From: Pseudobdellovibrionaceae bacterium
GTDB lineage: Bacteria > Bdellovibrionota > Bdellovibrionia > Bdellovibrionales > Bdellovibrionaceae
Direction of reading: 5' to 3'
Length of the DNA stretch: 64,000 bases
Assembly (NCBI GenBank): GCA_947449255.1
Contig: CANFQX010000003.1
Span: 124,001 to 188,000 of the forward strand
Each line of letters opens with the position of its first letter. The first letter of the stretch is position 1. Below, one piece after another: positions 1-64,000 of this stretch. The translations under genes were made by a program, and so were the position numbers. The notes under the pieces are model-generated. The model was not told the origin of the DNA and searched no databases. It saw only the letters and a program-made list of their open reading frames with translations.

Positions 1-2135
1 GTTATTTCAATGATATCGAAGTGGACAGCCAAGTTTCAGGTAAAGAAGTTCATTTAACTTTCAAAGTTCTAGAAAAGCCTTCGATTGCAGAGATTTCTTA
101 TGAAGGAAATAGTGAAATCAAGTCCGAAGACATTGCTGAAGCCACAGGCCTTAAAACCTATCAGCTGCTCAATATGACCAAGGTGAAAGAGAGCATTGAA
201 AAAGTTCAAAAGCTTTATGAAGACAAGGGCTACTTTTTAGCTAAAATTGAAGCTGAAGTAGAGCCTATAGTCAAAGATGAAACAGTCCGTTTAATATTCA
301 AGGTTCGCGAAAGCGATAAAGTAAAAGTTAAAAAAATTACACTTTTGGGAAACAAGCGGCTTTCAAATCGCGATTTGAAAGGGAAAATGCTGACTCAAGA
401 GGGGGGCTTTTTTTCTGGCATGAGTGGATCAGGGCAATACAAACAAGAGATGTTTGAGCGTGATGTTCAGATACTTCGTTTTGCCTATTACAACCAGGGG
501 TTTGTCCAAGCAAAAGTAGATCGTCCTCAAGTGACCGTAAGTCCGGATAAAAAGAATATTTTTATCACAATTCACGTCGAAGAAGGTGAACGTTATTCGG
601 TCGGTGAAGTTGATTTTTCTGGGGACGTTTTATTTTCTAAAGAAGAGTTATTTGAAAGTATAAAGATCAATAAAAATGGCGTCTTTGCTTATGATGTACT
701 TCAGAAGGACATCAGTGATTTAACAGCTAAATATGGTGACTTGGGCTATGCTTACGCCAATATCATTCCGCGCACACGATTTAATGATCAAGAGCGCAAA
801 GTAGATTTGCTTTTTGAATTTGATAAAGGCACCAAAGTTTATTTCGGTAAAATCAATGTCGTTGGCAATTCAAAGACACGGGACAAAGTTGTTAGACGTG
901 AATTGAAGGTCCATGAAGGCGAGCTCTACAATGAGACGCGCCGGCGGCAGTCCCTAGAAAATATTCAGCGCTTGGGCTTTTTTGAAGAAGTGAACTTAAA
1001 GACCACCGTAGATCCCGAACATACGGATGTCATGAATATCGATATCAGTGTTAAAGAACGAAACACCGGACAAATTCAATTAGGAGCTGGTTACGGAACT
1101 TCACAAGGATTTACGCTGCAAGGTTCAGTCAATCAGGCCAATTTTTTGGGCCGAGGTCAAAATTTAGGGGCCTCTTTGAATTTGAGCGGCACTGGAAGTT
1201 ACTACAATTTGTCATTCACCGAGCCCTATTTAAAAGACACTTTATGGTCTGCAGGTTTTGATATTTATCGAAGTGCCAATTCAGGTCGCCTTGACTACAA
1301 GGAAGCTCACACGGGTGCGGCCTTCAGATTAGGTCATCCTATCGCCGAATACACTCGTGGTTTTATTCGAACGAAATATGACAAGTCAGAGCTTGCCGCA
1401 ACTTACGATGCTGCAGGGAAAATGATTACCGATCAGTCTCTTTTCCCATTGTCTTCAGCTTCAGGGGATTTGCTATCGGTGACGGGGTCCGTGGAGTATG
1501 ACACGCGGAATGATCGTCAATCACCGACAAAGGGTATATTTGCTTCAGCTTCTTATGAATATGCGGGCCTTGGTGGATCCATTAAATACAACCGCATGAA
1601 CGGAATTTATCGCTATTTTAAAAATATATTCTGGGATGTGATTTGGCGAAACTCTCTTCAATATGCGCAGATTGCGCCGATTGATGGGGACGAAGTTCCG
1701 TTCAATGAGTTGTATCTTTTGGGTGGACCTTATTCACTGAGAGGCTATCGCTCCTACCGTGTCGGTAAAATGAAATACTCGGGTACAATTCATAGCCAAA
1801 TCACTTCACCAGCCAATCCAGGTGGTCCAGTGGCGGAGCCTATGGCGACTCAGCAGTCACAGCGTTTTTTCGGTGGCACTCAACAATCCATGTATCAAAC
1901 AGAACTGCAATTTCCCTTAGTCAAAGATGCGGGAATTTTTGGCGCGGGCTTTTTTGATGTGGGCGCTGCAGATGATGTCATCAATGCAGAGAATGTCTAT
2001 AGCGATGTTGGCTTCGGAATTCGCTGGTATTCGCCGATCGGGGTTTTGCGATTTGAGTGGGGCTTCCCATTGAATCGCGATCCACTTTATCATGATTCAT
2101 CGGTCTTTGAATTCTCGATCGGTCCCAGTTTCTAA
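1..2135 (+). CDS. bamA: Outer membrane protein assembly factor BamA (5' partial)
   Basis: BamA is the central Omp85 barrel that folds and inserts beta-barrel proteins into the outer membrane. The reading frame is open to the left edge (the codons from position 3 are sense), so the GTG at 21 is probably internal and the signal peptide and most of POTRA1 lie outside the window. Counting from 21, POTRA-like repeats start near residues 18, 97, 190 and 270, each with a GN or GD turn such as YEGN, LLGN and VVGN. A C-terminal barrel of about 350 residues follows. It carries the loop-6 signature GGPYSLRGY (the usual RGF motif with Y for F) and ends in phenylalanine (GPSF), as Omp85 proteins do. Its position directly before skp genes and lpxA is the classic bacterial order. 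The family assignment is very secure. Confidence 0.96.
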   Translation, partial: YFNDIEVDSQVSGKEVHLTFKVLEKPSIAEISYEGNSEIKSEDIAEATGLKTYQLLNMTKVKESIEKVQKLYEDKGYFLAKIEAEVEPIVKDETVRLIFKVRESDKVKVKKITLLGNKRLSNRDLKGKMLTQEGGFFSGMSGSGQYKQEMFERDVQILRFAYYNQGFVQAKVDRPQVTVSPDKKNIFITIHVEEGERYSVGEVDFSGDVLFSKEELFESIKINKNGVFAYDVLQKDISDLTAKYGDLGYAYANIIPRTRFNDQERKVDLLFEFDKGTKVYFGKINVVGNSKTRDKVVRRELKVHEGELYNETRRRQSLENIQRLGFFEEVNLKTTVDPEHTDVMNIDISVKERNTGQIQLGAGYGTSQGFTLQGSVNQANFLGRGQNLGASLNLSGTGSYYNLSFTEPYLKDTLWSAGFDIYRSANSGRLDYKEAHTGAAFRLGHPIAEYTRGFIRTKYDKSELAATYDAAGKMITDQSLFPLSSASGDLLSVTGSVEYDTRNDRQSPTKGIFASASYEYAGLGGSIKYNRMNGIYRYFKNIFWDVIWRNSLQYAQIAPIDGDEVPFNELYLLGGPYSLRGYRSYRVGKMKYSGTIHSQITSPANPGGPVAEPMATQQSQRFFGGTQQSMYQTELQFPLVKDAGIFGAGFFDVGAADDVINAENVYSDVGFGIRWYSPIGVLRFEWGFPLNRDPLYHDSSVFEFSIGPSF

Positions 2136-2150
2136 TGTAAGTTGAATAAA

Positions 2151-2180
2151 TTGAATTGAATTGAATTGAATTGAATTGAA
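2151..2180. repeat. Six tandem copies of TTGAA between bamA and skp
   Basis: Six perfect head-to-tail copies of the pentamer TTGAA occupy 30 bases of the 91-base bamA-skp gap and end 46 bases before the skp start codon. The sequence just upstream (TTGAATAAA) looks like a degenerate further copy. A pentanucleotide tract of this kind can change length by slipped-strand mispairing and would alter the spacing of any promoter elements around it. That effect is inferred. Confidence 0.9.
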
Positions 2181-2226
2181 TAAAACAAGTAAAGCTCAGT
2201 AAAGTTTTAATTTTTTAGGAGTTCCT

Positions 2227-2739
2227 GTGAAGAAAATATTAGTCGCTTTTTGTGCTGTAGGAATTTTTGGGTCTATCTCTTTTGGTGCAAATCCTGAAAC
2301 AAAGATTGGCTTTGTTGATGTGCCAAAGGCTATTCAGGCGACGGCTGCGGGCAAGAAAGCTAAAAATGAGCTGGAATCTGCTTTCAAGTCGAAGAAAAAA
2401 GATTTAGATAAAAAAGAAGCTGATTTAAAAAAAATGAGTGAAGATCTGCAAAAAAAGAAATCAATTTTATCTGAAGAAGTCTTGAAGCATAAAGAGATGG
2501 AGCTTCAGTCCGAGATGCTTAAATTCAGAGAAGAAGTGGCGAAAAGCCAAACTGAAATTCAAAAAAAGCAGCAAGAACTGACTGGGCCTATTTTTGAAAA
2601 AATGCAAAAGATAATAACAAAAGTTTCTAAAGCAAAGGGACTCACTATTGTACTGCAAAATTCCCAAGCAGTCCTTTTTGCTAAGCCAGAGCTGGATTTT
2701 ACTCAAGAGGTTGTGAACGACTTTAATAAAGAGAAATAG
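2227..2739 (+). CDS. skp: Periplasmic chaperone Skp/OmpH, copy 1
   Basis: The OmpH/Skp family forms a jellyfish-shaped periplasmic trimer that holds unfolded outer-membrane proteins on the way to BamA. The 170-residue product has a short signal peptide (MKKILVAFCAVGIFGSISFG) followed by the family's IGFVDVPKAIQ-type first strand. A long Lys/Glu-rich coiled coil spans residues 45-120, and a C-terminal segment (LTIVLQNSQAVLFA) returns to the body domain. Length fits the family. The start is GTG with AGGAG about six bases upstream. It follows bamA and precedes a second skp-like gene, so the pair probably works with BamA. Confidence 0.92.
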   Translation: MKKILVAFCAVGIFGSISFGANPETKIGFVDVPKAIQATAAGKKAKNELESAFKSKKKDLDKKEADLKKMSEDLQKKKSILSEEVLKHKEMELQSEMLKFREEVAKSQTEIQKKQQELTGPIFEKMQKIITKVSKAKGLTIVLQNSQAVLFAKPELDFTQEVVNDFNKEK

Positions 2740-2875
2740 TGAGTGGATTTGTCATTAGAAAACAAGGATGCAGTGTAAAACTGACTTCCCTTTGATTCGA
2801 GGACCTGGCACACTGAACAAGTTGCCCTGGAAATAATCAAGTAGTTGAAATAAAAATGAGTTTTGAGGAGTTTTT

Positions 2876-3376
2876 ATGAAAAAAGTTATTGTTTTTTTAG
2901 GATCGCTTTTGATTGCATCGGCTGGACATACTGAGACAAAGATTGGCCTAGTTGATATGCAAAAGGCAATTCAATCAACATCGGCTGGAAAAAAAGCTAA
3001 ATCCGAGCTCGAGGGTGAATTCAATAAAAAGAAAAAAGAACTTGAAGGCAAAGAAGCTGAGCTGAAAAAAATTGGCGAAGAACTTGAAAAGAAGAAATCA
3101 GTCATGTCCGAAGAAGCTCTCGGGAAAAAACAGGCTGAGTTTCAAGAAGAGATGCTTAAATATCGTGATGTCGTTGGGAAAAGTCAGGTTGAGATTCAAA
3201 AGAAAGAGCGTGATTTAACAGCTCCGATTTTGGATAAAATGAAAAAAGTTATCGCAAAATTAGCAAAAGAAAAAGGCTACTCTGTCATCATGGAAAGCAA
3301 TCAAACAGTTCTGTTTGCAACGCCGGATGGGGATTTGACAGATGATGTTGTCAAAGCCTTTGAGAAAGAAAAATAA
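2876..3376 (+). CDS. Periplasmic chaperone Skp/OmpH, copy 2
   Basis: This is a second OmpH/Skp family protein of 166 residues, clearly a paralogue of the copy just upstream. The signal peptide, the body motif (IGLVDMQKAIQSTSAGKKAK against IGFVDVPKAIQATAAGKKAK), the charged coiled coil and the C-terminal body strand (VIMESNQTVLFA) align from end to end. The start is ATG with GAGGAG just upstream. A 136-base gap separates the two copies, so the second may have its own promoter. A good intrinsic terminator follows the gene and ends the bamA-skp unit. Mixed Skp trimers or specialised substrates are possible but unproven. Confidence 0.92.
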   Translation: MKKVIVFLGSLLIASAGHTETKIGLVDMQKAIQSTSAGKKAKSELEGEFNKKKKELEGKEAELKKIGEELEKKKSVMSEEALGKKQAEFQEEMLKYRDVVGKSQVEIQKKERDLTAPILDKMKKVIAKLAKEKGYSVIMESNQTVLFATPDGDLTDDVVKAFEKEK

Positions 3377-3383
3377 GGGAAAG

Positions 3384-3409
3384 AAAAGGGCCACTTGGGG
3401 GCCCTTTTT
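3384..3409 (+). terminator. Intrinsic terminator after the second skp gene
   Basis: A nine-base-pair stem (AAAAGGGCC at 3384-3392 with GGCCCTTTT at 3400-3408) with a seven-base loop runs into a short T tract. It starts eight bases after the skp stop codon and separates the bamA-skp unit from lpxA. Confidence 0.85.
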
Positions 3410-3455
3410 AAATTAGAAAAAAATATTTAAATAAGTTGTATTAGGATGACTTCAA

Positions 3456-4286
3456 ATGACAAATGCGAAATATAAAATTCATCCCAGCAGTATTGTTTCT
3501 TCAGAAGTTGAAATTGCTGATGATGTAGAAATTGGACCTTTTTGTGTTATTCAAGGTAAAGTAAAAATTGGGCAAGGAACCTTTGTCGAGGGGCATGTCA
3601 CCTTGGGCAGTCGTCATGGAATTTTGGAAATTGGAGAGAAAAATCATTTCTCTCCTGGAGCCGTCATCGGAGGAGCTCCACAAGATATTTCCTATAAGGG
3701 CGAGCCAACCTATTTGATTATTGGAAATAACAACACCTTCAGGGAATTTTCCACAGTCAATTTGGCAACAAGCAAGCATGATAAAAAAACTGAAATTGGC
3801 AATAACGGCTACTTTATGGCCTACACTCACGTGGGTCATGATTGCAAAATTGGCAATAACGTTATTATTGCCAATGATTCACATTTAGGTGGTCATTGTA
3901 TTATTGAAGACGGGGTGACTATAGGCGGTGTGTCTGCTTTCAATCAATTTGTTCGCGTAGGTCGTGGAGCATTCATTGCTGGCTCTTCAGTTGTGACCAA
4001 AGATATTCTGCCTTTTTGTCGTGCGCAAGGAAACTATGCCATGGCTAGAGCCACGAATAAAATTGGACTCTCTAGAAAAGGCTTTTCTAGAGAAGAAGTC
4101 GGCAATGTTCATAAAGCCATCAGAATCATGCTCTTGGGCTCACATACTGTTGAAGAGGGGATCACGCGCATTCAGCAAGAGTGCGTTCAGAGCGAAAATA
4201 TCGAATATTTTATACAATTTATGAAAGCTTCAAAACGTGGACTCGCCATTGATAGAAGTCCTAAAGGCTGGCAAGATGAGCAATAA
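3456..4286 (+). CDS. lpxA: Acyl-ACP:UDP-N-acetylglucosamine O-acyltransferase LpxA
   Basis: LpxA carries out the first step of lipid A synthesis, moving a 3-hydroxyacyl chain from acyl carrier protein to position 3 of the UDP-sugar in the cytosol. The 276-residue product shows hexapeptide repeats of a left-handed beta-helix through residue 185. The catalytic histidine lies in HVGHDC (H128, equivalent to E. coli H125), and the C-terminal part has the usual SRKGFSREEV segment. By alignment the chain-length ruler position (E. coli G173) is G176, which allows a long chain of about C14. E. coli H160 is replaced by N163 in NQF. The next gene is a GnnA-like oxidoreductase, so the substrate may be the 3-amino sugar, giving an amide-linked chain; that is inference. 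The 3' end overlaps the next gene by 11 bases. Confidence 0.96.
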   Translation: MTNAKYKIHPSSIVSSEVEIADDVEIGPFCVIQGKVKIGQGTFVEGHVTLGSRHGILEIGEKNHFSPGAVIGGAPQDISYKGEPTYLIIGNNNTFREFSTVNLATSKHDKKTEIGNNGYFMAYTHVGHDCKIGNNVIIANDSHLGGHCIIEDGVTIGGVSAFNQFVRVGRGAFIAGSSVVTKDILPFCRAQGNYAMARATNKIGLSRKGFSREEVGNVHKAIRIMLLGSHTVEEGITRIQQECVQSENIEYFIQFMKASKRGLAIDRSPKGWQDEQ

Positions 4287-5211
4287 TAAACTGCGTGCTG
4301 CCGTTGTTGGAGTGGGTTACTTGGGCACATTTCATGCTCAAAAATATAAAAACAACCCCCATGTTGAATTGATTGGTGTTTGTGATGCCTTTGCAGCGCA
4401 AGCTGATAAGGTCGCTCAAGAGCTAGGCGTACAGAGCTTTCATAATCCAAAAGACTTGTTGGGTTTGGTTGATCTAGTGACCATTTCAACGAGCACTTTG
4501 AATCACTTTGAAGTGGCAAAGCTCTTTTTGCAAAATGGTGTTCATGTGAATGTTGAAAAACCAATCACAGCCACGATTCCTCAAGCTGAAGAGCTGGTTG
4601 CCTTGGCACAAAGTCATAATTTAAAATTGGCTGTAGGACACATTGAGCGGTTTAATCCCTCGGTCAACGAGTTGAAAAAACACATGAAAGCCCCCAAACT
4701 GATCGAATTGGTCAGGACAGCCACTTACAAAACTCGTGGTGCAGATGTCAGTGTTTTGCATGATCTGATGATCCATGATTTAGATTTATTGTATTGGTTG
4801 AGTGGCAGTGAGATTGAAACCATCATGGCTTCTGGAAGCATATTGATTTCTGCCGAATTGGACAGTTGTACGGCAAGTTTCAAAATGAAAAACGGAGTTC
4901 TAGGAATCATCACGGTGAGCAGAGTTTCATCAGCTGCGCAAAGATCTGTGCGCATCGTGCAGGACGATTGCACTTTATTTGCCAACACCGGAATTCATAG
5001 TCTCGAGAAAATTGAAAAAGGCGATGGCCTTACAGCGGACTCATTAGTTAAGATAACTCAATGGACTGTTGATAAAGCAGATGCTCTTCAAAAAGAAACT
5101 GATGCCTTTATTGACAGTGTCCTCAATAACAAAGCCCCCGTGGTTTCAGGTTTGGATGGTCTCAAGGCACTTCGTGCTGTCGAAGCAGTTCAGACCGCAG
5201 CAAAGAATTAA
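4276..5211 (+). CDS. gnnA: Gfo/Idh/MocA oxidoreductase, probable UDP-GlcNAc 3-dehydrogenase (GnnA-like)
   Basis: This NAD-dependent Gfo/Idh/MocA enzyme lies between lpxA and lpxB. The likely start is ATG 4276, with AAAGG upstream and an 11-base overlap with lpxA. The longer open frame from 4237 runs back inside lpxA. The 311-residue product has the Rossmann motif VGVGYLG (residues 11-17), the EKP motif (94-96), GHIERFNP (121-128) and a catalytic-type HDLMIHDLD segment (163-171). In Acidithiobacillus and Leptospira, GnnA in the same position oxidises the 3-OH of UDP-GlcNAc. GnnB then aminates it to give UDP-GlcNAc3N for amide-linked lipid A. No gnnB aminotransferase is seen here. The family is certain; the specific substrate is inferred from the operon. 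Confidence 0.85.
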   Translation: MSNNKLRAAVVGVGYLGTFHAQKYKNNPHVELIGVCDAFAAQADKVAQELGVQSFHNPKDLLGLVDLVTISTSTLNHFEVAKLFLQNGVHVNVEKPITATIPQAEELVALAQSHNLKLAVGHIERFNPSVNELKKHMKAPKLIELVRTATYKTRGADVSVLHDLMIHDLDLLYWLSGSEIETIMASGSILISAELDSCTASFKMKNGVLGIITVSRVSSAAQRSVRIVQDDCTLFANTGIHSLEKIEKGDGLTADSLVKITQWTVDKADALQKETDAFIDSVLNNKAPVVSGLDGLKALRAVEAVQTAAKN

Positions 5212-5216
5212 TTTAC

Positions 5217-6383
5217 ATGGATGAAGTCTTAATCGTCGCAGCTGAAGCCTCCAGTGTCACCTACGCTCAACGTATTCTTGAAGCTTGGAAAAAGCAGGGT
5301 CGAAAGATCCATGCTTTTGGTGTTGGCAGTCAGGAAATGGAAAATTTAGGATTTGAACGATTTGGAAAATCTGAAGAAATGGCCGTGGTCGGGATCGCAG
5401 AGATTGCTAAACACTATGGGCATTTAAAAAGTGTATTTAATAAACTGGTTGAAGAGGCCCAAAAGCGTCGTCCCAAAGTAGTGATTGTCTTGGATTATCC
5501 GGAATTCAACTTAAGGCTCGCTGAAAAAATTCATAGCCTAGGCATCCCTGTGGTTTATTATATTTCACCGCAAGTTTGGGCTTGGCGCAAAGGCCGGGTT
5601 AAAACGATTCAAAAGTTTTGCAGCAAAGTCTTGGTTTTATTTCCATTCGAAATTCCTTTTTATGAGGAGTATCATGTTCCCTGTGAGTTTGTCGGGCATC
5701 CTTTGCTGGATGAGTTGGATGAGCGTTTGGTTGATGATCAAGAGTATTTGAAGGTGCGCCGCAATCAATGTGGAATTGCAGATCATGAAATCGTTCTAGG
5801 GCTGATGCCTGGAAGTCGGCATTCTGAACTTGAAATGAACTTTAAGATTCAATTGGATGCCGCTAGAATTCTTGCCAAAAAACATACAAACCTCAAAGTG
5901 GCTATTTTGACAGCCCCAAATTTTCCCAAAGAAAAAATGCATGAATATCTCGAAGACTTTCGGTTGCCCTACCTTTTGTTGAAGGATGAACCCTTTCGGA
6001 TGATTCATTTGGTTGATTTGATGCTGGTGGCTTCGGGCACAGCCACTTTGCAAGTGGGCTTATTAAAAAAGCCAATGGTCATCATGTACCGTTTTAATTG
6101 GCTGACTGGAATTATCGCAAAATTGATCGTGCGAGGTTCTAAATTTTTTGGTTTGGTCAATTTGATTCTCAATCGCGAAGTCGTACCAGAACGATTTCAA
6201 AATGAGGTCACGGCAGAGAAAATGGCTGTTTTGTTGGAACGATATATCACAGATCATGAATACACCGAGAGAGTCAAAAACGACCTGGGATTGTTGCGTT
6301 CACAATTAGGAGAAAAAGGCGCCACAAAACGTGTGGTGAGTGCCTTGGATGAATACATCAATTTAGATCCTTCTAAAAAATGA
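5217..6383 (+). CDS. lpxB: Lipid-A-disaccharide synthase LpxB
   Basis: LpxB is a GT19 glycosyltransferase at the inner membrane that joins UDP-diacylglucosamine and lipid X into the beta-1,6 lipid A disaccharide. The 388-residue product keeps the family hallmarks: AAEAS near the N-terminus (usually GEASGD, here altered to AEASSV), LDYPEFNLRLA, YYISPQVWAWRKGR, VGHPLLDEL, MPGSRHSE and ASGTATLQ in the UDP-binding half. The altered N-terminal motif is unusual and may relate to a different acceptor sugar. The gene begins five bases after the gnnA-like gene and overlaps lpxK by four bases, so translation is probably coupled. Confidence 0.95.
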   Translation: MDEVLIVAAEASSVTYAQRILEAWKKQGRKIHAFGVGSQEMENLGFERFGKSEEMAVVGIAEIAKHYGHLKSVFNKLVEEAQKRRPKVVIVLDYPEFNLRLAEKIHSLGIPVVYYISPQVWAWRKGRVKTIQKFCSKVLVLFPFEIPFYEEYHVPCEFVGHPLLDELDERLVDDQEYLKVRRNQCGIADHEIVLGLMPGSRHSELEMNFKIQLDAARILAKKHTNLKVAILTAPNFPKEKMHEYLEDFRLPYLLLKDEPFRMIHLVDLMLVASGTATLQVGLLKKPMVIMYRFNWLTGIIAKLIVRGSKFFGLVNLILNREVVPERFQNEVTAEKMAVLLERYITDHEYTERVKNDLGLLRSQLGEKGATKRVVSALDEYINLDPSKK

Positions 6384-7429
6384 GGGCTATGAGCTTTTTA
6401 TTAAAACCCCTCACCTTCGTTTTTGAGAAAATCACGGAGCTTCGGAATTTTCTTTATTCTCGAGGCTTCATTGGCTGCTATTATGCTCCAGTTCCTGTAG
6501 TGAGTATTGGAAACTTGACAGTTGGAGGCACCGGCAAAACTCCTATCACCGATTTTTGCTTGAAAAAACTTGTGCATGATCACATCAAAGTGGCACTGAT
6601 CAGCCGGTCTTACGGTGGGGAAGTTGAATCACCCTGCCTGGTTGATGTGAACAATCCCTCTGGGGCCAAGTATTACGGCGATGAACCCTTTCTGTTGGCC
6701 CAACAAAACCCTGATGTCGATGTCTTTGTTGGCAGCTCAAAATGGAAGACGGCTCGCTATGCCACTTCGATGAAGACCCAAATAAAGTTGATGATCGTTG
6801 ATGACGGATTTCAACATCAAAAACTTTTTCGCAACTTGAATATTTTGATTTTAGATGCGACTGAGGAATTAAGAAATTACAAAATGTTTCCTGAGGGTCG
6901 AGCGCGTGAGTCCTGGAAAAATATAGACAGGGCCGACCTCTTTCTAATCACAAAATGCAATATGGCCAGTGAAGACAGTCTGAGAGAACTTAAAAAATTA
7001 TTGCCCTTAAATAAAGAAATACTTTCCTTTGGTTTTGAGATTAATAGCTTTGCGAAGGTGATTCCAGATCAAAACAAGGCCAGTGCATCAGTCTCAGACT
7101 TTAAAGGGAAAAAGATATTTTTAGTCTCAGCGGTGGCACGTCCTGATATTTTTGAAAAAATGATGAATCAAATTGGTGAAGTCTCAACACACAGCCTGAA
7201 GTTCAGAGATCACCATCAATATGATGAAAAAGATCTTTTAAAAATTAAAGCAGAATTTGAAAGGTCGGGATGTGATTTAATGGTCACAACTGAAAAGGAT
7301 GCAGTGAAGCTAAAGCCATTGCTTTTGCTTCAGGCACAGGCCCTTCAGTTGTGGAGTGCACAACTTGAAGTTTCTGAACTAGGAAAAAGGGGACGTCTGG
7401 ATGAGCTTATTCATCAATGCCTTCGCTAA
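6380..7429 (+). CDS. lpxK: Tetraacyldisaccharide 4'-kinase LpxK
   Basis: LpxK is the membrane-bound P-loop kinase that phosphorylates the 4' position of the lipid A precursor. The 349-residue product has a hydrophobic N-terminal region followed by the P-loop GNLTVGGTGKTP (residues 44-55). Further on come DDGFQHQ, with the conserved DDGFQ motif, and the C-terminal TTEKDAVKL segment typical of LpxK. It overlaps lpxB by four bases (ATGA) and the acyltransferase by 29 bases. A second ATG at 6389 is also possible. Bdellovibrio lipid A is reported to carry mannose in place of phosphate, so an intact kinase here suggests that phosphate is added and later replaced, or that this strain keeps it. Confidence 0.94.
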   Translation: MRAMSFLLKPLTFVFEKITELRNFLYSRGFIGCYYAPVPVVSIGNLTVGGTGKTPITDFCLKKLVHDHIKVALISRSYGGEVESPCLVDVNNPSGAKYYGDEPFLLAQQNPDVDVFVGSSKWKTARYATSMKTQIKLMIVDDGFQHQKLFRNLNILILDATEELRNYKMFPEGRARESWKNIDRADLFLITKCNMASEDSLRELKKLLPLNKEILSFGFEINSFAKVIPDQNKASASVSDFKGKKIFLVSAVARPDIFEKMMNQIGEVSTHSLKFRDHHQYDEKDLLKIKAEFERSGCDLMVTTEKDAVKLKPLLLLQAQALQLWSAQLEVSELGKRGRLDELIHQCLR

Positions 7430-8285
7430 TATTTTGGGTTTTCTCTCAATAAAATTGCCGCGGCAATGGCTGCGAAAATCAGGGTCTTGGCTGGGCTTTT
7501 TGTGGTTTGATGTCTTTCAGTTTCGCAAAAAAATTGTTTTGGATAATTTAGAGATTGCCTTTCCTGAGTGGCCCTTTGAAAAAAGGCTCGAAGTGGGTCG
7601 TCAATCTGTCTATAATCTGGGGTACAATGCCACCGAGCTTTTGACAGTTCCATTTATCGATGAAAAGTGGATCGAAAAAAATAATGTCTTTGAGGGCTAT
7701 GAAAATATTGAGAAGGCTCGCGCCCTTGGTAAGGGGATGCTTTTTCTGTCTTTGCATCTGGGCAACGGCGATTTAGGTGCAACAATGATAGTGATGCAAG
7801 GGCAGGAATTATTTTTGATCACCAAGCGTTTTAAAACAAAATGGTTTGATGATATGTGGTTTTCGATTCGGGGAGCTAAAGGGGTTCAGTATATCGATGC
7901 CCATGCTCCAAACAATGCCTTTGATATATTAAAAGCACTCAAAAAAAATGCTGCCGTCGTTTTTGTGCTAGATCAATTTATGGGGAAGCCCTTTGGAATT
8001 GCAGCCAAGTTTTTTGGAAAAGAGACGGGTACAGCTTATGGTCTGGCCTTGTTCGCACAAAAGACCAAGGCTCCCGTTCTGCCAATCTACACCTATGAGG
8101 GACCTGATAAAAAGATGCATATGGTGATTGAGCCGGCCATGGATTTATCATCCTATATTGTGGCTGATAAAGACCAAACCACTTCAAAGATGACCCAAGC
8201 CTTTAATAATAAACTCGAAGAAATTGTCCGCAAGCATCCCGAGCAATGGATGTGGGTCCATCGAAGATGGAAAGAGTTCAGATAG
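7401..8285 (+). CDS. lpxL: Lipid A late acyltransferase, LpxL/HtrB family
   Basis: This family transfers a secondary acyl chain from acyl-ACP to the lipid A precursor at the inner membrane. The 294-residue product begins with a membrane-anchoring helix (FINAFANILGFLSI). It holds the catalytic HLGNGD version of the HX4(D/E) motif near residue 119, and the VLDQ and KFFGKETGTAYG segments that match the family's acceptor-binding region. It ends in WMWVHRRWKEF, a typical LpxL/LpxM C-terminus. The start lies 29 bases inside lpxK. LpxL and LpxM cannot be told apart from sequence alone, so the symbol is provisional. Confidence 0.9.
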   Translation: MSLFINAFANILGFLSIKLPRQWLRKSGSWLGFLWFDVFQFRKKIVLDNLEIAFPEWPFEKRLEVGRQSVYNLGYNATELLTVPFIDEKWIEKNNVFEGYENIEKARALGKGMLFLSLHLGNGDLGATMIVMQGQELFLITKRFKTKWFDDMWFSIRGAKGVQYIDAHAPNNAFDILKALKKNAAVVFVLDQFMGKPFGIAAKFFGKETGTAYGLALFAQKTKAPVLPIYTYEGPDKKMHMVIEPAMDLSSYIVADKDQTTSKMTQAFNNKLEEIVRKHPEQWMWVHRRWKEFR

Positions 8286-8367
8286 CGAAATTCATCCATG
8301 CGCTTGCCAGGTTAAAATCTCTGGATTTAAGTCTAGCTGCAGGTAAAAACTCGGGTCCAAATCCCAG

Positions 8368-8394
8368 ATCAAGATCGCTTTTTGCGGTCTTGAT
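8368..8394 (+). terminator. Hairpin after the lpx operon, possible terminator
   Basis: An 11-base-pair stem (ATCAAGATCGC with GCGGTCTTGAT, one G-T pair) with a five-T loop lies 82 bases after the acyltransferase stop. It is followed by an AT-rich stretch but no strong T run. It may end the lpx transcript or be a processing signal before the DUF3108 gene. Confidence 0.4.
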
Positions 8395-8494
8395 AAATTT
8401 AGCAAACTTTAAGAACCTTCGGTAGACTTGAACGCTCAGATCTATGATGATTGAAGTGTAAAATATGGAAGTTCATATTTTGGAAGGACCTTCG

Positions 8495-9598
8495 GTGAGG
8501 AAAAGCACATTTCTTAGTCTTATAATTGCAATATTCATTTTGTCTTCCTGTGCAACTTCATTTCTAAAATTTGACAAGCCAGAGCAATTAAAAAAAAATG
8601 ACGAGTTTGATGAGAAAGTTAAAATTGTTGAGTCCAAACTAAGTCAGTCCACTCCATCGAATGCTCCAGTCAGTGTGGGAGTCCCGCCTTTGAAATCAGA
8701 AAAAGGTGAAACTGAAAAAAAAGCCTTAGCTAAGATTGAGTCCGAAAAAAGTAAAATAGACGTCAGGGGAAAAAAAGCAAAAGACCTTTCAGGAGGTAAG
8801 AAAAAATTGACGGATAAAAAAACTGCTGCTTCAGCTCAACTGACAAATGTTCGCAGACAGCCTGAGATCGAAGATGATGCCGGGTTTGTTGGACGTCGCC
8901 CTCTGATCGATCCCTTCCGAGTGGGGGAAGAAGTTGTTCATGACGTTAATTATTTCAAAGTTTCAGCTGGGGAATTGAGATTTAAAGTGGCTCCCTTTGT
9001 CAACGTCAATGATCGAAAAGCCTATGCCTTTAAATTGGCAATCAAGACCAGTAATCTTTTCTCATCTTTTTATAGTGTCGATGACAGTGTTGATATTTTT
9101 ATGGACTATGAAAGTCTCGTTCCCAGTGTTTTCCAATTGCATGTCACTGAATCTAGACAACTGCGGGAAGCCAAAATGTTGTTCAATGAAAAAGACAACA
9201 CAGCCACTTTCTGGGAAAAAAAGGTCACCAAAAAAGATGGTGTTGAAGAGAAAAAGCAGAATTGGGAAATACTGCCTTTTTCTCAAAATGTTTATAGCGC
9301 TATTTTTTATATGAGATTTTTCCAGTGGGAAGTGGGCAAAGAGTACGCCTTTCATGTGGCCAATGATAAAGACAATTTAGTATTTTCCGGGAAAGCACTA
9401 CGCAAAGAAATCCTTGAAACTAAGCTAGGCCCAATGAAATCGATAGTCATTTCTCCAAATATTGTTCTGAAAGGGAAGTTTCAACCCATCGGCGAAAATT
9501 TAATTTGGCTCTCAGATGATGAGCATCGCTACATCTTACGAATTGAAGCAAAAATAAAGATTGGAACTTTAGTCTCCGAGGTCTCTGAGATTCATTAA
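8495..9598 (+). CDS. DUF3108-type exported lipoprotein
   Basis: The product is a predicted lipoprotein of about 367 residues. The preferred start is GTG 8495, which has GGAAGGA six bases upstream and gives a compact signal peptide ending in the lipobox LSSC. An ATG at 8465 in frame would add ten residues before it. A Lys/Ser-rich linker covers the first third. A C-terminal domain beginning at DPFRVGEEVVHDVNYFKVSAG then matches DUF3108, a beta-rich periplasmic domain of unknown role often found near envelope genes. It sits between the lipid A operon and the sugar transferases, so a role in lipopolysaccharide or the outer membrane is plausible. Function is unproven. Confidence 0.78.
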   Translation: MRKSTFLSLIIAIFILSSCATSFLKFDKPEQLKKNDEFDEKVKIVESKLSQSTPSNAPVSVGVPPLKSEKGETEKKALAKIESEKSKIDVRGKKAKDLSGGKKKLTDKKTAASAQLTNVRRQPEIEDDAGFVGRRPLIDPFRVGEEVVHDVNYFKVSAGELRFKVAPFVNVNDRKAYAFKLAIKTSNLFSSFYSVDDSVDIFMDYESLVPSVFQLHVTESRQLREAKMLFNEKDNTATFWEKKVTKKDGVEEKKQNWEILPFSQNVYSAIFYMRFFQWEVGKEYAFHVANDKDNLVFSGKALRKEILETKLGPMKSIVISPNIVLKGKFQPIGENLIWLSDDEHRYILRIEAKIKIGTLVSEVSEIH

Positions 9599-9679
9599 TC
9601 CGATTCAGGCAAGGACTAAAGCCCTGAAATGAGCCCTGAAGGATACGATCTTCATCTGACAATTTTTTAATCATTAAAA

Positions 9680-10855
9680 ATGGCCTACACTCTCAGTATG
9701 GCTAACACAGAGTGCAGACATTTTACGGGCTACAAGCCTTGCAAAAAATCCGAAGTGTGCGATTCCTCATGTCGACATCAGGACGTTCCAAGGCTGTCCT
9801 TGTTGGTGATTCATCTTGGTGCACTAGGTGCTGTCGTGAGAAGCACCAGTTTGCTTGCTGGGATCAAAAGAAAATATCCTGCAAGCAGGATCACCTGGGT
9901 GACAGATGCACCAGCCCATCATTTGCTAAAAGGACATCCACTTATAGACCAAGTGCTGACGAGCGCAGAGAGTGACCTCTTAGAGCTTTCAGCTTTGGAC
10001 TTTGAGGTGGCCTTGGTCATTGATAAATCCTTGAAGGCTAGCGGTGTTTTAAAGCGAACTCACGCGGATCAGGTCTTCGGCTTTAAAGTCAATCCGCGGA
10101 ATGGAGCTGTCCTTCCTGCTACAAAAGCAGCCACTGAACTTTGGGAGTTGGGTCTCAGTGATGCAAAAAAATTTTTTGAAAATCAAAAATCAGAAAATCA
10201 GTTGATTTTTGAAGCTCTGGAGCTGGGGGCCTTTCGCAGAGATGAATACTCTTTGCCATTGAATACTCTCGAAGAAATGGCCAGTGGCCAACGTCGGAAA
10301 CTTTGGCTTGAAATTGGAAAAAGTTTTGTGATTGGCCTCAACACGGGCTGCAGTGATGTGATTCCTTACAAGAAGTTTTCCATTGAATTTCATCGACGGA
10401 TGATTTTTGAAATTTTAAAAACTTGGCCTGAAGCTCAAGTGGTTCTGCTCGGCGGACCTGAGGATGAAAAAAGAAATGCACTGATCAGTGAAGGATTGCC
10501 AGTCAAATCCTCAAGCACAAATTTGGGCCTGCGCGACGGTTTGGTGAGTGTTGCCGCCTGTGATCTTGTGATTACGGGGGACAGCTTAGGGATGCATATG
10601 GCGATCTCTCAAAAGAAGCAGGTGATTGCTTGGTTTGGTCCAACCTGCTCTCAGGAAATTGATCTTTATGATCGCGGAGTAAAGATTCAGAGCCAAAGCC
10701 CCTGCGCTCCTTGCTGGAAGAGGACTTGTGAAAAGGAAATTATGTGTTACGATCAGGTTTCAATTTCGGAGATGATGAATGCCATTAAATCTTGTCGTAC
10801 AAACAGCCTTTCTGGGGGATTTACTTCTGGCCATTCCCTTGTTGAAGCGTTGTAA
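9680..10855 (+). CDS. Glycosyltransferase family 9 (heptosyltransferase-like) with N-terminal Cys cluster
   Basis: This is an ADP-heptose:LPS heptosyltransferase-type GT9 enzyme of 391 residues, cytosolic and probably adding a core sugar. The GT-B halves are visible in LLVIHLGALGAVVRSTSLLAGIK (the N-terminal Rossmann half) and in GLNTGCSD, LLGGPEDE and VITGDSLGMHMAI, the nucleotide-sugar half. Two cysteine groups stand out. The N-terminal one has C-x8-C-x5-C-x3-C spacing, starting at CRHFTGYKPC. The C-terminal one is SPCAPCWKRTC followed by MCYD. Similar N-terminal Cys motifs occur in deltaproteobacterial GT9 proteins as I recall, and may bind a metal. ATG 9698 is an alternative start; neither has a clear ribosome site. 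The 3' end overlaps the next GT9 gene by 77 bases. Confidence 0.82.
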   Translation: MAYTLSMANTECRHFTGYKPCKKSEVCDSSCRHQDVPRLSLLVIHLGALGAVVRSTSLLAGIKRKYPASRITWVTDAPAHHLLKGHPLIDQVLTSAESDLLELSALDFEVALVIDKSLKASGVLKRTHADQVFGFKVNPRNGAVLPATKAATELWELGLSDAKKFFENQKSENQLIFEALELGAFRRDEYSLPLNTLEEMASGQRRKLWLEIGKSFVIGLNTGCSDVIPYKKFSIEFHRRMIFEILKTWPEAQVVLLGGPEDEKRNALISEGLPVKSSSTNLGLRDGLVSVAACDLVITGDSLGMHMAISQKKQVIAWFGPTCSQEIDLYDRGVKIQSQSPCAPCWKRTCEKEIMCYDQVSISEMMNAIKSCRTNSLSGGFTSGHSLVEAL

Positions 10856-11885
10856 AGAGCTCTGGCCTGACCATCAATTGGGCTTGGTTTGTCGCAAGGG
10901 TTTAGGGGATTTCTTTTTAAAAACAAAACTTGTTGATCAAATTTTTGAAATTCAAAAGGGACGGCAAGACTCCTATTCTAAAATCATTCAAGAATTAAAT
11001 ACGGCAGACATTCAATTTTTAATTTCTCCTCACCAGTCGATGAGAACGGGAATATTTTGCCACCAGATCAAGGCAAAGCATAAAATCAGTTTTAAAAACT
11101 GGTGGAATTTTTTAGTTTTTGATCATCGAGTCGTTAGAGATGTGGAACTTCCAGATCCTTTACGGCAGCTCAGTTTGCTGGCAGATTCTGCTGTAGAAAA
11201 AAATCAAGATTTAAGAAATCAACTTCTGGCCTATAAAACAAATGAAAAGCCCTACGCACTGGGGCCTGCAGGAAGGCTTTCGGCTCCGCCTCCTTGGGCC
11301 TCGATGAGTTTAAAAGCTTCTTTCAGCGGTGCAGATAAATCTTTTGCAGATCTTAAGGAAAAGTTGAATCTACAAGGTTTTGATTCAAAGCGATCTGTCT
11401 TGTTGTTTCCAGGCAGTGTGTGGGCAACAAAGCGTTGGACTGAGAACGGATTTATATCTCTAGGGCAGCAGCTGCAAAAAAAAGGGCACCAAGTTTTTGT
11501 GATGGGTGGTCCTGGGGAAGAAGAATTGGCAGACCGAGTTTCAAAACAAATTCTCGGATCACAATCTCTGGCGGGTAAAACTTCGATTTTTGAATCGGCA
11601 CTCTTGATAATTCATTCCGCCCTCGTGGTGGGCAATGACAGCGCTTCAACTCATTTAGCCAGTGCTTGTGAGACTCCGGTGATCGCTATTTTTGGTCCGA
11701 CTGTTTTAGAATTTGGGTTTCGTCCGTGGTCGGCCGAAAATTATGTGGTTCAAAGGACAGATTTAAATTGCCGCCCCTGTGGAATGCATGGGCACAAAGT
11801 GTGTCCTTTGGGCACCCATGTCTGTATGAAGGACATTTCTTCGGATGCTGTGTTGGGTGTTGTGCAGATGGCTTTGAAGGAATAG
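10779..11885 (+). CDS. Glycosyltransferase family 9, LPS heptosyltransferase II-like
   Basis: This is a second GT9 enzyme of 368 residues, closest in look to WaaF/RfaF, which adds a heptose to the LPS inner core. It begins with the family's NLVVQTAFLGDLLLAIPLL strand-loop-helix. It carries LLFPGSVWATKRW, VMGGPGEEEL, LAGKTS and VVGNDSASTHLASA in the donor-binding half, and ends with the CRPCGMHGHKVCPLGTHVC cysteine segment typical of WaaF. The start at 10779 is set by the conserved N-terminus and by GGAG seven bases upstream, so the 77-base overlap with the previous gene is real. The acceptor sugar cannot be read from sequence. Confidence 0.86.
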   Translation: MPLNLVVQTAFLGDLLLAIPLLKRCKELWPDHQLGLVCRKGLGDFFLKTKLVDQIFEIQKGRQDSYSKIIQELNTADIQFLISPHQSMRTGIFCHQIKAKHKISFKNWWNFLVFDHRVVRDVELPDPLRQLSLLADSAVEKNQDLRNQLLAYKTNEKPYALGPAGRLSAPPPWASMSLKASFSGADKSFADLKEKLNLQGFDSKRSVLLFPGSVWATKRWTENGFISLGQQLQKKGHQVFVMGGPGEEELADRVSKQILGSQSLAGKTSIFESALLIIHSALVVGNDSASTHLASACETPVIAIFGPTVLEFGFRPWSAENYVVQRTDLNCRPCGMHGHKVCPLGTHVCMKDISSDAVLGVVQMALKE

Positions 11886-11886
11886 A

Positions 11887-11912
11887 GAAAATTGGATCCC
11901 CATCTAATTTTC
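11887..11912. terminator. Bidirectional hairpin between convergent genes
   Basis: A ten-base-pair stem (GAAAATTGGA with TCTAATTTTC, one G-T pair) and a six-base loop lie at the point where the plus-strand GT9 gene and the minus-strand regulator converge. The stem overlaps the stop codon of the minus-strand gene. It can serve as a terminator in both directions. Confidence 0.6.
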
Positions 11913-13373
11913 CTCTGACAAATAGTCTTTCACATTAATGCCATACTTGCGAATTTTCCGAAGCAAAGTGTTCTTAGGAATATTGGCTTGTGCCACTGTT
12001 TGGTTAATTCTTCCATGATTGGCTTTGAGTGCACTGATGATGAACTCTTTTTCCATGCCTTCTTTAAAAACATCAAAATCAAGTGTGCCAGCACCCACGC
12101 CATGCCCAGCTCCAGAATCAGAAACAGATCCTCCGGCGCTAAGATTTTTTTCACTGAGGCTTTTTTCAACTCTTGGTGGAAGTGGCAAATTTCGAATTGA
12201 ATCGGGCAGGGATTGGGCCGTGATTTCCATGCTGTTTTCGACAATAAAGGCTCTCTCGACTGCATTCTCAAGTTCTCGTATATTACCTGGCCACCGGTAG
12301 TTTTTTACCAAATGAAGAGCCTCTTGGCTGATGCCAGTGATTTGACGTCCATGCTGTCTCGAAAACTTTTTAACAAAATGTTGAATCAAAGCCTCAATGT
12401 CATCTGTGCGATCACGAAGTGGCGGCAAAAATATTGGCATCACATTGAGGCGATAAAATAAATCTTCTCTGAAGAGGCCATCGGCCATCATTTTTTCAAG
12501 GTTGCGATTAGTGGCGGCCACTATTCGGGCTGTGGTTTTAACTTCTCGGTTGCTGCCCACGGGAGTGAACTTGCGGTCCTGCAGAACTCTTAACAGTTTC
12601 ACTTGCATGTCAGGCTTGAGCTCGCCGATTTCATCTAAGAAAAGAGTGCCATTGTTAGCCGCCTGGAATTTTCCAATTTTTCTTTCAACCGCTCCGGTGA
12701 AAGCTCCCTTTTCATGGCCAAACAGTTCACTTTCCATCAGAGCTTCAGGAATTGCACCACAGTTAAGAGCAACAAAGCTGCCGGCTTTTCTTGGTGAGTT
12801 AAAATGAATAGCGCGGGCAACAAGTTCTTTACCTGTGCCGTTTTCACCGCGAATTAAAACGGTGGTGTCCACTTTGCACAGGCGATAGATCAGATTAAAG
12901 ACCTCTTTCATTTTTTGAGAGCCGCCAACAAATTCACTTTCAATATCATCGTCAAAGACAGGACTGGAAAGGGCAAGACTAGAAACCAAATCTCTGGCTT
13001 CCAATGATTTTCGAACAATCTCGGTCAATAATTCGGGTTTGACTGGCTTTTCGACATAGTCATAAGCACCATCTTTGATGGCTTGAACAGCATCGTGAAG
13101 GTTAGAGTGGGCGGTCATCAATACGACGAAAGTTCTTGGGTCGTGCTCCTTGATGGCAGCCAGGGCTTCAAGTCCATTCATCTCGGGCATTTTAACATCC
13201 ATCAAAACTAAATCCCAAGACTGAGTTTTAACTTGTTCCAAAGCTTCTTTGCCTGTGGCGGCTTCGCTGATGATAAAATCAATTTCTGGCATTGCTGATT
13301 TCAGGATAGAAATCACAGACCGGCGAAGTTCAGATTCATCATCAACTATAAGCGTGTTGAGTTTATTTGTCAT
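11904..13373 (-). CDS. Sigma-54-dependent response regulator, NtrC family
   Basis: This 489-residue activator has the three NtrC-family parts in order. A receiver domain (residues 1-120) has acidic residues in VDDE and the phospho-acceptor Asp in LMDVKMPEMNG. The AAA+ sigma-54 interaction domain (about 152-380) has the P-loop GENGTGKE, the GAFTGA loop that contacts sigma-54, and FLDEIGEL. A C-terminal Fis-type helix-turn-helix (INQTVAQANIPKNTLLRKI) follows. It activates transcription from -24/-12 promoters when phosphorylated. It overlaps the upstream histidine kinase gene by four bases, so the two form a two-component pair. The target genes are unknown; sigma-54 promoter candidates lie elsewhere in this window. 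Confidence 0.93.
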   Translation of the reverse strand: MTNKLNTLIVDDESELRRSVISILKSAMPEIDFIISEAATGKEALEQVKTQSWDLVLMDVKMPEMNGLEALAAIKEHDPRTFVVLMTAHSNLHDAVQAIKDGAYDYVEKPVKPELLTEIVRKSLEARDLVSSLALSSPVFDDDIESEFVGGSQKMKEVFNLIYRLCKVDTTVLIRGENGTGKELVARAIHFNSPRKAGSFVALNCGAIPEALMESELFGHEKGAFTGAVERKIGKFQAANNGTLFLDEIGELKPDMQVKLLRVLQDRKFTPVGSNREVKTTARIVAATNRNLEKMMADGLFREDLFYRLNVMPIFLPPLRDRTDDIEALIQHFVKKFSRQHGRQITGISQEALHLVKNYRWPGNIRELENAVERAFIVENSMEITAQSLPDSIRNLPLPPRVEKSLSEKNLSAGGSVSDSGAGHGVGAGTLDFDVFKEGMEKEFIISALKANHGRINQTVAQANIPKNTLLRKIRKYGINVKDYLSEEN

Positions 13374-15328
13374 AATTTCACCTCTGAGTTTTTATTGTCT
13401 GCGAGATTTTCTTTGTTTTCAGAATTTTCAATGGGAAGTGAAAACTCAACAAGAGTTCCACTTCCTAAGTTGCTTGTCATTGCTATCTTTCCGCCATGAA
13501 GTTCTATAAAATATTTTACTAAATAAAGGCCTAGGCCAGAGCCCTTGGTTTTTAAATCTTGATCGCTGCCACGAGTGAATTTTCCCCACACCTTGTCCAT
13601 GTCATCCGGTTTAATGCCTTCACCGGTGTCAGCAACTCCAATATGGACATTGTGCTCTTTTTCATAGGAAGTGATATTGATACTGCCAAAAGGTGGAGTG
13701 TATTTGATCGCATTCTCCACAAGATTGATGATGACTTCTTTAATAAGGGTGCAGTCAAGTTCTACTGAGAACATAGGTTCCAGGTTGGTCTCGATCTGGA
13801 TATTTTTTTCTTTTGCGAGGGGGCGCAGGTGTTGCAAGGCATCGACGATCACTTCATTAATGTCAGCCACTTCCATATTGAGTTTGAAATCTCGTGACTC
13901 CACTCTTAAAACTTTCAAGATGGATTGAATATAGCGATTGAGTTCATCACTAAACGAGCGCAGTGATCGCAAGTCTGAACTCAATTCTTCCCCTTGGTAT
14001 TGCGTCATCAGGCGGTCAACAACGGCCTGTATTTTTGCAATAGGAGTTTTTAAATCATGAGAAATAAGGCTGACAAAATTATTTTTAAGCTGTTCGAGTT
14101 CAGAGAGTGATTTTTGCTCTTGTTGCAGTTGAAAATTTTGGCGTTCAATTTTTGTGGCCTGGTAGCCAATAAAGATGGTCCAGGTTGCAGCCAGTAAAAT
14201 AAAGGGTGATATGGCTGGTGTCCAAAAATAAAAACTATCAAAAACCCATGCGGACAGAGCCACCTGAAGTGTGCCAATCCAAATTATAAAAAAAATGCCG
14301 ACAGATTGTGGGTAGGCCATGATGATGGATACGGCCAGCCACATTAAGACCAAAAAGCTACCAACATACCACCAGTAATTGAGCCTTTTGATCCATCTGT
14401 TGCCTACCAGTGTGTCTGTGATGTGGGCAATAATTTCTGTTCTGTTCAGTGGGCCCAGTGGGGTTGAGTAAAGAGTCGACGAGGAGGTTTCTGCTCCTAT
14501 TAAAATTATTTTATCTTTAAAGGTATTCTCAGGAAGCTCATCATAAATGATTTCACTCAGGCTGTATTGTTGAAAAATCCGCATAGCACCACGGTAATTG
14601 ATGGGAAGGCCTGCGGTCGAATGAGGAAAGCTTTTGCCAGTTATTTTTTCAGACAGGTGAGGCAACTCTGTTGTGGATGGAAAAACCCTGCGGACAAGGC
14701 CATCCTCATCTCGGCGGAGGTCATTGTTGCCCAAATTTGTTTGCTCTCTATTGGCAAAAAGAGGAGGGGCCATTCGATCAAGATTGTTGGTTGACGAGGC
14801 CCAAAAAACTCGTGGGTCTTGAAAAATCACTTTGTCTTTGGGGCTTAATTTAAGAGCCCCAATATTGTCGCCGAAATACAGGACAACTCCGATGGATTTA
14901 GGTCCCTGCTTTAATAGCCGAGTTAATAAATTTGACCAAATTTTTTGATCCCAAAAAAAACTGTCTGTGAAATCTGTGGCCTCATTGATCAGTCCTAATG
15001 ATTTTGTTCGCGAGGCCACGATATTTGATATGTCAGATTGCTTAATTGTTATTAAAACGATCTCAGGGCTGACCTTTTGATCGCCTCTCAGGTGAAATCG
15101 GAGGTCGTAGGAATTGAGCTCATCTGTTGATAAGGCTAGACATCCAATAATCCAACACAGCAGATAGCGGAGCCAAAATCCTCGGTGTTGAGAAAAAAAA
15201 CGCAAAAGGACTTCGCATCTGTATAAAAGTCGGTAAAAAAGGTTGTCTGTTTTTTTGGATTGCACGCGTCGCAACATAGCAAAATTACTGAAAATATCAA
15301 GATATATTAAGTCATCTTTGGCTGCCAA
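13370..15328 (-). CDS. CHASE2-domain sensor histidine kinase
   Basis: The 652-residue product is an inner-membrane sensor. An N-terminal membrane segment (LLCWIIGCLALS) leads into an extracytoplasmic CHASE2 domain (about residues 75-300, with KIILIGAETSSS near its end). Three closely spaced helices come next (about 310-385), then a short coiled linker. The kinase core has a HisKA domain with the phospho-accepting histidine in LISHDLKTPIAK and a HATPase_c domain with ENAIKYTPP and GSGLGLYLVKYF. It is translationally coupled to the sigma-54 regulator downstream. The start used here is TTG; an in-frame ATG at 15277 is possible and neither has a clear ribosome site. The ligand is unknown. Confidence 0.9.
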   Translation of the reverse strand: MAAKDDLIYLDIFSNFAMLRRVQSKKTDNLFYRLLYRCEVLLRFFSQHRGFWLRYLLCWIIGCLALSTDELNSYDLRFHLRGDQKVSPEIVLITIKQSDISNIVASRTKSLGLINEATDFTDSFFWDQKIWSNLLTRLLKQGPKSIGVVLYFGDNIGALKLSPKDKVIFQDPRVFWASSTNNLDRMAPPLFANREQTNLGNNDLRRDEDGLVRRVFPSTTELPHLSEKITGKSFPHSTAGLPINYRGAMRIFQQYSLSEIIYDELPENTFKDKIILIGAETSSSTLYSTPLGPLNRTEIIAHITDTLVGNRWIKRLNYWWYVGSFLVLMWLAVSIIMAYPQSVGIFFIIWIGTLQVALSAWVFDSFYFWTPAISPFILLAATWTIFIGYQATKIERQNFQLQQEQKSLSELEQLKNNFVSLISHDLKTPIAKIQAVVDRLMTQYQGEELSSDLRSLRSFSDELNRYIQSILKVLRVESRDFKLNMEVADINEVIVDALQHLRPLAKEKNIQIETNLEPMFSVELDCTLIKEVIINLVENAIKYTPPFGSINITSYEKEHNVHIGVADTGEGIKPDDMDKVWGKFTRGSDQDLKTKGSGLGLYLVKYFIELHGGKIAMTSNLGSGTLVEFSLPIENSENKENLADNKNSEVKL

Positions 15329-15432
15329 TTCAGCGAACCAGTTCAGGTTGCCAATTCATCTTGGTGGATTTGTTCATCAGGGCCTGGATGGCTGTGAAAA
15401 GGTGCTGACCTCCTAGTCATCCAGGCGCTATA

Positions 15433-16494
15433 GTGAAAAATATGCAGATTTATAATGGTGTTAAGGAACTGAAAGCAAAAATCAATTCAAATTTGGCTCT
15501 TGAGGGAGTTCCAAAGTTGACTAGCGAGCAGCTAATTTCATCCACAGAACCTCGCTTGGAATTCAGCGCGGATGGTTTAAAAAGCTCAGTGGTGACAATT
15601 GGTAATTTTGATGGAGTCCATCTCGGGCATCAGCAATTGATCGAAAATGTAGTTCGTGAAGCCCAATACCTTGGTGCGCCTGCCGTTGTCGTTACCTTTG
15701 ATCCGCATCCCTTGAAAGTGCTGTCAATGCAAAGTTCAAAAATAAAAGGTGTCGAGCGCTTGTTTGATCTTCGCGATCAGCAAGAACAGTTCGAGGCCCG
15801 AGGAATAAATATCGCTGTTGTTGAGCCCTTCACTGTCGATTTTGCGAAGGTCACAGCTGAAGAATTTTTAGATCAGTTTATTGTGAAGCATTTGAATCCA
15901 AAGACTCTTGTGGTGGGGCATGATTTTACTTTTGGTGCAAGACGACAGGGGACACTTGCTTATCTCGAAGAATATTGTGCGGCAAAATGCATTAAGCTGA
16001 TTATAATTCCCCCATTTCATTTTAAGAATATTATTGTTTCCTCAACCAAGATTCGTGAAGCCCTTGCCGCTGGTCATGTTGAGCAAGCCAATGAGCTGTT
16101 AGGCCGAAATTATTATTTGCGAGGACATGTACAAAAGGGATTTCAAAGAGGTCGATTGATTGGAGTGCCTACCGCCAATATTCATCCCGAAGTTGAGTTT
16201 ATGCCGCGAAAAGGGGTTTATGTTACTTTAACCAAATTTGCAGGCCAAACTCACAGGTCGATTACCAACATTGGAGTGAATCCGACATTTCACGAGGGCG
16301 ATCTGAGTCAATTTCCTCTCAAAATTGAAAGTCACATTTTTAATTTTGAAGGACAAATCTATGGCATTGAAGTGGAAGTCATTCTGCTTCATTTCTTAAG
16401 AGATGAGCAGAAATTCAATGGTATCGACCAACTGGTTATACAAATTAAAAGTGATTTGTTAGCAGCCGAAAGTTATTTTGATGAATCCGATTAA
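15433..16494 (+). CDS. ribF: Bifunctional riboflavin kinase / FAD synthetase RibF
   Basis: RibF converts riboflavin to FMN and then to FAD in the cytosol. The FAD synthetase domain starts at VVTIGNFDGVHLGHQQLI, the nucleotidyl-transferase HxGH motif, and continues through VVGHDFTFGARRQGT and SSTKIREAL. The C-terminal riboflavin kinase domain has GVPTANIHP, RKGVYVT, TNIGVNPTF and HIFNFEGQIYG. The protein has 353 residues, with roughly 45 extra residues before the core compared with typical RibF. The start is GTG 15433, with AGG eight bases upstream, or ATG 15442. It overlaps the following Rossmann-fold gene by about 17 bases. It is divergently placed from the CHASE2 kinase gene. No FMN riboswitch is visible in the short upstream gap. 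Confidence 0.94.
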   Translation: MKNMQIYNGVKELKAKINSNLALEGVPKLTSEQLISSTEPRLEFSADGLKSSVVTIGNFDGVHLGHQQLIENVVREAQYLGAPAVVVTFDPHPLKVLSMQSSKIKGVERLFDLRDQQEQFEARGINIAVVEPFTVDFAKVTAEEFLDQFIVKHLNPKTLVVGHDFTFGARRQGTLAYLEEYCAAKCIKLIIIPPFHFKNIIVSSTKIREALAAGHVEQANELLGRNYYLRGHVQKGFQRGRLIGVPTANIHPEVEFMPRKGVYVTLTKFAGQTHRSITNIGVNPTFHEGDLSQFPLKIESHIFNFEGQIYGIEVEVILLHFLRDEQKFNGIDQLVIQIKSDLLAAESYFDESD

Positions 16495-17329
16495 GTTTTT
16501 AGAATTCAATCCACAAGGCCCAGGATTATTTGTTCGCCATTTTGAATCTCTATCGAAAGAGCAGGGATGGGATATTCAGTTTGAAACTTATTCTGAGTTT
16601 AATTCTGACCTTCTCAAGGACGCAGACATCGCTAAGATTGACATGTCGCTGTCTGTACTGGCTTTGAGAGAATTGAAACTGCAGCCGACCTTAGTGAGAA
16701 CACTCCAGAGTACAGATTTTTTGATCAAGGAGGAGGGCCTCTGGTATCCAAGGGTTTTTTTATACGAAGCCCTTAGAAAAGTCCTTGTTGAATATGCGAG
16801 GGGTTTAGATAATAGAGATTCGGCCTTCGTTGTTGGAACAAGTGAAGAAGCGATGGTCTCTGGCGCAGTCCTAGCACATATGGGTTTTCGAAAAATTTAC
16901 TTTACGGGTCACGATATAGCTGAATTAAAATTAAAAACTGAATTACTCAAAAAAAATTTTTTTGGCATTGAATTTAGCATCTTAGATGCAGGGTATTTAA
17001 CAGCCCAAACAATCGGCGCAAATATTGTGATTAATACGATCAATATTGCTGAAGATAAAGAGCTGCTGAGGGATATGTCCTACTTTAATTATATGAAGCG
17101 ACGAGGCTTTGTTGTAGATCTTAATTTAATTCCTTATCATAATCCTCTTTTAGAAGAGGCGCAAAGGGCTGAACTTCGCGTCGTTTATCCTATCCCCATA
17201 GCTGCAGAAGAAACATATTACTGCTTGCAACAATTAGATCTTTTAGGCCAGCTTAAAGTCGAGGACCTTTGCCAAAGTTGGGAGCGGTTTTTGATGGAGA
17301 ACTTTGAGGCCGCTTCGGGAATGCGCTAA
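16478..17329 (+). CDS. Shikimate-dehydrogenase-like Rossmann-fold protein
   Basis: The 283-residue product resembles the layout of AroE (shikimate 5-dehydrogenase) without clear catalytic motifs. An N-terminal region of about 115 residues could be a degenerate substrate-binding domain. A Rossmann segment follows (FVVGTSEEAMVSGAVLAHMGFRKIYFTG, about residues 117-144), then ANIVINT and VVDLNLIPYHNPLLEEAQ, which mirrors AroE's D-x-Y-x-P-x-x-TPLL stretch. The glycine pattern expected for NADP binding (GAGGA) is replaced by GTSEEA. It overlaps ribF by 17 bases and lies 84 bases before pilB. A moonlighting or structural role near the pilus operon is possible. Function is unknown. Confidence 0.5.
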   Translation: MMNPIKFLEFNPQGPGLFVRHFESLSKEQGWDIQFETYSEFNSDLLKDADIAKIDMSLSVLALRELKLQPTLVRTLQSTDFLIKEEGLWYPRVFLYEALRKVLVEYARGLDNRDSAFVVGTSEEAMVSGAVLAHMGFRKIYFTGHDIAELKLKTELLKKNFFGIEFSILDAGYLTAQTIGANIVINTINIAEDKELLRDMSYFNYMKRRGFVVDLNLIPYHNPLLEEAQRAELRVVYPIPIAAEETYYCLQQLDLLGQLKVEDLCQSWERFLMENFEAASGMR

Positions 17330-17413
17330 ACTTAAAAAGTTAGTAAAAAACTCATCCTGAGTCTAGTTACAAAAAAGGGCACCCTATATTAGTGTTAAGA
17401 TTGGGGAGTTGCC

Positions 17414-19111
17414 ATGTCATCGGTCAAAGTTGGTGAAATTTTAGTAAAGCTCGGATTGTTGAAATCTGATCAATTTGCATCAGCTGTTGAAGAACAAAAA
17501 AAATCCGGTCAAAAATTGACACAAGTGATTCTTCAGTTTGGATATCTAAAAGAAAGTCAAATTTTGTCAGCACTTCAAACTCATTATGGTGTTCAGGGTG
17601 TCGATGTCGGAAAGTTTCAAATAGATCCAGCGGTCATTTCATTGATTCCTCAGGAAATCTGCAACAAGTACACATTGATTCCTATTCAAAAAGCGGGTGG
17701 CACGCTGCTTGTTGCATTCAGTGATCCAGGAAATATTGTTGTTAAAGAGGATTTACGATTTATAACAAGAGGTAAGATTCAACCGGTGGTGGGAACCGAA
17801 GTTTCCATTGCTGCTGCTATTGAAAAACACTACGGCGGCAACATCAAAGTCAAGGCACTAGTTGAAATGGCATCGTCCGAAAAAGGGGATGGTGAAGAGG
17901 GAAGTTCAGATCAAATTGTTGATCTTGGAAGTGATGAGAAAGACGCTCCGATCGTAAAGTTTGTAAATTCAATTTTAGTCGATGCTATAAGACGAAAAGT
18001 CTCAGATATTCACTTTGAACCTTATGAAAAAAAATATCGCATACGATTTCGAATTGATGGAAATTTAATCGAGGCCACAGCGCCGCCCACCGTGGCTGCA
18101 GCGGCAATTTCATCTCGGGTTAAAATTATGTCCAAACTTGATATCGCTGAAAGACGACGACCTCAGGATGGCCGTATGTCAGTGCGCACTGTTCAAGGAA
18201 AGGCCATGGATTTTCGGGTGAGTGTACTGCCCACAATGTGGGGTGAAAAAATTGTCCTTCGCTTGCTAGATAAAGCCAATTTGCAACTGGATATGACTAA
18301 ATTAGGTTTTGAAGAAGATGACCTCAAACTATTTAAAAGCAATGTTCATCAACCACAGGGAATGGTGTTAATTACAGGTCCAACGGGCTCAGGTAAAACA
18401 ACCACCATCTATTCTGCTTTGGCTGAGTTAAATCAGCCTGACGTGAATATTGCAACGGCAGAAGATCCCGTTGAATTCAATCTTGAGGGTATCAATCAAG
18501 TTCAGATGAATTCTGACATTGATTTAACTTTTTCTAGTGCATTGAAATCGTTTCTTCGTCAAGATCCAGATATTGTGATGGTAGGGGAGATTCGAGACTT
18601 GGATACGGCCGAAATTGCATTTAAAGCAGCATCGACAGGTCACTTGGTCGTTAGTACTTTGCATACAAACGATGCGCCCTCAACAGTGATTCGTCTAACT
18701 GAAATGGGTATTCCAACCTATATTATTACTTCAACGATAAACCTTATTGTGGCCCAGAGATTAGTTGGGCGTATTTGTGAATCTTGTAAAGTTCCGATCG
18801 AAGTGTTGAAGGATGTCATCATAGATTTGGGTGTGGCTCCAGGGGATGTTGGCGAATACAAGCTCTTTAAGGGAAGAGGTTGTGCAACCTGCAACGGAAC
18901 TGGAATCAAGGGCCGAGCGGCCATCTACGAATTGATGAGCATGACCGAAGTTATGAAAGAGGCCATTTTGAAAGAATCTTCGACAAGTGAATTGCGAGTG
19001 CTTTGTCGAGAGCAGGGTATGAGAACACTTCGTCGAAGTGCTCTACTGAAATTAAAACGCGGAATTACAACCATAGAAGAAGTGCTAAATGCATCGATAA
19101 AGGATATGTGA
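17414..19111 (+). CDS. pilB: Type IV pilus extension ATPase PilB
   Basis: PilB is the hexameric cytoplasmic ATPase that drives pilus assembly. The 565-residue product has an N-terminal MshEN/GspE domain (residues 1-140) and a linker. The GspE-type ATPase core then shows the Asp box, the P-loop GPTGSGKT (322-329), a Walker-B-type DIVMVGEIRD and the His box STLHTNDA. The tetracysteine zinc knuckle (CESC and CATCNGTG) that marks assembly ATPases rather than PilT is present. GGGGAG-type ribosome signals precede the ATG. It heads a pilB, pilT-like, pilC, pilS, pilR operon, and the stop codon shares a base with the next start. Confidence 0.96.
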   Translation: MSSVKVGEILVKLGLLKSDQFASAVEEQKKSGQKLTQVILQFGYLKESQILSALQTHYGVQGVDVGKFQIDPAVISLIPQEICNKYTLIPIQKAGGTLLVAFSDPGNIVVKEDLRFITRGKIQPVVGTEVSIAAAIEKHYGGNIKVKALVEMASSEKGDGEEGSSDQIVDLGSDEKDAPIVKFVNSILVDAIRRKVSDIHFEPYEKKYRIRFRIDGNLIEATAPPTVAAAAISSRVKIMSKLDIAERRRPQDGRMSVRTVQGKAMDFRVSVLPTMWGEKIVLRLLDKANLQLDMTKLGFEEDDLKLFKSNVHQPQGMVLITGPTGSGKTTTIYSALAELNQPDVNIATAEDPVEFNLEGINQVQMNSDIDLTFSSALKSFLRQDPDIVMVGEIRDLDTAEIAFKAASTGHLVVSTLHTNDAPSTVIRLTEMGIPTYIITSTINLIVAQRLVGRICESCKVPIEVLKDVIIDLGVAPGDVGEYKLFKGRGCATCNGTGIKGRAAIYELMSMTEVMKEAILKESSTSELRVLCREQGMRTLRRSALLKLKRGITTIEEVLNASIKDM

Positions 19112-20154
19112 TGAGTTTAACGGAGCTTCTCTTACAGGCTAAATCTAAAGGATCTCAAGAATTTTTATTTATAGTGGGCAGCGAACCTCGCGTTCGAACC
19201 AGTCAAGGATGGGAGATATTAAGAAATTCTCCCGGTTTGATCACTGAGTGGAGATTGCTCCAACAAAGTTTTTTGGATAGTGTACAAGCTACAGACCTAG
19301 AAAATAGTGGACAGGTTCACGGTGAAACTTCCTTCGAAAATCTCAGGATGGGTTTTTCTTTTTTTCAGAAAAATGAAACGATGAAGGCCTTAATAGATTT
19401 AGATGTTGATGGCTCAACTGACGAAATTCATATTCCCCCAAGTGTGATAGAGACCTGCGTGTTAATGAAAGGTTTAATGATCCTTTCTGGCTCTGGAGAG
19501 TCGGGACAAGCGGCGGCTTTATTTAAACTGATAACAAAAATGAGTGAGGAAAAATCATTTCTTGGCGCAGTTTTTTCTGCAAAACCTTTTCCGCAGGTCA
19601 GGGAGGCAAAAGCGACCCTTCTTTACCACTCTGGTGTCTTCTCGGGTCCTCAGGAAAAAGAATCTTTTTTAGCAGGAGTTGATCTGGTTATATATCATGG
19701 AGAATCCGATGAGTCCTCATTTTTGGATGCATTAGCCTTAGCTGAGAGAGGAATCTTTGTTATTTACTCCATGAAAGGTCCTTCAATTACGAACTCATTG
19801 CGTCGTTGTCTTTCGGTTTTGACGAAAAAATTTGATCACCATGGCCCCTCAAGGCTGGCTGATGTCTTCACTTTGGGATGCAGTCAATATGCTATGAACG
19901 GAATCAATAATAAGCGCGTATTTGCCCATGAGGTTCTCTTAGCTAAGCCACAAGTTCGCGAGCTGATAGAGAATGAAAATATCAAGGGGCTTGAGTTGTT
20001 GGCAAGTTCTGCTCCAGAAAACTCGGGCATATTAACTTTAAATCAATCAATCCTTCAGCACTTGATTCGACGTCGCGTCTCTCTGAAGGTGGCTTTTGAG
20101 ACTTCGAGGGATCCTGATAGCTTGGATCAACTGTTGAAAAAGGTAGGCATTTAG
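19111..20154 (+). CDS. Degenerate PilT-like protein lacking the Walker A lysine
   Basis: This gene sits where pilT is expected, between pilB and pilC. The start at 19111 follows AAAGGA and overlaps the pilB stop in TGATG. The 347-residue product has the size and layout of PilT. The segment aligning with PilT's GLVLVTGPTGSGKS reads GLMILSGSGESGQA, so the P-loop lysine is Q133 and the second P-loop residue is also altered. The Walker B region (VGEMRD in PilT) reads YHGESDE, and the His box (TLHT) reads IYSMKG. It is therefore probably a non-hydrolysing PilT paralogue that could bind or cap the PilB/PilC motor. True retraction would need another pilT elsewhere. No frameshift is seen, so it looks maintained rather than decaying. 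Confidence 0.8.
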   Translation: MSLTELLLQAKSKGSQEFLFIVGSEPRVRTSQGWEILRNSPGLITEWRLLQQSFLDSVQATDLENSGQVHGETSFENLRMGFSFFQKNETMKALIDLDVDGSTDEIHIPPSVIETCVLMKGLMILSGSGESGQAAALFKLITKMSEEKSFLGAVFSAKPFPQVREAKATLLYHSGVFSGPQEKESFLAGVDLVIYHGESDESSFLDALALAERGIFVIYSMKGPSITNSLRRCLSVLTKKFDHHGPSRLADVFTLGCSQYAMNGINNKRVFAHEVLLAKPQVRELIENENIKGLELLASSAPENSGILTLNQSILQHLIRRRVSLKVAFETSRDPDSLDQLLKKVGI

Positions 20155-20156
20155 AA

Positions 20157-21356
20157 ATGGCAAAATATAAATATCAAGCAAAAAATGCCAAGGGCCAGCT
20201 GGTGTCCGGCGAATTTGAGGCAGCCAATCAGTCAGATGCTTTGATTAAATTGCGCGCTCAGCAAATGAAACCACTGCGACTCAACGTAGTTAAGGCATCA
20301 GCTCCTTCAATTTTTGCTGCTCGCGTGGACACCAAAGATTTGCAAATTTTCACTAGGCAGTTTTCGACTCTCATCAATGCTGGGGTTCCTGTGATGGACT
20401 CCTTGAAAATTCTTTCTGAAGGTTTACGTCCGGGTATTTTGAAGGAAGCCTCGGCTGATGTTAAAAAATCCATTGAAGAGGGAACACATTTAGCGGATGC
20501 CATGGCAAAGAGGCCCGCTGTTTTCGATAAACTTTATTGTAATATGATTCAGGCGGGGGAAGAAGCCGGTATTCTGGATCTTATATTGCAAAGGCTAGCG
20601 CTTTATATGGAAAAATCTGAAAAGATTAAGGGTCAGGTTAAGGGTGCTATGGTTTATCCAGCAGTCATTTTGAGTGTGGCGTTCCTAGTTATTGGAGGAA
20701 TCTTGGTTTTTATTATACCAAAATTTATGGAGTTTTTTGCTTCCTCGGGAGCAGAACCACCAGCCCTCACTCAGTTTGTAGTAGACTTGAGTCATTCCTT
20801 GACCACATATTGGTATGTCTATTTGGGTGTCATTGTAGGCCTCCCAATTTTAATCAGCAAATATGTAAAAACCCCAGAAGGCAAAATTATTTTTGATAAA
20901 ATTATTTTTCACTCCCCCGTTTTAGGCGAGGTGATTCAGAAATCTTCTATTGCACGTCTGAGTAGAACCTTGGGAACTTTGCTTTCATCAGGAGTTGGTT
21001 TAATTCAAGCCATCGAGATTGCAGCAAGAACAGCAGGTAATTCAGTCGTTGAACAGGCTCTGCTGCGATCAAAAGAATCCATAATTGGTGGTGGAACTTT
21101 TGCAAAGCCACTCTTGAAGGAGAAGGCCTTTCCAGACATGGTGGTTCAGATGATTTCAATCGGCGAACAGTCGGGTACGATGGATATCATGCTTGGAAAA
21201 ATTGCTGACTTTTATGAAGATGAGGTAGAATCTGCGGTGAAGGCGATGACTTCCATTATGGAGCCTCTGATGTTGGTTTTCTTGGGCGGTGTCATTGCCG
21301 TGCTAGTGGTCGCCATGTATCTGCCAATTTTCAATATGGCTGGAAATATCAAATAA
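20157..21356 (+). CDS. pilC: Type IV pilus inner-membrane platform protein PilC
   Basis: PilC (GspF family) is the inner-membrane platform that couples the cytoplasmic motor to pilin assembly. The 399-residue product starts with KYKYQAKNAKGQLVSGEFEA, the usual N-terminal strand pair. It contains two T2SSF domains, the first with FTRQFSTLINAGVPVMDSL and the second with IARLSRTLGTLLSSGVGLIQAI. The membrane helices are around residues 165-190, 215-235 and 370-395. Length fits the family. It starts two bases after the PilT-like gene and ends one base before pilS. Confidence 0.96.
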   Translation: MAKYKYQAKNAKGQLVSGEFEAANQSDALIKLRAQQMKPLRLNVVKASAPSIFAARVDTKDLQIFTRQFSTLINAGVPVMDSLKILSEGLRPGILKEASADVKKSIEEGTHLADAMAKRPAVFDKLYCNMIQAGEEAGILDLILQRLALYMEKSEKIKGQVKGAMVYPAVILSVAFLVIGGILVFIIPKFMEFFASSGAEPPALTQFVVDLSHSLTTYWYVYLGVIVGLPILISKYVKTPEGKIIFDKIIFHSPVLGEVIQKSSIARLSRTLGTLLSSGVGLIQAIEIAARTAGNSVVEQALLRSKESIIGGGTFAKPLLKEKAFPDMVVQMISIGEQSGTMDIMLGKIADFYEDEVESAVKAMTSIMEPLMLVFLGGVIAVLVVAMYLPIFNMAGNIK

Positions 21357-21357
21357 A

Positions 21358-22950
21358 ATGCGTTTGAGTTATTACGTCAAGCAGAGTGCAAATCAAGGTC
21401 TCACTGTCGAATTTATTCGAGTGGGCCTCTTTGTCCTTATTCTGGTTGTGAGTCTTTTAACGACAATGAATCAGGGAAGTTTCATCAACTGGTCCTTGTT
21501 CTCTCCTTTTTACTCTATTCTTACTGTGGCGCTGGGCTTGCACATTTTATGGATTTCTATCTGGGAAAAATTAGTCAATAAGGATAATATTTTATTTTTG
21601 AGTTTCGTCACTGATGCTCTGTTTATTGCAGCACTCATCTATTACTTCGGGTTGAACCACTCTTTCTTTTTATTCTTGCACTTAGTTAATATTTTATTGG
21701 CCGGAATTATCTTTCGCGGTGTCGGAGCTTACACTCTGGCCTTATTTACCAGCATATTTTTTACTCTAGCCGTATTGTTTTCACCAGAAATGAAAGGGTT
21801 CAATTTTTTCTTTTTATTGGCTCTAAACAATTTGGCTTTTTTTGGAATTGCTGGGCTTTCTGGTTACCTCAGTGAGCAGCTAAATACTGTCGGTCAAGAG
21901 TTGCAGAAAACGGGTCTGAATCTAAGGTCTGCTCAAGATTTTAATCAGGTATTGATTGAAAATATTCCCTCTGGGATGCTCTCGTTCACCGAGCAGGGGG
22001 AATTGCTGACTGCAAACACGTCGGCCGTAGAAATTTTAGAAGACCAGCAACTCATGGCGAAAAATTGGTTTGATATATTTCCAGAGACCACAATGCACAG
22101 CCGAACCTATTTTAAAGGGGATGTCTCATTTAAATCGGCTCCCGAGCAAGAAGTAAAAATTCTTGGACTGACAATTTCTAAAATTTATAGTTCTGAATTG
22201 CAGTCACATCTTTGTATCGCACTCTTTGACGATCTAACGAAGTTTCGACAACTGGAGTACTCCGCTCGGCAAAATGAAAAGATGGCAGCTGTCGGTGGAC
22301 TTGCTGCAGGTATTGCTCATGAAATCAGAAATCCCCTGGCGGGAATCAGCGGGAGTGTAGAGCTGCTTAGTCAAACGACAGCCGATGAAGATGATCGAAA
22401 GTTGATGAGAATAATTCTTCGTGAAATTGATCGACTCAATAATCTAATCACGGAGTTTCTGGAATACTCTAGTCCTGAAACTGCTCCGACCGAGTCGATC
22501 AATTTGGGTCCAATACTGATTGAAGTTCTTGATGCCATAAAATCAGATTCAAAACTCAGATCTGATATTCAGCAGGTGCGTGCTATTGATGAAAATTTGT
22601 TTGTTATAGGAAAAAAAGATAAATTGAAGCAAGTTTTTTTAAACATCATTCTGAACTCTTATCAGGCCATGAATGATAATGACCCAAACAGCAAGGTTTC
22701 AACGATAACGGTCAAGGGATGGATTCACGACGGCGAGTTGAAGCTCAGTATTTCTGATACGGGTTGTGGAATGAGCGAGGCAACTCGCAGAAAAATGTTT
22801 GAACCCTTCCATACCACAAAACCAAAGGGCACAGGTCTGGGGCTAGCCGTCACACATAAGATTCTAGAGGGGCACAGTGCAAAGGTCCTTGTGAACAGTG
22901 AACAAGGTATAGGGACCGAGTTTGTTTTGACATTCCCTAGGGCGCATTGA
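21358..22950 (+). CDS. pilS: Sensor histidine kinase PilS
   Basis: PilS is the membrane sensor kinase of the PilS-PilR system that controls pilin transcription. The 530-residue product has six predicted membrane helices in residues 20-180, a PAS domain (about 195-300, from FNQVLIENIPSGMLSF), HisKA with AAGIAHEIRNPLAG, and HATPase_c with ILNSYQAMND, DTGCGM and GTGLGLAVTHKIL. It follows pilC by one base and precedes pilR. In Pseudomonas PilS senses pilin level through its membrane helices; the same is likely here but not shown. Confidence 0.92.
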   Translation: MRLSYYVKQSANQGLTVEFIRVGLFVLILVVSLLTTMNQGSFINWSLFSPFYSILTVALGLHILWISIWEKLVNKDNILFLSFVTDALFIAALIYYFGLNHSFFLFLHLVNILLAGIIFRGVGAYTLALFTSIFFTLAVLFSPEMKGFNFFFLLALNNLAFFGIAGLSGYLSEQLNTVGQELQKTGLNLRSAQDFNQVLIENIPSGMLSFTEQGELLTANTSAVEILEDQQLMAKNWFDIFPETTMHSRTYFKGDVSFKSAPEQEVKILGLTISKIYSSELQSHLCIALFDDLTKFRQLEYSARQNEKMAAVGGLAAGIAHEIRNPLAGISGSVELLSQTTADEDDRKLMRIILREIDRLNNLITEFLEYSSPETAPTESINLGPILIEVLDAIKSDSKLRSDIQQVRAIDENLFVIGKKDKLKQVFLNIILNSYQAMNDNDPNSKVSTITVKGWIHDGELKLSISDTGCGMSEATRRKMFEPFHTTKPKGTGLGLAVTHKILEGHSAKVLVNSEQGIGTEFVLTFPRAH

Positions 22951-22987
22951 GACAATATTTAAAAACCAAGGTTGTGGGAGCAGATAA

Positions 22988-24394
22988 ATGAAGTCGAGAA
23001 TTCTTGTTGTCGATGATGAAGAATCCATTCGCGAATTTTTAGAGATAATGCTCAAAAAAGAGGGCTATGAAATCACTCTTGCGGAGGATGGCCAAAAAGC
23101 GAAGGATCTGCTCGCAAAGAAAACCTTTGATATGATCATCTCTGATCTTCAGATGCCAAATGTCACAGGCATCGAACTTTTGCGTCATGTGAAAGAAACA
23201 TATCCTGAAATTGTTTTCATGCTGATCACAGCCTTTGGAACAACAGAGACAGCCGTAGAGGCAATGAAGATGGGTGCCTATGACTATTTGACAAAGCCAT
23301 TTAAAATCGATGAAGTGCGACTGAATATACACAATGCTCTGCGCTCTCGAAATTTAGAAGTTGAAAATAGATCACTAAAAAAAGAATTGGTAAAAGAATA
23401 TTCCTTTCAAAATATGATCGGAAATTCAGGCCCCATGCACGCTATTTTTGATTTGGTGAAACGTGTTGCTCAAACGCCTACGAATATTTTAATCACCGGT
23501 GAATCTGGGACAGGTAAAGAAGTTGTTGCAAAGGCCATTCACTATGGTGGAACTCTTAAAGACAGACCCTTTGTTACAGTGAATTGCGGAGCCATCCCCG
23601 AGAACCTTATGGAATCTGAAATGTTTGGGCATAAAAAAGGTTCTTTTACAGGTGCTGTTGCTGAAAAATCAGGACTTTTTGAGGTTGCTGATGGGGGCAC
23701 GCTATTTCTTGATGAAGTCGGTGAGTTGCCATTGACCATTCAAGTAAAACTTCTGCGAGTGATTCAAGAGCGTGTTGTTCGTCGAGTCGGAGCTACGGAC
23801 GATGTCAAAGTGGATGTTCGAATTATTGCAGCCACCAATCGAAATTTAGAGGACATGGTCGCCAAAGGAACATTCAGACAAGATTTGTTCTATCGTCTGA
23901 ATGTTATTAATATTCGAACGCCGGGCCTTCGTGAACGTCGCGAGGACATTCCACTTTTAGCAAATCATTTTTTGAAGAAGTACAACGAGCGATTAAATAA
24001 AAGTATCGGTGGAATCAGCACGGAAGCCATGGATATTTTGAAGTCCTATGACTATCCAGGCAACGTGCGGGAACTTGAAAATATGATCGAACGGACTGTG
24101 GCCTTAGAAGGCGGCGCTACAATTTTGCCTGAGTCCTTGCCGCCAATAGTAAATACTTTGTCAGGTCGAAAAATGGCCTCATCGAATGAAATCGAAATCG
24201 GTGAAGATGGTGTTGATTTAGAAAAAGTCATTGGCCAAATTGAAAAAGAACTGCTGATCAAAGCCATTCATGCTGGCAATGGTGTTAAGAAAAAAGCTGC
24301 AAAATTACTAAAAATATCATTTAGGTCGATGAGATATCGCGTGGAAAAATACAACCTCGGTGTTTTAGGTGATGACGAGTTGGATGAAGAATAA
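22988..24394 (+). CDS. pilR: Sigma-54 response regulator PilR
   Basis: PilR is the sigma-54 activator paired with PilS. The 468-residue product has a receiver domain (VDDEES, phospho-acceptor in MIISDLQMPN, switch lysine in LTKPF). The AAA+ domain has GESGTGKE, the sigma-54 contact loop as GSFTGA (S for A at the second position) and FLDEVGEL. A C-terminal Fis-type helix-turn-helix (VKKKAAKLLKISFRSMRYRV) follows. It comes 37 bases after pilS and is followed by a strong terminator, so it closes the pil operon. The likely target, a pilA gene, is not in the window. Confidence 0.92.
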   Translation: MKSRILVVDDEESIREFLEIMLKKEGYEITLAEDGQKAKDLLAKKTFDMIISDLQMPNVTGIELLRHVKETYPEIVFMLITAFGTTETAVEAMKMGAYDYLTKPFKIDEVRLNIHNALRSRNLEVENRSLKKELVKEYSFQNMIGNSGPMHAIFDLVKRVAQTPTNILITGESGTGKEVVAKAIHYGGTLKDRPFVTVNCGAIPENLMESEMFGHKKGSFTGAVAEKSGLFEVADGGTLFLDEVGELPLTIQVKLLRVIQERVVRRVGATDDVKVDVRIIAATNRNLEDMVAKGTFRQDLFYRLNVINIRTPGLRERREDIPLLANHFLKKYNERLNKSIGGISTEAMDILKSYDYPGNVRELENMIERTVALEGGATILPESLPPIVNTLSGRKMASSNEIEIGEDGVDLEKVIGQIEKELLIKAIHAGNGVKKKAAKLLKISFRSMRYRVEKYNLGVLGDDELDEE

Positions 24395-24444
24395 AGTCCG
24401 CAATAGTCATTAAGTCAGTGGTGAATTGAAAATAAAAAAAACCA

Positions 24445-24482
24445 AGCAAAGCCAACTTAAAAAGAGTTGGTTTTGCTTTTTT
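24445..24482 (+). terminator. Intrinsic terminator closing the pil operon
   Basis: A 13-base-pair stem (AGCAAAGCCAACT with AGTTGGTTTTGCT, one G-T pair) and a seven-base loop end in a run of six T. It lies 50 bases after the pilR stop. Confidence 0.9.
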
Positions 24483-24602
24483 GCAGTCTTTGGATTTTAA
24501 ATATATGAAGTCTCTGTGATAGTCTCCGTGATAATTTCTGAGTTGTCATTTTTATGAGGACCGGAGCTGTGCTAGGTTGACAGCTATTGGAGACTAAATA
24601 AA

Positions 24603-26966
24603 ATGCCAAATATGCCCCGGACTCAAAGAAAATCCTCTTGTACTGTCTATGGGGTGGCCATCATTGCGATTTTGAGCCTTGCCTGGCAGATTTTTAATTT
24701 TTCAGCTTTGAGCGACAAGTTGGGTTCTAATTTTGAAAAGGATCTCAGAATCTCTTTTTTTGCCAGCGCCATTTTTTTATTTTTTTCTGTTATGGTGTCC
24801 ACTTACTTTCTTTGGCGGCAGATTCAAAGAGATGAGAGGCGTGAAGCAATGCTGATTAACGCCAATAATGAATTGAATCAAAAAAATTCTGAACTAGAGG
24901 CTAGGACGTTAGAGGTCAAGCTAAGAGAAGCAGCACTCAGAGATATTTTCGATCAAGCGGCAGAGGGCATATTAGTGGCAGACGCTGAGGGGCATTATGT
25001 TGAGCTCAATAGAGCCGCTGAAGATATGCTGGGCTATAGGCGCAGTGAGTTGATTGGGCGAAATTTTCAGGATTTTATTTCCTTTGATGAAATACCTAGA
25101 TTTAATTCACTCAAGGAAAAAATGCTAAAACCGGGCGATATAAATGTCAGCAAATGGCACTTAAAAACAAAAACCGGTGTGTTTTTAGAAGTTGAAGTGA
25201 CCGGGAAAATCTATCCAGATAAGTCCTGGATGACTTTCATTCGAGATATCACTCAAAAACAAGACTCGTTTAGGCGCCTGACATTTTTATCTGAAATCAG
25301 TCAAATTTTTAATGAGACTTTAGACTTCTATGGCAGACTTCAGAAGACGGCTGAAAGTTTAGTCCCTAGTTTCGCTGATATTTGCATCATCAGTGTCTTT
25401 GAAGAAAAAAAACTAATATTGGGCGCGACGATTCATCGTGATCCACTAAAATCAAATCTGTTGATTCAAGTCGCAAAGCAGATTATGGACCTTGAGACTC
25501 ACCACGAAGAAAGAGACTTTCTGATCGCAGGGAATTCAATTTTTATTGATAATATTTCAGCGAGCCACTTTCCAATCGATCAAATCACCGACAAGTATAA
25601 AAGTTGTTTTGGAACTTTGCAGATCACTTCCTATATTGCTATTCCTATGCGAGCTCGTGGAAAAACTATTGGTATTTTATCTCTTGCACGCACTGAGGTG
25701 AGCAAGAATTTCACAGAAGACGACTTTATCTTTGCTAAGGCTATTTCATATAGGTGTGCCCTTGCTGCCGACAATGCAAAACTTTTCTTAGATGCACTAA
25801 ATGCCCTTAAGGATCGCGAGCATTTGTTGTCCATCGTATCTCATGATCTGAAGAATCCTCTTTTTGCGATTCAGATGGCCATCAAAAATTTCCAGAAAAT
25901 GAAGTCCTACAATACCGATGAAGTTGATAAAATCAGTCATTTGATCGAAAATGCGGTGGGTTTAATGCAGAAACTTATTTTCGATCTGTTGGATTTTACA
26001 GAGATTGAGTCGGGGACATTTACTGTAGAAAGGCTGCCCGTGGATGTCGTGGGTTTGGTGAATTCAGCGCTTGATATTTTAAGTCTCGCAATTAAGGAAA
26101 AAAACATCAATTTTAAACTCGAGGCCTCAGATAAACTTCCCCAGGTTTTTTGCGATAAGGGAAGAATTATTCAAGTGCTTTGGAACTTAATGGGAAATGC
26201 CATTAAATTTACTCCCACAGGTGGGGAGATTGAACTGAAAGTTGAGCGACAAGATAATTTGGTTCTATTTTCAGTCCATGACAATGGGCCGGGTATTAAG
26301 GCAGAAAATTTGAATTTTATTTTTCAACGCTTTTGGCAATCGAAGGAGTCAAAAAGCTTAGGAACTGGTCTGGGACTTTCAATTGCCAAGGGAATTATAG
26401 AGGCCCATGGAGGTCGTATTTGGGCCGAGAGCCAAGTGGGCTTAGGGACCACTGTTTTCTTTACGATTCCCAGTGTCCAAAGCAGAGTTCATGTCTGGGA
26501 TAAGAAAGATTCGGCGGAATTCCCGCTGAAAAATGATTTTATCTTGTTGGTTGATGACTCCTCAGATCTTCGCTTGTTGATGCGAATGCTACTGGAAAGA
26601 GTTGGTGCTCAAATTGTTGAAGCATCGACCGTTGCAGAGGCTGAGATGGCCCTAAAACAAGCCGAGAACTTACCCTATAATGCTATCATTACCGATATCG
26701 ATATGCCCGTTGAGGATGGATTTGTGCTGTTAGATCGAGTGCGGTCGTCTGCTTTTGGGAAAAATGTACCGGTGATTGCATTGACTGGTTTTTCTGCTCC
26801 AGAGGAAATAGAAAAGATAATGAAAGCTGGATTTAATTTATGCTTTACGAAACCCGTTGATTTTGAAAAATTAGTCCAGGCCATCCAACAGCTGCTTCAT
26901 TCTATGGTCAAAACCGATGATACCAAGAGAAAAGAGATGCTGCTCTTGAAGCAGCAAGAGCTCTAG
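24603..26966 (+). CDS. Hybrid sensor histidine kinase (PAS-GAF-HisKA-HATPase-receiver)
   Basis: The 787-residue product has two N-terminal membrane helices (about residues 12-32 and 48-68) and a coiled segment. A PAS domain (about 105-215, from LRDIFDQAAEGILVADAEG) and a GAF domain (about 230-395) come next. The kinase core has HisKA with LSIVSHDLKNPLFAIQ and HATPase_c with NLMGNAIKFTPTGGE and GTGLGLSIAKGII. A C-terminal receiver follows with LVDDSSD, a phospho-acceptor in ITDIDMP and a FTKP switch lysine. Such hybrids pass phosphate within the protein and then to a separate phosphotransferase or regulator; none is adjacent. It stands alone between two non-coding gaps, so its partner must be encoded elsewhere. 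Confidence 0.9.
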   Translation: MPNMPRTQRKSSCTVYGVAIIAILSLAWQIFNFSALSDKLGSNFEKDLRISFFASAIFLFFSVMVSTYFLWRQIQRDERREAMLINANNELNQKNSELEARTLEVKLREAALRDIFDQAAEGILVADAEGHYVELNRAAEDMLGYRRSELIGRNFQDFISFDEIPRFNSLKEKMLKPGDINVSKWHLKTKTGVFLEVEVTGKIYPDKSWMTFIRDITQKQDSFRRLTFLSEISQIFNETLDFYGRLQKTAESLVPSFADICIISVFEEKKLILGATIHRDPLKSNLLIQVAKQIMDLETHHEERDFLIAGNSIFIDNISASHFPIDQITDKYKSCFGTLQITSYIAIPMRARGKTIGILSLARTEVSKNFTEDDFIFAKAISYRCALAADNAKLFLDALNALKDREHLLSIVSHDLKNPLFAIQMAIKNFQKMKSYNTDEVDKISHLIENAVGLMQKLIFDLLDFTEIESGTFTVERLPVDVVGLVNSALDILSLAIKEKNINFKLEASDKLPQVFCDKGRIIQVLWNLMGNAIKFTPTGGEIELKVERQDNLVLFSVHDNGPGIKAENLNFIFQRFWQSKESKSLGTGLGLSIAKGIIEAHGGRIWAESQVGLGTTVFFTIPSVQSRVHVWDKKDSAEFPLKNDFILLVDDSSDLRLLMRMLLERVGAQIVEASTVAEAEMALKQAENLPYNAIITDIDMPVEDGFVLLDRVRSSAFGKNVPVIALTGFSAPEEIEKIMKAGFNLCFTKPVDFEKLVQAIQQLLHSMVKTDDTKRKEMLLLKQQEL

Positions 26967-26976
26967 GATTTGCAAA

Positions 26977-27087
26977 ATGGGAGAATTTTGGATCCTGATG
27001 AGACACCTGGAACGGTTAAAACGTAGACAGGCTTTGCTGAAAAAAAATATTTTTGCACATGTTTCATTAAGAGATCAAAAAAACTAA
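26977..27087 (+). CDS. Possible 36-residue small protein after the hybrid kinase
   Basis: A short frame begins at ATG 26977, ten bases after the hybrid kinase stop, with AGGA eight bases upstream. It encodes a basic, Leu-rich peptide (MGEFWILMRHLERLKRR at the start) of 36 residues that could form an amphipathic helix. There is no homologue I recognise and random occurrence is quite possible. Confidence 0.2.
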   Translation: MGEFWILMRHLERLKRRQALLKKNIFAHVSLRDQKN

Positions 27088-27540
27088 ATCATCTCCATTT
27101 TGGTGTTTAAGATTTAGATCTAGATAAAAAATGAAAAAAGATCGTGCAACACAAAGATCTGTCAGCGATTTCTAGAAAGGAAGAGGTCTTTCTTGATTAA
27201 AAGATATGCGATGAATTGATTTTTTATTTTAGTCAATTTCTTTGAGCCTCAGAATTATATAATCACGATATTGTTTTTCGGACGGACATTTGTTGTCACT
27301 TGTCTAATTATTGGTCGCAACCTGATGAGCTGGCCCCAGCTAGTCCCCTATCGATCTAGGGCAATGTGCTCTAAAAAAAATTAACAAATCCAGATGGTTA
27401 GACTCTTGTGAGTTTATTTTTAATAGAAATTCTATCCTCAAGCCTTGGAAAATCAGCTGGCCGAGTTTTTGCCTCTCCTGTGGAGGATAGAGCACGAACT
27501 CTGAAAGTGAAATTTTATAATCTAGTGATGGGATAGGAAT
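27088..27540. other. Non-coding stretch before the L,D-transpeptidase gene
   Basis: About 450 AT-rich bases with no convincing gene. The only structure I could define is a nine-base inverted repeat (TCTATCCTC at 27431-27439 with GAGGATAGA at 27483-27491) that would close a long loop in the leader of the downstream gene. Its meaning is unclear. Confidence 0.4.
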
Positions 27541-28293
27541 ATGATTCAATTTTTTTCAATTTTAACTTTGCCATTTTTAATTTCTCTTTCTGGAGTGTCC
27601 TTTGCCACGGATGAGAGAGTTGAGACAGCTAGATTAATGACAGAAGAGCTCTATGAAGCCCCTTTGGGGCAGCGATTCGATTTGCCAGCTTACTTGCGTG
27701 GAGAATTGCCAGCCAATCAATACACGAACGTCATTGTAGTTAACAAAGCGGCCCAGGGACCTGGAGCGCAAACAGCACGTCTTTACATCAATCGTCAGCT
27801 CATTTTAACAACACCGGTCTCAACAGGTCGCGAAGACTTAGAGTTTGTTGATACTTTTGAAGGATTTTTTCGTTCGGTGTTTGGAACCAAAGGGGCTAAA
27901 TCTTCGCATTGGCGACACACTCTCCGTGGCTATTATGCCATAACCAGAGTGGAGGAGGCTGATTATAAATCCTCTGAAAGTAAGTTTAAGATGCCTTATG
28001 CTATGTTTTTTAATGATCAACATGGCCTGGCTCTCCATCAAGTGCCACCCGATCTTTTGAGTGGAGAGGCCCATGGGATTGCAGCTTTGGGGACGAGAGC
28101 TTCTTCGGGTTGCATCCGGCTTGGACAAATGGCGGTCCTTCAGATTCATAATGCCGTGGTTGCAGCGGGGCAAGGGACTGTGCCAGTCATTGATTCTAGA
28201 TCTGGACGTCAGATATTGGACCAATATGGCAGTCCCAAATTTAAATCGGGTTGGAAAACACTTGTTGTTGTCGAAGAGCCTTTTTCTTATTAG
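27541..28293 (+). CDS. Exported L,D-transpeptidase (YkuD family)
   Basis: YkuD enzymes make 3-3 cross-links or attach proteins to peptidoglycan in the periplasm. The 250-residue product has a signal peptide (residues 1-22, ending SFA). The YkuD domain begins at NVIVVNKAAQG and holds a conserved His in LALHQVP (H166). The active-site segment is HGIAALGTRASSGCIRL, with nucleophile C191 in the SxGCxR motif. Predatory bacteria carry many such enzymes and use them to remodel prey and self walls during invasion, so that role is likely but cannot be read from sequence. The gene stands alone. Confidence 0.9.
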   Translation: MIQFFSILTLPFLISLSGVSFATDERVETARLMTEELYEAPLGQRFDLPAYLRGELPANQYTNVIVVNKAAQGPGAQTARLYINRQLILTTPVSTGREDLEFVDTFEGFFRSVFGTKGAKSSHWRHTLRGYYAITRVEEADYKSSESKFKMPYAMFFNDQHGLALHQVPPDLLSGEAHGIAALGTRASSGCIRLGQMAVLQIHNAVVAAGQGTVPVIDSRSGRQILDQYGSPKFKSGWKTLVVVEEPFSY

Positions 28294-28351
28294 TACCTTC
28301 GGATCAATTTACAATTCAAAACATTACTAAAAATTCTAGCGCTGCATAAAA

Positions 28352-28425
28352 ATAAAAGCCTTTGCTAATCGGACCTTCTCTTTCTAGAGTAGAGAGAGCC
28401 AGTTAGAGAAAAGCGAGGCTTTTAT
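28352..28425 (+). promoter_or_regulatory. Leader hairpin covering the ribosome site and start codon
   Basis: A perfect ten-base inverted repeat (ATAAAAGCCT at 28352-28361 with AGGCTTTTAT at 28416-28425) brackets the leader of the next gene. The 3' arm includes the AGG ribosome site and the first two bases of the start codon. The intervening bases contain further complementary segments (GCTAA with TTAG, and TCTCT with AGAGA), so an extended fold is likely. Translation would be blocked in the folded state. The trigger, if any, is unknown. Confidence 0.5.
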
Positions 28426-29056
28426 GAGGCGAAAAAAATTATTCATCCTCAATGGTTCTATTCAAGGCAATAAGGGCAATTGTGGGTTGCTTATTGCAAA
28501 TCTTAAAAATAAATATGCGCAAGAATTTAAAATTTCTGTCAGCCATTTAAAAGATGAGACAAGACAACAAATTCAAAAAAAACTCATGGATGCTGAAATC
28601 CTCTTGTTCGTGACCGGAGCTTATTGGGAAAGTTGGGGCAGTCCTCTTCAAAAGTTTTTGGAAGAATTCACTGATCTTGAGGCCACCGAAGCTTTTGTCG
28701 GCAAGCCCGCAGGCGTTGTTGTGCTTTGCCATTCGACAGGGGGGAAGTCAGTCCTTTCTCGGCTTCAGGCGAATTTGAATCTTTTTGGCTGTCAGCTGCC
28801 ACCATTTTGTGGGATGGAACTTTCTATGGTGAGCCAAGCCCTCAGTAAAACAGAGAGTAAAAATATTCACCTCAAGGATCTTTGGACTTTTGAGGATATA
28901 GATTTGATATTAAAAAATCTGCAACGAGCCGCAGAGGCCGCGGTCGATTATGAAGCCTGGGCTGTCGATAAGAAAAACTTTAAAAAAGTTTGGATCGAAA
29001 AAAGTATTAACAAAAATAAAAAAATCAAAAAAGCAAATTCAAGAATGAGCTCTTAG
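28424..29056 (+). CDS. Flavodoxin-fold NAD(P)H-dependent reductase-like protein
   Basis: The 210-residue product has the layout of NADPH-dependent FMN reductases and flavodoxin-like quinone reductases. A first strand and phosphate loop (LFILNGSIQGNKGNCGLLI, residues 6-24) leads to LLFVTGAYWESWGSPLQKFLEEF, the usual segment after the third strand that lines the flavin ring. GKPAGVVVLCHSTGGKS follows. A Lys-rich tail of about 20 residues is added at the C-terminus. It is 46 bases upstream of the 2-oxoacid:ferredoxin oxidoreductase genes and may take electrons from that system. The specific substrate is unknown. Its start is enclosed by a leader hairpin. Confidence 0.72.
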   Translation: MRRKKLFILNGSIQGNKGNCGLLIANLKNKYAQEFKISVSHLKDETRQQIQKKLMDAEILLFVTGAYWESWGSPLQKFLEEFTDLEATEAFVGKPAGVVVLCHSTGGKSVLSRLQANLNLFGCQLPPFCGMELSMVSQALSKTESKNIHLKDLWTFEDIDLILKNLQRAAEAAVDYEAWAVDKKNFKKVWIEKSINKNKKIKKANSRMSS

Positions 29057-29071
29057 AGCGTAATCATTCTT
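29041..29071 (+). other. Hairpin at the reductase stop codon
   Basis: An eight-base stem (AAGAATGA with TCATTCTT) encloses a second small stem (GCTC with GAGC), spanning the end of the flavodoxin-like gene and its stop codon. It has no immediate T run, so it looks more like a transcript-processing or stability element between the two genes than a terminator. Confidence 0.4.
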
Positions 29072-29102
29072 GAAAACTCTATTTTTAGTGAGGGAGGCTA
29101 AC

Positions 29103-30122
29103 GTGTGGAAAATCATGAAACAGCAAAAAGAGCAGCCTCGTAAAAACGTCAGTGTTCGCTTAGAAGCCATTGGGGGCCAAGGGGCAAACTCGGCTGGAAA
29201 AATATTGGCTGAAGCCGCTGTCCTGGGCTTAGGTTATTCTGGAAATCATTTTTCTAGTTTTGGATCTGAAAAAAAGGGCACTCCAGTTAAATCTTTTGTG
29301 CGCTTTTCAACAGAAGGGAAGCAAATTCGAACAGCTTCTTATATCAAAAATCCCGATGTGCTGATTGTTTTTCATGAATCTCTGTTAGAGACTCATCCTG
29401 ATTGTTTGGAAGGAATCACCGCACACACAGATCTTTTAATCAATTCGACAAAGAAGCCCAGTGAAATTCGCTTCCCCGAGGGTTTCAAAGTAAGAAAGTT
29501 TGCGACGATCGATGCCACGGACTTGGCGTTGAAGTATCAATGCGGGTTGAACTCAATCATGTTGGGGGCGGCGACGCGCTTTTGCCCAGAGATTGATGCT
29601 GAGATTTTATTGAAGTCGTTCTTAAAGTTTTTTTCTCACCTTGAGCCACAGTTAAAAAAACGAAACATTGAAGGTTTTGAGTCTGGGCGAAAGCAAACCA
29701 AAGATTTTATTTTCGACGAGTCTCAGGCCAATATTCAACCGCACGAGAAAATTTTACCGTCGATGGGTTGGGAGAATGCTCCTCTTGGAGGAGTCATATT
29801 AAATCCCGGCAACACCGTTTTAAAAGACAACAGCGCCAGTCGTAAAGGTCTCTTGCCTAGATTCATTGCTGAGATTTGTTACAATTGTGGATTTTGCGAC
29901 ATGGTTTGTCCTGATTTTTGTTTTGTTTGGAAAGTGGATCCACAAAATAAAACGGCTCCCGCATTGATGGGCATCGATTACCAATATTGTAAGGGCTGTC
30001 AAAAATGTGTTTTAGCCTGTCCTGTTCAAGCTTTAGTGACTGTGCCTGAAAGTGAGTTTTTGGAGAGTGAAAAACAACATCACTTATTTCCGCAGACTGA
30101 AATTCAGAAATTAAAAAGGTAA
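29103..30122 (+). CDS. 2-Oxoacid:ferredoxin oxidoreductase gamma-delta fusion
   Basis: The protein joins the gamma (catalytic) and delta (ferredoxin) subunits of a pyruvate/2-oxoacid:ferredoxin oxidoreductase. The start is GTG 29103, with AGGGAGG five bases upstream. In-frame sense codons continue upstream to a TTG at 29070. Residues 15-190 are the gamma domain with RLEAIGGQGANSAGKILAEAA. Near the C-terminus two [4Fe-4S] clusters of the delta domain appear as CYNCGFCDMVC and CKGCQKCVLACP. It lies ten bases before the alpha-beta fusion gene. Together they decarboxylate a 2-oxoacid to its acyl-CoA, giving low-potential electrons to ferredoxin. Which oxoacid is used is not clear from sequence. 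Confidence 0.88.
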   Translation: MWKIMKQQKEQPRKNVSVRLEAIGGQGANSAGKILAEAAVLGLGYSGNHFSSFGSEKKGTPVKSFVRFSTEGKQIRTASYIKNPDVLIVFHESLLETHPDCLEGITAHTDLLINSTKKPSEIRFPEGFKVRKFATIDATDLALKYQCGLNSIMLGAATRFCPEIDAEILLKSFLKFFSHLEPQLKKRNIEGFESGRKQTKDFIFDESQANIQPHEKILPSMGWENAPLGGVILNPGNTVLKDNSASRKGLLPRFIAEICYNCGFCDMVCPDFCFVWKVDPQNKTAPALMGIDYQYCKGCQKCVLACPVQALVTVPESEFLESEKQHHLFPQTEIQKLKR

Positions 30123-30132
30123 AACAATAAAT

Positions 30133-32415
30133 ATGGAATCAAAAGAAACCAAAGCAGACCAAATTGGCCAATTTTTGACGGGGAACGAAATGGCTGCAGA
30201 AGCAGCAAAAGCAATTGATTTTCATTTTATGGGTTATTATCCCATCACTCCCTCCACAGAAATTGCAGAAATTATAGATCGCATGAAAGTGAAAGGTGAA
30301 GTGTCTACAGTTCTATTGCCCGCAGACGGAGAGCATGGCGCAGCAGGAGCCTGCTTTGGAGCTAGCACGGGTGGTGCTAGGGTGATGAATGCCACAAGCT
30401 CCAATGGCTTTTTGTACAGTCTTGAGCAGCTTCCTGTGCAATCGGGAAGTCGGCTGCCGATGGTCTTGAATTTGGTGACTCGCTCGGTGAGTGGTCCCTT
30501 GGACATTCGCTGTGATCACTCGGATTTGATGTATGCCTTGCAGACCGGATGGGTGATTTTGTTGGCGTCAAATCCTCAGGCTGTTTATGACATGAATATC
30601 ATTGCCGTCAAATTGGGGGAGCATCCAGAGGTGCGACTTCCCGTGATGGTTGTCAGTGATGGATTTTTTACCAGTCATCAACGGCAATCCACGAAGATCT
30701 TTAAGGATGCGAAAGTTGTGCAGGAATTTTTAGGCCAAAGGCAGGACTCTTTCACAACTTTAGATCCACGAAATCCGATCACGGTAGGTCCCTACATGAA
30801 TGATCCGGATTTGATCAATAATAAATTTCAACTTCATCAGGCCCATGAGTCAGCGCTTAAAGTTTACGGTGAAATTGTAAAAGAATATGAAATGCTATCA
30901 GGACGGAGCTATCCAGCAATTGAGGATTATGAGATGGATAGCGCTGAGTCAGCATTATTTATTTTAAATTCTGCAGCAGAAACGGCCAAAGATGCCATTG
31001 ACCTGGCCAAAAGCGAAGGGAAGAAAGTTGGACTTTTGCGCCCCAATTTATTGCGCCCATTTCCGGTGGATCAATTAAAAAAAGCAAGTGCAAACCTTGC
31101 ATCCCTGTTGGTTGGAGAGCGCAGTGATACGCCGGGCTCCGAGGGTGGTCCTCTCACTCATGAAGTTCGCTCTATTGTCCTGGGAAGTGAAAACAAAAAA
31201 ATTAAAGTCTTGAGTCGAATATATGGTTTGGGAGGCAAAGATTTTCGCGAAACTGATGCGAGCCATTTTATTGCGGAAGCTTTGCAAGTTGTGGAAGCTC
31301 CAGAGTCCGTAGCAAATTTTGGTTTTCTAGGCACCGAGCCTGGGCAAAAGAAAAAACTGCCTCCGCAAGTTTTGCAGCCCTTTTCCCGAGCCGAAATGAG
31401 TCAGGGGCTAACAAAAATTGAAGTGGTAGCATCCGTGGGAAAATCTTCCCCTTTGCGAGTTCAAGTGGCAGATCCTAGTTTATTGGTTGCACGTCCAAAG
31501 CGGATTGCACCCGGTCATGGGGCCTGCCCTGGTTGTGGTATTTTTTCTGGATTGGATCAATTCTTTAAGGGCATTGAGGGCGATGTCGTCGTCTTGTACC
31601 ACACGGGCTGCGCCATGGTGGTCACAACGGATTATCCATTTAGCGCACACAGGGTCAGTTATTTGCACAATTTATTTCAAAATGGTGCACCGACATTGTC
31701 AGGTTTGGTTGAAGTTTTTTATGAAAAGAAACGTCGCGGAGAGATTGCTGCCAGCGAAGATGTCACCTTTGTGATGATCACCGGAGATGGGGGGATGGAT
31801 ATCGGCATGGGTCCCACCATTGGCACGGCTCTCCGGAATCATAAAATGATTGTTCTTGAGTACGACAATCAAGGTTATATGAACACGGGCGGGCAATTGA
31901 GTTATTCGACGCCTCTGGGACGTGAAACAGTCACAAGTCATGTGGGAGCTAAAAACTTTGGGAAAGGATTCCATCACAAAGACACTGTCTCAATCATGGC
32001 AGCTACGGGCATTCCCTATGTCTTTACGGCGATTGAATCTTGCGGGATAGATCTTGTTGCAAAGGCTGCCAAAGCTCAATGGTACGCCAAGAATCAGGGC
32101 CTGGTCTTTGGTAAAATCTTGGTGACCTGTCCACTAAATTGGGCCTCTGACGAAAAATATGGCCAAGAGATTTTGCAAAAGGCCGTGGATTGCTGCTTCT
32201 TTCCTTTGATCGAAATTGAAAATGGTCTGACAAATTTAAGTTACAATCCCGAGCAAGAAGGCAACAAAATTGCAGCTCGTGATTGGCTGCAGATGATGGG
32301 GAAATCGAAACATTTGTTGCGAGCAGAATATTCTGAAAATTTAGCAAATTTTCAGGGTGAAATTGATCGCCGGTGGGAAAGACTTAAAGCTCGGGCAATG
32401 CATCCTTTGCTGTGA
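30133..32415 (+). CDS. 2-Oxoacid:ferredoxin oxidoreductase alpha-beta fusion
   Basis: A single 760-residue chain carries the alpha and beta subunits of the oxidoreductase. The alpha part (about residues 15-385) shows GNEMAAEAAKAIDFHFMGYYPITPSTE, the YPITPS motif of the pyrimidine domain. The beta part begins near 455 with APGHGACPGCG and binds thiamine diphosphate through GDGGMDIGMG and EYDNQGYMNTGGQLSYSTP. In most bacteria these are separate genes or one very long polypeptide (NifJ). This two-gene split (gamma-delta plus alpha-beta) is uncommon. The enzyme is cytosolic and oxygen-sensitive in most organisms. Together with the neighbouring flavodoxin-fold gene it could supply low-potential electrons under low oxygen. 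Confidence 0.9.
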   Translation: MESKETKADQIGQFLTGNEMAAEAAKAIDFHFMGYYPITPSTEIAEIIDRMKVKGEVSTVLLPADGEHGAAGACFGASTGGARVMNATSSNGFLYSLEQLPVQSGSRLPMVLNLVTRSVSGPLDIRCDHSDLMYALQTGWVILLASNPQAVYDMNIIAVKLGEHPEVRLPVMVVSDGFFTSHQRQSTKIFKDAKVVQEFLGQRQDSFTTLDPRNPITVGPYMNDPDLINNKFQLHQAHESALKVYGEIVKEYEMLSGRSYPAIEDYEMDSAESALFILNSAAETAKDAIDLAKSEGKKVGLLRPNLLRPFPVDQLKKASANLASLLVGERSDTPGSEGGPLTHEVRSIVLGSENKKIKVLSRIYGLGGKDFRETDASHFIAEALQVVEAPESVANFGFLGTEPGQKKKLPPQVLQPFSRAEMSQGLTKIEVVASVGKSSPLRVQVADPSLLVARPKRIAPGHGACPGCGIFSGLDQFFKGIEGDVVVLYHTGCAMVVTTDYPFSAHRVSYLHNLFQNGAPTLSGLVEVFYEKKRRGEIAASEDVTFVMITGDGGMDIGMGPTIGTALRNHKMIVLEYDNQGYMNTGGQLSYSTPLGRETVTSHVGAKNFGKGFHHKDTVSIMAATGIPYVFTAIESCGIDLVAKAAKAQWYAKNQGLVFGKILVTCPLNWASDEKYGQEILQKAVDCCFFPLIEIENGLTNLSYNPEQEGNKIAARDWLQMMGKSKHLLRAEYSENLANFQGEIDRRWERLKARAMHPLL

Positions 32416-32420
32416 GGGCT

Positions 32421-33656
32421 TTAATATTTATTAGGAAATTGACTGTAAACATCCCACCAAAGCATGCGTTGAACTTTATCATTCAACTGGGAACGCAAGA
32501 TCTTTAAGTGGATCAAGGCAATTTGTGTCTCAGCTAGGGATTGGCGATTTAAGATCAACTCATCCATGGCTGCATTTTTGCCAAACTGCAGGCGATCCAG
32601 CAGGATTTCCCACTGCTTTCCTAAGTGCACAATGCGTTCGTTCATGTTTTTTTCTTTTTCGTTCAACAAACGATCTTGATCGAAACTTCGTAAAATTTGG
32701 CGTTTTAGAGTTTCTCTGGCGCCAAGTTGTTGGGTTTTGAGCAATTCTTTTTTGGTGTTTGTCATAGCAATGGCGGATTTCGTAGAAAAGCCCCATCCAC
32801 CATTAATAGGGATATCATCAAAAACTCCCCCAGCAACACCTTGAGAAAGTGTTGATGTTCCAAAGAACAAAAATTTTATTTCTTTTTTAATCTGCGCTAG
32901 AAAATCAATCAAATCATCAAAACTGCGGACCTCAGGACTGAGCGTCTGAGCACTTGAAATTAAATAATTGACGTCTAAGAATCTCCAAGAGGACTCAACT
33001 TTTGCATTTAAATCTACATCAAAGTGGATTTTAGGATCTAGCTGAGTCATTTGCGTGAGGGCATAGAACTCTTGATTGATCACGTCTTGCAAGGTGATTT
33101 GATCTTCTGCAACTTTGCTTTTTTGTGCTAAAAGCATTTCCAAGGCGCCCAAACGGTCGCCACCAAACTGGTCTCTGGTTTCGGCAAGGTCCTGGAGTTC
33201 GGCAAGATCTTTTTGATAGCTGTCAAAGACGGCAAGAGATTTCGAGTCCGAGACCATCGTTAAATACATCGACCGAGCTTCTAGAACTTCATTTCCCCAC
33301 AAGGCCTTGTAGGATTTTTTTTGAAAGGACAATGAAATTTCAGCTTCATCTTTTCTAAACCAATTGGCGGGAATAAGAAAAGGAGCAATATCTTCGATCA
33401 ATCCAGCAAGTCCAAAAAAGGACCCGCCTGTATTGACGATGCTATAGAGGTCAATTTTAGGCAGCAAAGAGAGTCGGTTGTATTGCACCGTTTGTTGCGA
33501 TTGATGGCTTTCAATCAATTTTTCCTTGATGGTCAGATTCTGCTTTACGGCCGCTTGGGTGACTTCAGTGAGTGTCATCACTTTCGCAAAGCTTAGATCA
33601 ATAAGAAGCAATTGAGTGATCAACAAAGCTGGGAAAAATTTATTTTTTAGTTTCAT
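32421..33656 (-). CDS. TolC-like outer-membrane efflux protein, copy A
   Basis: The product belongs to the outer-membrane efflux protein (OEP/TolC) family, whose trimers form a barrel and periplasmic tunnel. The likely start is ATG 33656, giving about 411 residues with a signal peptide (MKLKNKFFPALLITQLLLIDLSFA). The longer frame from 33680 runs back inside the previous gene. The first coil region (TLTEVTQAAVKQNLTIKEK) and the QTVQYNRLSLLPKIDLYS segment match the family, followed by long helices with ETRDQFGGDRLG and later RLQFGKNAAMDEL. It overlaps a lipoprotein gene by 17 bases, and a second TolC-like gene lies further upstream. No inner-membrane pump or adaptor is nearby. Confidence 0.78.
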   Translation of the reverse strand: MKLKNKFFPALLITQLLLIDLSFAKVMTLTEVTQAAVKQNLTIKEKLIESHQSQQTVQYNRLSLLPKIDLYSIVNTGGSFFGLAGLIEDIAPFLIPANWFRKDEAEISLSFQKKSYKALWGNEVLEARSMYLTMVSDSKSLAVFDSYQKDLAELQDLAETRDQFGGDRLGALEMLLAQKSKVAEDQITLQDVINQEFYALTQMTQLDPKIHFDVDLNAKVESSWRFLDVNYLISSAQTLSPEVRSFDDLIDFLAQIKKEIKFLFFGTSTLSQGVAGGVFDDIPINGGWGFSTKSAIAMTNTKKELLKTQQLGARETLKRQILRSFDQDRLLNEKEKNMNERIVHLGKQWEILLDRLQFGKNAAMDELILNRQSLAETQIALIHLKILRSQLNDKVQRMLWWDVYSQFPNKY

Positions 33657-34335
33657 TGGCATCCACTTTTTTAAGCACAACAGGATAAATCCGCGCGTTG
33701 GTGTTGGGTTTTATTTCACCCTGAATTTCAATCACGGTCACTTTTTTTCCAGCATCGATGGATTGGAATAATTCATCGCTAGAGAGAATCTCATGAGCCT
33801 CATTTTCAATGGTGACAGAAAACTTGTAAAGACTGGGGCAGTTTTCCGAAGCAATTGAAATGGAAAGACGATTAAAATCAGGTCGAATCTGGGAGATCAT
33901 ACAGCCAATCGCTGACTGCGGTGAATCGGGGCGCCACTGCAAGATTTGTGTGTTCATCGCTAAGGCGTTGAGGTCATAGATAATCTCTTCAGCAGTGCGA
34001 GGGCGGTTGCCTTTGATTTTTGAGAGGCTTGGCACCATCGATAGGCGCACTTGAAAGGTTCCGCGCTCTGTGCTGAGCATTCCCTCATAGGCGCCCTCAA
34101 AGGCCGAATAGAGGGCAAACTTTCTGTCGAGATCTTTTTCGATCTCTTTGGACCTTTGATTTTGGTATTCGATTTGGCCTTCAAATCCGGCTTTTCCTTC
34201 AAGTTTTGCCTTTTCAGACAAATGATCAGTTCCTTGTTTTGGCGAGCAGGCTGCAGAACCCAAGGCCAGTGCGGCCACAAAAAAGAGGGCAAGGATTTTA
34301 TTTTGTCTTAAGAAAGGATTCATAAATTTTCTCAT
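33640..34335 (-). CDS. Predicted lipoprotein between two TolC-like genes
   Basis: The 231-residue product begins with a lipoprotein signal (LALGSAACSP, lipidated Cys at residue 30) and a charged helix-prone stretch (residues 35-75). A compact domain with FQVRLSMVPSLSKIKGN, CMISQIRPDFNRLSISIASENCPSLYKF and VTVIEIQGEIKPN follows. I do not recognise the family. It overlaps the downstream TolC-like gene by 17 bases and lies 32 bases after the upstream one, so the three are surely co-transcribed. The lipoprotein may help assemble or seal the two outer-membrane proteins; this is inference. Confidence 0.7.
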   Translation of the reverse strand: MRKFMNPFLRQNKILALFFVAALALGSAACSPKQGTDHLSEKAKLEGKAGFEGQIEYQNQRSKEIEKDLDRKFALYSAFEGAYEGMLSTERGTFQVRLSMVPSLSKIKGNRPRTAEEIIYDLNALAMNTQILQWRPDSPQSAIGCMISQIRPDFNRLSISIASENCPSLYKFSVTIENEAHEILSSDELFQSIDAGKKVTVIEIQGEIKPNTNARIYPVVLKKVDANETKK

Positions 34336-34367
34336 AACTCTTCTCTAATCATAAAAGGCTGGGGTTG

Positions 34368-35711
34368 TCACGGATGTTGGCTCATTTTGTTTTCGGAGGG
34401 CCACAGTGTCAGCTTTTCGGCATCGATATTGCCCTCGATAGATCGAATTTTAAATAAAACGCCAATGGTTTTAACTTCCAACTCATGAGCAGTCATAATC
34501 AGTTCTTGGTGGGATCTTTGAATCTCAATGGCCAAGGTGGCTGGAATCAGACCTTTTTCAAAAAGTCCCTTGGTTGGACTGGATTTATCTAGGTTTTTCA
34601 GTAGGGGTGCTAATTTTTTAAGCTCACCAATCATGGCTTGATAATTTTCTTGGAGGAATTTGATTTCAAAATTTTCTTTCGTTTCCATCAATTTTTTTCT
34701 GGTCATTGCAGATTCCATTTCTGCTTTGGCTAGGGCTCTGCCGCCAGAGTTGAGATTAAAGATTGGGAGGGGAAAACTAAGACTGACACCAAAAAATTGT
34801 GTCAACAGTGGACCTTGATATTCTTGCGAGTAGGTGGGGCCAATTTCAAAGTCAGGAAAGGATTGGCTGACTTGAAAATCATAGTTCTTTTCTTTGACGT
34901 TCACCTCGGCATCCATTTTTTGAATCCAGAGGCTGTGTCCTTGAATTTCTTTTCTGAGATCAGGCCATTGAGGCTCGGGAAGTTGAAAGATCATATTTTT
35001 TAAAGTTTCTTTTGGAACTTTATTTTGGGTCATAAGAATCAAGTCATTGAGTTCTGAATCCATCTCCTGAGCCAACAAGATAAGGTCGAAACTGTATTTT
35101 TGTTTAATCATCTCAAACAGGTGTTTCGATGCCAATTGCTCGGGGTCAAGGTGGGGTCTGGATTGATAGAGCTTATAAATTTTTTCAATAAACTGAATGG
35201 ATTCTTTGAAGCTTTTTTCATGAATATGCAACTCATGGATTTTTAAAATTCGACTGTAGATGTCGATCAAAGTTTCGAGGGTTCCAAAGTCTGTTGCAAC
35301 TTTGGCCTCGCGTCTTTCGGCTTCGGCCAAGGCGATGCGGCTGCCTTTTTTTCCGCCGACTTCGATGGGGATGGCTAAGTTGATTTGAAATTGTGTGAGA
35401 AGGTCGCCAACATTTTGGCCAACTCCAGCCTGCGTATCAATTTTTGGATTTGGCCGTTGAGCTGCAGCGCCTTCTTTAAGTGCACTGACTTGCTCGTTGG
35501 CTCTCAACTCAAGAAGGTGAATATGGTGATTTAAGGCGCAGCCAATGAACTTGTTTATATTCGAAATGCTTGCGCAATCTGATGTTGAATTTGTAATTTC
35601 ATGTTCAAGCTTTTGAGGAGTTGAGTTTGCAAAAGCCTTTATACAGCAAAGCTCAAGTTGAAAGAAAACCAAGAAAAGACTCGAAAGCTGGATGAAGAAA
35701 ATATTTTTCAT
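34368..35711 (-). CDS. TolC-like outer-membrane efflux protein, copy B
   Basis: A second OEP/TolC-type protein, of 447 residues. A signal peptide covers residues 1-28. The mature chain contains HIHLLELRANEQVSALKEGAAAQRPNPKIDTQAG and LAIPIEVGGKKGSRIALAEAERREAK, the usual proline-containing turn and first long helix of the family (CusC/CzcC-like). FGVSLSFPLPIFNLNSGGRALAKAEMES follows in the second repeat. It is the first gene of a three-gene minus-strand unit and resembles metal-efflux outer-membrane proteins more than drug-efflux ones. No RND pump, adaptor or metal regulator lies in the window. Confidence 0.8.
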   Translation of the reverse strand: MKNIFFIQLSSLFLVFFQLELCCIKAFANSTPQKLEHEITNSTSDCASISNINKFIGCALNHHIHLLELRANEQVSALKEGAAAQRPNPKIDTQAGVGQNVGDLLTQFQINLAIPIEVGGKKGSRIALAEAERREAKVATDFGTLETLIDIYSRILKIHELHIHEKSFKESIQFIEKIYKLYQSRPHLDPEQLASKHLFEMIKQKYSFDLILLAQEMDSELNDLILMTQNKVPKETLKNMIFQLPEPQWPDLRKEIQGHSLWIQKMDAEVNVKEKNYDFQVSQSFPDFEIGPTYSQEYQGPLLTQFFGVSLSFPLPIFNLNSGGRALAKAEMESAMTRKKLMETKENFEIKFLQENYQAMIGELKKLAPLLKNLDKSSPTKGLFEKGLIPATLAIEIQRSHQELIMTAHELEVKTIGVLFKIRSIEGNIDAEKLTLWPSENKMSQHP

Positions 35712-36103
35712 GGGGACTTCATAGAATTTTTAGGTCCAATTGTCATGAAACAATGCCTCATCGGATAAATTATTTCCTCTCAATGCTGGTTTATTGTGCA
35801 ATTGGCCTTTTATTGGGGAGCTGTCTTGATCGAAGTGTGTTGCAAGTGGTGTTTATAATTAAGTGAGAAATGCTTTGAATTAATGCCTATATATTAATCA
35901 CCATGTTTTTAAAATTTATGTTTTTCATTCTTAGGTTAATTTGAAATCAATTTTTTTATTAGAATGAAAAGTGCCTTAAGAGTGCTTTTTTTTTGCAGGC
36001 ATTTAATGAGGTGCGTTGTTAAATTTAAGAATCTTAAAAAATCCTTTGAGTTTAGGGCCCTTTTGTTTCTAGTCTTGTGTTGAGTTTAAGGGGAAGAAAT
36101 TTG
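35712..36103. other. AT-rich gap between divergent units
   Basis: About 390 AT-rich bases separate the TolC-type unit (minus strand) from a small plus-strand gene. Promoters for both must lie here, but I could not fix a clear -35/-10 pair or operator. No coding sequence is apparent. Confidence 0.4.
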
Positions 36104-36577
36104 ATGAGATCATCTTATACAAAGCTAATGCAGTCGAAATACTTTAATCCTGCTTTCAATTGTGCGATTTTTGACGGTCCTGTGCGAATTTATTTCGCTC
36201 AGCCTCAGGAAGAGTCGGTTTTGCAGGTTTATTTCATGATTCAAAAAGAGCTAGGGTCAGAGTTTGCACTAGCTAAAGATCGATCTAAGGCCTCTGGAGC
36301 AAACATTTTGATCATGGCCTATCCAAGCGATGAAAGCTTTGAGCTTGCCTTTGGAGAGGGTTCCCAGGATTCTCAGTTTGAGGTCCAGCGTTGGGATGAG
36401 GATGTTGTTGTTGGCCTCCGCTCTCCTAAGGCTGGGACTCAAGACCAGGTGATGGCCGATTTAAATGCCGCAAGGGTCACTGAACTGGCCAAATTGATGG
36501 ATGTCCTTCGTTTAACCATGAAAAATTGGCGTCCGGTGGAAATAAATCCCCCCATGGTTTCAATGCAGTTGTGTTAA
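36104..36577 (+). CDS. Conserved hypothetical protein upstream of a prepilin-like gene
   Basis: The likely start is ATG 36104, with AAGGGGAAG eight bases upstream, giving 157 residues. A frame from 36077 would add nine. The product is acidic, has no signal peptide or membrane helix, and I do not recognise its family. Visible features are an N-terminal segment with YFNPAFNCAIFDGPVRIYFAQ and a middle stretch ANILIMAYPSDESFELAFGEG. A helical tail contains DLNAARVTELAKLMDVLRLTMKNW. It is nine bases from a tiny prepilin-like gene and is probably in the same operon. Confidence 0.65.
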   Translation: MRSSYTKLMQSKYFNPAFNCAIFDGPVRIYFAQPQEESVLQVYFMIQKELGSEFALAKDRSKASGANILIMAYPSDESFELAFGEGSQDSQFEVQRWDEDVVVGLRSPKAGTQDQVMADLNAARVTELAKLMDVLRLTMKNWRPVEINPPMVSMQLC

Positions 36578-36586
36578 GCTTGAGAT

Positions 36587-36769
36587 ATGAATAATCGAGG
36601 ACAAATCGTGGTGGAGTATATTCTCCTCCTCGTTATAGCGGTAGGACTTGCCGCGCTCCTTTCAAAACAGTTGGTCAGCCGTAATATGGATGATCCTGGT
36701 ATTATCACTTCAAAGTGGGCTCAGATTTTAAAGGCAATCGGCGATGATTTGCCGGATAAGCACAGATAG
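36587..36769 (+). CDS. Short prepilin-like (class III signal) protein
   Basis: This 60-residue product starts with MNNRGQIVVEYILLLVIAVGL. The G-Q-x-x-x-E-Y pattern followed by a hydrophobic helix resembles TadE/TadG-like or archaeal-type class III prepilin signals, where cleavage comes before GQ or after a nearby Gly. The remaining 30 residues form a short polar tail. It would be inserted in the inner membrane and perhaps trimmed by a prepilin peptidase. No tad or secretion genes flank it, only the hypothetical gene nine bases upstream. A single-helix membrane protein is the fallback reading. Confidence 0.6.
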   Translation: MNNRGQIVVEYILLLVIAVGLAALLSKQLVSRNMDDPGIITSKWAQILKAIGDDLPDKHR

Positions 36770-36827
36770 TTTTCAGATTGCTAATCTAAATCAACAGTTC
36801 AGTTCATCAGTTCAAATCATCAAAAAA

Positions 36828-37598
36828 CTAAATAAAGGGATTCCCGCGTTTGTGGAGTTCTTCTTCGATAGCTAATTGCATTTTTTCTTGAATGTCTTGG
36901 GCGATCTCGTGAACCAAGTCTTTATCATTCATGGCGCTGGGTTTGTAGGGCAGGGTGATGGGTTCAAGAAACCGTATGCGCCATTTTGCCGGCAGAGGTA
37001 AAATATTTAAGGGGAGCGGAATGACAGAGCCCTTTAAAAATTTTGTGAACTTTAATTTTTTTAAATTGATATGAGTTTCTTCAGCGCCAAGGACAATGGT
37101 TGGTACAATCGGACATCCAGCTTCAAGGGCCATGCGTACAAAACCGCGTTTAAATTCTTGAAGTTGATAGCGCTCGCTGGTGGGCTTAAAATTGCCATTT
37201 TCACCTTCAGGAAATAACACAATAGCTTTGCCTCTTTTTAAGGAATTAACGCCATTTTCATAAGTGGCTTCCGTGAAGCCCATTTTTTGTGCAGGAATGG
37301 CTGTGGTCTCCGTTAAAAACCAAAAATGATGAGTCATGACTCGTGGAATCCGACGCGCTTCTTGTTGAATAATATGACCCAACAAGAAGGCATCAAAGCC
37401 CGAAAAGCCTGAGTGATTGGGCGCAATAATGACGGCTCCACTGCGGGGGATATTTTTCGCACCTTCGACTTCCATACGAAAATATTTGCGCAGAATTTCT
37501 AATAAAAACCGCGGTAACACTCTAAAAATGAGAGTGTCCCTGTCTAGAGATTTAAGATTAAAAATTTTCTTGTTGGGTTTTGTCAAAAAATTATTCAT
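36828..37598 (-). CDS. PlsC-type 1-acylglycerol-3-phosphate acyltransferase-like protein
   Basis: The 256-residue product belongs to the PlsC/LPLAT acyltransferases that acylate lysophospholipids at the inner membrane. The catalytic motif appears as NHSGFSGFD. This has six residues between His and Asp in place of the usual four, as in some other members of the wider family. The second block FPEGENGNF and the third block GCPIVPTIVLGAEE also fit. It is divergent from glpK with only 42 bases between them. Since glpK makes glycerol-3-phosphate, the two genes may serve the same phospholipid pathway. The acceptor is not certain. Confidence 0.8.
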   Translation of the reverse strand: MNNFLTKPNKKIFNLKSLDRDTLIFRVLPRFLLEILRKYFRMEVEGAKNIPRSGAVIIAPNHSGFSGFDAFLLGHIIQQEARRIPRVMTHHFWFLTETTAIPAQKMGFTEATYENGVNSLKRGKAIVLFPEGENGNFKPTSERYQLQEFKRGFVRMALEAGCPIVPTIVLGAEETHINLKKLKFTKFLKGSVIPLPLNILPLPAKWRIRFLEPITLPYKPSAMNDKDLVHEIAQDIQEKMQLAIEEELHKRGNPFI

Positions 37599-37640
37599 TA
37601 TTATAAATGGACCATCATCATTCGTGGAGGTTGATTACTT

Positions 37641-39122
37641 ATGTCTTCTTTTATCATGTCCATCGACCAAGGTACAACCAGCTCTAGGACTTGCATTGTC
37701 AATCAAGCCGGAAGTCTTGTGGCTGAAGCTCGCGAGACCTTCAAGCAAATCTTCCCAAAACCAGGCTGGGTTGAGCATGACCCCGAAGATATCTGGCATT
37801 CAACACAGAGATCTATGCGCCTAGCCCTTGAAAAAGCAAAAATATCGGGTTCACAAATTGCGGCCATTGGAATCACCAATCAACGCGAGACAGTGATGAT
37901 GTGGGATCGCAAAACGGGTAAAGCGGTTTATAACGCCATCGTCTGGCAGTGCCGCAGAACTCAGGAGCTGTGTGAAAAGCTTAAAAAAAACAAAAAAGAA
38001 AAAATCATCACGGCCAAGACCGGTCTTGTTTTAGATCCCTATTTTTCCGGAAGTAAAATTCAGTGGATTTTAAAAAACGTCCCTCAAGCTCTTTCAAAAG
38101 CTAAGCAAGGCAATTTACTAGCAGGCACTGTGGACACTTACCTGCTGTGGAAATTGACGGCAGGAGCCTCACACAAAACAGATGTCAGCAATGCCTCTCG
38201 AACTATGCTCATGAACATTCACACGGGCTGGTGGGATGAAGATCTGTTGAAAATTTTTTCAGTCCCTTCTGAAGTTTTGCCAGAGATTTGTCCTTCCAAT
38301 GCGCATTTTGGAAACACTCAAGGATTGGGCTTTCTGCCAGATGGAATACCAATCACTGGAATTCTGGGTGATCAGCAAGCCGCCCTGTTTGGGCAAATGT
38401 GTTTTGAAGCAGGGGAGTCAAAATGCACTTTTGGCACTGGCAGTTTTCTGCTTTTAAACACTGGAAAAAAAATCATCAAATCAAAAAATAAATTGCTCTC
38501 CACGATTGCCTGGAAATTAAAAGATCAAGATATGACTTATGCCCTCGAGGGCGGAGCCTTTGTGTGTGGTGCGGCCGTTCAGTGGTTGCGAGATGGCTTG
38601 GGTTTATTTCAGCATTCTTCTGATATTGAAAAGCTGGCGGCAACTGTGGAAGACAGTGGCGGTGTTGAGTTCATTCCTGCCTTGACTGGATTGGGTGCAC
38701 CTCATTGGCGCCCGGAAGCGCGCGGTCTGATCTGTGGGCTGACCCGTGGAACGACCAAGGCCCACCTTGCACGAGCAACACTTGAGGCAATGGCCTTACA
38801 AAATGTGGATGTTCTTTTGACCATGCAAAAAGATCTCGGAAAAAAAATTAAATCACTCAAAGTTGATGGTGGTGCAGCCAGCAATGATTTATTGCTGCAG
38901 CTTCAAGCGGATTATCTAGGTGTGACTGTGATTCGCCCTGAAAACCTTGAGACCACGGCCTTGGGAGCTGCCTTCATGGCGGGACTTGGAGTGGGCCTTT
39001 GGAAAGATGTTAAAGAATTAAAAAAAGTTTGGAAAACCAACAAAGAATTCAAAGTGAAAATCAATTTAAAAACACGTAAAGAGCGCTTGAAACGTTGGGA
39101 AATAGCTCTGGAGAGAATTTAA
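37641..39122 (+). CDS. glpK: Glycerol kinase GlpK
   Basis: GlpK phosphorylates glycerol to glycerol-3-phosphate with ATP. The 493-residue FGGY-family product has the glycerol-kinase signature SIDQGTTSSR at residues 7-16. GWVEHDPEDIW, ITNQRET, ILGDQQAALFGQ, TFGTGSFLL and the C-terminal KVDGGAASNDLLLQ complete the fold. Length matches GlpK (about 500 residues). No glpF, glpD or glpR lies beside it. It is divergent from a PlsC-type acyltransferase and followed after one base by a PilZ-domain gene. In a predator it may recover glycerol from prey lipids; that is inference. Confidence 0.93.
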   Translation: MSSFIMSIDQGTTSSRTCIVNQAGSLVAEARETFKQIFPKPGWVEHDPEDIWHSTQRSMRLALEKAKISGSQIAAIGITNQRETVMMWDRKTGKAVYNAIVWQCRRTQELCEKLKKNKKEKIITAKTGLVLDPYFSGSKIQWILKNVPQALSKAKQGNLLAGTVDTYLLWKLTAGASHKTDVSNASRTMLMNIHTGWWDEDLLKIFSVPSEVLPEICPSNAHFGNTQGLGFLPDGIPITGILGDQQAALFGQMCFEAGESKCTFGTGSFLLLNTGKKIIKSKNKLLSTIAWKLKDQDMTYALEGGAFVCGAAVQWLRDGLGLFQHSSDIEKLAATVEDSGGVEFIPALTGLGAPHWRPEARGLICGLTRGTTKAHLARATLEAMALQNVDVLLTMQKDLGKKIKSLKVDGGAASNDLLLQLQADYLGVTVIRPENLETTALGAAFMAGLGVGLWKDVKELKKVWKTNKEFKVKINLKTRKERLKRWEIALERI

Positions 39123-39123
39123 A

Positions 39124-39864
39124 ATGGCAACTGTCAAAAAAGATATTTTTAAGAAAGTTGGAGTTTCAGAAAGAAAAACACTTTTTCGCGAAATGGCTAA
39201 AACTAGAGATATCCTAACAATCAAAGGCGAGGCGGAAGAGCCCTTTCATTTGATTTCCATCCAGGTGGAAAAAGATGAGTTTCTAATGTGTCACCACACT
39301 GCCGACTCAAAAAATCAGGTGATGCCCCAGACTGTTGTAGCCAATTTTACTCATGAAAATGATCGATATTTTTGTCGGACAGATCTTACGTTTAATTTGA
39401 ATTGGGCCATCATAAAGCTTGATGTGGATCTTTTTAAACTTCAGCGCCGAGCCAGTGCTCGAATTGAAATCCCTGAGGAAATCAATGCCGAATTTATTTT
39501 GAAGCAATTGGGACCAAGCAAATATGATGTTCTTTGTAAAGTTAAAGATGTCAGCACAGGCGGCATTAAGGCTGAATTACCCATCGGGGCGCCAACTTTA
39601 AAAATAGGGGATAAAGTCCAGGGAACTCTGCGATTTGGCAATCGGCGACCATTCGATTTTGAAATGGAAGCGCGCTTTGTTCAGAAAATCGCAACGGGTG
39701 AGGTCATTGAGGAACAGACCTCCGTGCCTTTTTTGCCTTCGAATCAGGTGCAAATTGTAGGTTTTCAATTCTTAAAAATGGATTCTGTGATCGAGAGCAG
39801 GATGTTGACAATTCTGATGGATATTCAACGCGAGATCTATGTTAAAACAGTTAAAAAACGTTAA
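39124..39864 (+). CDS. PilZ-domain protein, probable c-di-GMP receptor
   Basis: The 246-residue product has an N-terminal YcgR-like beta domain (residues 1-105) and a C-terminal PilZ domain. The c-di-GMP motifs are present: QRRASARIE (RxxxR) and DVSTGGIKAEL (D-x-S-x-x-G). Many YcgR-type proteins act on flagellar motors, pili or exopolysaccharide when they bind c-di-GMP. It follows glpK by one base and converges on a second, shorter PilZ gene. Its partner is not evident from the neighbours. Confidence 0.82.
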   Translation: MATVKKDIFKKVGVSERKTLFREMAKTRDILTIKGEAEEPFHLISIQVEKDEFLMCHHTADSKNQVMPQTVVANFTHENDRYFCRTDLTFNLNWAIIKLDVDLFKLQRRASARIEIPEEINAEFILKQLGPSKYDVLCKVKDVSTGGIKAELPIGAPTLKIGDKVQGTLRFGNRRPFDFEMEARFVQKIATGEVIEEQTSVPFLPSNQVQIVGFQFLKMDSVIESRMLTILMDIQREIYVKTVKKR

Positions 39865-39876
39865 TTCATTCGGCAG

Positions 39877-40164
39877 TTAAATCGCTGTGGCAGGAATCTC
39901 TCGTTTGGTGATAAAGCGCACTCCCATTTTCATATACTTTGCCCAAGCAACCACTGCGGAAATATGATAGGCCTTTTGAACTGTCGATAGATTTACGATG
40001 AGGTCGACAACTTCGCCCTTCCTGGGAATATAGGCGCCGCCGATGATAATGAGGCCAGCGCCTGACTCTGACATATTGCCCATAACTGCAGTGATCCCAT
40101 TTTTGCGGCCATGGATTTTTATCGTGGCTTTTTCTTTCGTTTTAAATCTCTTGGCTGGAACCAT
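39877..40164 (-). CDS. Short PilZ-like protein
   Basis: The start at 40164 is set by GAGG a few bases upstream; a longer frame from 40176 would overlap that ribosome site. The 95-residue product resembles a single PilZ domain with KRFKTKEKATI at the N-terminus and NMSESGAGLIIIGG in place of the D-x-S-x-x-G motif, the Asp being Asn. The RxxxR motif is weak (KRFKTK), so c-di-GMP binding is uncertain. It converges with the longer PilZ gene at a gap of 12 bases. It may be an adaptor-type PilZ. Confidence 0.7.
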   Translation of the reverse strand: MVPAKRFKTKEKATIKIHGRKNGITAVMGNMSESGAGLIIIGGAYIPRKGEVVDLIVNLSTVQKAYHISAVVAWAKYMKMGVRFITKREIPATAI

Positions 40165-40277
40165 AAAAACCTCCATGAATTTTTAGAAAATTAAAACCCG
40201 AATTTCAAATTAGAGTACTGGACCTTTCGGTTTGAATAGGAAAAAGCATAAGAAGAATTCGGAGTCTTTCAGCGGGT

Positions 40278-40318
40278 TTTTATAGATCCATACAGTTACC
40301 CATACATCATCTATAAAA
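40278..40318. repeat. Ten-base inverted repeat upstream of two divergent genes
   Basis: TTTTATAGAT (40278-40287) and ATCTATAAAA (40309-40318) form a perfect inverted repeat around a 21-base spacer that itself holds two CCATAC repeats. It lies in the 386-base gap between the short PilZ gene (minus) and the exported-protein run (plus). The rest of the gap shows no gene. It may be an operator or a weak hairpin. Confidence 0.45.
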
Positions 40319-40550
40319 CTGTCAAAATCTTGGTCAAAAAGACCCAAAATGTGTCACTCACTTTGCAGACTGCGTAAGTAAATATTGTTGGAAGCTAATT
40401 CCCGATTGAAAACCCTTTTACAGGCATCTTAGCAGGCTCTGAGTTCAGTGTTAGCAGTCTTGCCCTGGGCTGAATTTTGCATCAATGAAATCTTATAGAA
40501 TCATTGCTGCGTCGAGCAGAAATCAGTTTTTATAAAAGTTGAGGGTGTAA

Positions 40551-41324
40551 ATGAAAAATTACTTTATTCTATCCGTTCGGTCATTCGGTGCCTTGTTGCT
40601 TTTTGTTTGCACCGCTTTTGCTGCGGACCCTGCGATTAAACCTTTGGATTCTAAAAAAAGCATGAACTCGAATGATGCGAGTGCGGCAAATTTGATGATG
40701 GCACAGTTGTTAGTGTCAATTGACAGAGCCAGTATCGATTTTGAAACGGTTGGGACTTTCGACTCAAAAACTGGATACAATGCGGAGTTTATGAAGGGCA
40801 CAGGAATGGTTAAATTCAATTCTGATTGGGAGGTGCCATTGACTTCCCAAAAAAATAACGAGATAGGCAAACAGGACTCGAACGAAGTGGATAAGTTTAT
40901 TCCTATTTTGAAGATGGATGCAAAAAATTTAATTGCCCGAGTGACCATGGATCAACAAGGACTCGTGACGGCAATGGATCTCGATTTTTATAAAGGCTAT
41001 GACAAAATTCAAGATAAATGGATTGCTCGACCATTGAGTGTAAGTGCCGCCAATCAATTCAATAAAGAGTTGATGAATATCAAATTTAATTGGGTTCACG
41101 TTAAAATTGTTCGGTCCTCTGACCCAAGCCTGCCAGCAAGCATCGAAGGCCAGTGCTCTTCAACAAAAGAGGTTTTGGATATTATCACCGGCGAGATTCA
41201 ACCTATTGATGTGCAATGTCAGTTTGACGGAACTTATTCTGCGGACAACTACAGTGTGCATTTCAAATATATCAACAGCACTCCAAGTGCAGAACGAATC
41301 TTGCCTAAGGTAAGAAAGCCGTGA
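40551..41324 (+). CDS. Exported protein of unknown function, first of a run
   Basis: The 257-residue product has a clear signal peptide (about residues 1-25, ending TAFAAD) and no membrane helix in the mature part. I do not recognise a domain. The mature chain is rich in Asp, Asn and Lys with beta-prone segments (SIDFETVGTFDSK, FKYINSTPSAERIL), and two cysteines at GQCSSTKE and VQCQFDG could form a disulfide. It overlaps the next gene by four bases (GTGA), and a third exported-protein gene follows, so the three are one operon. The upstream gap is long enough for a promoter. Confidence 0.7.
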   Translation: MKNYFILSVRSFGALLLFVCTAFAADPAIKPLDSKKSMNSNDASAANLMMAQLLVSIDRASIDFETVGTFDSKTGYNAEFMKGTGMVKFNSDWEVPLTSQKNNEIGKQDSNEVDKFIPILKMDAKNLIARVTMDQQGLVTAMDLDFYKGYDKIQDKWIARPLSVSAANQFNKELMNIKFNWVHVKIVRSSDPSLPASIEGQCSSTKEVLDIITGEIQPIDVQCQFDGTYSADNYSVHFKYINSTPSAERILPKVRKP

Positions 41325-42196
41325 ACGCAACAAAGACCATTCTTAAGACTGCACTGACTTTAGCTTTGAGTCTGGCTTTTGAATGGCCCTTTGCAACCCA
41401 TGGGGTTGAGCTCAAACAGCCCGAGCAGGGTTGGTCAAAGCCCACTCTAGAATATTGGATTTCAAAAAACTTGGCTGTGGATGTCGATGAGGACCTTAAG
41501 GAATTGGGAATTGAAGCCTCGGCTTGCACCTACCACAGCCGGGCAGGTGGTAAAGACATTTCATTCAAAGGCCTTGGGCCCTGTCTGTATTTAAATTTTA
41601 AGGAGTCCATGCAAACAGATCAGCTGTCTGGAGTGACTTACTTTTGGTTGAAAGGCACAAGCCCGGAATCGAGGCCGCTGGAATTGTCTTGGCGTCCACC
41701 CCAAGGTGGAATGAAGGTGTTTTTTAAGCAAGTCTTTGAAATGAACTTTGAGAATGAACTCTATTGGCTGAGAAAGCATATGGGGAATAAAAAATCAGCT
41801 GAAAATCTGCATTATAAAGAATTCTTAGCTGGAAATTGGGAACTTATTTTGCCAGAAGACACTGAGGTTCGGACAGCACTGATTAGTCAAAATTCGGCTT
41901 GGCTTGGCACTTATTTGAAAAAAATCGAGGACCGTCATGGACTTGAATTGCACAAGTTGAGATTAAGTCTTTTGCCGACGGAAAGAGAAAATGGAGTGGT
42001 GGTTCATACAGGCCTTTTGCAGGCTGAATTGCAAAGCCTCAAGACAGAGCCAAACCAGAGTGCTGAGAATTTGGTTTTTGCGATCAAAACAAATTTAAAT
42101 ATTATCCTTTCGGAGAGAAGATCCTATCTGAAGATCCATAGTTTGGATAAATTAGAAAATTCAGAATTGCTGGAGGGTGAATCACATGCTCCTTAA
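41321..42196 (+). CDS. Exported protein of unknown function, second of a run
   Basis: The 291-residue product starts at GTG within the previous stop and has a signal-like N-terminus (residues 1-29). The mature part contains a two-cysteine pattern (ACTYHSRAGG and GPCLYLNF) and a helical middle (NELYWLRKHMGNKKSAENL). I do not recognise a domain. Its ends overlap both neighbours, so translation is coupled through the three genes. The protein is probably periplasmic or secreted. Confidence 0.66.
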   Translation: MNATKTILKTALTLALSLAFEWPFATHGVELKQPEQGWSKPTLEYWISKNLAVDVDEDLKELGIEASACTYHSRAGGKDISFKGLGPCLYLNFKESMQTDQLSGVTYFWLKGTSPESRPLELSWRPPQGGMKVFFKQVFEMNFENELYWLRKHMGNKKSAENLHYKEFLAGNWELILPEDTEVRTALISQNSAWLGTYLKKIEDRHGLELHKLRLSLLPTERENGVVVHTGLLQAELQSLKTEPNQSAENLVFAIKTNLNIILSERRSYLKIHSLDKLENSELLEGESHAP

Positions 42197-42950
42197 CGCC
42201 AGATATATTGTTTCGCTATTTTTATTTTTATGCTCTTTTAGCAATTCAGCCTTCGCTGATCGCGATGCTTATTGCAAACTTAAGACGAATGAAATTGAAT
42301 TGGTGGCAAATAAAATTTTAACACGCTCGCATGAAATTAAAAAAGACTTTCCAATGTCGTCCGTCATTCAGTCTAATTTCAATGGTCAGTTGTCCGATGA
42401 TGATAGAAAAAGTAAAATTGAGGCTACTCTAGAAGGTTTTATCCGTGTGGAAGAAAGTGGTCAATTTTCTATTCTGCCTCTTTCTATTCCGTTATTTGCA
42501 GTGAATTTAAATAAAGAAAGAGACATCGTTTATGTGTGTGCTCATCTAGATCCAGATCCAGCAAAATATTTTTTAGAGATTTATTTTCTGACCGGTTATA
42601 ATTTGGGTGATGTCTCAATGAGATCTTTTTTGGGCGATCTTATATTTGATTCCGTCAGTGTTTCGCCTGTGGTGATAAATCCCTTGAGTTTAGATCAGGC
42701 TGTCAATTTTTTTGGTGGCAGCGTTGGGGAGATGGACCTTTTTAAGGTTTTGATGACTCCGCTGCGTGTGCCTTTGGAAGTTGTGAGTCAGGCTCAGAGC
42801 CTGTTGATGTCATCTTTGGATTCCATTTTTCCAATCGGAATTGAGAGAGTGCTTTTGACCCAAGATGAAGTTGTGCTGTCTTCTGAGGTCGATATGAAAA
42901 ACTCTGGCAAATCTACTTTTGATTATCATATTTCCTTAAAAGCGAAATAA
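42186..42950 (+). CDS. Exported protein of unknown function, third of a run
   Basis: The chosen start is ATG 42186, with GGAGGG eight bases upstream; a GTG at 42177 overlaps that ribosome site and is less likely. The 254-residue product has a signal peptide ending FADRD. A conserved-looking end (LSSEVDMKNSGKSTFDYHISLKAK) suggests a beta-rich C-terminus. Two cysteines (AYC near the N-terminus and VYVCAH) could pair. No known domain is seen. It overlaps the preceding gene by 11 bases. Confidence 0.66.
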   Translation: MLLNARYIVSLFLFLCSFSNSAFADRDAYCKLKTNEIELVANKILTRSHEIKKDFPMSSVIQSNFNGQLSDDDRKSKIEATLEGFIRVEESGQFSILPLSIPLFAVNLNKERDIVYVCAHLDPDPAKYFLEIYFLTGYNLGDVSMRSFLGDLIFDSVSVSPVVINPLSLDQAVNFFGGSVGEMDLFKVLMTPLRVPLEVVSQAQSLLMSSLDSIFPIGIERVLLTQDEVVLSSEVDMKNSGKSTFDYHISLKAK

Positions 42951-43125
42951 TATGGATATTCTTTTTTGAGTAAAAGGCTTGTTCGCCCACGTCTTGCCAA
43001 TAAATTAGTCGGTGTCTTCATGATGTTCGTTTTACAATGAGACTGTGTCTTATTTTAAGCAGTTCAGTTTTTGATCTAGTATTGATTTCCTTAAAGAAAT
43101 TTAGATTTTTTTTGGATTTTCATGT

Positions 43126-43141
43126 TGGCATTTCAAATGCA
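43126..43141 (+). promoter_or_regulatory. Sigma-54 (-24/-12) promoter candidate
   Basis: TGGCATTTCAAATGCA has the conserved GG and GC exactly ten bases apart, with TGGCA and TGCA matching most of the -24/-12 consensus. It lies about 25 bases before the ATG of the repeat protein, leaving just enough leader for its GGAGAG ribosome site. An NtrC-family activator would be needed; two are encoded in the window. Confidence 0.6.
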
Positions 43142-43166
43142 CCTCTGAGTCTTATTGGAGAGAAAT

Positions 43167-43850
43167 ATGAGACTATTTGACAAAATTTTTGACACTTTTT
43201 ATGTAAGAACCCAATTCTCTAAAGTGAACTTATTGATGAGCGCGGTGCTGTTTGGAATTCTTTTGCTACAAATGCAAGCACAGGCTGAGTTGGGAAACTC
43301 TCCATCCAATGAACAGGTTCGCAGTGATGTCCGGCAGTTTCTGAATAAGGCTCACCGTGCTGAACTGCTTCATTATGATGAATGGGCTGAGTATTCAGAC
43401 GGAATGGATAAAATGGGGGTGTCTGTTCCAGTTTATCTTAAAAGCCTTTTTTCTGTAAGCCTCACAGTCAATCCCGTGACAAAGTCAGGATATCAACTTA
43501 AGTTGACGGGGATCGCCTCTCCGGTGAAGGGCAATGTCTTTTCCATCGACAATTCGGGTTCCATCGAAGGGATGACACAGTTTGAGAACGCCACAGAGCT
43601 CATTGCAGAAATTCAGAATCTTTTGCAATACGCCTGGACATCAGAGAGAACTTATTATGCTGAGTTTAGTAGCTATTCGACCGATTTCGGCCTAACTGGA
43701 TTATTGATTCCCAGCTATTTGGCAAGCTATGGGACGCTCTCAGCGCGTTTAACTGCAACTGGATTCGTTATTGAATTTTTAGGAAATCACTTTCCATTGG
43801 TGAATATAAAGTTTTCAATTGATGAGAAACACAATCTGGTAATGCCTTAG
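43167..43850 (+). CDS. Exported protein with two pilin-like repeats
   Basis: The start at 43167 follows GGAGAG; a TTG at 43155 would overlap it. The 227-residue product has a signal-type N-terminus (residues 1-40) and then two related units of about 75 residues, R1 (57-133) and R2 (151-225). Both share an A-x3-E-x2-x-Y-x-E-(W/F)-x2-YS pattern (R2: AWTSERTYYAEFSSYS), a VP/IP turn, and an ending FSID. The pattern resembles the region of deltaproteobacterial type IVa pilins after the helix, but the N-terminal prepilin motif is missing. It is preceded by a sigma-54 promoter candidate, as pilin genes often are. Function is unknown. Confidence 0.65.
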   Translation: MRLFDKIFDTFYVRTQFSKVNLLMSAVLFGILLLQMQAQAELGNSPSNEQVRSDVRQFLNKAHRAELLHYDEWAEYSDGMDKMGVSVPVYLKSLFSVSLTVNPVTKSGYQLKLTGIASPVKGNVFSIDNSGSIEGMTQFENATELIAEIQNLLQYAWTSERTYYAEFSSYSTDFGLTGLLIPSYLASYGTLSARLTATGFVIEFLGNHFPLVNIKFSIDEKHNLVMP

Positions 43851-43857
43851 TGAACTC

Positions 43858-44154
43858 TTATTTTTTAACTGAAAAGACCTCCAAGATCTTTTTAGTTCTC
43901 GGGTCCACCAGGATCTTCACGGGTTTCTTGCTTTTTTTGCTGCTTTCTAATTTCTTCATCTGATCAGATTTTTCCCCAGTGTCTTTTTCGAATTCATAAA
44001 TGCTAGGGTGTCTATGAAAGCTAATGAAGGCGTGATCTTTTTCAGACTCGATTTTGTAAACGACATCCACGAATTCAAAGGGCTTGTTGGCGGCGGCAAG
44101 CAGCGGGTTTTCCAGAGTTATGAGAATACTCAAGATGAGTAGAGCTTTAGACAT
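43858..44154 (-). CDS. Small exported protein of unknown function
   Basis: The start at 44154 has AAGGAA nine bases upstream, giving 98 residues. A frame from 44202 would overlap the upstream deamidase gene. A signal peptide covers residues 1-20 (LLILSILITLENPLLAAA). The mature part is basic (KKLESSKKSKKPVK) with a short strand-prone end. It follows the deamidase gene by 29 bases on the same strand, so it may be its partner or inhibitor. No family is recognised. Confidence 0.6.
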   Translation of the reverse strand: MSKALLILSILITLENPLLAAANKPFEFVDVVYKIESEKDHAFISFHRHPSIYEFEKDTGEKSDQMKKLESSKKSKKPVKILVDPRTKKILEVFSVKK

Positions 44155-44183
44155 TTTAAATATTTCCTTTTTTAAATCTATTT

Positions 44184-45101
44184 CTATTTTTTCTGCTTCC
44201 ACTCAACATGATCCTCATAGTCACTGCGTAGACGAGCGAGCTCTTGCTGAGCTAAGACCGTTTCTGCTTTGTGCCAGCGGCCATGGGCGGGGTCGTCATT
44301 CAATGAACTTAAAGTGTTATCACGTACAGGCTCAAACACGAAGCGATCTGTGACATAGATCTCAGCACGATTTTTTGCTTTAGTGTGCAAAAGCAATTTA
44401 TCAACCCAGACTTTGTTGGATACGGGTTCCGTAAAAAGAGAGGGATCTAAAACCCTCATTTCTATTCCATTTTTTCCATTGACCGCGACAACGGGTGCGA
44501 CGTGGTAGCTCCAATGAACATTCTTGCCGTTTAAGGCCTCTTTGGTGTCTACATTTAAATCAGCCTCGACAAACATTTTTCCCACTCGAAGGCCTTTTTT
44601 TTCTAATTCCTGGGCCATGATTTGAGCCCTTGCCCAGCAACCTTCTTCGGGGGATTTAAATGAATACTGGGGATCTTGACTCAGCTCCTTAAAAAGTTGT
44701 TGGATCTGATTCTCTTCTAAGACAGAGACAGGAATCTCTCCCACAGCGGTATTTTTAATTATCACGGTGGGGTAGGGAATTGGGGCAGTAAGGGCGCTCT
44801 GCGGTTTGCAGTCTTTTTTATTAAATCCATTTGTTACCTTATTGAGCGAGTTTAAAAACTCTTGATAATTGTAACTGGCGGGCTGTCCTTCGCGAACTTG
44901 TCCAGTCGGCGTTGCGCTCTTGTCGGGCAGGATAGACTCTTGGTATTGACCCGCGAATTTGCAGGCCTCATTCATAAGATCTTGCTTATAGGGGTTTAAA
45001 TTGCTGATCACTTCTTCGTCACATAAAATGGCGGGATCGGTGGCACTGCTTTGGCTGCCGTAGAGGCCGAGGCAAAATAAGATGAAAAGGAGCTTGCGCA
45101 T
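44184..45101 (-). CDS. Exported protein-glutaminase-type deamidase
   Basis: The 305-residue product has a signal peptide (residues 1-20) and then matches the protein-glutaminase fold known from Chryseobacterium, a secreted enzyme that deamidates protein glutamines. The catalytic triad can be placed: C155 in GCWARA, H200 in WSYHVAP and D219 in VLDPSLF, with the PV-x-W segment (PVSNKVW) after it as in that family. A stretch of about 130 residues before C155 may be a pro-region that keeps the enzyme inactive until cleaved. A small exported gene follows on the same strand. A role in modifying prey proteins is plausible but not shown. Confidence 0.78.
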   Translation of the reverse strand: MRKLLFILFCLGLYGSQSSATDPAILCDEEVISNLNPYKQDLMNEACKFAGQYQESILPDKSATPTGQVREGQPASYNYQEFLNSLNKVTNGFNKKDCKPQSALTAPIPYPTVIIKNTAVGEIPVSVLEENQIQQLFKELSQDPQYSFKSPEEGCWARAQIMAQELEKKGLRVGKMFVEADLNVDTKEALNGKNVHWSYHVAPVVAVNGKNGIEMRVLDPSLFTEPVSNKVWVDKLLLHTKAKNRAEIYVTDRFVFEPVRDNTLSSLNDDPAHGRWHKAETVLAQQELARLRSDYEDHVEWKQKK

Positions 45102-45305
45102 AAAATTCTTATCGGCATAAAAGGTGATGCAGTTAAGGATCTAGGCTATTTCAGTATATTTTTGCGATGGCTCATAAACAGGTTAGGACCAAGGTCAGGT
45201 GCTTTTAATTTAAATTGATTGGCATATATCAGTGTATACAGCCACTTTGGAAGATCTTGTCAGCCCTATCTATAATTTTTAAGTTTCGCGGCCGACATGT
45301 ATCAA

Positions 45306-46697
45306 CTAAATCAACTTTCTCAAGTCATGCACGTTCTTCACAAAAGTAATTTTCTTGTCCTTAGAAATTTTCAGGTCTGCCAGATGTCGTTTGTTTGAAA
45401 AGGGGATGATAAAATTTTTAAAACCCAATTTATCAGCCTCTTTGATTCGACTTTCAGCAAAAGAAACTCCGCGAACTTCTCCCGTCAGTCCTATTTCACC
45501 AAAGAAACAAGTTTTAGCATCAAGATCCCGGCGCCCCTCAGTGGATAAAATAGCCGCAGCCACAGCCAGGTCCGCTGCGGGTTCTATCAACTTTAAGCCG
45601 CCCACCACATTGATGAAAATGTCATTTTGTCCTAAGCGAATATCCAGATGGCGATCGAGGACGGCCGTCAATAAATGAAGACGATTCACATCAATGCCCA
45701 GAGCTGTTCGCCGAGGCATGGCCATTGGACTAGATAAAGTTAAAGCTTGAACCTCACACAATAAAGGCCTGGTGCCTTCCATCGATGCAAAAACGGCCGA
45801 GCCAATCAGTTGATCACCACGTTCTTCTAAAAATAATTCTGAAGGATTAGAGACTTCCTCAAGTCCTTTGGAATTCATTTGAAATACGCCCAGCTCTTGG
45901 GCTGCTCCAAAACGATTTTTTAGAGCTCGCAAAAGCCGGAAGTCATAAGAAATATCGCCATCAAAGGAAAGCACGCAATCGACCATGTGTTCTAAAACTT
46001 TTGGTCCAGCAATATTGCCGTCTTTGGTGACGTGACCAATCAGAATGACCGTGATGTTGTCGTGCTTTGCAAGACCCATAAGATGTCCAGCACATTCACG
46101 GACTTGAGAGACCGATCCAGGGGCCGCCTGCAAGTCGGGCAGGTACATGGTCTGAATGGAGTCGACCACCAATACATCAGGCTTTTTATGTCGAGCAAGC
46201 TCTAGAACACTATTGAGATTGCTTTCGCAACCCACCTCAATCAGGGAAGAGCGAATGCCCAAGCGGTGAGCCCTAGAACCTGTCTGAGAAACGCTTTCCT
46301 CTCCAGAAATATAAAGGACGCTGTGCTTGTGTCCTGCAAGGCCGCCGGCCATTTGTAAAAGTAAGGTGGACTTGCCGATTCCAGGAGAGCCGCCCAAAAG
46401 GACAAAGCTTCCTCGTGCTAGGCCGCCGCCCAAGACGCGATTGAACTCCTCAAAGCCGGTGTTCAGACGATCCAGCTTAACTTCTTCTATCCTTTGGTCT
46501 AGGGTGATCGGTTTGTTAACGTTGTTATTTGTATCAACAGGTCCCGTGGACCAACCGCGGGTCTTGGATTCTGTCATCTGCAATTCCTCGACATAGGAAT
46601 TCCACGCACCGCAGTCAGAACATTTTCCTTCCCACCTCGGTCTTTGAGCCCCACAATTTTGACAGGTATAGATCGTTTTCGTTTTCGCTTTTGCCAT
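45306..46697 (-). CDS. radA: DNA repair protein RadA (Sms)
   Basis: RadA is a RecA-like ATPase that helps process recombination intermediates. The 463-residue product begins with a four-Cys zinc motif (CQNCGAQRPRWEGKCSDCG). It carries the Walker A motif GGSPGIGKST and the RadA-specific KNRFG motif (LKNRFGAAQELG). It ends in a Lon-type C-terminal domain (TALGIDVNRLHLL, FFGEIGLTGEVRGV). Length fits the family (about 455-460). It is divergent from the transglycosylase gene with about 30-45 bases between starts. Confidence 0.95.
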   Translation of the reverse strand: MAKAKTKTIYTCQNCGAQRPRWEGKCSDCGAWNSYVEELQMTESKTRGWSTGPVDTNNNVNKPITLDQRIEEVKLDRLNTGFEEFNRVLGGGLARGSFVLLGGSPGIGKSTLLLQMAGGLAGHKHSVLYISGEESVSQTGSRAHRLGIRSSLIEVGCESNLNSVLELARHKKPDVLVVDSIQTMYLPDLQAAPGSVSQVRECAGHLMGLAKHDNITVILIGHVTKDGNIAGPKVLEHMVDCVLSFDGDISYDFRLLRALKNRFGAAQELGVFQMNSKGLEEVSNPSELFLEERGDQLIGSAVFASMEGTRPLLCEVQALTLSSPMAMPRRTALGIDVNRLHLLTAVLDRHLDIRLGQNDIFINVVGGLKLIEPAADLAVAAAILSTEGRRDLDAKTCFFGEIGLTGEVRGVSFAESRIKEADKLGFKNFIIPFSNKRHLADLKISKDKKITFVKNVHDLRKLI

Positions 46698-46743
46698 GGT
46701 TATTCGGTATCATTAATACTGATGAGTGACAAGGATGTACTGG

Positions 46744-49185
46744 ATGAAGTTTATTGAGATGAGTGTTCAGAAGATTTTTAAGTCGATGATTTTTTGTGCA
46801 AGCTTTGTGGCCCTGACTTGCGTGCCGGTTATTTTAACTTCTGTAGCTGGATCGAAGGCCTTTGCGCAATCCGGTAAAGATGAATTAGAAACTTTCAAAA
46901 AAGCTTTGGGACTTTTTAAAGTCGGAAAATATGAAGCAGCGATCACGGCTTTTGAGGAAATCAAAAATAAAAAAACAGATCTGCAAGAGTACGCGATTTA
47001 TTATTTGGCAGAATCAAGAATTAAACTGAACCAGTGGGATAATGCTGAAAAAGATCTCAATCAGATACTCGCTCTTTCTCCAAACAGAAAAATGACTATT
47101 GAAGTGTCTAACCTTTTAGGACAAGTCGCTCTTGAAAAACAAAATTTCAAACGAGCAGCCCTGCAATTCGCTAAACTTGAAAAAATAACGCGCAACACTG
47201 ATTCTTATCCTGAAGTGATTTACAATCTAGCTCGATCTGAAAATGGATTAAAGAACCACTCTCGGACCTGCAATTGGCTGGTGAAATTGTATGAAAAATA
47301 TCCTTCTTTTTCAAAGGTTTCAGGTGGCACAGCCGATTTAGCTGCAGATGACTTTGCTGGAAAGCCTTCTGGCTGCTCAGTGACAACAGAAAACTTTAGA
47401 GTCAGAGTTCGTTACTTGCTGTGGGCTGGATTAGATCAAAAAGCCCAAAATGAAATCAATTTTATGAAAGCGAAACTTGAAAAAAGTGAGCCATTCACAG
47501 CGGCCAAGCTGCAGGCGCAGTTTTATCTTCAAGAAGGGGAGCTTAGCAAAGGGTTGCAAATCTTAACGCCTTTTTTTGAAAGCATGAAGAGAAACTTTGA
47601 TTTCTTAATCCTCTATGGTTCAGCTACGGCCCGCGCTGGAGATGTCCAGCAAGCTGTTGGGGCTTATTATTCAGCCTATAAGTTAAGTCCAAAATCTAAA
47701 ACGGGACGGCAAGCTTTGTACCAGTCCGCTTTTTTAAGCTATCAATTTCAAGACTATGATGGAGCGGGTCGCCGTTTTCAAGAGTTCATCAAAGTTTACC
47801 CCACGTCGGGATTGAAGCAAGATGCAAAATGGCATTTAGCATGGCTGAAATATTTAAAAGCAGATTATTCAGGAGCCTACAAATCCTTCGCCGAAATGCA
47901 ACAGGTCAAAGGAAAACGTCATAAATCAACTAAGGGCAGTTTTGATGGTAGGGTGTCTTATTGGATGGCCATGAGTCTTTTTCGACAAGGTAAAAAAGAA
48001 ACTGCGCGAAATTTGATGGAGAGCTTATCTAAAGATCCACTTCTTGGATATTATGCTATAGCAGCCCAAGCACGCCTGAAAAAAATCGAGAGTGCTATTG
48101 CTATTAAATCAGCACAGGTTCGACTACCAACACAACCACTTTTGATTTCAAGATTCACTGCCGGCGAATTTTTAATGTCATCGAATGATGACGTTTATCG
48201 TGGCGAAGAGGCTGAGTCGGAAGAAGATGTGCAACTGACTCAGTATTCTACGGATGATGAAAAAGTTCAGAACGAAGAGCCAGAGCCGCCTCCTGAAACA
48301 ACCTCAACTGAGGTGGCATTAAGTGAAACATCGGATCTAACTCAAACTAAAACCTCCCCTTCAGGGGCAACAGCCGTGGTCATGGGGCCCGTCTTTATGA
48401 AACGTTTTGAACGGGCACGGGATTTAATGATTCTTGAAGAAAATGAATGGGCTCGGTGGGACCTCTTCGATATTGAAAGAAAAACTTCAAGCCGAGATTA
48501 TCTTCGCACCCTGATGTCGGAATACAACACTGCTGGAGTTTTCAATCGATCTTCATACATTGCACAAATTTCTTTCAGTGGGCAAAGAGCCGCCCATGGA
48601 ATAGATGGAGTTCGTTACCTGTGGGAGTTCGCCTACCCAAGGGCCTATGTTGAGTCTGTTGGCCAATATGCAACAAAATTTGTTGTCCCCGAAGAGTTGA
48701 TCTGGGGAATCATGAGAGCTGAAAGCACCTATCGCAAAGATGCGATCTCTCCAGTAGGTGCCCTGGGTTTAATGCAAGTGATGCCCTACACGGGACATAA
48801 AGTGGCGACACTTTTGGGTGATAAAGAATTTAAAGTTCCAATGTTGTTGGAGCCTGCAACAGCCGTTAAAGTGGGGACGCGGTATTTAAAACGTCTAATG
48901 GATCGCTTTGAAAATACAATTCCATTGGTTGCAGCTGGTTACAATGCAGGACCTCACCGGGTCAAAAATTGGCTGGTTTCATTTGGAAAGTTAGACACGG
49001 ATGAATTTATTGAGCACATTCCTTTTCTCGAAACCAGAAACTATGTGAAGCGAGTGGTTTCAAACGCTTACATTTATTCGCAACTGTACGGAAATAAAAA
49101 AGACCTTTTTCCTTATCTTTCAGAGCAGCTGCCAGTCAAAGTCAATTCTGAGATTGCCGGTAAAGAAAACTGGGATGACATTTGA
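46744..49185 (+). CDS. Soluble lytic transglycosylase (Slt-type) with TPR-like repeats
   Basis: The enzyme cleaves the glycan strands of peptidoglycan in the periplasm and leaves 1,6-anhydro ends. Several starts are possible. ATG 46744 has AAGG nine bases upstream; GTG 46726 and ATG 46762 are alternatives. After the signal peptide (ending SKAFAQ) there are TPR-like helical repeats from about residue 35 to 440, which in Slt form a ring. A low-complexity acidic linker comes next (about 480-540). The catalytic SLT domain has the Glu in IMRAESTY, followed by GLMQVMPYTG and AAGYNAGPHRVKNW. Its last four bases are the first of an ABC-permease gene, so the two are coupled. Confidence 0.9.
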   Translation: MKFIEMSVQKIFKSMIFCASFVALTCVPVILTSVAGSKAFAQSGKDELETFKKALGLFKVGKYEAAITAFEEIKNKKTDLQEYAIYYLAESRIKLNQWDNAEKDLNQILALSPNRKMTIEVSNLLGQVALEKQNFKRAALQFAKLEKITRNTDSYPEVIYNLARSENGLKNHSRTCNWLVKLYEKYPSFSKVSGGTADLAADDFAGKPSGCSVTTENFRVRVRYLLWAGLDQKAQNEINFMKAKLEKSEPFTAAKLQAQFYLQEGELSKGLQILTPFFESMKRNFDFLILYGSATARAGDVQQAVGAYYSAYKLSPKSKTGRQALYQSAFLSYQFQDYDGAGRRFQEFIKVYPTSGLKQDAKWHLAWLKYLKADYSGAYKSFAEMQQVKGKRHKSTKGSFDGRVSYWMAMSLFRQGKKETARNLMESLSKDPLLGYYAIAAQARLKKIESAIAIKSAQVRLPTQPLLISRFTAGEFLMSSNDDVYRGEEAESEEDVQLTQYSTDDEKVQNEEPEPPPETTSTEVALSETSDLTQTKTSPSGATAVVMGPVFMKRFERARDLMILEENEWARWDLFDIERKTSSRDYLRTLMSEYNTAGVFNRSSYIAQISFSGQRAAHGIDGVRYLWEFAYPRAYVESVGQYATKFVVPEELIWGIMRAESTYRKDAISPVGALGLMQVMPYTGHKVATLLGDKEFKVPMLLEPATAVKVGTRYLKRLMDRFENTIPLVAAGYNAGPHRVKNWLVSFGKLDTDEFIEHIPFLETRNYVKRVVSNAYIYSQLYGNKKDLFPYLSEQLPVKVNSEIAGKENWDDI

Positions 49186-50114
49186 TTCAAATTTTTTTTA
49201 AATTTATTTTAAAGAAGGTTTTTGAGTTGGGGGGCTCTTTGCTTTTACTGGCAAGCTTTTGTTTTTTATTGCTCAAGCTCCTTCCTGGGGGACCCTTCGA
49301 TGAAGAGGTCTCTTTAAATCCCTTAGTTAAAGAAAATATGATTCAGCATTGGGGACTGCAAGAGTCCACGATCAGTCAGTTAGGGCATTACTTGATTTCC
49401 CTTTTAAAAGGTGACTGGGGACTTTCGATGGCCTCTCCTGATCAAACTGTACTAGCAATAATTTATCGGGGACTCAGTCATACTTTAAGTCTAAGTCTGG
49501 TGACATTGCTGTTTGCAGTCCTCGGCGCTTTTGGAATTGCTTTTCTGGCAGTTTTTTATAGGGACAAGTGGGTTGAGGTTTTCATTGATCAGGTTTTAAT
49601 TTGTTTGCTGTCATTGCCCAGTCTGTTCTTAGGGCCCGTTTTAATTTATATATTTGGTTTTTATTTTAATTTGCTTCCAGTGGCATTTTTGAACAGTCCA
49701 AGTCATTATATATTGCCAGTGGCCTCTTTGGGGCTGCGTCCCTTGTCTTTGCTCGCGAGGATTTTGAAGAGTTCGCTTCTTGAAAACCTGAATGCAGACT
49801 ATGTCAGGACGGCCCAGGCCAAGGGTGTAGGAAATTTTAAAATACTGTCTCGACATGTTTTGAGAAATTCAATGATTCCATTTTTAAGCTACTCAGGAAT
49901 GCTCATCGCCTTTTTACTTTCGGGTTCGTTTTTGGTTGAGATGCTTTTTGCAATACCAGGATTGGGAAGCCAATTTATAACATCTATCAGTGATCGCGAT
50001 TACACCATGGTTGTTGGTTTGGCTCTTTTTTATGGAATCTTGCTGATTGTGATGAATGCTCTGATGGATTTTGGGATCACCATGGTTGATCCTCGAATGC
50101 GAGAAAAAGCATGA
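49182..50114 (+). CDS. Oligopeptide-type ABC transporter permease, OppB/DppB family
   Basis: This inner-membrane permease of 310 residues uses a TTG start that overlaps the transglycosylase stop (TTGA). Six membrane helices can be seen. The conserved cytoplasmic EAA-like loop appears around ENLNADYVRTAQAKGVGNFKILSRHVLRNS. The family pairs with a DppC-type permease, which follows with a four-base overlap. No ATPase or binding-protein gene is found beside them. With the coupled transglycosylase, an inferred role is uptake of wall muropeptides or peptides. Confidence 0.88.
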   Translation: MIQIFFKFILKKVFELGGSLLLLASFCFLLLKLLPGGPFDEEVSLNPLVKENMIQHWGLQESTISQLGHYLISLLKGDWGLSMASPDQTVLAIIYRGLSHTLSLSLVTLLFAVLGAFGIAFLAVFYRDKWVEVFIDQVLICLLSLPSLFLGPVLIYIFGFYFNLLPVAFLNSPSHYILPVASLGLRPLSLLARILKSSLLENLNADYVRTAQAKGVGNFKILSRHVLRNSMIPFLSYSGMLIAFLLSGSFLVEMLFAIPGLGSQFITSISDRDYTMVVGLALFYGILLIVMNALMDFGITMVDPRMREKA

Positions 50115-50953
50115 AGAAATTTTTTTTAAAATTAGCGATAGCTTTTCTTTGGTTGTTATTTGCTTTGATTGGACTTTCTTATTTTTGGTTGCCAAGTGGA
50201 GCGGTCATTCAAAACATAGATTTTGTGTTAATGAAACCCAGCTGGGCGCATATTTTTGGAACAGATGTATTGGGTAGGGATTTATTCTTACGCGTGCTGG
50301 TCGGTGGAAGAATATCATTATGGATTGGACTTTTTAGCGCTCTGCTCAGTTCTTTATTTGGTTTCACTTATGGTGCATTTTCTGGCTGGTATGAAGGTCG
50401 CGCGGATAAAATTTTAATGCGGGGCTGTGAACTGTTTATGGCTGTACCCAGCTTTGTTTTGGTCGCTGTCTTGTGTTTGAGCTTGGAGTCATTGCTGCCC
50501 TTTGAGAATCCGGATGTGAGGACCTTTGTGGGCCTTTGTTTTGGAATCTCAGCGACTCACTGGATGAGTCTTGCTCGTGTCACAAGGGGACTTGTCTTAG
50601 AGTACAAGCGCCGACCCTTCGTTGAGGCTGCGATTGCTCTCGGTGGAACTCGCGGGCATATTGTCCTCCATCATATTCTACCAAACATTAAAAAAACTCT
50701 TTTGATTTTAGTGGCCCTTCAAATTCCAACCACAATTCTCTATGAAAGCTTTATGAGCTTTGTCGGTTTAGGTGTCCACCCACCTTTTGCCAGTTGGGGG
50801 ATTTTGATTCGTGACGGGTGGAGGTCTCTTTCGAGTTTTCCACACCTCTTGCTATTTCCCTCATTGGTGCTTTTTTTGACGGTATGGAGTTTTCATATAG
50901 TCCTCGACTGGGTCGGCGGAAGGGCCGACCAAAGGGCTAACCAAAAGATCTAA
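50111..50953 (+). CDS. Oligopeptide-type ABC transporter permease, OppC/DppC family
   Basis: The partner permease, of 280 residues, starts in the previous stop codon. It has the expected N-terminal helix and the HIFGTDVLGRDLFLRVLVGGRISL motif. A later EAA-type loop (EYKRRPFVEAAIALGGTRGHIVLHHILPN) couples to an ATPase. The ATP-binding and substrate-binding subunits must be encoded elsewhere. A seven-base-pair hairpin within its last codons (50911-50930) has no T run and is not a clear terminator. Confidence 0.88.
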   Translation: MKKFFLKLAIAFLWLLFALIGLSYFWLPSGAVIQNIDFVLMKPSWAHIFGTDVLGRDLFLRVLVGGRISLWIGLFSALLSSLFGFTYGAFSGWYEGRADKILMRGCELFMAVPSFVLVAVLCLSLESLLPFENPDVRTFVGLCFGISATHWMSLARVTRGLVLEYKRRPFVEAAIALGGTRGHIVLHHILPNIKKTLLILVALQIPTTILYESFMSFVGLGVHPPFASWGILIRDGWRSLSSFPHLLLFPSLVLFLTVWSFHIVLDWVGGRADQRANQKI

Positions 50954-51035
50954 CGAAAGAGACCAAGGCATCATAGGAATAATTCTTCACACCTGCCTGC
51001 ATGTTTCTAAGTGTGCCTTCAATCAATTCTATCGT

Positions 51036-51941
51036 TCAAAATTTTCGAAGGGGGGCACAGACGTCATTTGCTTCTGAGGCCCGTGCTTCGCTTATTCTAA
51101 CTTTTCCATTTTTGATTTCGGCCATGGCGCAAAGGTAGCAAGACTTTCTAATGTTTGGGGTTGCTGTATGATGCCGACTCTTCAGTGACCAATAAGGGTA
51201 GCTCATCTCAGAGCAGGAATAAACAAGGTCATCATCCATTCTTACTTTTGCATTCTTTTCATTGGCACTATTGTGAGCATCGACGGGCGTGTTATCAAAC
51301 TGCAGAAAATGAAGAAATTCATGCAAGATGGCTCCCTTATCATACAGAGCTGGATCCCTATAGGCCTGAACATCCCAATTAATACTGAAGAGTTTGGTTG
51401 CGGGAAATTCCTGATTCTGACTTTGTGAAACAAGCAGTTGAATTGTATCCACAGGGATGAGGATCAAGTTTCCCGACTTGCTAAATCGGAGAGCTGTTTT
51501 ATCTAAAAAGATTGCAGTGGGATCATACAATCCTCCCCAAACTCGGTTGTTATCTGTGGGCACACAGGTGATAAGAACCTTTCTGTCAGCGCTGGCTTTT
51601 ATTTTATTTATTAATAAATTAGGATTTAAATTTTCTATATTTTGTAAGCCATAATACAGAATTTCGGTAAGGGCTCCGACCATGGGCCCAGCGCTATTGA
51701 GGTCATTGGGGCATTCAAAGGAGGCATGTTTATGCAGCCATATAGAAAAGCTCAACAGGGTTGGAAAAATACTTTTTGGGTTGACTTGAGGTTTTAATTC
51801 TTCGTCTAAGGATTTGACATAACCCCCAATTTTGTCACCGTCATCAGGTAAGAATGAATCCGAGTACCCCTTAGAGACGCCCGAAACCAGCATCAACGCA
51901 ATTATAAACACCACTGAAAAAAGCCGATTTAATTTGAACAT
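51036..51941 (-). CDS. Exported HExxH protein, putative metalloprotease
   Basis: The start is ATG 51941 with GAGGAG upstream, giving 301 residues. A longer frame from 51974 lacks such a site. A signal peptide covers about residues 1-27. The central motif HEFLHFLQFDN (HEFLH at 207-211) is the zinc-binding HExxH of many metallopeptidases, and E245 in SCSEMSYPY or H223 could be the third ligand. Five cysteines in the last 60 residues (CSEM, CYLCA, CAPL) suggest disulfides. I do not recognise the peptidase family, so the activity is inferred from the motif alone. It converges with the permease genes. Confidence 0.6.
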   Translation of the reverse strand: MFKLNRLFSVVFIIALMLVSGVSKGYSDSFLPDDGDKIGGYVKSLDEELKPQVNPKSIFPTLLSFSIWLHKHASFECPNDLNSAGPMVGALTEILYYGLQNIENLNPNLLINKIKASADRKVLITCVPTDNNRVWGGLYDPTAIFLDKTALRFSKSGNLILIPVDTIQLLVSQSQNQEFPATKLFSINWDVQAYRDPALYDKGAILHEFLHFLQFDNTPVDAHNSANEKNAKVRMDDDLVYSCSEMSYPYWSLKSRHHTATPNIRKSCYLCAMAEIKNGKVRISEARASEANDVCAPLRKF

Positions 51942-52022
51942 ACCAACACTCCTCGTGTGGAGATGTGCTAGCAAGACTTATGCCTGTGGGGTCCCTAAGT
52001 GATGATTCCAAATTAAATTATT

Positions 52023-53156
52023 TTAGCGACGGCGTTTTAATTTTCTTTTTTTGCCATCATTATCACTGAGAGTGAAATTGGCATCAAAGCTCATGTCCAT
52101 ACTGAGCCCAATCAGCCAGCGGTTTTGTCCAGATTGACCGGTGTAGGCGCCCAGCTCTTCGGTGTAAGTGGCAGCATCAATTCTGAAGACCAAAAGATTT
52201 ATTCCAATCCCATAGGTCATATAGCCCTGATTGATTCCAGCACGTAAATCAATGATGGGCAGTGAAAGTTCCGTTCCTAAGTGAATTTTTTTTCCTGCTT
52301 GAATGTCTGTTTCTAACAAGTGATTCGCCTCAATGCCGTAGGCCCAATCCAAGCCCGGCAAATCAAAACCGCCGCCAAGACCCACGCTGACATTTTGAGC
52401 GATATGCGGAGGTTCCGTGGTTCCCCCTGTTTTTTGAAAGGCAGTGTTTCCCACATCCTGCCAAACCAAGGAAACAGTGGGGCTTGTTGGAGCCTCGATC
52501 TCTTTCATGATAGCCATATCGATGCCATAGCCTTGGCCTTTGTTGGCAAAGTTATCGCCGATACTGGCCAGAGAGTTTGCATTGGCGATCGTCGAAAGAT
52601 CGAGATCCACAATATCACCGCCCCAACGATCAATTTTTTTAAGCGTGAAACCAAAAAAGCTTTTATTTCCTAAAGAAAATCCGCCTCCGAGAGCTGTAAC
52701 ATTATCGTTGTTAAAATAGGTTTGAAATTTAGGAAAGCCTGGATTGTGAAGCTCAAAGGTTGCGTGGTATTCGGTTAAATACCCAACTCCAAAATTAGGC
52801 ACGGTGATTCCCAAGTGACCTTCCGCTTCCAGCCAAACTTTTTTTCCAAAAAACTGATTGTATTCAGAGGGGCTGGTGATCGAGGATCCCGCTGTGATCA
52901 AGTCAATGGCCTCTAAGCCATTAAGGCCAAGACCCAAAGTTAGAAAATTAAAGTTCAAACCCGGATTTTTTGCCAAGGAGGCGGGGTTATAGAAGAGAGC
53001 CTCCGTACCTGTGGCCAGCGGTATATGCACATTGCCCATTCCTGCAGAACGGATAGAACGTCCCAGACGAAAAATTTCTTGAGCTTGTGCGTCCCGAAGG
53101 CAAGTCAGAAAGGAAAAAGTGAAAGTGAGAATGAATATAAAAAGAAGTGATTTCAT
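52023..53156 (-). CDS. Outer-membrane beta-barrel protein, PorV/UPF0164-like
   Basis: The start ATG 53156 overlaps the upstream lipoprotein stop (TGATG). The 377-residue product has a signal peptide (to DAQAQ) followed by RSIRSAGMGNVHIPLATGTEALFYNPASLA, the N-terminal segment typical of PorV/UPF0164 and FadL-like barrels. Repeated strands with GGGFSLGN and ELSLPIIDLRAGINQGYMTYGIGI come after. It ends in a highly basic tail (KKRKLKRRR), which is unusual for a barrel. With the lipoprotein just upstream it forms a two-gene unit. Confidence 0.72.
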   Translation of the reverse strand: MKSLLFIFILTFTFSFLTCLRDAQAQEIFRLGRSIRSAGMGNVHIPLATGTEALFYNPASLAKNPGLNFNFLTLGLGLNGLEAIDLITAGSSITSPSEYNQFFGKKVWLEAEGHLGITVPNFGVGYLTEYHATFELHNPGFPKFQTYFNNDNVTALGGGFSLGNKSFFGFTLKKIDRWGGDIVDLDLSTIANANSLASIGDNFANKGQGYGIDMAIMKEIEAPTSPTVSLVWQDVGNTAFQKTGGTTEPPHIAQNVSVGLGGGFDLPGLDWAYGIEANHLLETDIQAGKKIHLGTELSLPIIDLRAGINQGYMTYGIGINLLVFRIDAATYTEELGAYTGQSGQNRWLIGLSMDMSFDANFTLSDNDGKKRKLKRRR

Positions 53157-54040
53157 CAGGGCACCAATCCTGGGCAACAACTGCCCAGTGTTTTGATATC
53201 GCAAGAGCCAAAACCCAAAGCACTGCTTGAAAGCATTTTACGAAAAAGCCTTCTCATAATGGCTGTTACCGAACCTTCATCGATGATGGTGCAGCTTCCA
53301 GTGCCGCCAGGGTCGTCAGGGTCGCCAAGGGGGGCGGATTCGCATTGTGTTTTAGCGCTTTCGAGTGCAACCACGGCTGCATTTGTGGCACCTAAGCCCG
53401 CACTAAGAGCAGAAATGTTTTCAAAAATTAAACCCACTCCAACAATAACTTTATTCACCTGAGCATCAGTTAATTTTCCCGCCGTTAATGTCGTTGGAGT
53501 TTTGTCACACACCGCTGTGCTAACACCAGAGTCGACAGCTCCATCATCAGGATTGGTGTCCAGAGTCTGATGCAGATTCACGCCTAATTTCGTGAGTCCA
53601 AGAATGGCTCCATATAAATTTTGATTTGCAGTCCGCTCACTGGCCGCTCCCAGTCCTTGAAGAACAGCAACAGCAAGATCACAGGAATCGGGATCAACAG
53701 CAAGGCCCCCAAATGAAGCCATGGCAATACTAAAAATACCGCCCGAGGCTGAAGATAAGCCATTGACCATGGTCACAAAGCTCAGGCCACATTGCCCGGC
53801 GTAGGCACCGATCAGCATTTCTTTTACACTGACTCTTTTTTTATAGGTCGCAGAAAGTTTTGTATTGAGAACTGTGATAGCCCCTGAATAATCCATTTTA
53901 TCGATTTTTTTTTGAGCATCTTGTAAGAGAGCTTCATCTGAAGTTTGATTGGCGACTTGAGAAAATAAATTTGAACTGCCGCAGGAGTTCAGCAGTGAAC
54001 ACATAATTGTTAAAAATAAAGAAAGAGCACATTTGATCAT
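53156..54040 (-). CDS. Predicted lipoprotein paired with the PorV-like barrel
   Basis: The likely start is ATG 54040, since AAGG lies six bases upstream; ATG 54046 and a longer frame from 54130 are also open. The signal peptide ends in the lipobox LLNSCGSS. The mature 275-residue chain has a helical opening (LLQDAQKKIDKMDYSGAITVLNTKL, TPR-like) and several Cys, with CC near the C-terminus. It contains Gly/Ala/Ser-rich segments (NGLSSASGGIFSIAMASFGG). The C-terminus overlaps the barrel gene. The family is not recognised. Confidence 0.66.
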   Translation of the reverse strand: MIKCALSLFLTIMCSLLNSCGSSNLFSQVANQTSDEALLQDAQKKIDKMDYSGAITVLNTKLSATYKKRVSVKEMLIGAYAGQCGLSFVTMVNGLSSASGGIFSIAMASFGGLAVDPDSCDLAVAVLQGLGAASERTANQNLYGAILGLTKLGVNLHQTLDTNPDDGAVDSGVSTAVCDKTPTTLTAGKLTDAQVNKVIVGVGLIFENISALSAGLGATNAAVVALESAKTQCESAPLGDPDDPGGTGSCTIIDEGSVTAIMRRLFRKMLSSSALGFGSCDIKTLGSCCPGLVP

Positions 54041-54150
54041 TCGCATCCTTGAACTCACCTCAAACTTGTCATGACTTTCATCGGCATTTTGTGAAAGCAA
54101 ATGAAGATAAAATAGGCAATTCCTCTGCATTAAGGTCCATTGTCGAGGCG

Positions 54151-54233
54151 AGTTTGTCTTGTGACAAACTAGTCTCTGACCTTAGGACAGAGAAAAAGTC
54201 AGAGACGAAAGTGTTGAATTTTCTGACAACACT
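54151..54233 (+). other. Row of three perfect hairpins in a divergent gap
   Basis: Three stems follow one another: AGTTTGTC/GACAAACT (54151-54170, 4-base loop), GTCTCTGAC/GTCAGAGAC (54172-54206, 17-base loop) and AGTGTTG/CAACACT (54210-54233, 10-base loop). The third is followed by a T-rich run on the plus strand. A fourth, weaker stem (CTTTCA/TGAAAG) lies near 54075. The gap between the lipoprotein gene and the phospholipase-D-like gene is 335 bases with no other gene. This could be a structured RNA or a multi-site leader. Confidence 0.5.
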
Positions 54234-54375
54234 GAATTTTTAACAGCTCTTTCGCTGATGTAAGACTGAATTCTTCATATTAAAAGTGGAAAAGCACTCA
54301 GTAGACTTTGCATTTTGAAAGGTAGAGATTGTCTATCAGGCCATTCGGTGGATTAATGCCCCTCAGGAGAAATCA

Positions 54376-55431
54376 ATGCGCAATAAATCATCACTGGCTC
54401 AAATTATTTTTATTTTAATAATTTTATCCCAATCCACTTTTGCATTCAATTCTTCTGCGGACCGCCTTTCTGTTGCGCCTCAAGAGGGGCATTCGCTTTT
54501 TATTGAGAGCATTGACAGTGCAAAGACATCTATCGATATGATGATGTACCATTTAACCGATCCCGAGGTTGTCGCCCATTTAACAATGGCAAAGCAACGT
54601 GGCGTGAAAGTCAGAATTATCCTGGATCATCAAGCCATGAGTGGAAATTCTTCGAAAGCCATTGCTGATCAGCTGTCCACTGTTGGGGTAGAAATTTATC
54701 CCAGCACTGCTTTGTTTACGATCACCCATGCGAAGGCCGCCGTGTTTGATCATCAGTGGGCCTTGATCACCACCATGAACTTAACGCGAGTTTTTTATTT
54801 TTCACGCGACTATGGAATCAAAACTTATGATGTGAATATTATTTCAGAGTTTGATTCTGTTTTTGAAACAGATGTTAAAAACGCTCTCAATCAGACCAAC
54901 GAATCTCCAGCGCTAGGTTCTTCAAAATTGATCTGGAGTCCAGTGAATTCTAAGATGGGGATTCTTTCCTTGATCAACAGTGCAGAGTCTTCACTTTTTA
55001 TTGAGGTTGAAAATTTGGGCGATTGGGATGTGCTGGCCGCATTAAAGTTGAAAGCGCAAAGTGGCGTAAAAGTTGTTGTGCTGGTTCCAGCCTGTGTTCA
55101 AGGTGGTGGCAATCGAAATATTTCCCTGATGATTCCTCTGGCAGAGGCCGGAGTCGATGCTCGACTGTCAATGCCGCCCTACAGCTCAGAAAACCCCTAT
55201 ATTCATGCTAAGGCCATTGTTGTGGATCAAATTAATTATTATCTTGGGTCTGAAAATCTGAGCTACAACAGTCTGACTCAAGCCCGAGAAGTGGGGATGA
55301 TTGATGCGGATCCTCAAATCAGTTCTGATATTTTGAACAGCATAACTTTTGATTTAGGGTTGGCCACTCCCGCACAACAGGTTGATCCTGCATTTATTTG
55401 TCCAAGTTCAGATAGTCGGTCTCATCTTTAA
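54376..55431 (+). CDS. Exported phospholipase-D-like enzyme
   Basis: The 351-residue product has a signal peptide (residues 1-23) and two HKD motifs typical of the PLD superfamily: HAKAAVFD (first half) and HAKAIVVD (second half), each followed by a conserved N (TTMN and GSEN). PLD-type enzymes hydrolyse phosphodiester bonds in phospholipids, cardiolipin or DNA. Being exported, it acts in the periplasm or outside the cell. In a predator that could be prey membrane lipid or nucleic acid. Substrate cannot be read from sequence. It stands alone after a structured gap. Confidence 0.85.
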   Translation: MRNKSSLAQIIFILIILSQSTFAFNSSADRLSVAPQEGHSLFIESIDSAKTSIDMMMYHLTDPEVVAHLTMAKQRGVKVRIILDHQAMSGNSSKAIADQLSTVGVEIYPSTALFTITHAKAAVFDHQWALITTMNLTRVFYFSRDYGIKTYDVNIISEFDSVFETDVKNALNQTNESPALGSSKLIWSPVNSKMGILSLINSAESSLFIEVENLGDWDVLAALKLKAQSGVKVVVLVPACVQGGGNRNISLMIPLAEAGVDARLSMPPYSSENPYIHAKAIVVDQINYYLGSENLSYNSLTQAREVGMIDADPQISSDILNSITFDLGLATPAQQVDPAFICPSSDSRSHL

Positions 55432-55670
55432 CTAAGAAAAATTGAATGGATGTCTTTTTCGTCATTTAAAACAAAATGCACCAGGGCCCTAATGACACCA
55501 AAAACAAGTTCGACGGGCGTATTTTTAGACAAAGTCACTTAAGCTAAAAGCGTTAACGAATATAAGATTTGCAAAGCGGCCCTATTTCAGTGTGAATTGT
55601 TCTAACGCTGATTTTAATCTGCAACCGGGGGGTCGCCTTGACGAAATCAGCAACAGTGGGGGAGTGATCA

Positions 55671-56171
55671 ATGAAGGTCAGTTTTGTTAAAATAATTTTG
55701 ATGCAAATTATTTTTATAGCTTTGTCAGGGGCTTCAGCGAAGGCGCAATCCAGCGATTATTATGCTATGACCGTGGATGAAACTTGCTTAGATCATGGTC
55801 GATCTTTAGAGGTCATCAATGATCAGGTGTTGAATTGGAAAGTCAGTACTCAAAATGCCTTTCTTGCTAGAGCAAGAATCGAAGGCGTCGTCGATCAAGT
55901 CTTTCCAGATCATTCTGGTCACCGACACTTTACTTTAAAAATTGGCCCAAACGAAAATGATCATGTTGAAGTGATTTACAATCTGTCCTTTGGTAAACTG
56001 CCAAATCCATCTCTAGGAGACCACGCTTCAGCCTGTGGTGATTACATCACTTCCACAGCAAGGACGGGGCATTATCCCCCATCTCCGGCTGGAGCCATCA
56101 TTCATTGGGTTCATCACAGTCCCAGTGGCCACGAGCCTGGTTATGTCATTTTAAACGGAATTAAATACTAA
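55671..56171 (+). CDS. Exported DUF3465 protein
   Basis: The 166-residue product has a signal peptide (to AKAQ) and a mature region matching DUF3465. The conserved VVDQVFPDHSGHRHFTLKI and GAIIHWVHHSPSGHEPGYVILNG segments are clear. The family forms a small OB-like fold in the periplasm or outside and is found in many Gammaproteobacteria. Its role is not known to me. It stands alone with about 240 bases upstream. Confidence 0.8.
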   Translation: MKVSFVKIILMQIIFIALSGASAKAQSSDYYAMTVDETCLDHGRSLEVINDQVLNWKVSTQNAFLARARIEGVVDQVFPDHSGHRHFTLKIGPNENDHVEVIYNLSFGKLPNPSLGDHASACGDYITSTARTGHYPPSPAGAIIHWVHHSPSGHEPGYVILNGIKY

Positions 56172-56193
56172 GCTCTATTCTAGATTTTTTTTT

Positions 56194-56223
56194 AAGCCCA
56201 ACAGAACTTATTTCGTTGGGCTT
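56194..56223 (+). terminator. Weak terminator-like hairpin after the DUF3465 gene
   Basis: A nine-base stem (AAGCCCAAC with GTTGGGCTT) lies 23 bases after the DUF3465 stop. It is preceded, not followed, by a T run, and the bases after it (GAGTTTGCTTGATTT) are only moderately T-rich. Confidence 0.4.
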
Positions 56224-56247
56224 GAGTTTGCTTGATTTGATTTTATT

Positions 56248-56530
56248 TTATTTAATCGGTGCACTTTTGAGTTTTTCAATAGCCAGCAGCAATTGCCCGG
56301 CTCGCTCAGAGTTTAAACAGCCCTCTGATTTTTTTTCTTTTCCATCTTCAATGATAATGTATGTGTAAAATCCAGGTTCACAGCCTTAATATGAGCTTTC
56401 ACGAACTATGGGCCTGGTTTTGCCTTGGTGAGGGTATGCAAGTGCCCAAAGGGTAGAGGTCTATTGAAGCTTTTGACAATTGGCCTGGAGTCGGGAATGA
56501 TTTTTGTACTGACTTTTATAAAGGGGTTTT
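56248..56530 (-). pseudogene. Remnant of a small gene with two in-frame stops
   Basis: Reading the minus strand towards 56248 gives one continuous protein-like frame broken by TAG at 56461-56463 and TAA at 56386-56388. The pieces are KLQ, then TSTLWALAYPHQGKTRPIV (24 codons in all), then GCEPGFYTYIIIEDGKEKKS and 25 more residues ending KLKSAPIK before a TAA at 56248. Codon use is ordinary and the last piece looks like a real C-terminus. The start has been lost near the SPFH gene. I do not recognise the family. It is best read as a decayed gene. Confidence 0.5.
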
Positions 56531-56533
56531 AGC

Positions 56534-57523
56534 TTGGGACTTATGAATCAACTGCGATCGGTCATTGAATGGAACAATCCTGAAAACGATATTATTTTTG
56601 AAAAATGGAGTGTCAATTCAGAAGAAATTAAAAACGCTTCTAAGTTGATTATAAACCCCGGACAGGGCTGTGTCTTTGTCTATGAAGGAAAAGTTCAAGG
56701 CGTTTTCCTGCAGACAGGATTGGTTGAACTTAAAACTGCAAATATTCCCTTTTGGACAACTGTCACAAAGTTTATGCAAGGCTTTAAAAGTGAGCACAAG
56801 GTCGGCTTGTATTTCTTTAAATTGTCCCAATTGCTGGATATAAAATGGGGCACAACTTCCGTCATAAAATATGAAGATCCAAAATATAAATTTCCAGTGG
56901 GTTTAAGAAGCTTTGGAAATTTCTCAATGAAAATTCAGGACCCAGAGTGGTTCTTTGTCAATTTGATGGGGATTAGGGACTTTCTGCGGGTGAGTGACCT
57001 TCGTGATGTGATCACCGCACGTATTATTCAGACTTTGACGGATTATTTGGCCACAGCAAAATACACTTACACTGAAATCGATGCACATCGAATTGAAATA
57101 GCTAAAGACCTCACTGAGCAGTCTAAGCCTGAGTTTGATAAATTGGGCTTTTCCTTGCTCGATTTTCGCATTGAAGGAACGTCCTTTGATGATGATACAA
57201 TGAAGCGAATCAATCGCATTGCTGATATGACAGCAGAGGCACAAGCTGCAGGCGTTGCCGGTTTGTCTTATGCTCAATTGCAACAATTAGAGGCGCTGAA
57301 ACTGGCTGCGAACAACTCCGGGGGCGCCGGTATGGTTATGGGTGTGGGCGTTGGTCTAGGATTTGGCCAGCAAATGACTGGCGTGGCCGCAACCGGAACG
57401 GCTGCTGGGATGGCAGAAGATGCTTCGACGCGTTTGAAAAAAATAAAAGATCTGTTTGAGCAGGGTCTTATTACCGAGGCCGAGTACAGTGATAAAAAGA
57501 AAGAAATTCTGGCTCAGGTTTAA
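56534..57523 (+). CDS. SPFH-domain protein with C-terminal SHOCT
   Basis: The start is TTG 56534, chosen because AAGGGG lies seven bases upstream and the resulting MGLMNQLRSVIEW matches the conserved opening of the YdjI-like SPFH family. The 329-residue product has the SPFH/virion-core-type region (to about residue 230, with GQGCVFVYEGKV and DFRIEGTSFDDD). A Gly/Ala-rich linker follows (about 255-290), then a SHOCT motif at the end (LKKIKDLFEQGLITEAEYSDKKKEIL). SPFH proteins make membrane-associated scaffolds. It is one base away from a Tim44-like membrane protein gene, a pairing that looks deliberate. Confidence 0.85.
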   Translation: MGLMNQLRSVIEWNNPENDIIFEKWSVNSEEIKNASKLIINPGQGCVFVYEGKVQGVFLQTGLVELKTANIPFWTTVTKFMQGFKSEHKVGLYFFKLSQLLDIKWGTTSVIKYEDPKYKFPVGLRSFGNFSMKIQDPEWFFVNLMGIRDFLRVSDLRDVITARIIQTLTDYLATAKYTYTEIDAHRIEIAKDLTEQSKPEFDKLGFSLLDFRIEGTSFDDDTMKRINRIADMTAEAQAAGVAGLSYAQLQQLEALKLAANNSGGAGMVMGVGVGLGFGQQMTGVAATGTAAGMAEDASTRLKKIKDLFEQGLITEAEYSDKKKEILAQV

Positions 57524-57524
57524 C

Positions 57525-59042
57525 ATGCTCAAAAAAAAACAGCAGCCAAATTCCTTTCACTTTTTTCAATGGCCCTGTCGCGCATTGTCCTTGATGATTT
57601 TGGCTCTTTTTAAGGCCAATGATCTGTGGGCCCGTGCCGGTGGAGGTGGTGGTGGCCGAGGTGGCGGCGGAGGCGGTCGCAGTGGCGGCGGCGGTGGTTT
57701 TGGACACACTGGCGGTTATGGCGGTGGCGGAATTGGCTATGGCAACAGTTACAGCTACGGCTCAGGTTACGGCCACAATGCCGGTGGTGATGATGTCTTG
57801 TTTTATGTGATGTTGTTTGTAGTACTGATTATTTTAATATCTATATATGCCGTGAAACGCAGCAATGCGGGGTCGGGTGCCGGTGATGATTTGCTGTCTC
57901 AAGACCTAGGTGCTGGATTGCACACCGGGGCAGAAATTCCCCTCGATGGGGCGCAAATCTATGATATTCAAAGTAAAGCCAAAGCCGCATTTTTTCTGAT
58001 TCAAGAATCCTGGTCGAATAAAAATCTAAAAAGAATGCGACGTTTTATTTCTGATGGTGTCTATCAGCGATTCAATGCGCAGTTTGCGATGATGAATTTA
58101 TTGGATCAGACAAACAGGATCTCTGATGTTCGTGTTTTAGGAATTTTGCCAGTGAAATACACCGAGCAGGGTGCTTATGAGTGCATTGATATTGAAATTC
58201 AAGCGGCGGCCACAGATCAATTTGTCTCGCATAAGTATTCGGAATTCAACTCTCCAGGAGGCACTGAAAGTTTCATCGAGTATTGGTCCTTCATTCGTCG
58301 TCGGGATTGCAAGCGCGATAAAGATATCTTTCACAGAGATGAATGTCCCAAATGTTCAGGTCCCCTGACAGAGAAACTGATGGAGACAGCGCGGTGTCCT
58401 TATTGTGGAGTTTATATCAACAGTGGAGAATTCGATTGGGTCTTGTCAGAAATCACTCAGCAAGAGGATTATATCGCCCATGCGATGACCTTGGAATCTG
58501 AGGACAGACTCAGTGCCAGCGTTGATGCCATTCATAAAAAAGATCCTCATTTTGCAAAGCAGATTTTGGAAGACCGGGCCAGCAATGCCTTTTTGCAAGT
58601 GATCATTGGAATATCCAAAAAATCACTGCAACATGTGCAGCGGTTTTCAACACCTTCTTATTTTGAAAAAGCCAAGCAAGACTTAGCGGTTAAAAACTTT
58701 ATCTACAATCGGCTTTATTTGAATTCCGTTGATTTGATAGCGATAGAATTTATAGGCGAAGATTTAATTCAAGCCCAAGTTCAAGTGACAAACTCATTCC
58801 AGAGAGTGTCCCTGGAAAACGAGATGGTGAGCTTTATCGATCCCCAAATAGTCACTCACCACAGCCAAGTTATCTTGCAGCATCAGTTGTCTGCATCACC
58901 TTCTAAGGGCTCAATTTATGCCAATGCCTGTGGCGCTTGCGGTGCAAATCAAAAAGACAACTTAAATGCGACTTGTGATTACTGTGGTTCGGTTCTGAAT
59001 GATCCAAAAGGAGATTGGATCATTCAAGATATTATATTCTGA
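57525..59042 (+). CDS. Membrane protein with Gly-rich segment, Tim44-like domain and zinc ribbons
   Basis: The start is ATG 57525, one base after the SPFH stop. The 505-residue product opens with a signal-anchor (SLMILALFKANDLWA) and a stretch of over 50 residues of Gly, Ser and Tyr. A membrane helix (VLFYVMLFVVLIILISIYAV) and a Tim44-like domain follow (about residues 140-280). Two zinc-ribbon pairs follow, CPKC with CPYC and CGACG with CDYC, the second near the C-terminus. Tim44-like domains bind membranes or proteins. With the SPFH partner it may form a membrane scaffold. Function is unproven. Confidence 0.75.
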   Translation: MLKKKQQPNSFHFFQWPCRALSLMILALFKANDLWARAGGGGGGRGGGGGGRSGGGGGFGHTGGYGGGGIGYGNSYSYGSGYGHNAGGDDVLFYVMLFVVLIILISIYAVKRSNAGSGAGDDLLSQDLGAGLHTGAEIPLDGAQIYDIQSKAKAAFFLIQESWSNKNLKRMRRFISDGVYQRFNAQFAMMNLLDQTNRISDVRVLGILPVKYTEQGAYECIDIEIQAAATDQFVSHKYSEFNSPGGTESFIEYWSFIRRRDCKRDKDIFHRDECPKCSGPLTEKLMETARCPYCGVYINSGEFDWVLSEITQQEDYIAHAMTLESEDRLSASVDAIHKKDPHFAKQILEDRASNAFLQVIIGISKKSLQHVQRFSTPSYFEKAKQDLAVKNFIYNRLYLNSVDLIAIEFIGEDLIQAQVQVTNSFQRVSLENEMVSFIDPQIVTHHSQVILQHQLSASPSKGSIYANACGACGANQKDNLNATCDYCGSVLNDPKGDWIIQDIIF

Positions 59043-59200
59043 TTTTTGGATTGAGGATGGGGGTTGGGGGAAAAAAATTGAGTCGAATTTGAATTGTTAC
59101 CTTAGACAGTTCTAAGGAGATTGCTAATTCTTATTTTGATACGTTTTTTTTCATTCAGCTGTTCTTGGTAGTGCTTTGTCTTGCCATCCTGAGCGGCCTT

Positions 59201-59225
59201 CCTCAAGCGCATCGTGCGCTTGAGG
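59201..59225. other. Strong hairpin in a 446-base gap
   Basis: A perfect 11-base-pair stem (CCTCAAGCGCA with TGCGCTTGAGG) with a TCG loop sits in the gap after the Tim44-like gene. A second small stem (TTAGAC with GTCTAA) around eight T follows at about 59250-59271. A 10-base tandem duplication (GACATCTTCT) lies at 59399-59418. No gene is apparent in the gap. Confidence 0.55.
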
Positions 59226-59367
59226 GCGAAGTGCTTGGGGTTAGACCTTTTTTTTGTCTAAATTTTGATCAGATAGCTAGTTTATTTGATCGCATGGAAT
59301 AGTTCAGTCAGTTGGTGCTTTCTTAACAGGTTATCGCCTTCTTGCGTAGTTTTATTGCAGTTGGGAG

Positions 59368-59383
59368 TGGCACGTCCTTAGCA
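59368..59383 (+). promoter_or_regulatory. Sigma-54 (-24/-12) promoter candidate
   Basis: TGGCACGTCCTTAGCA has the full TGGCACG -24 element and a -12 element with one mismatch (TAGCA for TTGCA), with GG and GC ten bases apart. It lies 106 bases before the next ATG, which leaves a leader of about 90 bases. Confidence 0.65.
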
Positions 59384-59488
59384 TTACCTCTTTGTATCGA
59401 CATCTTCTGACATCTTCTCTTTTGGAACCTCAAATGAATTGTTCCTGGGCTCGTTAGTTTAAAAATATTTAAAAATAGGGAGTTTTTT

Positions 59489-59731
59489 ATGAAGATCCAT
59501 TTATTATTTTTAGTTATTTTCGCTGTTATTCCTGCCACTAGTTTTGCTAGAGTTAATTTTGGCCAAGTCCTCTCCGAAAATCAGCAAGAGCAAAATATCA
59601 ATCTTGGGACTTTGAAAAACAGTCTGAATGAGGCTTCAACAGGTATGAAACCCCTTGAAGAACGCAAGCGTGTTGTCTTGCATGAAAAATCTGAATTTCA
59701 AATGAATCAAACTGTAGCGGTTCAGGATTAA
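59489..59731 (+). CDS. Small exported protein
   Basis: The 80-residue product has a signal peptide (MKIHLLFLVIFAVIPATSFA) and a polar mature part (about 60 residues) rich in Gln, Glu and Asn without cysteines. It has GGGAG upstream of ATG and a sigma-54 promoter candidate about 105 bases upstream. The family is not recognised. It may be a secreted peptide or an accessory to the nuclease gene downstream. Confidence 0.6.
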   Translation: MKIHLLFLVIFAVIPATSFARVNFGQVLSENQQEQNINLGTLKNSLNEASTGMKPLEERKRVVLHEKSEFQMNQTVAVQD

Positions 59732-59901
59732 TTTAACGCATGCAGGCTATCTTTGTTTGTATTCTGTTAGAACTTCTGAAAAAACTTGCATTATCGACCA
59801 TCCATAAAGAATAACCAGTGCTCAAATTTAATCCGTATATGCTGCGAATTTGGCGCAGCGTTTCTACCGGGCACCATCAATGCCCGACTATGGAGGGCCT
59901 T

Positions 59902-60771
59902 ATGAAGGTCAATTTAGTGTGTCTGGTTTCTGTTTTTTCGTGCTTCTTTGTATTCACTGAATCTTCAAAAGCTGCCAGCAGCTCTCAAGAGATTCCTTAT
60001 TACGGTGAAGAATTTTATCATGATCTTGCCGCAGGCACTGCGAATGATGATCTGATCAAAACTATTCAAACAGTGATGAGAAGCTTTCATAACCCTAAGT
60101 CTGGGGCTTTAGATCAGATCTCTAATTCATGCGCAGGGACGGCTTGTTATCAGCATGTGTCCTTGGGTTACGATGTTGCTCGGATTTTCATGATGGGCGT
60201 TTACTATCTAGTTCAAGATGGCAACGATTATGCCCTTCCTGATGTTTATTGCGGCGTCTATCGAAAAGCCAGTGAGTTTAAAACCGTTCCTCCCGGCCCT
60301 CATCAAATTCCAGATGGGACTGTTTTAAATACGGAGCACACTTGGCCTCAGAGCAAGTTTACTGGTCGGTTTGATGGCAATATGCAAAAATCAGATTTGC
60401 ACCATCTCTTTCCAACAGATTCTCAGATGAATGCCATTCGTGGAAATAATCATTTTGGTGAAGTGGTTAAGGATTCAAAAATTCTTAAGTGTCCAGTCTC
60501 TCGAACGGGCAGTTCAGCAAAAAATCATTCTGAGGTCTTTGAGCCACCAACGGCTCATAAGGGTAATGCGGCCAGAGCGATATTTTATTTCTCTGTTCGC
60601 TATGGCATGCCGATCGAAGCTGAAGAGCAAGAGACTCTGCGCAAATGGAATATTCAAGATCCAGTGGATGAAGAAGAACTTCATCGCAATGATGAAATTA
60701 TGAAAGTTCAAGGCAATCGCAATCCATTTGTTGATTACCCAGAATTGGTTGAGCGCATCCGAAAATTCTAA
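59902..60771 (+). CDS. Exported endonuclease I family nuclease
   Basis: The start is ATG 59902, with GGAGGG just upstream; longer frames from 59818 lack a ribosome site. The 289-residue product has a signal peptide (to SKAA) and the endonuclease I (EndA/NucM) core. NTEHTWPQSKFTG contains the catalytic His of the beta-beta-alpha-metal site, and SDLHHLFPTD and NAIRGNNHFGEV carry further metal-binding residues. Four cysteines (SCAG, TACY, YCGV, KCPV) could form two disulfides as in NucM. It degrades DNA outside the cell or in the prey periplasm; the role in predation is inference. Confidence 0.88.
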   Translation: MKVNLVCLVSVFSCFFVFTESSKAASSSQEIPYYGEEFYHDLAAGTANDDLIKTIQTVMRSFHNPKSGALDQISNSCAGTACYQHVSLGYDVARIFMMGVYYLVQDGNDYALPDVYCGVYRKASEFKTVPPGPHQIPDGTVLNTEHTWPQSKFTGRFDGNMQKSDLHHLFPTDSQMNAIRGNNHFGEVVKDSKILKCPVSRTGSSAKNHSEVFEPPTAHKGNAARAIFYFSVRYGMPIEAEEQETLRKWNIQDPVDEEELHRNDEIMKVQGNRNPFVDYPELVERIRKF

Positions 60772-60780
60772 AATTGAGTA

Positions 60781-60814
60781 AAAAAATAAGCTGCCTTTTT
60801 ATAAGGGCAGCTTA
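60781..60814 (-). terminator. Terminator of the small minus-strand gene
   Basis: A nine-base stem (TAAGCTGCC with GGCAGCTTA) with a ten-base loop. Read on the minus strand it is followed by six T, so it terminates the small gene at 60849. It may also slow plus-strand transcripts from the nuclease gene. Confidence 0.75.
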
Positions 60815-60848
60815 AAGGTAAACATTAACTTTCAATAATCTTTAATTT

Positions 60849-61136
60849 TTAGTTCTGATAGCAATCAATGACCACACACATTTGTAAACCATGATTAAAA
60901 CAGTTGTTGAGTGCACGATTGAAGGCCTCGTTGCGATCCATACCATGTCCGCTCACGATCAGAGTGCCGCTGTTGATTGGCCCACCAATAGGTTGGTTGC
61001 CCTGAGCATGACAGGACCACTGGTGAGGTCTCGCCATTTCGATTGCAGTAGATTCAAGGTCTGAAGCTTCCAGCTGAGCAGCATTGCAAAAAGATCCCAA
61101 AACTAAAAGTCCTACAAACAAAAGTGATTTTTTCAT
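60849..61136 (-). CDS. Small Cys-containing exported protein
   Basis: The 95-residue product has a signal peptide (MKKSLLFVGLLVLGSFCNA) and a mature part with four cysteines, in WSCHAQ, NNCFNHG, MCVV and DCYQN. Two disulfides are therefore possible. A GHGMDRNEAFNRALNNC segment looks like a helix with conserved spacing. The family is not recognised. It converges with the nuclease gene and has its own terminator. Confidence 0.6.
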   Translation of the reverse strand: MKKSLLFVGLLVLGSFCNAAQLEASDLESTAIEMARPHQWSCHAQGNQPIGGPINSGTLIVSGHGMDRNEAFNRALNNCFNHGLQMCVVIDCYQN

Positions 61137-61365
61137 TTTTCCTCCGAGATTATATGGATTAAAAAAGACATCCGTATAAACAGAGATGACTTAGAAATTA
61201 GGTCCAAATTATTCCAAAATGATGTAAATGCAAACATTAAAAAGGCAAAGACTTATGCCGGTGCTCCGTTTTGCGATGCTGTTCTAGTAACGCTCCGCAA
61301 TTCTGTTTAGAAATTGTAATGCGAGAAGGGCCGTGCACAATGGGACACTCATTTTGGAGACTTTT

Positions 61366-62127
61366 ATGATATCAAGAAAAACAATGGCTCAGAATCTGAA
61401 TAAGCTTCCACAAATCACCGTGGCTTTTTGGCTGATGAAAATCACAGCAACCACTTTGGGCGAAACGGGCGGAGATTGGCTTTCAATGACAATGAATGTG
61501 GGGTACTTGATGAGTACACTCGCCTTTTTGACATTGTTCGTGATTGCGCTTGGGGCTCAGCTGATGTCAGGAAAGCATCATCCTTTTCTTTATTGGACTG
61601 TCATTGTTGCGACCAGCACTGCTGGAACCACGATGTCAGACTATATGGATCGGACCCTGGGATTAGGCTACGCAAAAGGTGCAGCGATCTTGATCACAAT
61701 TTTACTGTGTATGCTTGCTGCCTGGCGTTTGGCGGTTGGAAATATATCCGTGGATAATATTATCACTCGCAAAGCGGAGGCCTTTTATTGGATCACAATT
61801 CTGTTTTCTAATACTTTGGGCACGGCGCTAGGCGATTTCTTAGCGGATGATTCAGGTCTAGGCTTTCTTAATAGCTGGCTTCTCATTACGGGGGTGCTTG
61901 CTGTGATTCTTCTTGCTAGTTTTTTCACAAAAATAAATAGGGTTTTGCTGTTTTGGATGGCGTTTATTCTGACTCGTCCATTTGGTGCAACCTTTGGGGA
62001 CTTGATGACCAAGTCCCACGAAAAAGGTGGTTTTGATTTGGGAACAAGTTACACATCACTCCTGCTGCTGGTGATTCTTTTGGTCCTTATTCAATTCTCT
62101 TATAGCAAAAAGAGACCTCAGAATTGA
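61366..62127 (+). CDS. Membrane protein with four-fold repeat (COG4705 type)
   Basis: The start is ATG 61366, with GGAG upstream. The 253-residue product is very hydrophobic with about eight membrane helices. It contains four related segments, TTLGETGGDWLS, TAGTTMSDYMDR, TLGTALGDFLAD and PFGATFGDLMTK. Each follows the pattern T/P-x-G-x-T-x-x-D and most are followed by GLGY or similar. The repeat Gly and Asp residues could line a polar path. The COG4705 family is widespread but its substrate is not known to me. It is monocistronic. Confidence 0.75.
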   Translation: MISRKTMAQNLNKLPQITVAFWLMKITATTLGETGGDWLSMTMNVGYLMSTLAFLTLFVIALGAQLMSGKHHPFLYWTVIVATSTAGTTMSDYMDRTLGLGYAKGAAILITILLCMLAAWRLAVGNISVDNIITRKAEAFYWITILFSNTLGTALGDFLADDSGLGFLNSWLLITGVLAVILLASFFTKINRVLLFWMAFILTRPFGATFGDLMTKSHEKGGFDLGTSYTSLLLLVILLVLIQFSYSKKRPQN

Positions 62128-62173
62128 TTCCCCCAAAGTGACAAAAAATATTTCTTTTTCGAATCGAGATTTC

Positions 62174-63439
62174 CTAATCCAATCGAAATAAGGCAAATTT
62201 TAAATAGCGCAATTCTTCCATAGCCAAAGGGTAGGGATGATCCACGGGTTGTCCGCCAATTTTAACAATAGTGCCTTTGAGGCGAGCCTTTGAAAAAGCC
62301 TCTTTGGTGATTTCAAAAAAGGCATCTGTTGAAATATGGCTTGAGCAAGAGCTTGCTGCAAAAAGCCCATTGGGCTTTACAAGTTTTAATGAATCCGAAA
62401 AGATCTTTGTGTAGGCCGCTGTTGCTTGCGGCACTGATTTTTCATTGGGAGCAAAACTTGGCGGATCAGTGATGACAATATCAAATTGCGTTTTAGCTCT
62501 GATTTGTAGGTCAACGTACTCAAAGGCGTCAGTAGCGATATTTTCAGTCAGGGTCTTTAGATTGTTGATTTCAAAATTTCGTTGCACAGCTTCGATAGCA
62601 ACTTTTGCAATATCGACACTGGTCACAGATTTAGCACCACCGGCGGCTGCGAATATTGAAAAACCACCTGTATAGCTAAATAAATTTAAAACCGTTTTAT
62701 CTTTTGAGAAATCTTGAATCAATCTGCGATTGTCCCTTTGGTCCAGGAAAAAGCCTGTTTTTGAGGCTTCTCTGATGTTTGAAGAAAAGAGCATGTTATT
62801 TTCTCTAAACTGGGTTTCAGGCTCTAGGGTTCCGATTAAACTCTCGCCTTTATTTTTGTCATCATTTCGGCGCTTTAAATAAACGCAATGGATGAAGGGG
62901 AATCGGGCGACGATTCTGTCCGCAATATTTTGCGAGTTCCAGACACTTTCCATCAAGGCATGTTCATATTTTATGACAGCTGTTGAACCATAGATATCAA
63001 CCACGAGGCCCGGTAAGCCATCGCCTTCACCATTGATCAGTCGGAAGGAATTTGTGATATTCAAGTTGAAGTGAGAGCGCAGTTGCAGGGCTTTTTTCCA
63101 TTGATGGTCGACCCAGATTTCCAGAGTTTTTGCAGGGTTGTTTTTTTTGAAATAAAACTCATCAGCGAGGCAAAAGAGTCTAAAACGCATCTGTGTGTCG
63201 GCTTGGTAAAGGCCAATTCCTAAAAATTCTTCTTTATATTTTAAATAGCACAGGCCTGATTTTATTTTTAAAGTTTCAGGGAAGGCACTGGCAAAAGCCC
63301 ACCGGTGGCCCCGTTTAATGTGTTTTGTCAGGTCTCTGCTTAAGGCGATCGTGGGGATTTGAGCAGGGCAGTGAATCAGCGTTTTCGTTGCAAATGCAGC
63401 TTCATTTTTATTAGCTGAGAGGTCATTGTTTTTTGTCAT
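62174..63439 (-). CDS. RlmI/RlmK-like 23S rRNA methyltransferase
   Basis: The 421-residue product has a PUA-like N-terminal domain (ALSRDLTKHIKRGHRWAFASA) and a middle domain with INGEGDGLPGLVVDIYG. The Rossmann methyltransferase core has FSYTGGFSIFAAAGGAKSVTSVDIA, the SAM-binding motif, ITDPPSFA, and SCSSHIS, which contains the catalytic-type Cys. This is the layout of RlmI, which makes m5C1962 in 23S rRNA. The start at 63439 has GGAG nine bases upstream. RlmI and related SAM methyltransferases cannot be told apart without a search. Confidence 0.85.
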   Translation of the reverse strand: MTKNNDLSANKNEAAFATKTLIHCPAQIPTIALSRDLTKHIKRGHRWAFASAFPETLKIKSGLCYLKYKEEFLGIGLYQADTQMRFRLFCLADEFYFKKNNPAKTLEIWVDHQWKKALQLRSHFNLNITNSFRLINGEGDGLPGLVVDIYGSTAVIKYEHALMESVWNSQNIADRIVARFPFIHCVYLKRRNDDKNKGESLIGTLEPETQFRENNMLFSSNIREASKTGFFLDQRDNRRLIQDFSKDKTVLNLFSYTGGFSIFAAAGGAKSVTSVDIAKVAIEAVQRNFEINNLKTLTENIATDAFEYVDLQIRAKTQFDIVITDPPSFAPNEKSVPQATAAYTKIFSDSLKLVKPNGLFAASSCSSHISTDAFFEITKEAFSKARLKGTIVKIGGQPVDHPYPLAMEELRYLKFALFRLD

Positions 63440-63478
63440 GAATTCAATCTCCATATCTCTAAATCAATAAAAATTAAA

Positions 63479-63509
63479 AAAGGCCCTGGACAAAAAGTCC
63501 AAGGCCTTT
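63479..63509 (-). terminator. Terminator after the lpd gene
   Basis: An interrupted stem (AAAGGCC with GGCCTTT, and TGGAC with GTCCA) with a five-A loop. Read on the minus strand it is followed by a T run. It lies 25 bases after the lpd stop codon. Confidence 0.85.
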
Positions 63510-63533
63510 GGATTTTAAGTAGGAATCATTCAA

Positions 63534-64000
63534 CTACATCTGCCGTGCGCGTTTTTCAACCGCTAAGGCGGCTTCTCGAACAACTTCGCTCAAGGTTGGA
63601 TGGGCATGGAAAGATCTTGCAAGATCTTCGCTGCTGCCACCAAATTCCATGCAGACGATCACTTCGTGAATCAATTCAGAGACACTTGGACCTACCATAT
63701 GTGCGCCGATGATTTTATCAGTCTTTTTGTCTGCAATAATTTTTACAAAACCTTCAGAAAAGCCCTGAGCCCGAGCGCGGCCATTGGCCATAAAAGGGAA
63801 CTTGCCAACATTGACTTCGAGACCTTTTTCTTTGCATTGATCTTCAGTGAGCCCCACGTTAGCCACTTCAGGGTGAGTGTAAATAACTCCTGGGACTGTG
63901 TTGTAATTGACGTGTCCAGCTTTACCAGCAAGCAGTTCTGCTAAGGCCACCCCTTCATCCTCTGCCTTATGGGCGAGCATTGGTCCTGTGATGACATCTC
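63534..64000 (-). CDS. lpd: Dihydrolipoamide dehydrogenase (5' partial)
   Basis: Lpd (E3) reoxidises dihydrolipoamide in the 2-oxoacid dehydrogenase complexes. Only the C-terminal part, about 155 residues, is in the window; the frame is open at the right edge ([16 protein letters not shown] runs through it). The end of the FAD domain and the dimerisation domain are seen, with [15 protein letters not shown] and the catalytic His-Glu pair in HAHPTLSE. The rest lies beyond the edge. It ends in a clear terminator. Confidence 0.94.

Follow-up and report, generated by a model that had tools for sequence, protein, structure and literature searches.

The locus analysed here lies within a 64,000-nucleotide stretch of contig CANFQX010000003.1 from a Pseudobdellovibrionaceae bacterium, referred to below as the window. 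It raises two connected questions: which enzyme is encoded by an exported reading frame of 305 aa, and what is the role of the small exported protein encoded directly after it.

The enzyme and its family

The preliminary description of this DNA proposed a secreted deamidase of the protein-glutaminase (PG) type, with a triad formed by C155, H200 and D219. Enzymes of this type convert glutamines of proteins into glutamates. The features of the enzyme gene are as follows:

44184-45101, minus strand: gene of the predicted PG-type deamidase, 305 aa, ATG start
45042-45101, minus strand: predicted Sec signal peptide, residues 1-20, with the hydrophobic stretch LLFILFCLG; cleavage site judged by eye
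44784-45041, minus strand: N-terminal region, residues 21-106; Cys27, Cys47 and Cys98 are conserved in clade C (defined below), and the region has low confidence in the model
44232-44783, minus strand: PG catalytic domain of papain/transglutaminase fold, residues 107-290, from Pfam and the predicted fold
44637-44639, minus strand: codon of the catalytic Cys155, from the triad alignment
44502-44504, minus strand: codon of the catalytic His200, from the triad alignment
44445-44447, minus strand: codon of the catalytic Asp219, from the triad alignment

As judged from sequence and predicted fold, the protein is a new member of the known PG family with a predicted deamidase activity, and the original assignment to this type of enzyme is borne out by the Pfam, PDB and structural comparisons. 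The Pfam family PF18626 (Gln_deamidase_2) matches with an E-value of 4.7e-27 and 94.7 bits (cut-off 25), while the NCBIfam model PG_glutam_Chrys (NF040782) aligns only with residues 141-233, in the catalytic part, and its 54.8 bits stay below the equivalog cut-off of 250. The PDB entries matched by sequence are 8z3i, 2ksv, 2zk9, 3a54 and 3a56, all with E-values from 1e-11 to 4e-11. The three triad residues are found exactly where they had been placed. The PV-x-W segment reported along with them is also present, with a different spacing, since it reads PV-x4-W (P226-V227-SNKV-W232), which is identical to the spacing in the aligned Chryseobacterium sequence. In 127 distinct PF18626-type reading frames taken from the fetched loci, no substitution of a triad residue occurs where the position is occupied (Cys in 126, His in 125, Asp in 124), the one to three rows without a triad letter being alignment gaps, all in reading frames of 109-201 aa.

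It was also considered that the enzyme could be a transglutaminase- or protease-like protein of the same fold and not a PG. The fold class is shared and transglutaminases do appear lower in the structure lists, but the distance between the two groups makes this reading very improbable. The enzyme model was built from 37 alignment rows and has a mean pLDDT of 70.4, being good from about residue 110 to 260 and poor over much of residues 1-106. In a Foldseek search with this model the top six matches are PG chains (6.6e-10 to 1.1e-8), followed by NTAQ1 (2.1e-3) and transglutaminase 3 (0.08). After structural realignment the PG entries reach Z scores of 16.1-18.4 (18.4 and 17.2 among them), against 8.9 for NTAQ1, 8.6 for SseI and at most 5.9 for transglutaminases, so that the match to a plain transglutaminase-like fold, named beforehand as the result that would speak against a PG, did not occur. 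Furthermore, K175, W197 and W232 are near-invariant across the PF18626-type reading frames.

The N-terminus of the enzyme has a best 9-residue Kyte-Doolittle mean of 3.04. Promoter and terminator scans gave results at chance level, and no Rfam match was obtained. Four consecutive genes on the plus strand (window 40551-43850) encode exported proteins of 231-291 aa without a meaningful Pfam or NCBIfam family score.

The protein encoded after the enzyme

The small exported protein just downstream, which the preliminary description took for a possible chaperone or inhibitor, has a hydrophobic N-terminus and is referred to here as the partner. Its features are:

43858-44154, minus strand: partner gene, encoding a 98-aa exported protein of predicted OB fold, homologue of the PG pro-region according to profiles, model and pairing
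44155-44183, minus strand: gap of 29 bp between the enzyme and partner genes
44005-44007, minus strand: codon of partner Pro50, aligned with Ala47 of pro-PG in the profile alignment

In a tree of 85 rows, the window enzyme belongs to a clade that comprises 10 rows and nine genomes (clade C, support 99/98), whose members are 40-48% identical to it. When the window reading frames of at least 80 aa were compared by tblastn with the nine clade C loci, only the enzyme, the downstream reading frame (7/9 loci) and a weak response-regulator match were recovered. In the eighth locus (L088) the small reading frame is present on reading of the locus; the ninth (L097) ends inside the enzyme gene, and the small reading frame of that genome is on another contig (L098, one of the seven). 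The partner is thus found directly after the enzyme in 9/9 clade C genomes, that of the window included, with a 4-base overlap in six, one base of separation in two and the 29-bp gap in the window. In the other clade C genomes that were read, the pair is flanked on one side by what look like SpoVR, YciH and response-regulator genes, joined in some genomes by an HtpX-like gene, and on the other by a likely DEAD-box helicase gene. The genome of the window has SpoVR and YciH on contig C2, where the pair is missing, and carries the pair beside radA on contig C3. The two genes have moved, or were kept, together, an adjacency conserved as in effector-immunity pairs and retained here at a different site.

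Three partner profiles, overlapping in membership, were compared with 177,635 PDB sequences, and all pointed to the same protein. With eight clade C partners in the profile, the best match is the pro-PG 3a56, over chain residues 32-90 (E 0.0012; next unrelated entry 0.046). That of 28 partners gives the pro-region of Chryseobacterium pro-PG at 9.6e-5 (next unrelated 0.14), and the 25 partners outside clade C still give it at 0.0059 (next unrelated 0.37). Among NCBIfam families the PG model attracts the most partners, but weakly (3/8, best 0.019; 3/28, best 0.015); the 98-aa partner aligns with its positions 49-109, which fall in the pro-region. A template-free model of this protein has an overall pLDDT of 87.3, with block means of 89-98 from residue 21 on, and its top three Foldseek matches are pro-PG chains (1.8e-5 to 3.5e-5), followed by 8z3i, matched over residues 35-111 (0.011), and by unrelated entries from 0.021. 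The superposition on pro-PG covers 75 residues (chain residues 19-94) at 1.6-1.9 Å with a Z score of 13.1. The fold alone is weak evidence because OB folds are common, the next best being the unrelated B subunit of a toxin at Z 11.0, and the 75 residues are only about 23-27% identical to those of the pro-region. Taken together, sequence, fold and gene position are strong evidence that the partner is a homologue of the pro-region. The chaperone or inhibitor of the preliminary description is therefore well supported as a candidate and can be specified as a probable free-standing version of the PG pro-region.

The same description had seen a pro-peptide in the long region before the catalytic domain, and a related reading would make residues 21-106, with their three conserved cysteines, the pro-peptide of the enzyme and the small protein an unrelated OB-fold protein. 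The conservation of this region in clade C agrees with such a role, as does its length, which is of the order of the 108-118 aa given for known PG pro-regions in the available text of PMC9396377. On the other side, residues 22-128 have no PDB match up to E=10 and no detectable relation to the PG pro-domain (hhalign probability of 0.2 against the partner family), and the known pro-region is found by the partner profile and not by this part of the enzyme. A pro-peptide of known kind in the N-terminal region is not supported by the profile comparison and the PDB search, and the wider reading appears highly improbable. The pro-domain is not found in one chain with the catalytic domain, at its N-terminal side; a separate gene is present instead. 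Since the homology to the pro-region resides in the partner and none is detected before the enzyme domain, the pro-domain is, on profiles and models, encoded in trans.

The arrangement can be compared with that of the characterised PGs. The Chryseobacterium proteolyticum enzyme and its pro-form (2zk9, 2ksv, 3a54, 3a56) share the Cys-His-Asp triad and the PV-x4-W segment with the window enzyme, and the fold of their pro-domain recurs in the partner model. They differ in that the pro-domain is fused N-terminally, whereas here a separate exported protein comes from the next gene, and in that the N-terminal region of the window enzyme is a different one. Similarly, the Flavobacterium enzyme FBPG (8z3i) and the PG of Bacteroides helcogenes belong to the same family and have a fused pro-sequence. 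In the literature searched, by title and opening of the abstract and with few subscription papers included, no description of a PG with a separately encoded pro-domain was found. What is new is the separately encoded PG pro-domain; the idea of a stand-alone propeptide-like inhibitor is known for proteases. Such protease inhibitors have other folds than the PG pro-domain, and the streptopain inhibitor Spi, itself stand-alone and pro-domain-like, is encoded beside its enzyme, unlike the animal inhibitors. According to the available parts of the sources, the propeptide-like inhibitors CTLA-2alpha, crammer and BCPI (PMC4089206) and a subtilisin propeptide-like protein of malaria parasites (PMC6993865) likewise come from a stand-alone gene resembling the pro-domain of the inhibited enzyme, and they act on proteases, not deamidases. 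The effector-immunity pairs of polymorphic and secreted toxins, as outlined in the accessible portion of PMC3482391, are similar in having a small protein directly after the enzyme and in the same predicted compartment. They are unlike the present pair in that the candidate here is homologous to the own pro-domain of the enzyme family and the pair is predicted to be Sec-exported, the immunity role being putative.

Predicted shared compartment and proposed mode of action

If the partner acts on the enzyme, both should reach the same compartment, and the predicted hydrophobic N-termini of the two proteins place them together. Signal-peptide status, predicted from the highest mean hydrophobicity of any nine-residue segment near the N-terminus, agrees between enzyme and partner in 41 of 45 pairs (both high in 28, both low in 13), with a Fisher probability of 1e-7 that is too small because related pairs are not independent; with one partner per enzyme the agreement is 37/41. 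As we read the four discordant pairs, the enzyme is cut by a contig end in L055, the signal is weaker in L112, and the start is uncertain in L017 and L109.

A second line of evidence comes from the position equivalent to Ala47 of pro-PG, a residue reported to lie within the active-site cleft. The pro-PG mutant A47Q is likewise reported to mimic bound substrate, and an entry entitled 'A47Q1 mutant of pro-protein-glutaminase' is among the PDB matches of the partner model. In 28 aligned partners this column holds Ala (17), Ser (7) or Pro (4), and never Gln or Asn, which fits a putative plug that cannot be deamidated. For this reason the most likely reading, held with fair though not high confidence, is that the partner serves as a trans inhibitor, which would keep the enzyme silent in the periplasm of the producer. 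Sec would export the enzyme and the free-standing copy of the pro-domain to the same compartment, where the partner would bind over the Cys155-His200-Asp219 cleft and the small residue of one of its strands (Pro50 in this partner, mostly Ala or Ser in its relatives) would occupy the place of the substrate glutamine. The producer would be protected in this way until release. When the enzyme leaves the cell, or when the partner is degraded, the enzyme would become active and may deamidate glutamines in proteins outside the cell, probably those of the prey envelope or cytosol. A pro-domain may inhibit only in part, given that the pro-sequence of the B. helcogenes PG does not abolish activity, according to the available text of PMC12791059.

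The main rival is a role in folding, in which the partner would be a steric chaperone acting in trans, on which the enzyme folds before leaving; the two roles can coexist. Pro-domains often guide folding, and the order of enzyme and then partner, with overlapping ends, fits coupled translation. However, no partner was detected among the genes downstream of 32 inspected PG genes from clades A, B and D of the same genus, which indicates that a PG can do without one, and the restriction of the Ala47-equivalent column to small residues suggests, indirectly, a contact with the cleft. A folding role as the explanation of the pair is thus considered unlikely, though less remote than the other alternatives to a partner of this kind. 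The window genome itself has two PF18626 genes, the second of which (L001 1258-2109, minus strand; G000:C2:240157-240486) belongs to clade A and is without a detectable partner gene.

If trans inhibition is true, it would explain how a cell exports a deamidase without harm to the proteins of its own envelope. It would also offer an inhibitor open to direct test for an enzyme family of industrial use, whose members the cited papers describe as single-chain pro-enzymes, and it would suggest a route for the origin of an immunity protein, from or into a pro-domain.

Distribution, unpaired relatives and delivery modules

A contig scan with the window protein as a single sequence gave no relatives, and a scan with the clade alignment gave 40 loci from Bdellovibrio, Bacteriovorax, Halobacteriovorax, Micavibrio, Herpetosiphon, Saprospiraceae, Eremiobacterota and others. 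PF18626 is present in 46 of 59 relatives and, across the phylum, in 179 of 290 genomes, one of which has as many as 12 matches; it occurs in 21/94 genomes from the order of one Micavibrio genome, in 6/198 from the phylum of one Saprospiraceae genome, and in none of 14 control genomes. A partner was found in 30 of the 40 loci, with similar pairs in Bacteriovorax, Halobacteriovorax, Micavibrio and Saprospiraceae. The ten loci without one (nine if the contig-cut L101 is set aside) are L101, three from Herpetosiphon, five from Eremiobacterota or similar and one from Micavibrio. Four of the six PF18626 loci from the phylum of the Saprospiraceae genome have a partner.

The iterated partner profile, run over 11,475 reading frames of all loci, gave 61 matches at E<0.01, which are not 61 different genes because some loci overlap. 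As many as 59 lie on the same strand and within 700 bp of a PG, a linkage that is overstated because all loci had been fetched around PGs and the profile was iterated. Of the remaining two, one is a tandem second copy (L137) and the other is fused to the C-terminus of the PG (L065 4715-5734), where an apparent remnant of a signal peptide lies between the two domains. The genome-wide scan of the 59 relatives, unlike the fetched loci, is an unbiased test of linkage: it gave 41 partner-like matches in 24 genomes, of which 11 adjoin a PF18626 gene and 30 do not, so that some members of the family may have another job.

Many of these 30 orphan matches belong to two conserved loci. The first, in Bdellovibrio genomes, encodes an exported protein of about 100-105 aa (family A8; L151 5127-5438, L153 4975-5292, L154 5031-5348, L156 5053-5370, L157 5083-5397, L159 5009-5320, L168 5088-5390), at a conserved site beside an exported protein of 137-141 aa, with no PG nearby; two genes beside it look like aroB and aroA. 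Profile comparison links this family to the partners with a probability of 98.5, the only tie between them, since in the PDB search the family has no pro-PG match of its own. The second orphan family consists of exported partner-like proteins of about 81-86 aa at another conserved site (L152 4937-5182, L166 5034-5282, L167 5010-5270, L169 5067-5318).

With regard to the role of the enzyme, its use as a predator effector is plausible, with predation, the substrates and export beyond the periplasm as putative elements. If this is true, the PGs would represent a new class of candidate predation enzymes. The pair could also be real and the enzyme serve digestion or nitrogen gain in the prey or act in the own envelope, an alternative that concerns the role only. 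The many PGs of the phylum and their numbers per genome would suit such a function, as would the broad action of the Chryseobacterium enzyme on food proteins, according to the available text of PMC9396377 and PMC6132073. Against this general picture stand PGs joined to delivery modules, which point to delivered effectors where they occur and are not evidence for the window gene, and a digestive, nutritional or own-envelope role, in place of an effector aimed at particular prey proteins, is regarded as less likely than not.

Two Herpetosiphon PGs (L119 7515-8612, L125 7536-8624) carry an N-terminal WXG100 domain, a target of type VII secretion (two proteins tested), and in a Saprospiraceae genome (L109 7650-8576) a PG is fused behind a DUF4280 domain, presumably PAAR-like, with a partner gene behind the PG. 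Moreover, a survey of the fold mentions PF18626 genes that have type IVb secretion genes in their neighbourhood (PMC10318531). These fusions and neighbours support the use of PGs as probable delivered effectors in some lineages, a statement about those lineages and not about that of the window.

A broader proposal can be put forward tentatively, as one somewhat more likely to fail than to hold. A PG and a separate inhibitor homologous to its pro-domain may form a widespread, undescribed enzyme-immunity pair. Predators would export both through Sec and hold the enzyme inactive in the periplasm until it meets prey proteins; in other lineages the enzyme would be coupled to WXG100 or DUF4280 modules, in one case with the partner gene behind; and the orphan pro-domain proteins of Bdellovibrio would be spare inhibitors for partner-less or incoming enzymes. 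The protein behind the WXG100-PG of Herpetosiphon was not picked up by the partner profile; it is a different, conserved, lipoprotein-like protein of 186-187 aa.
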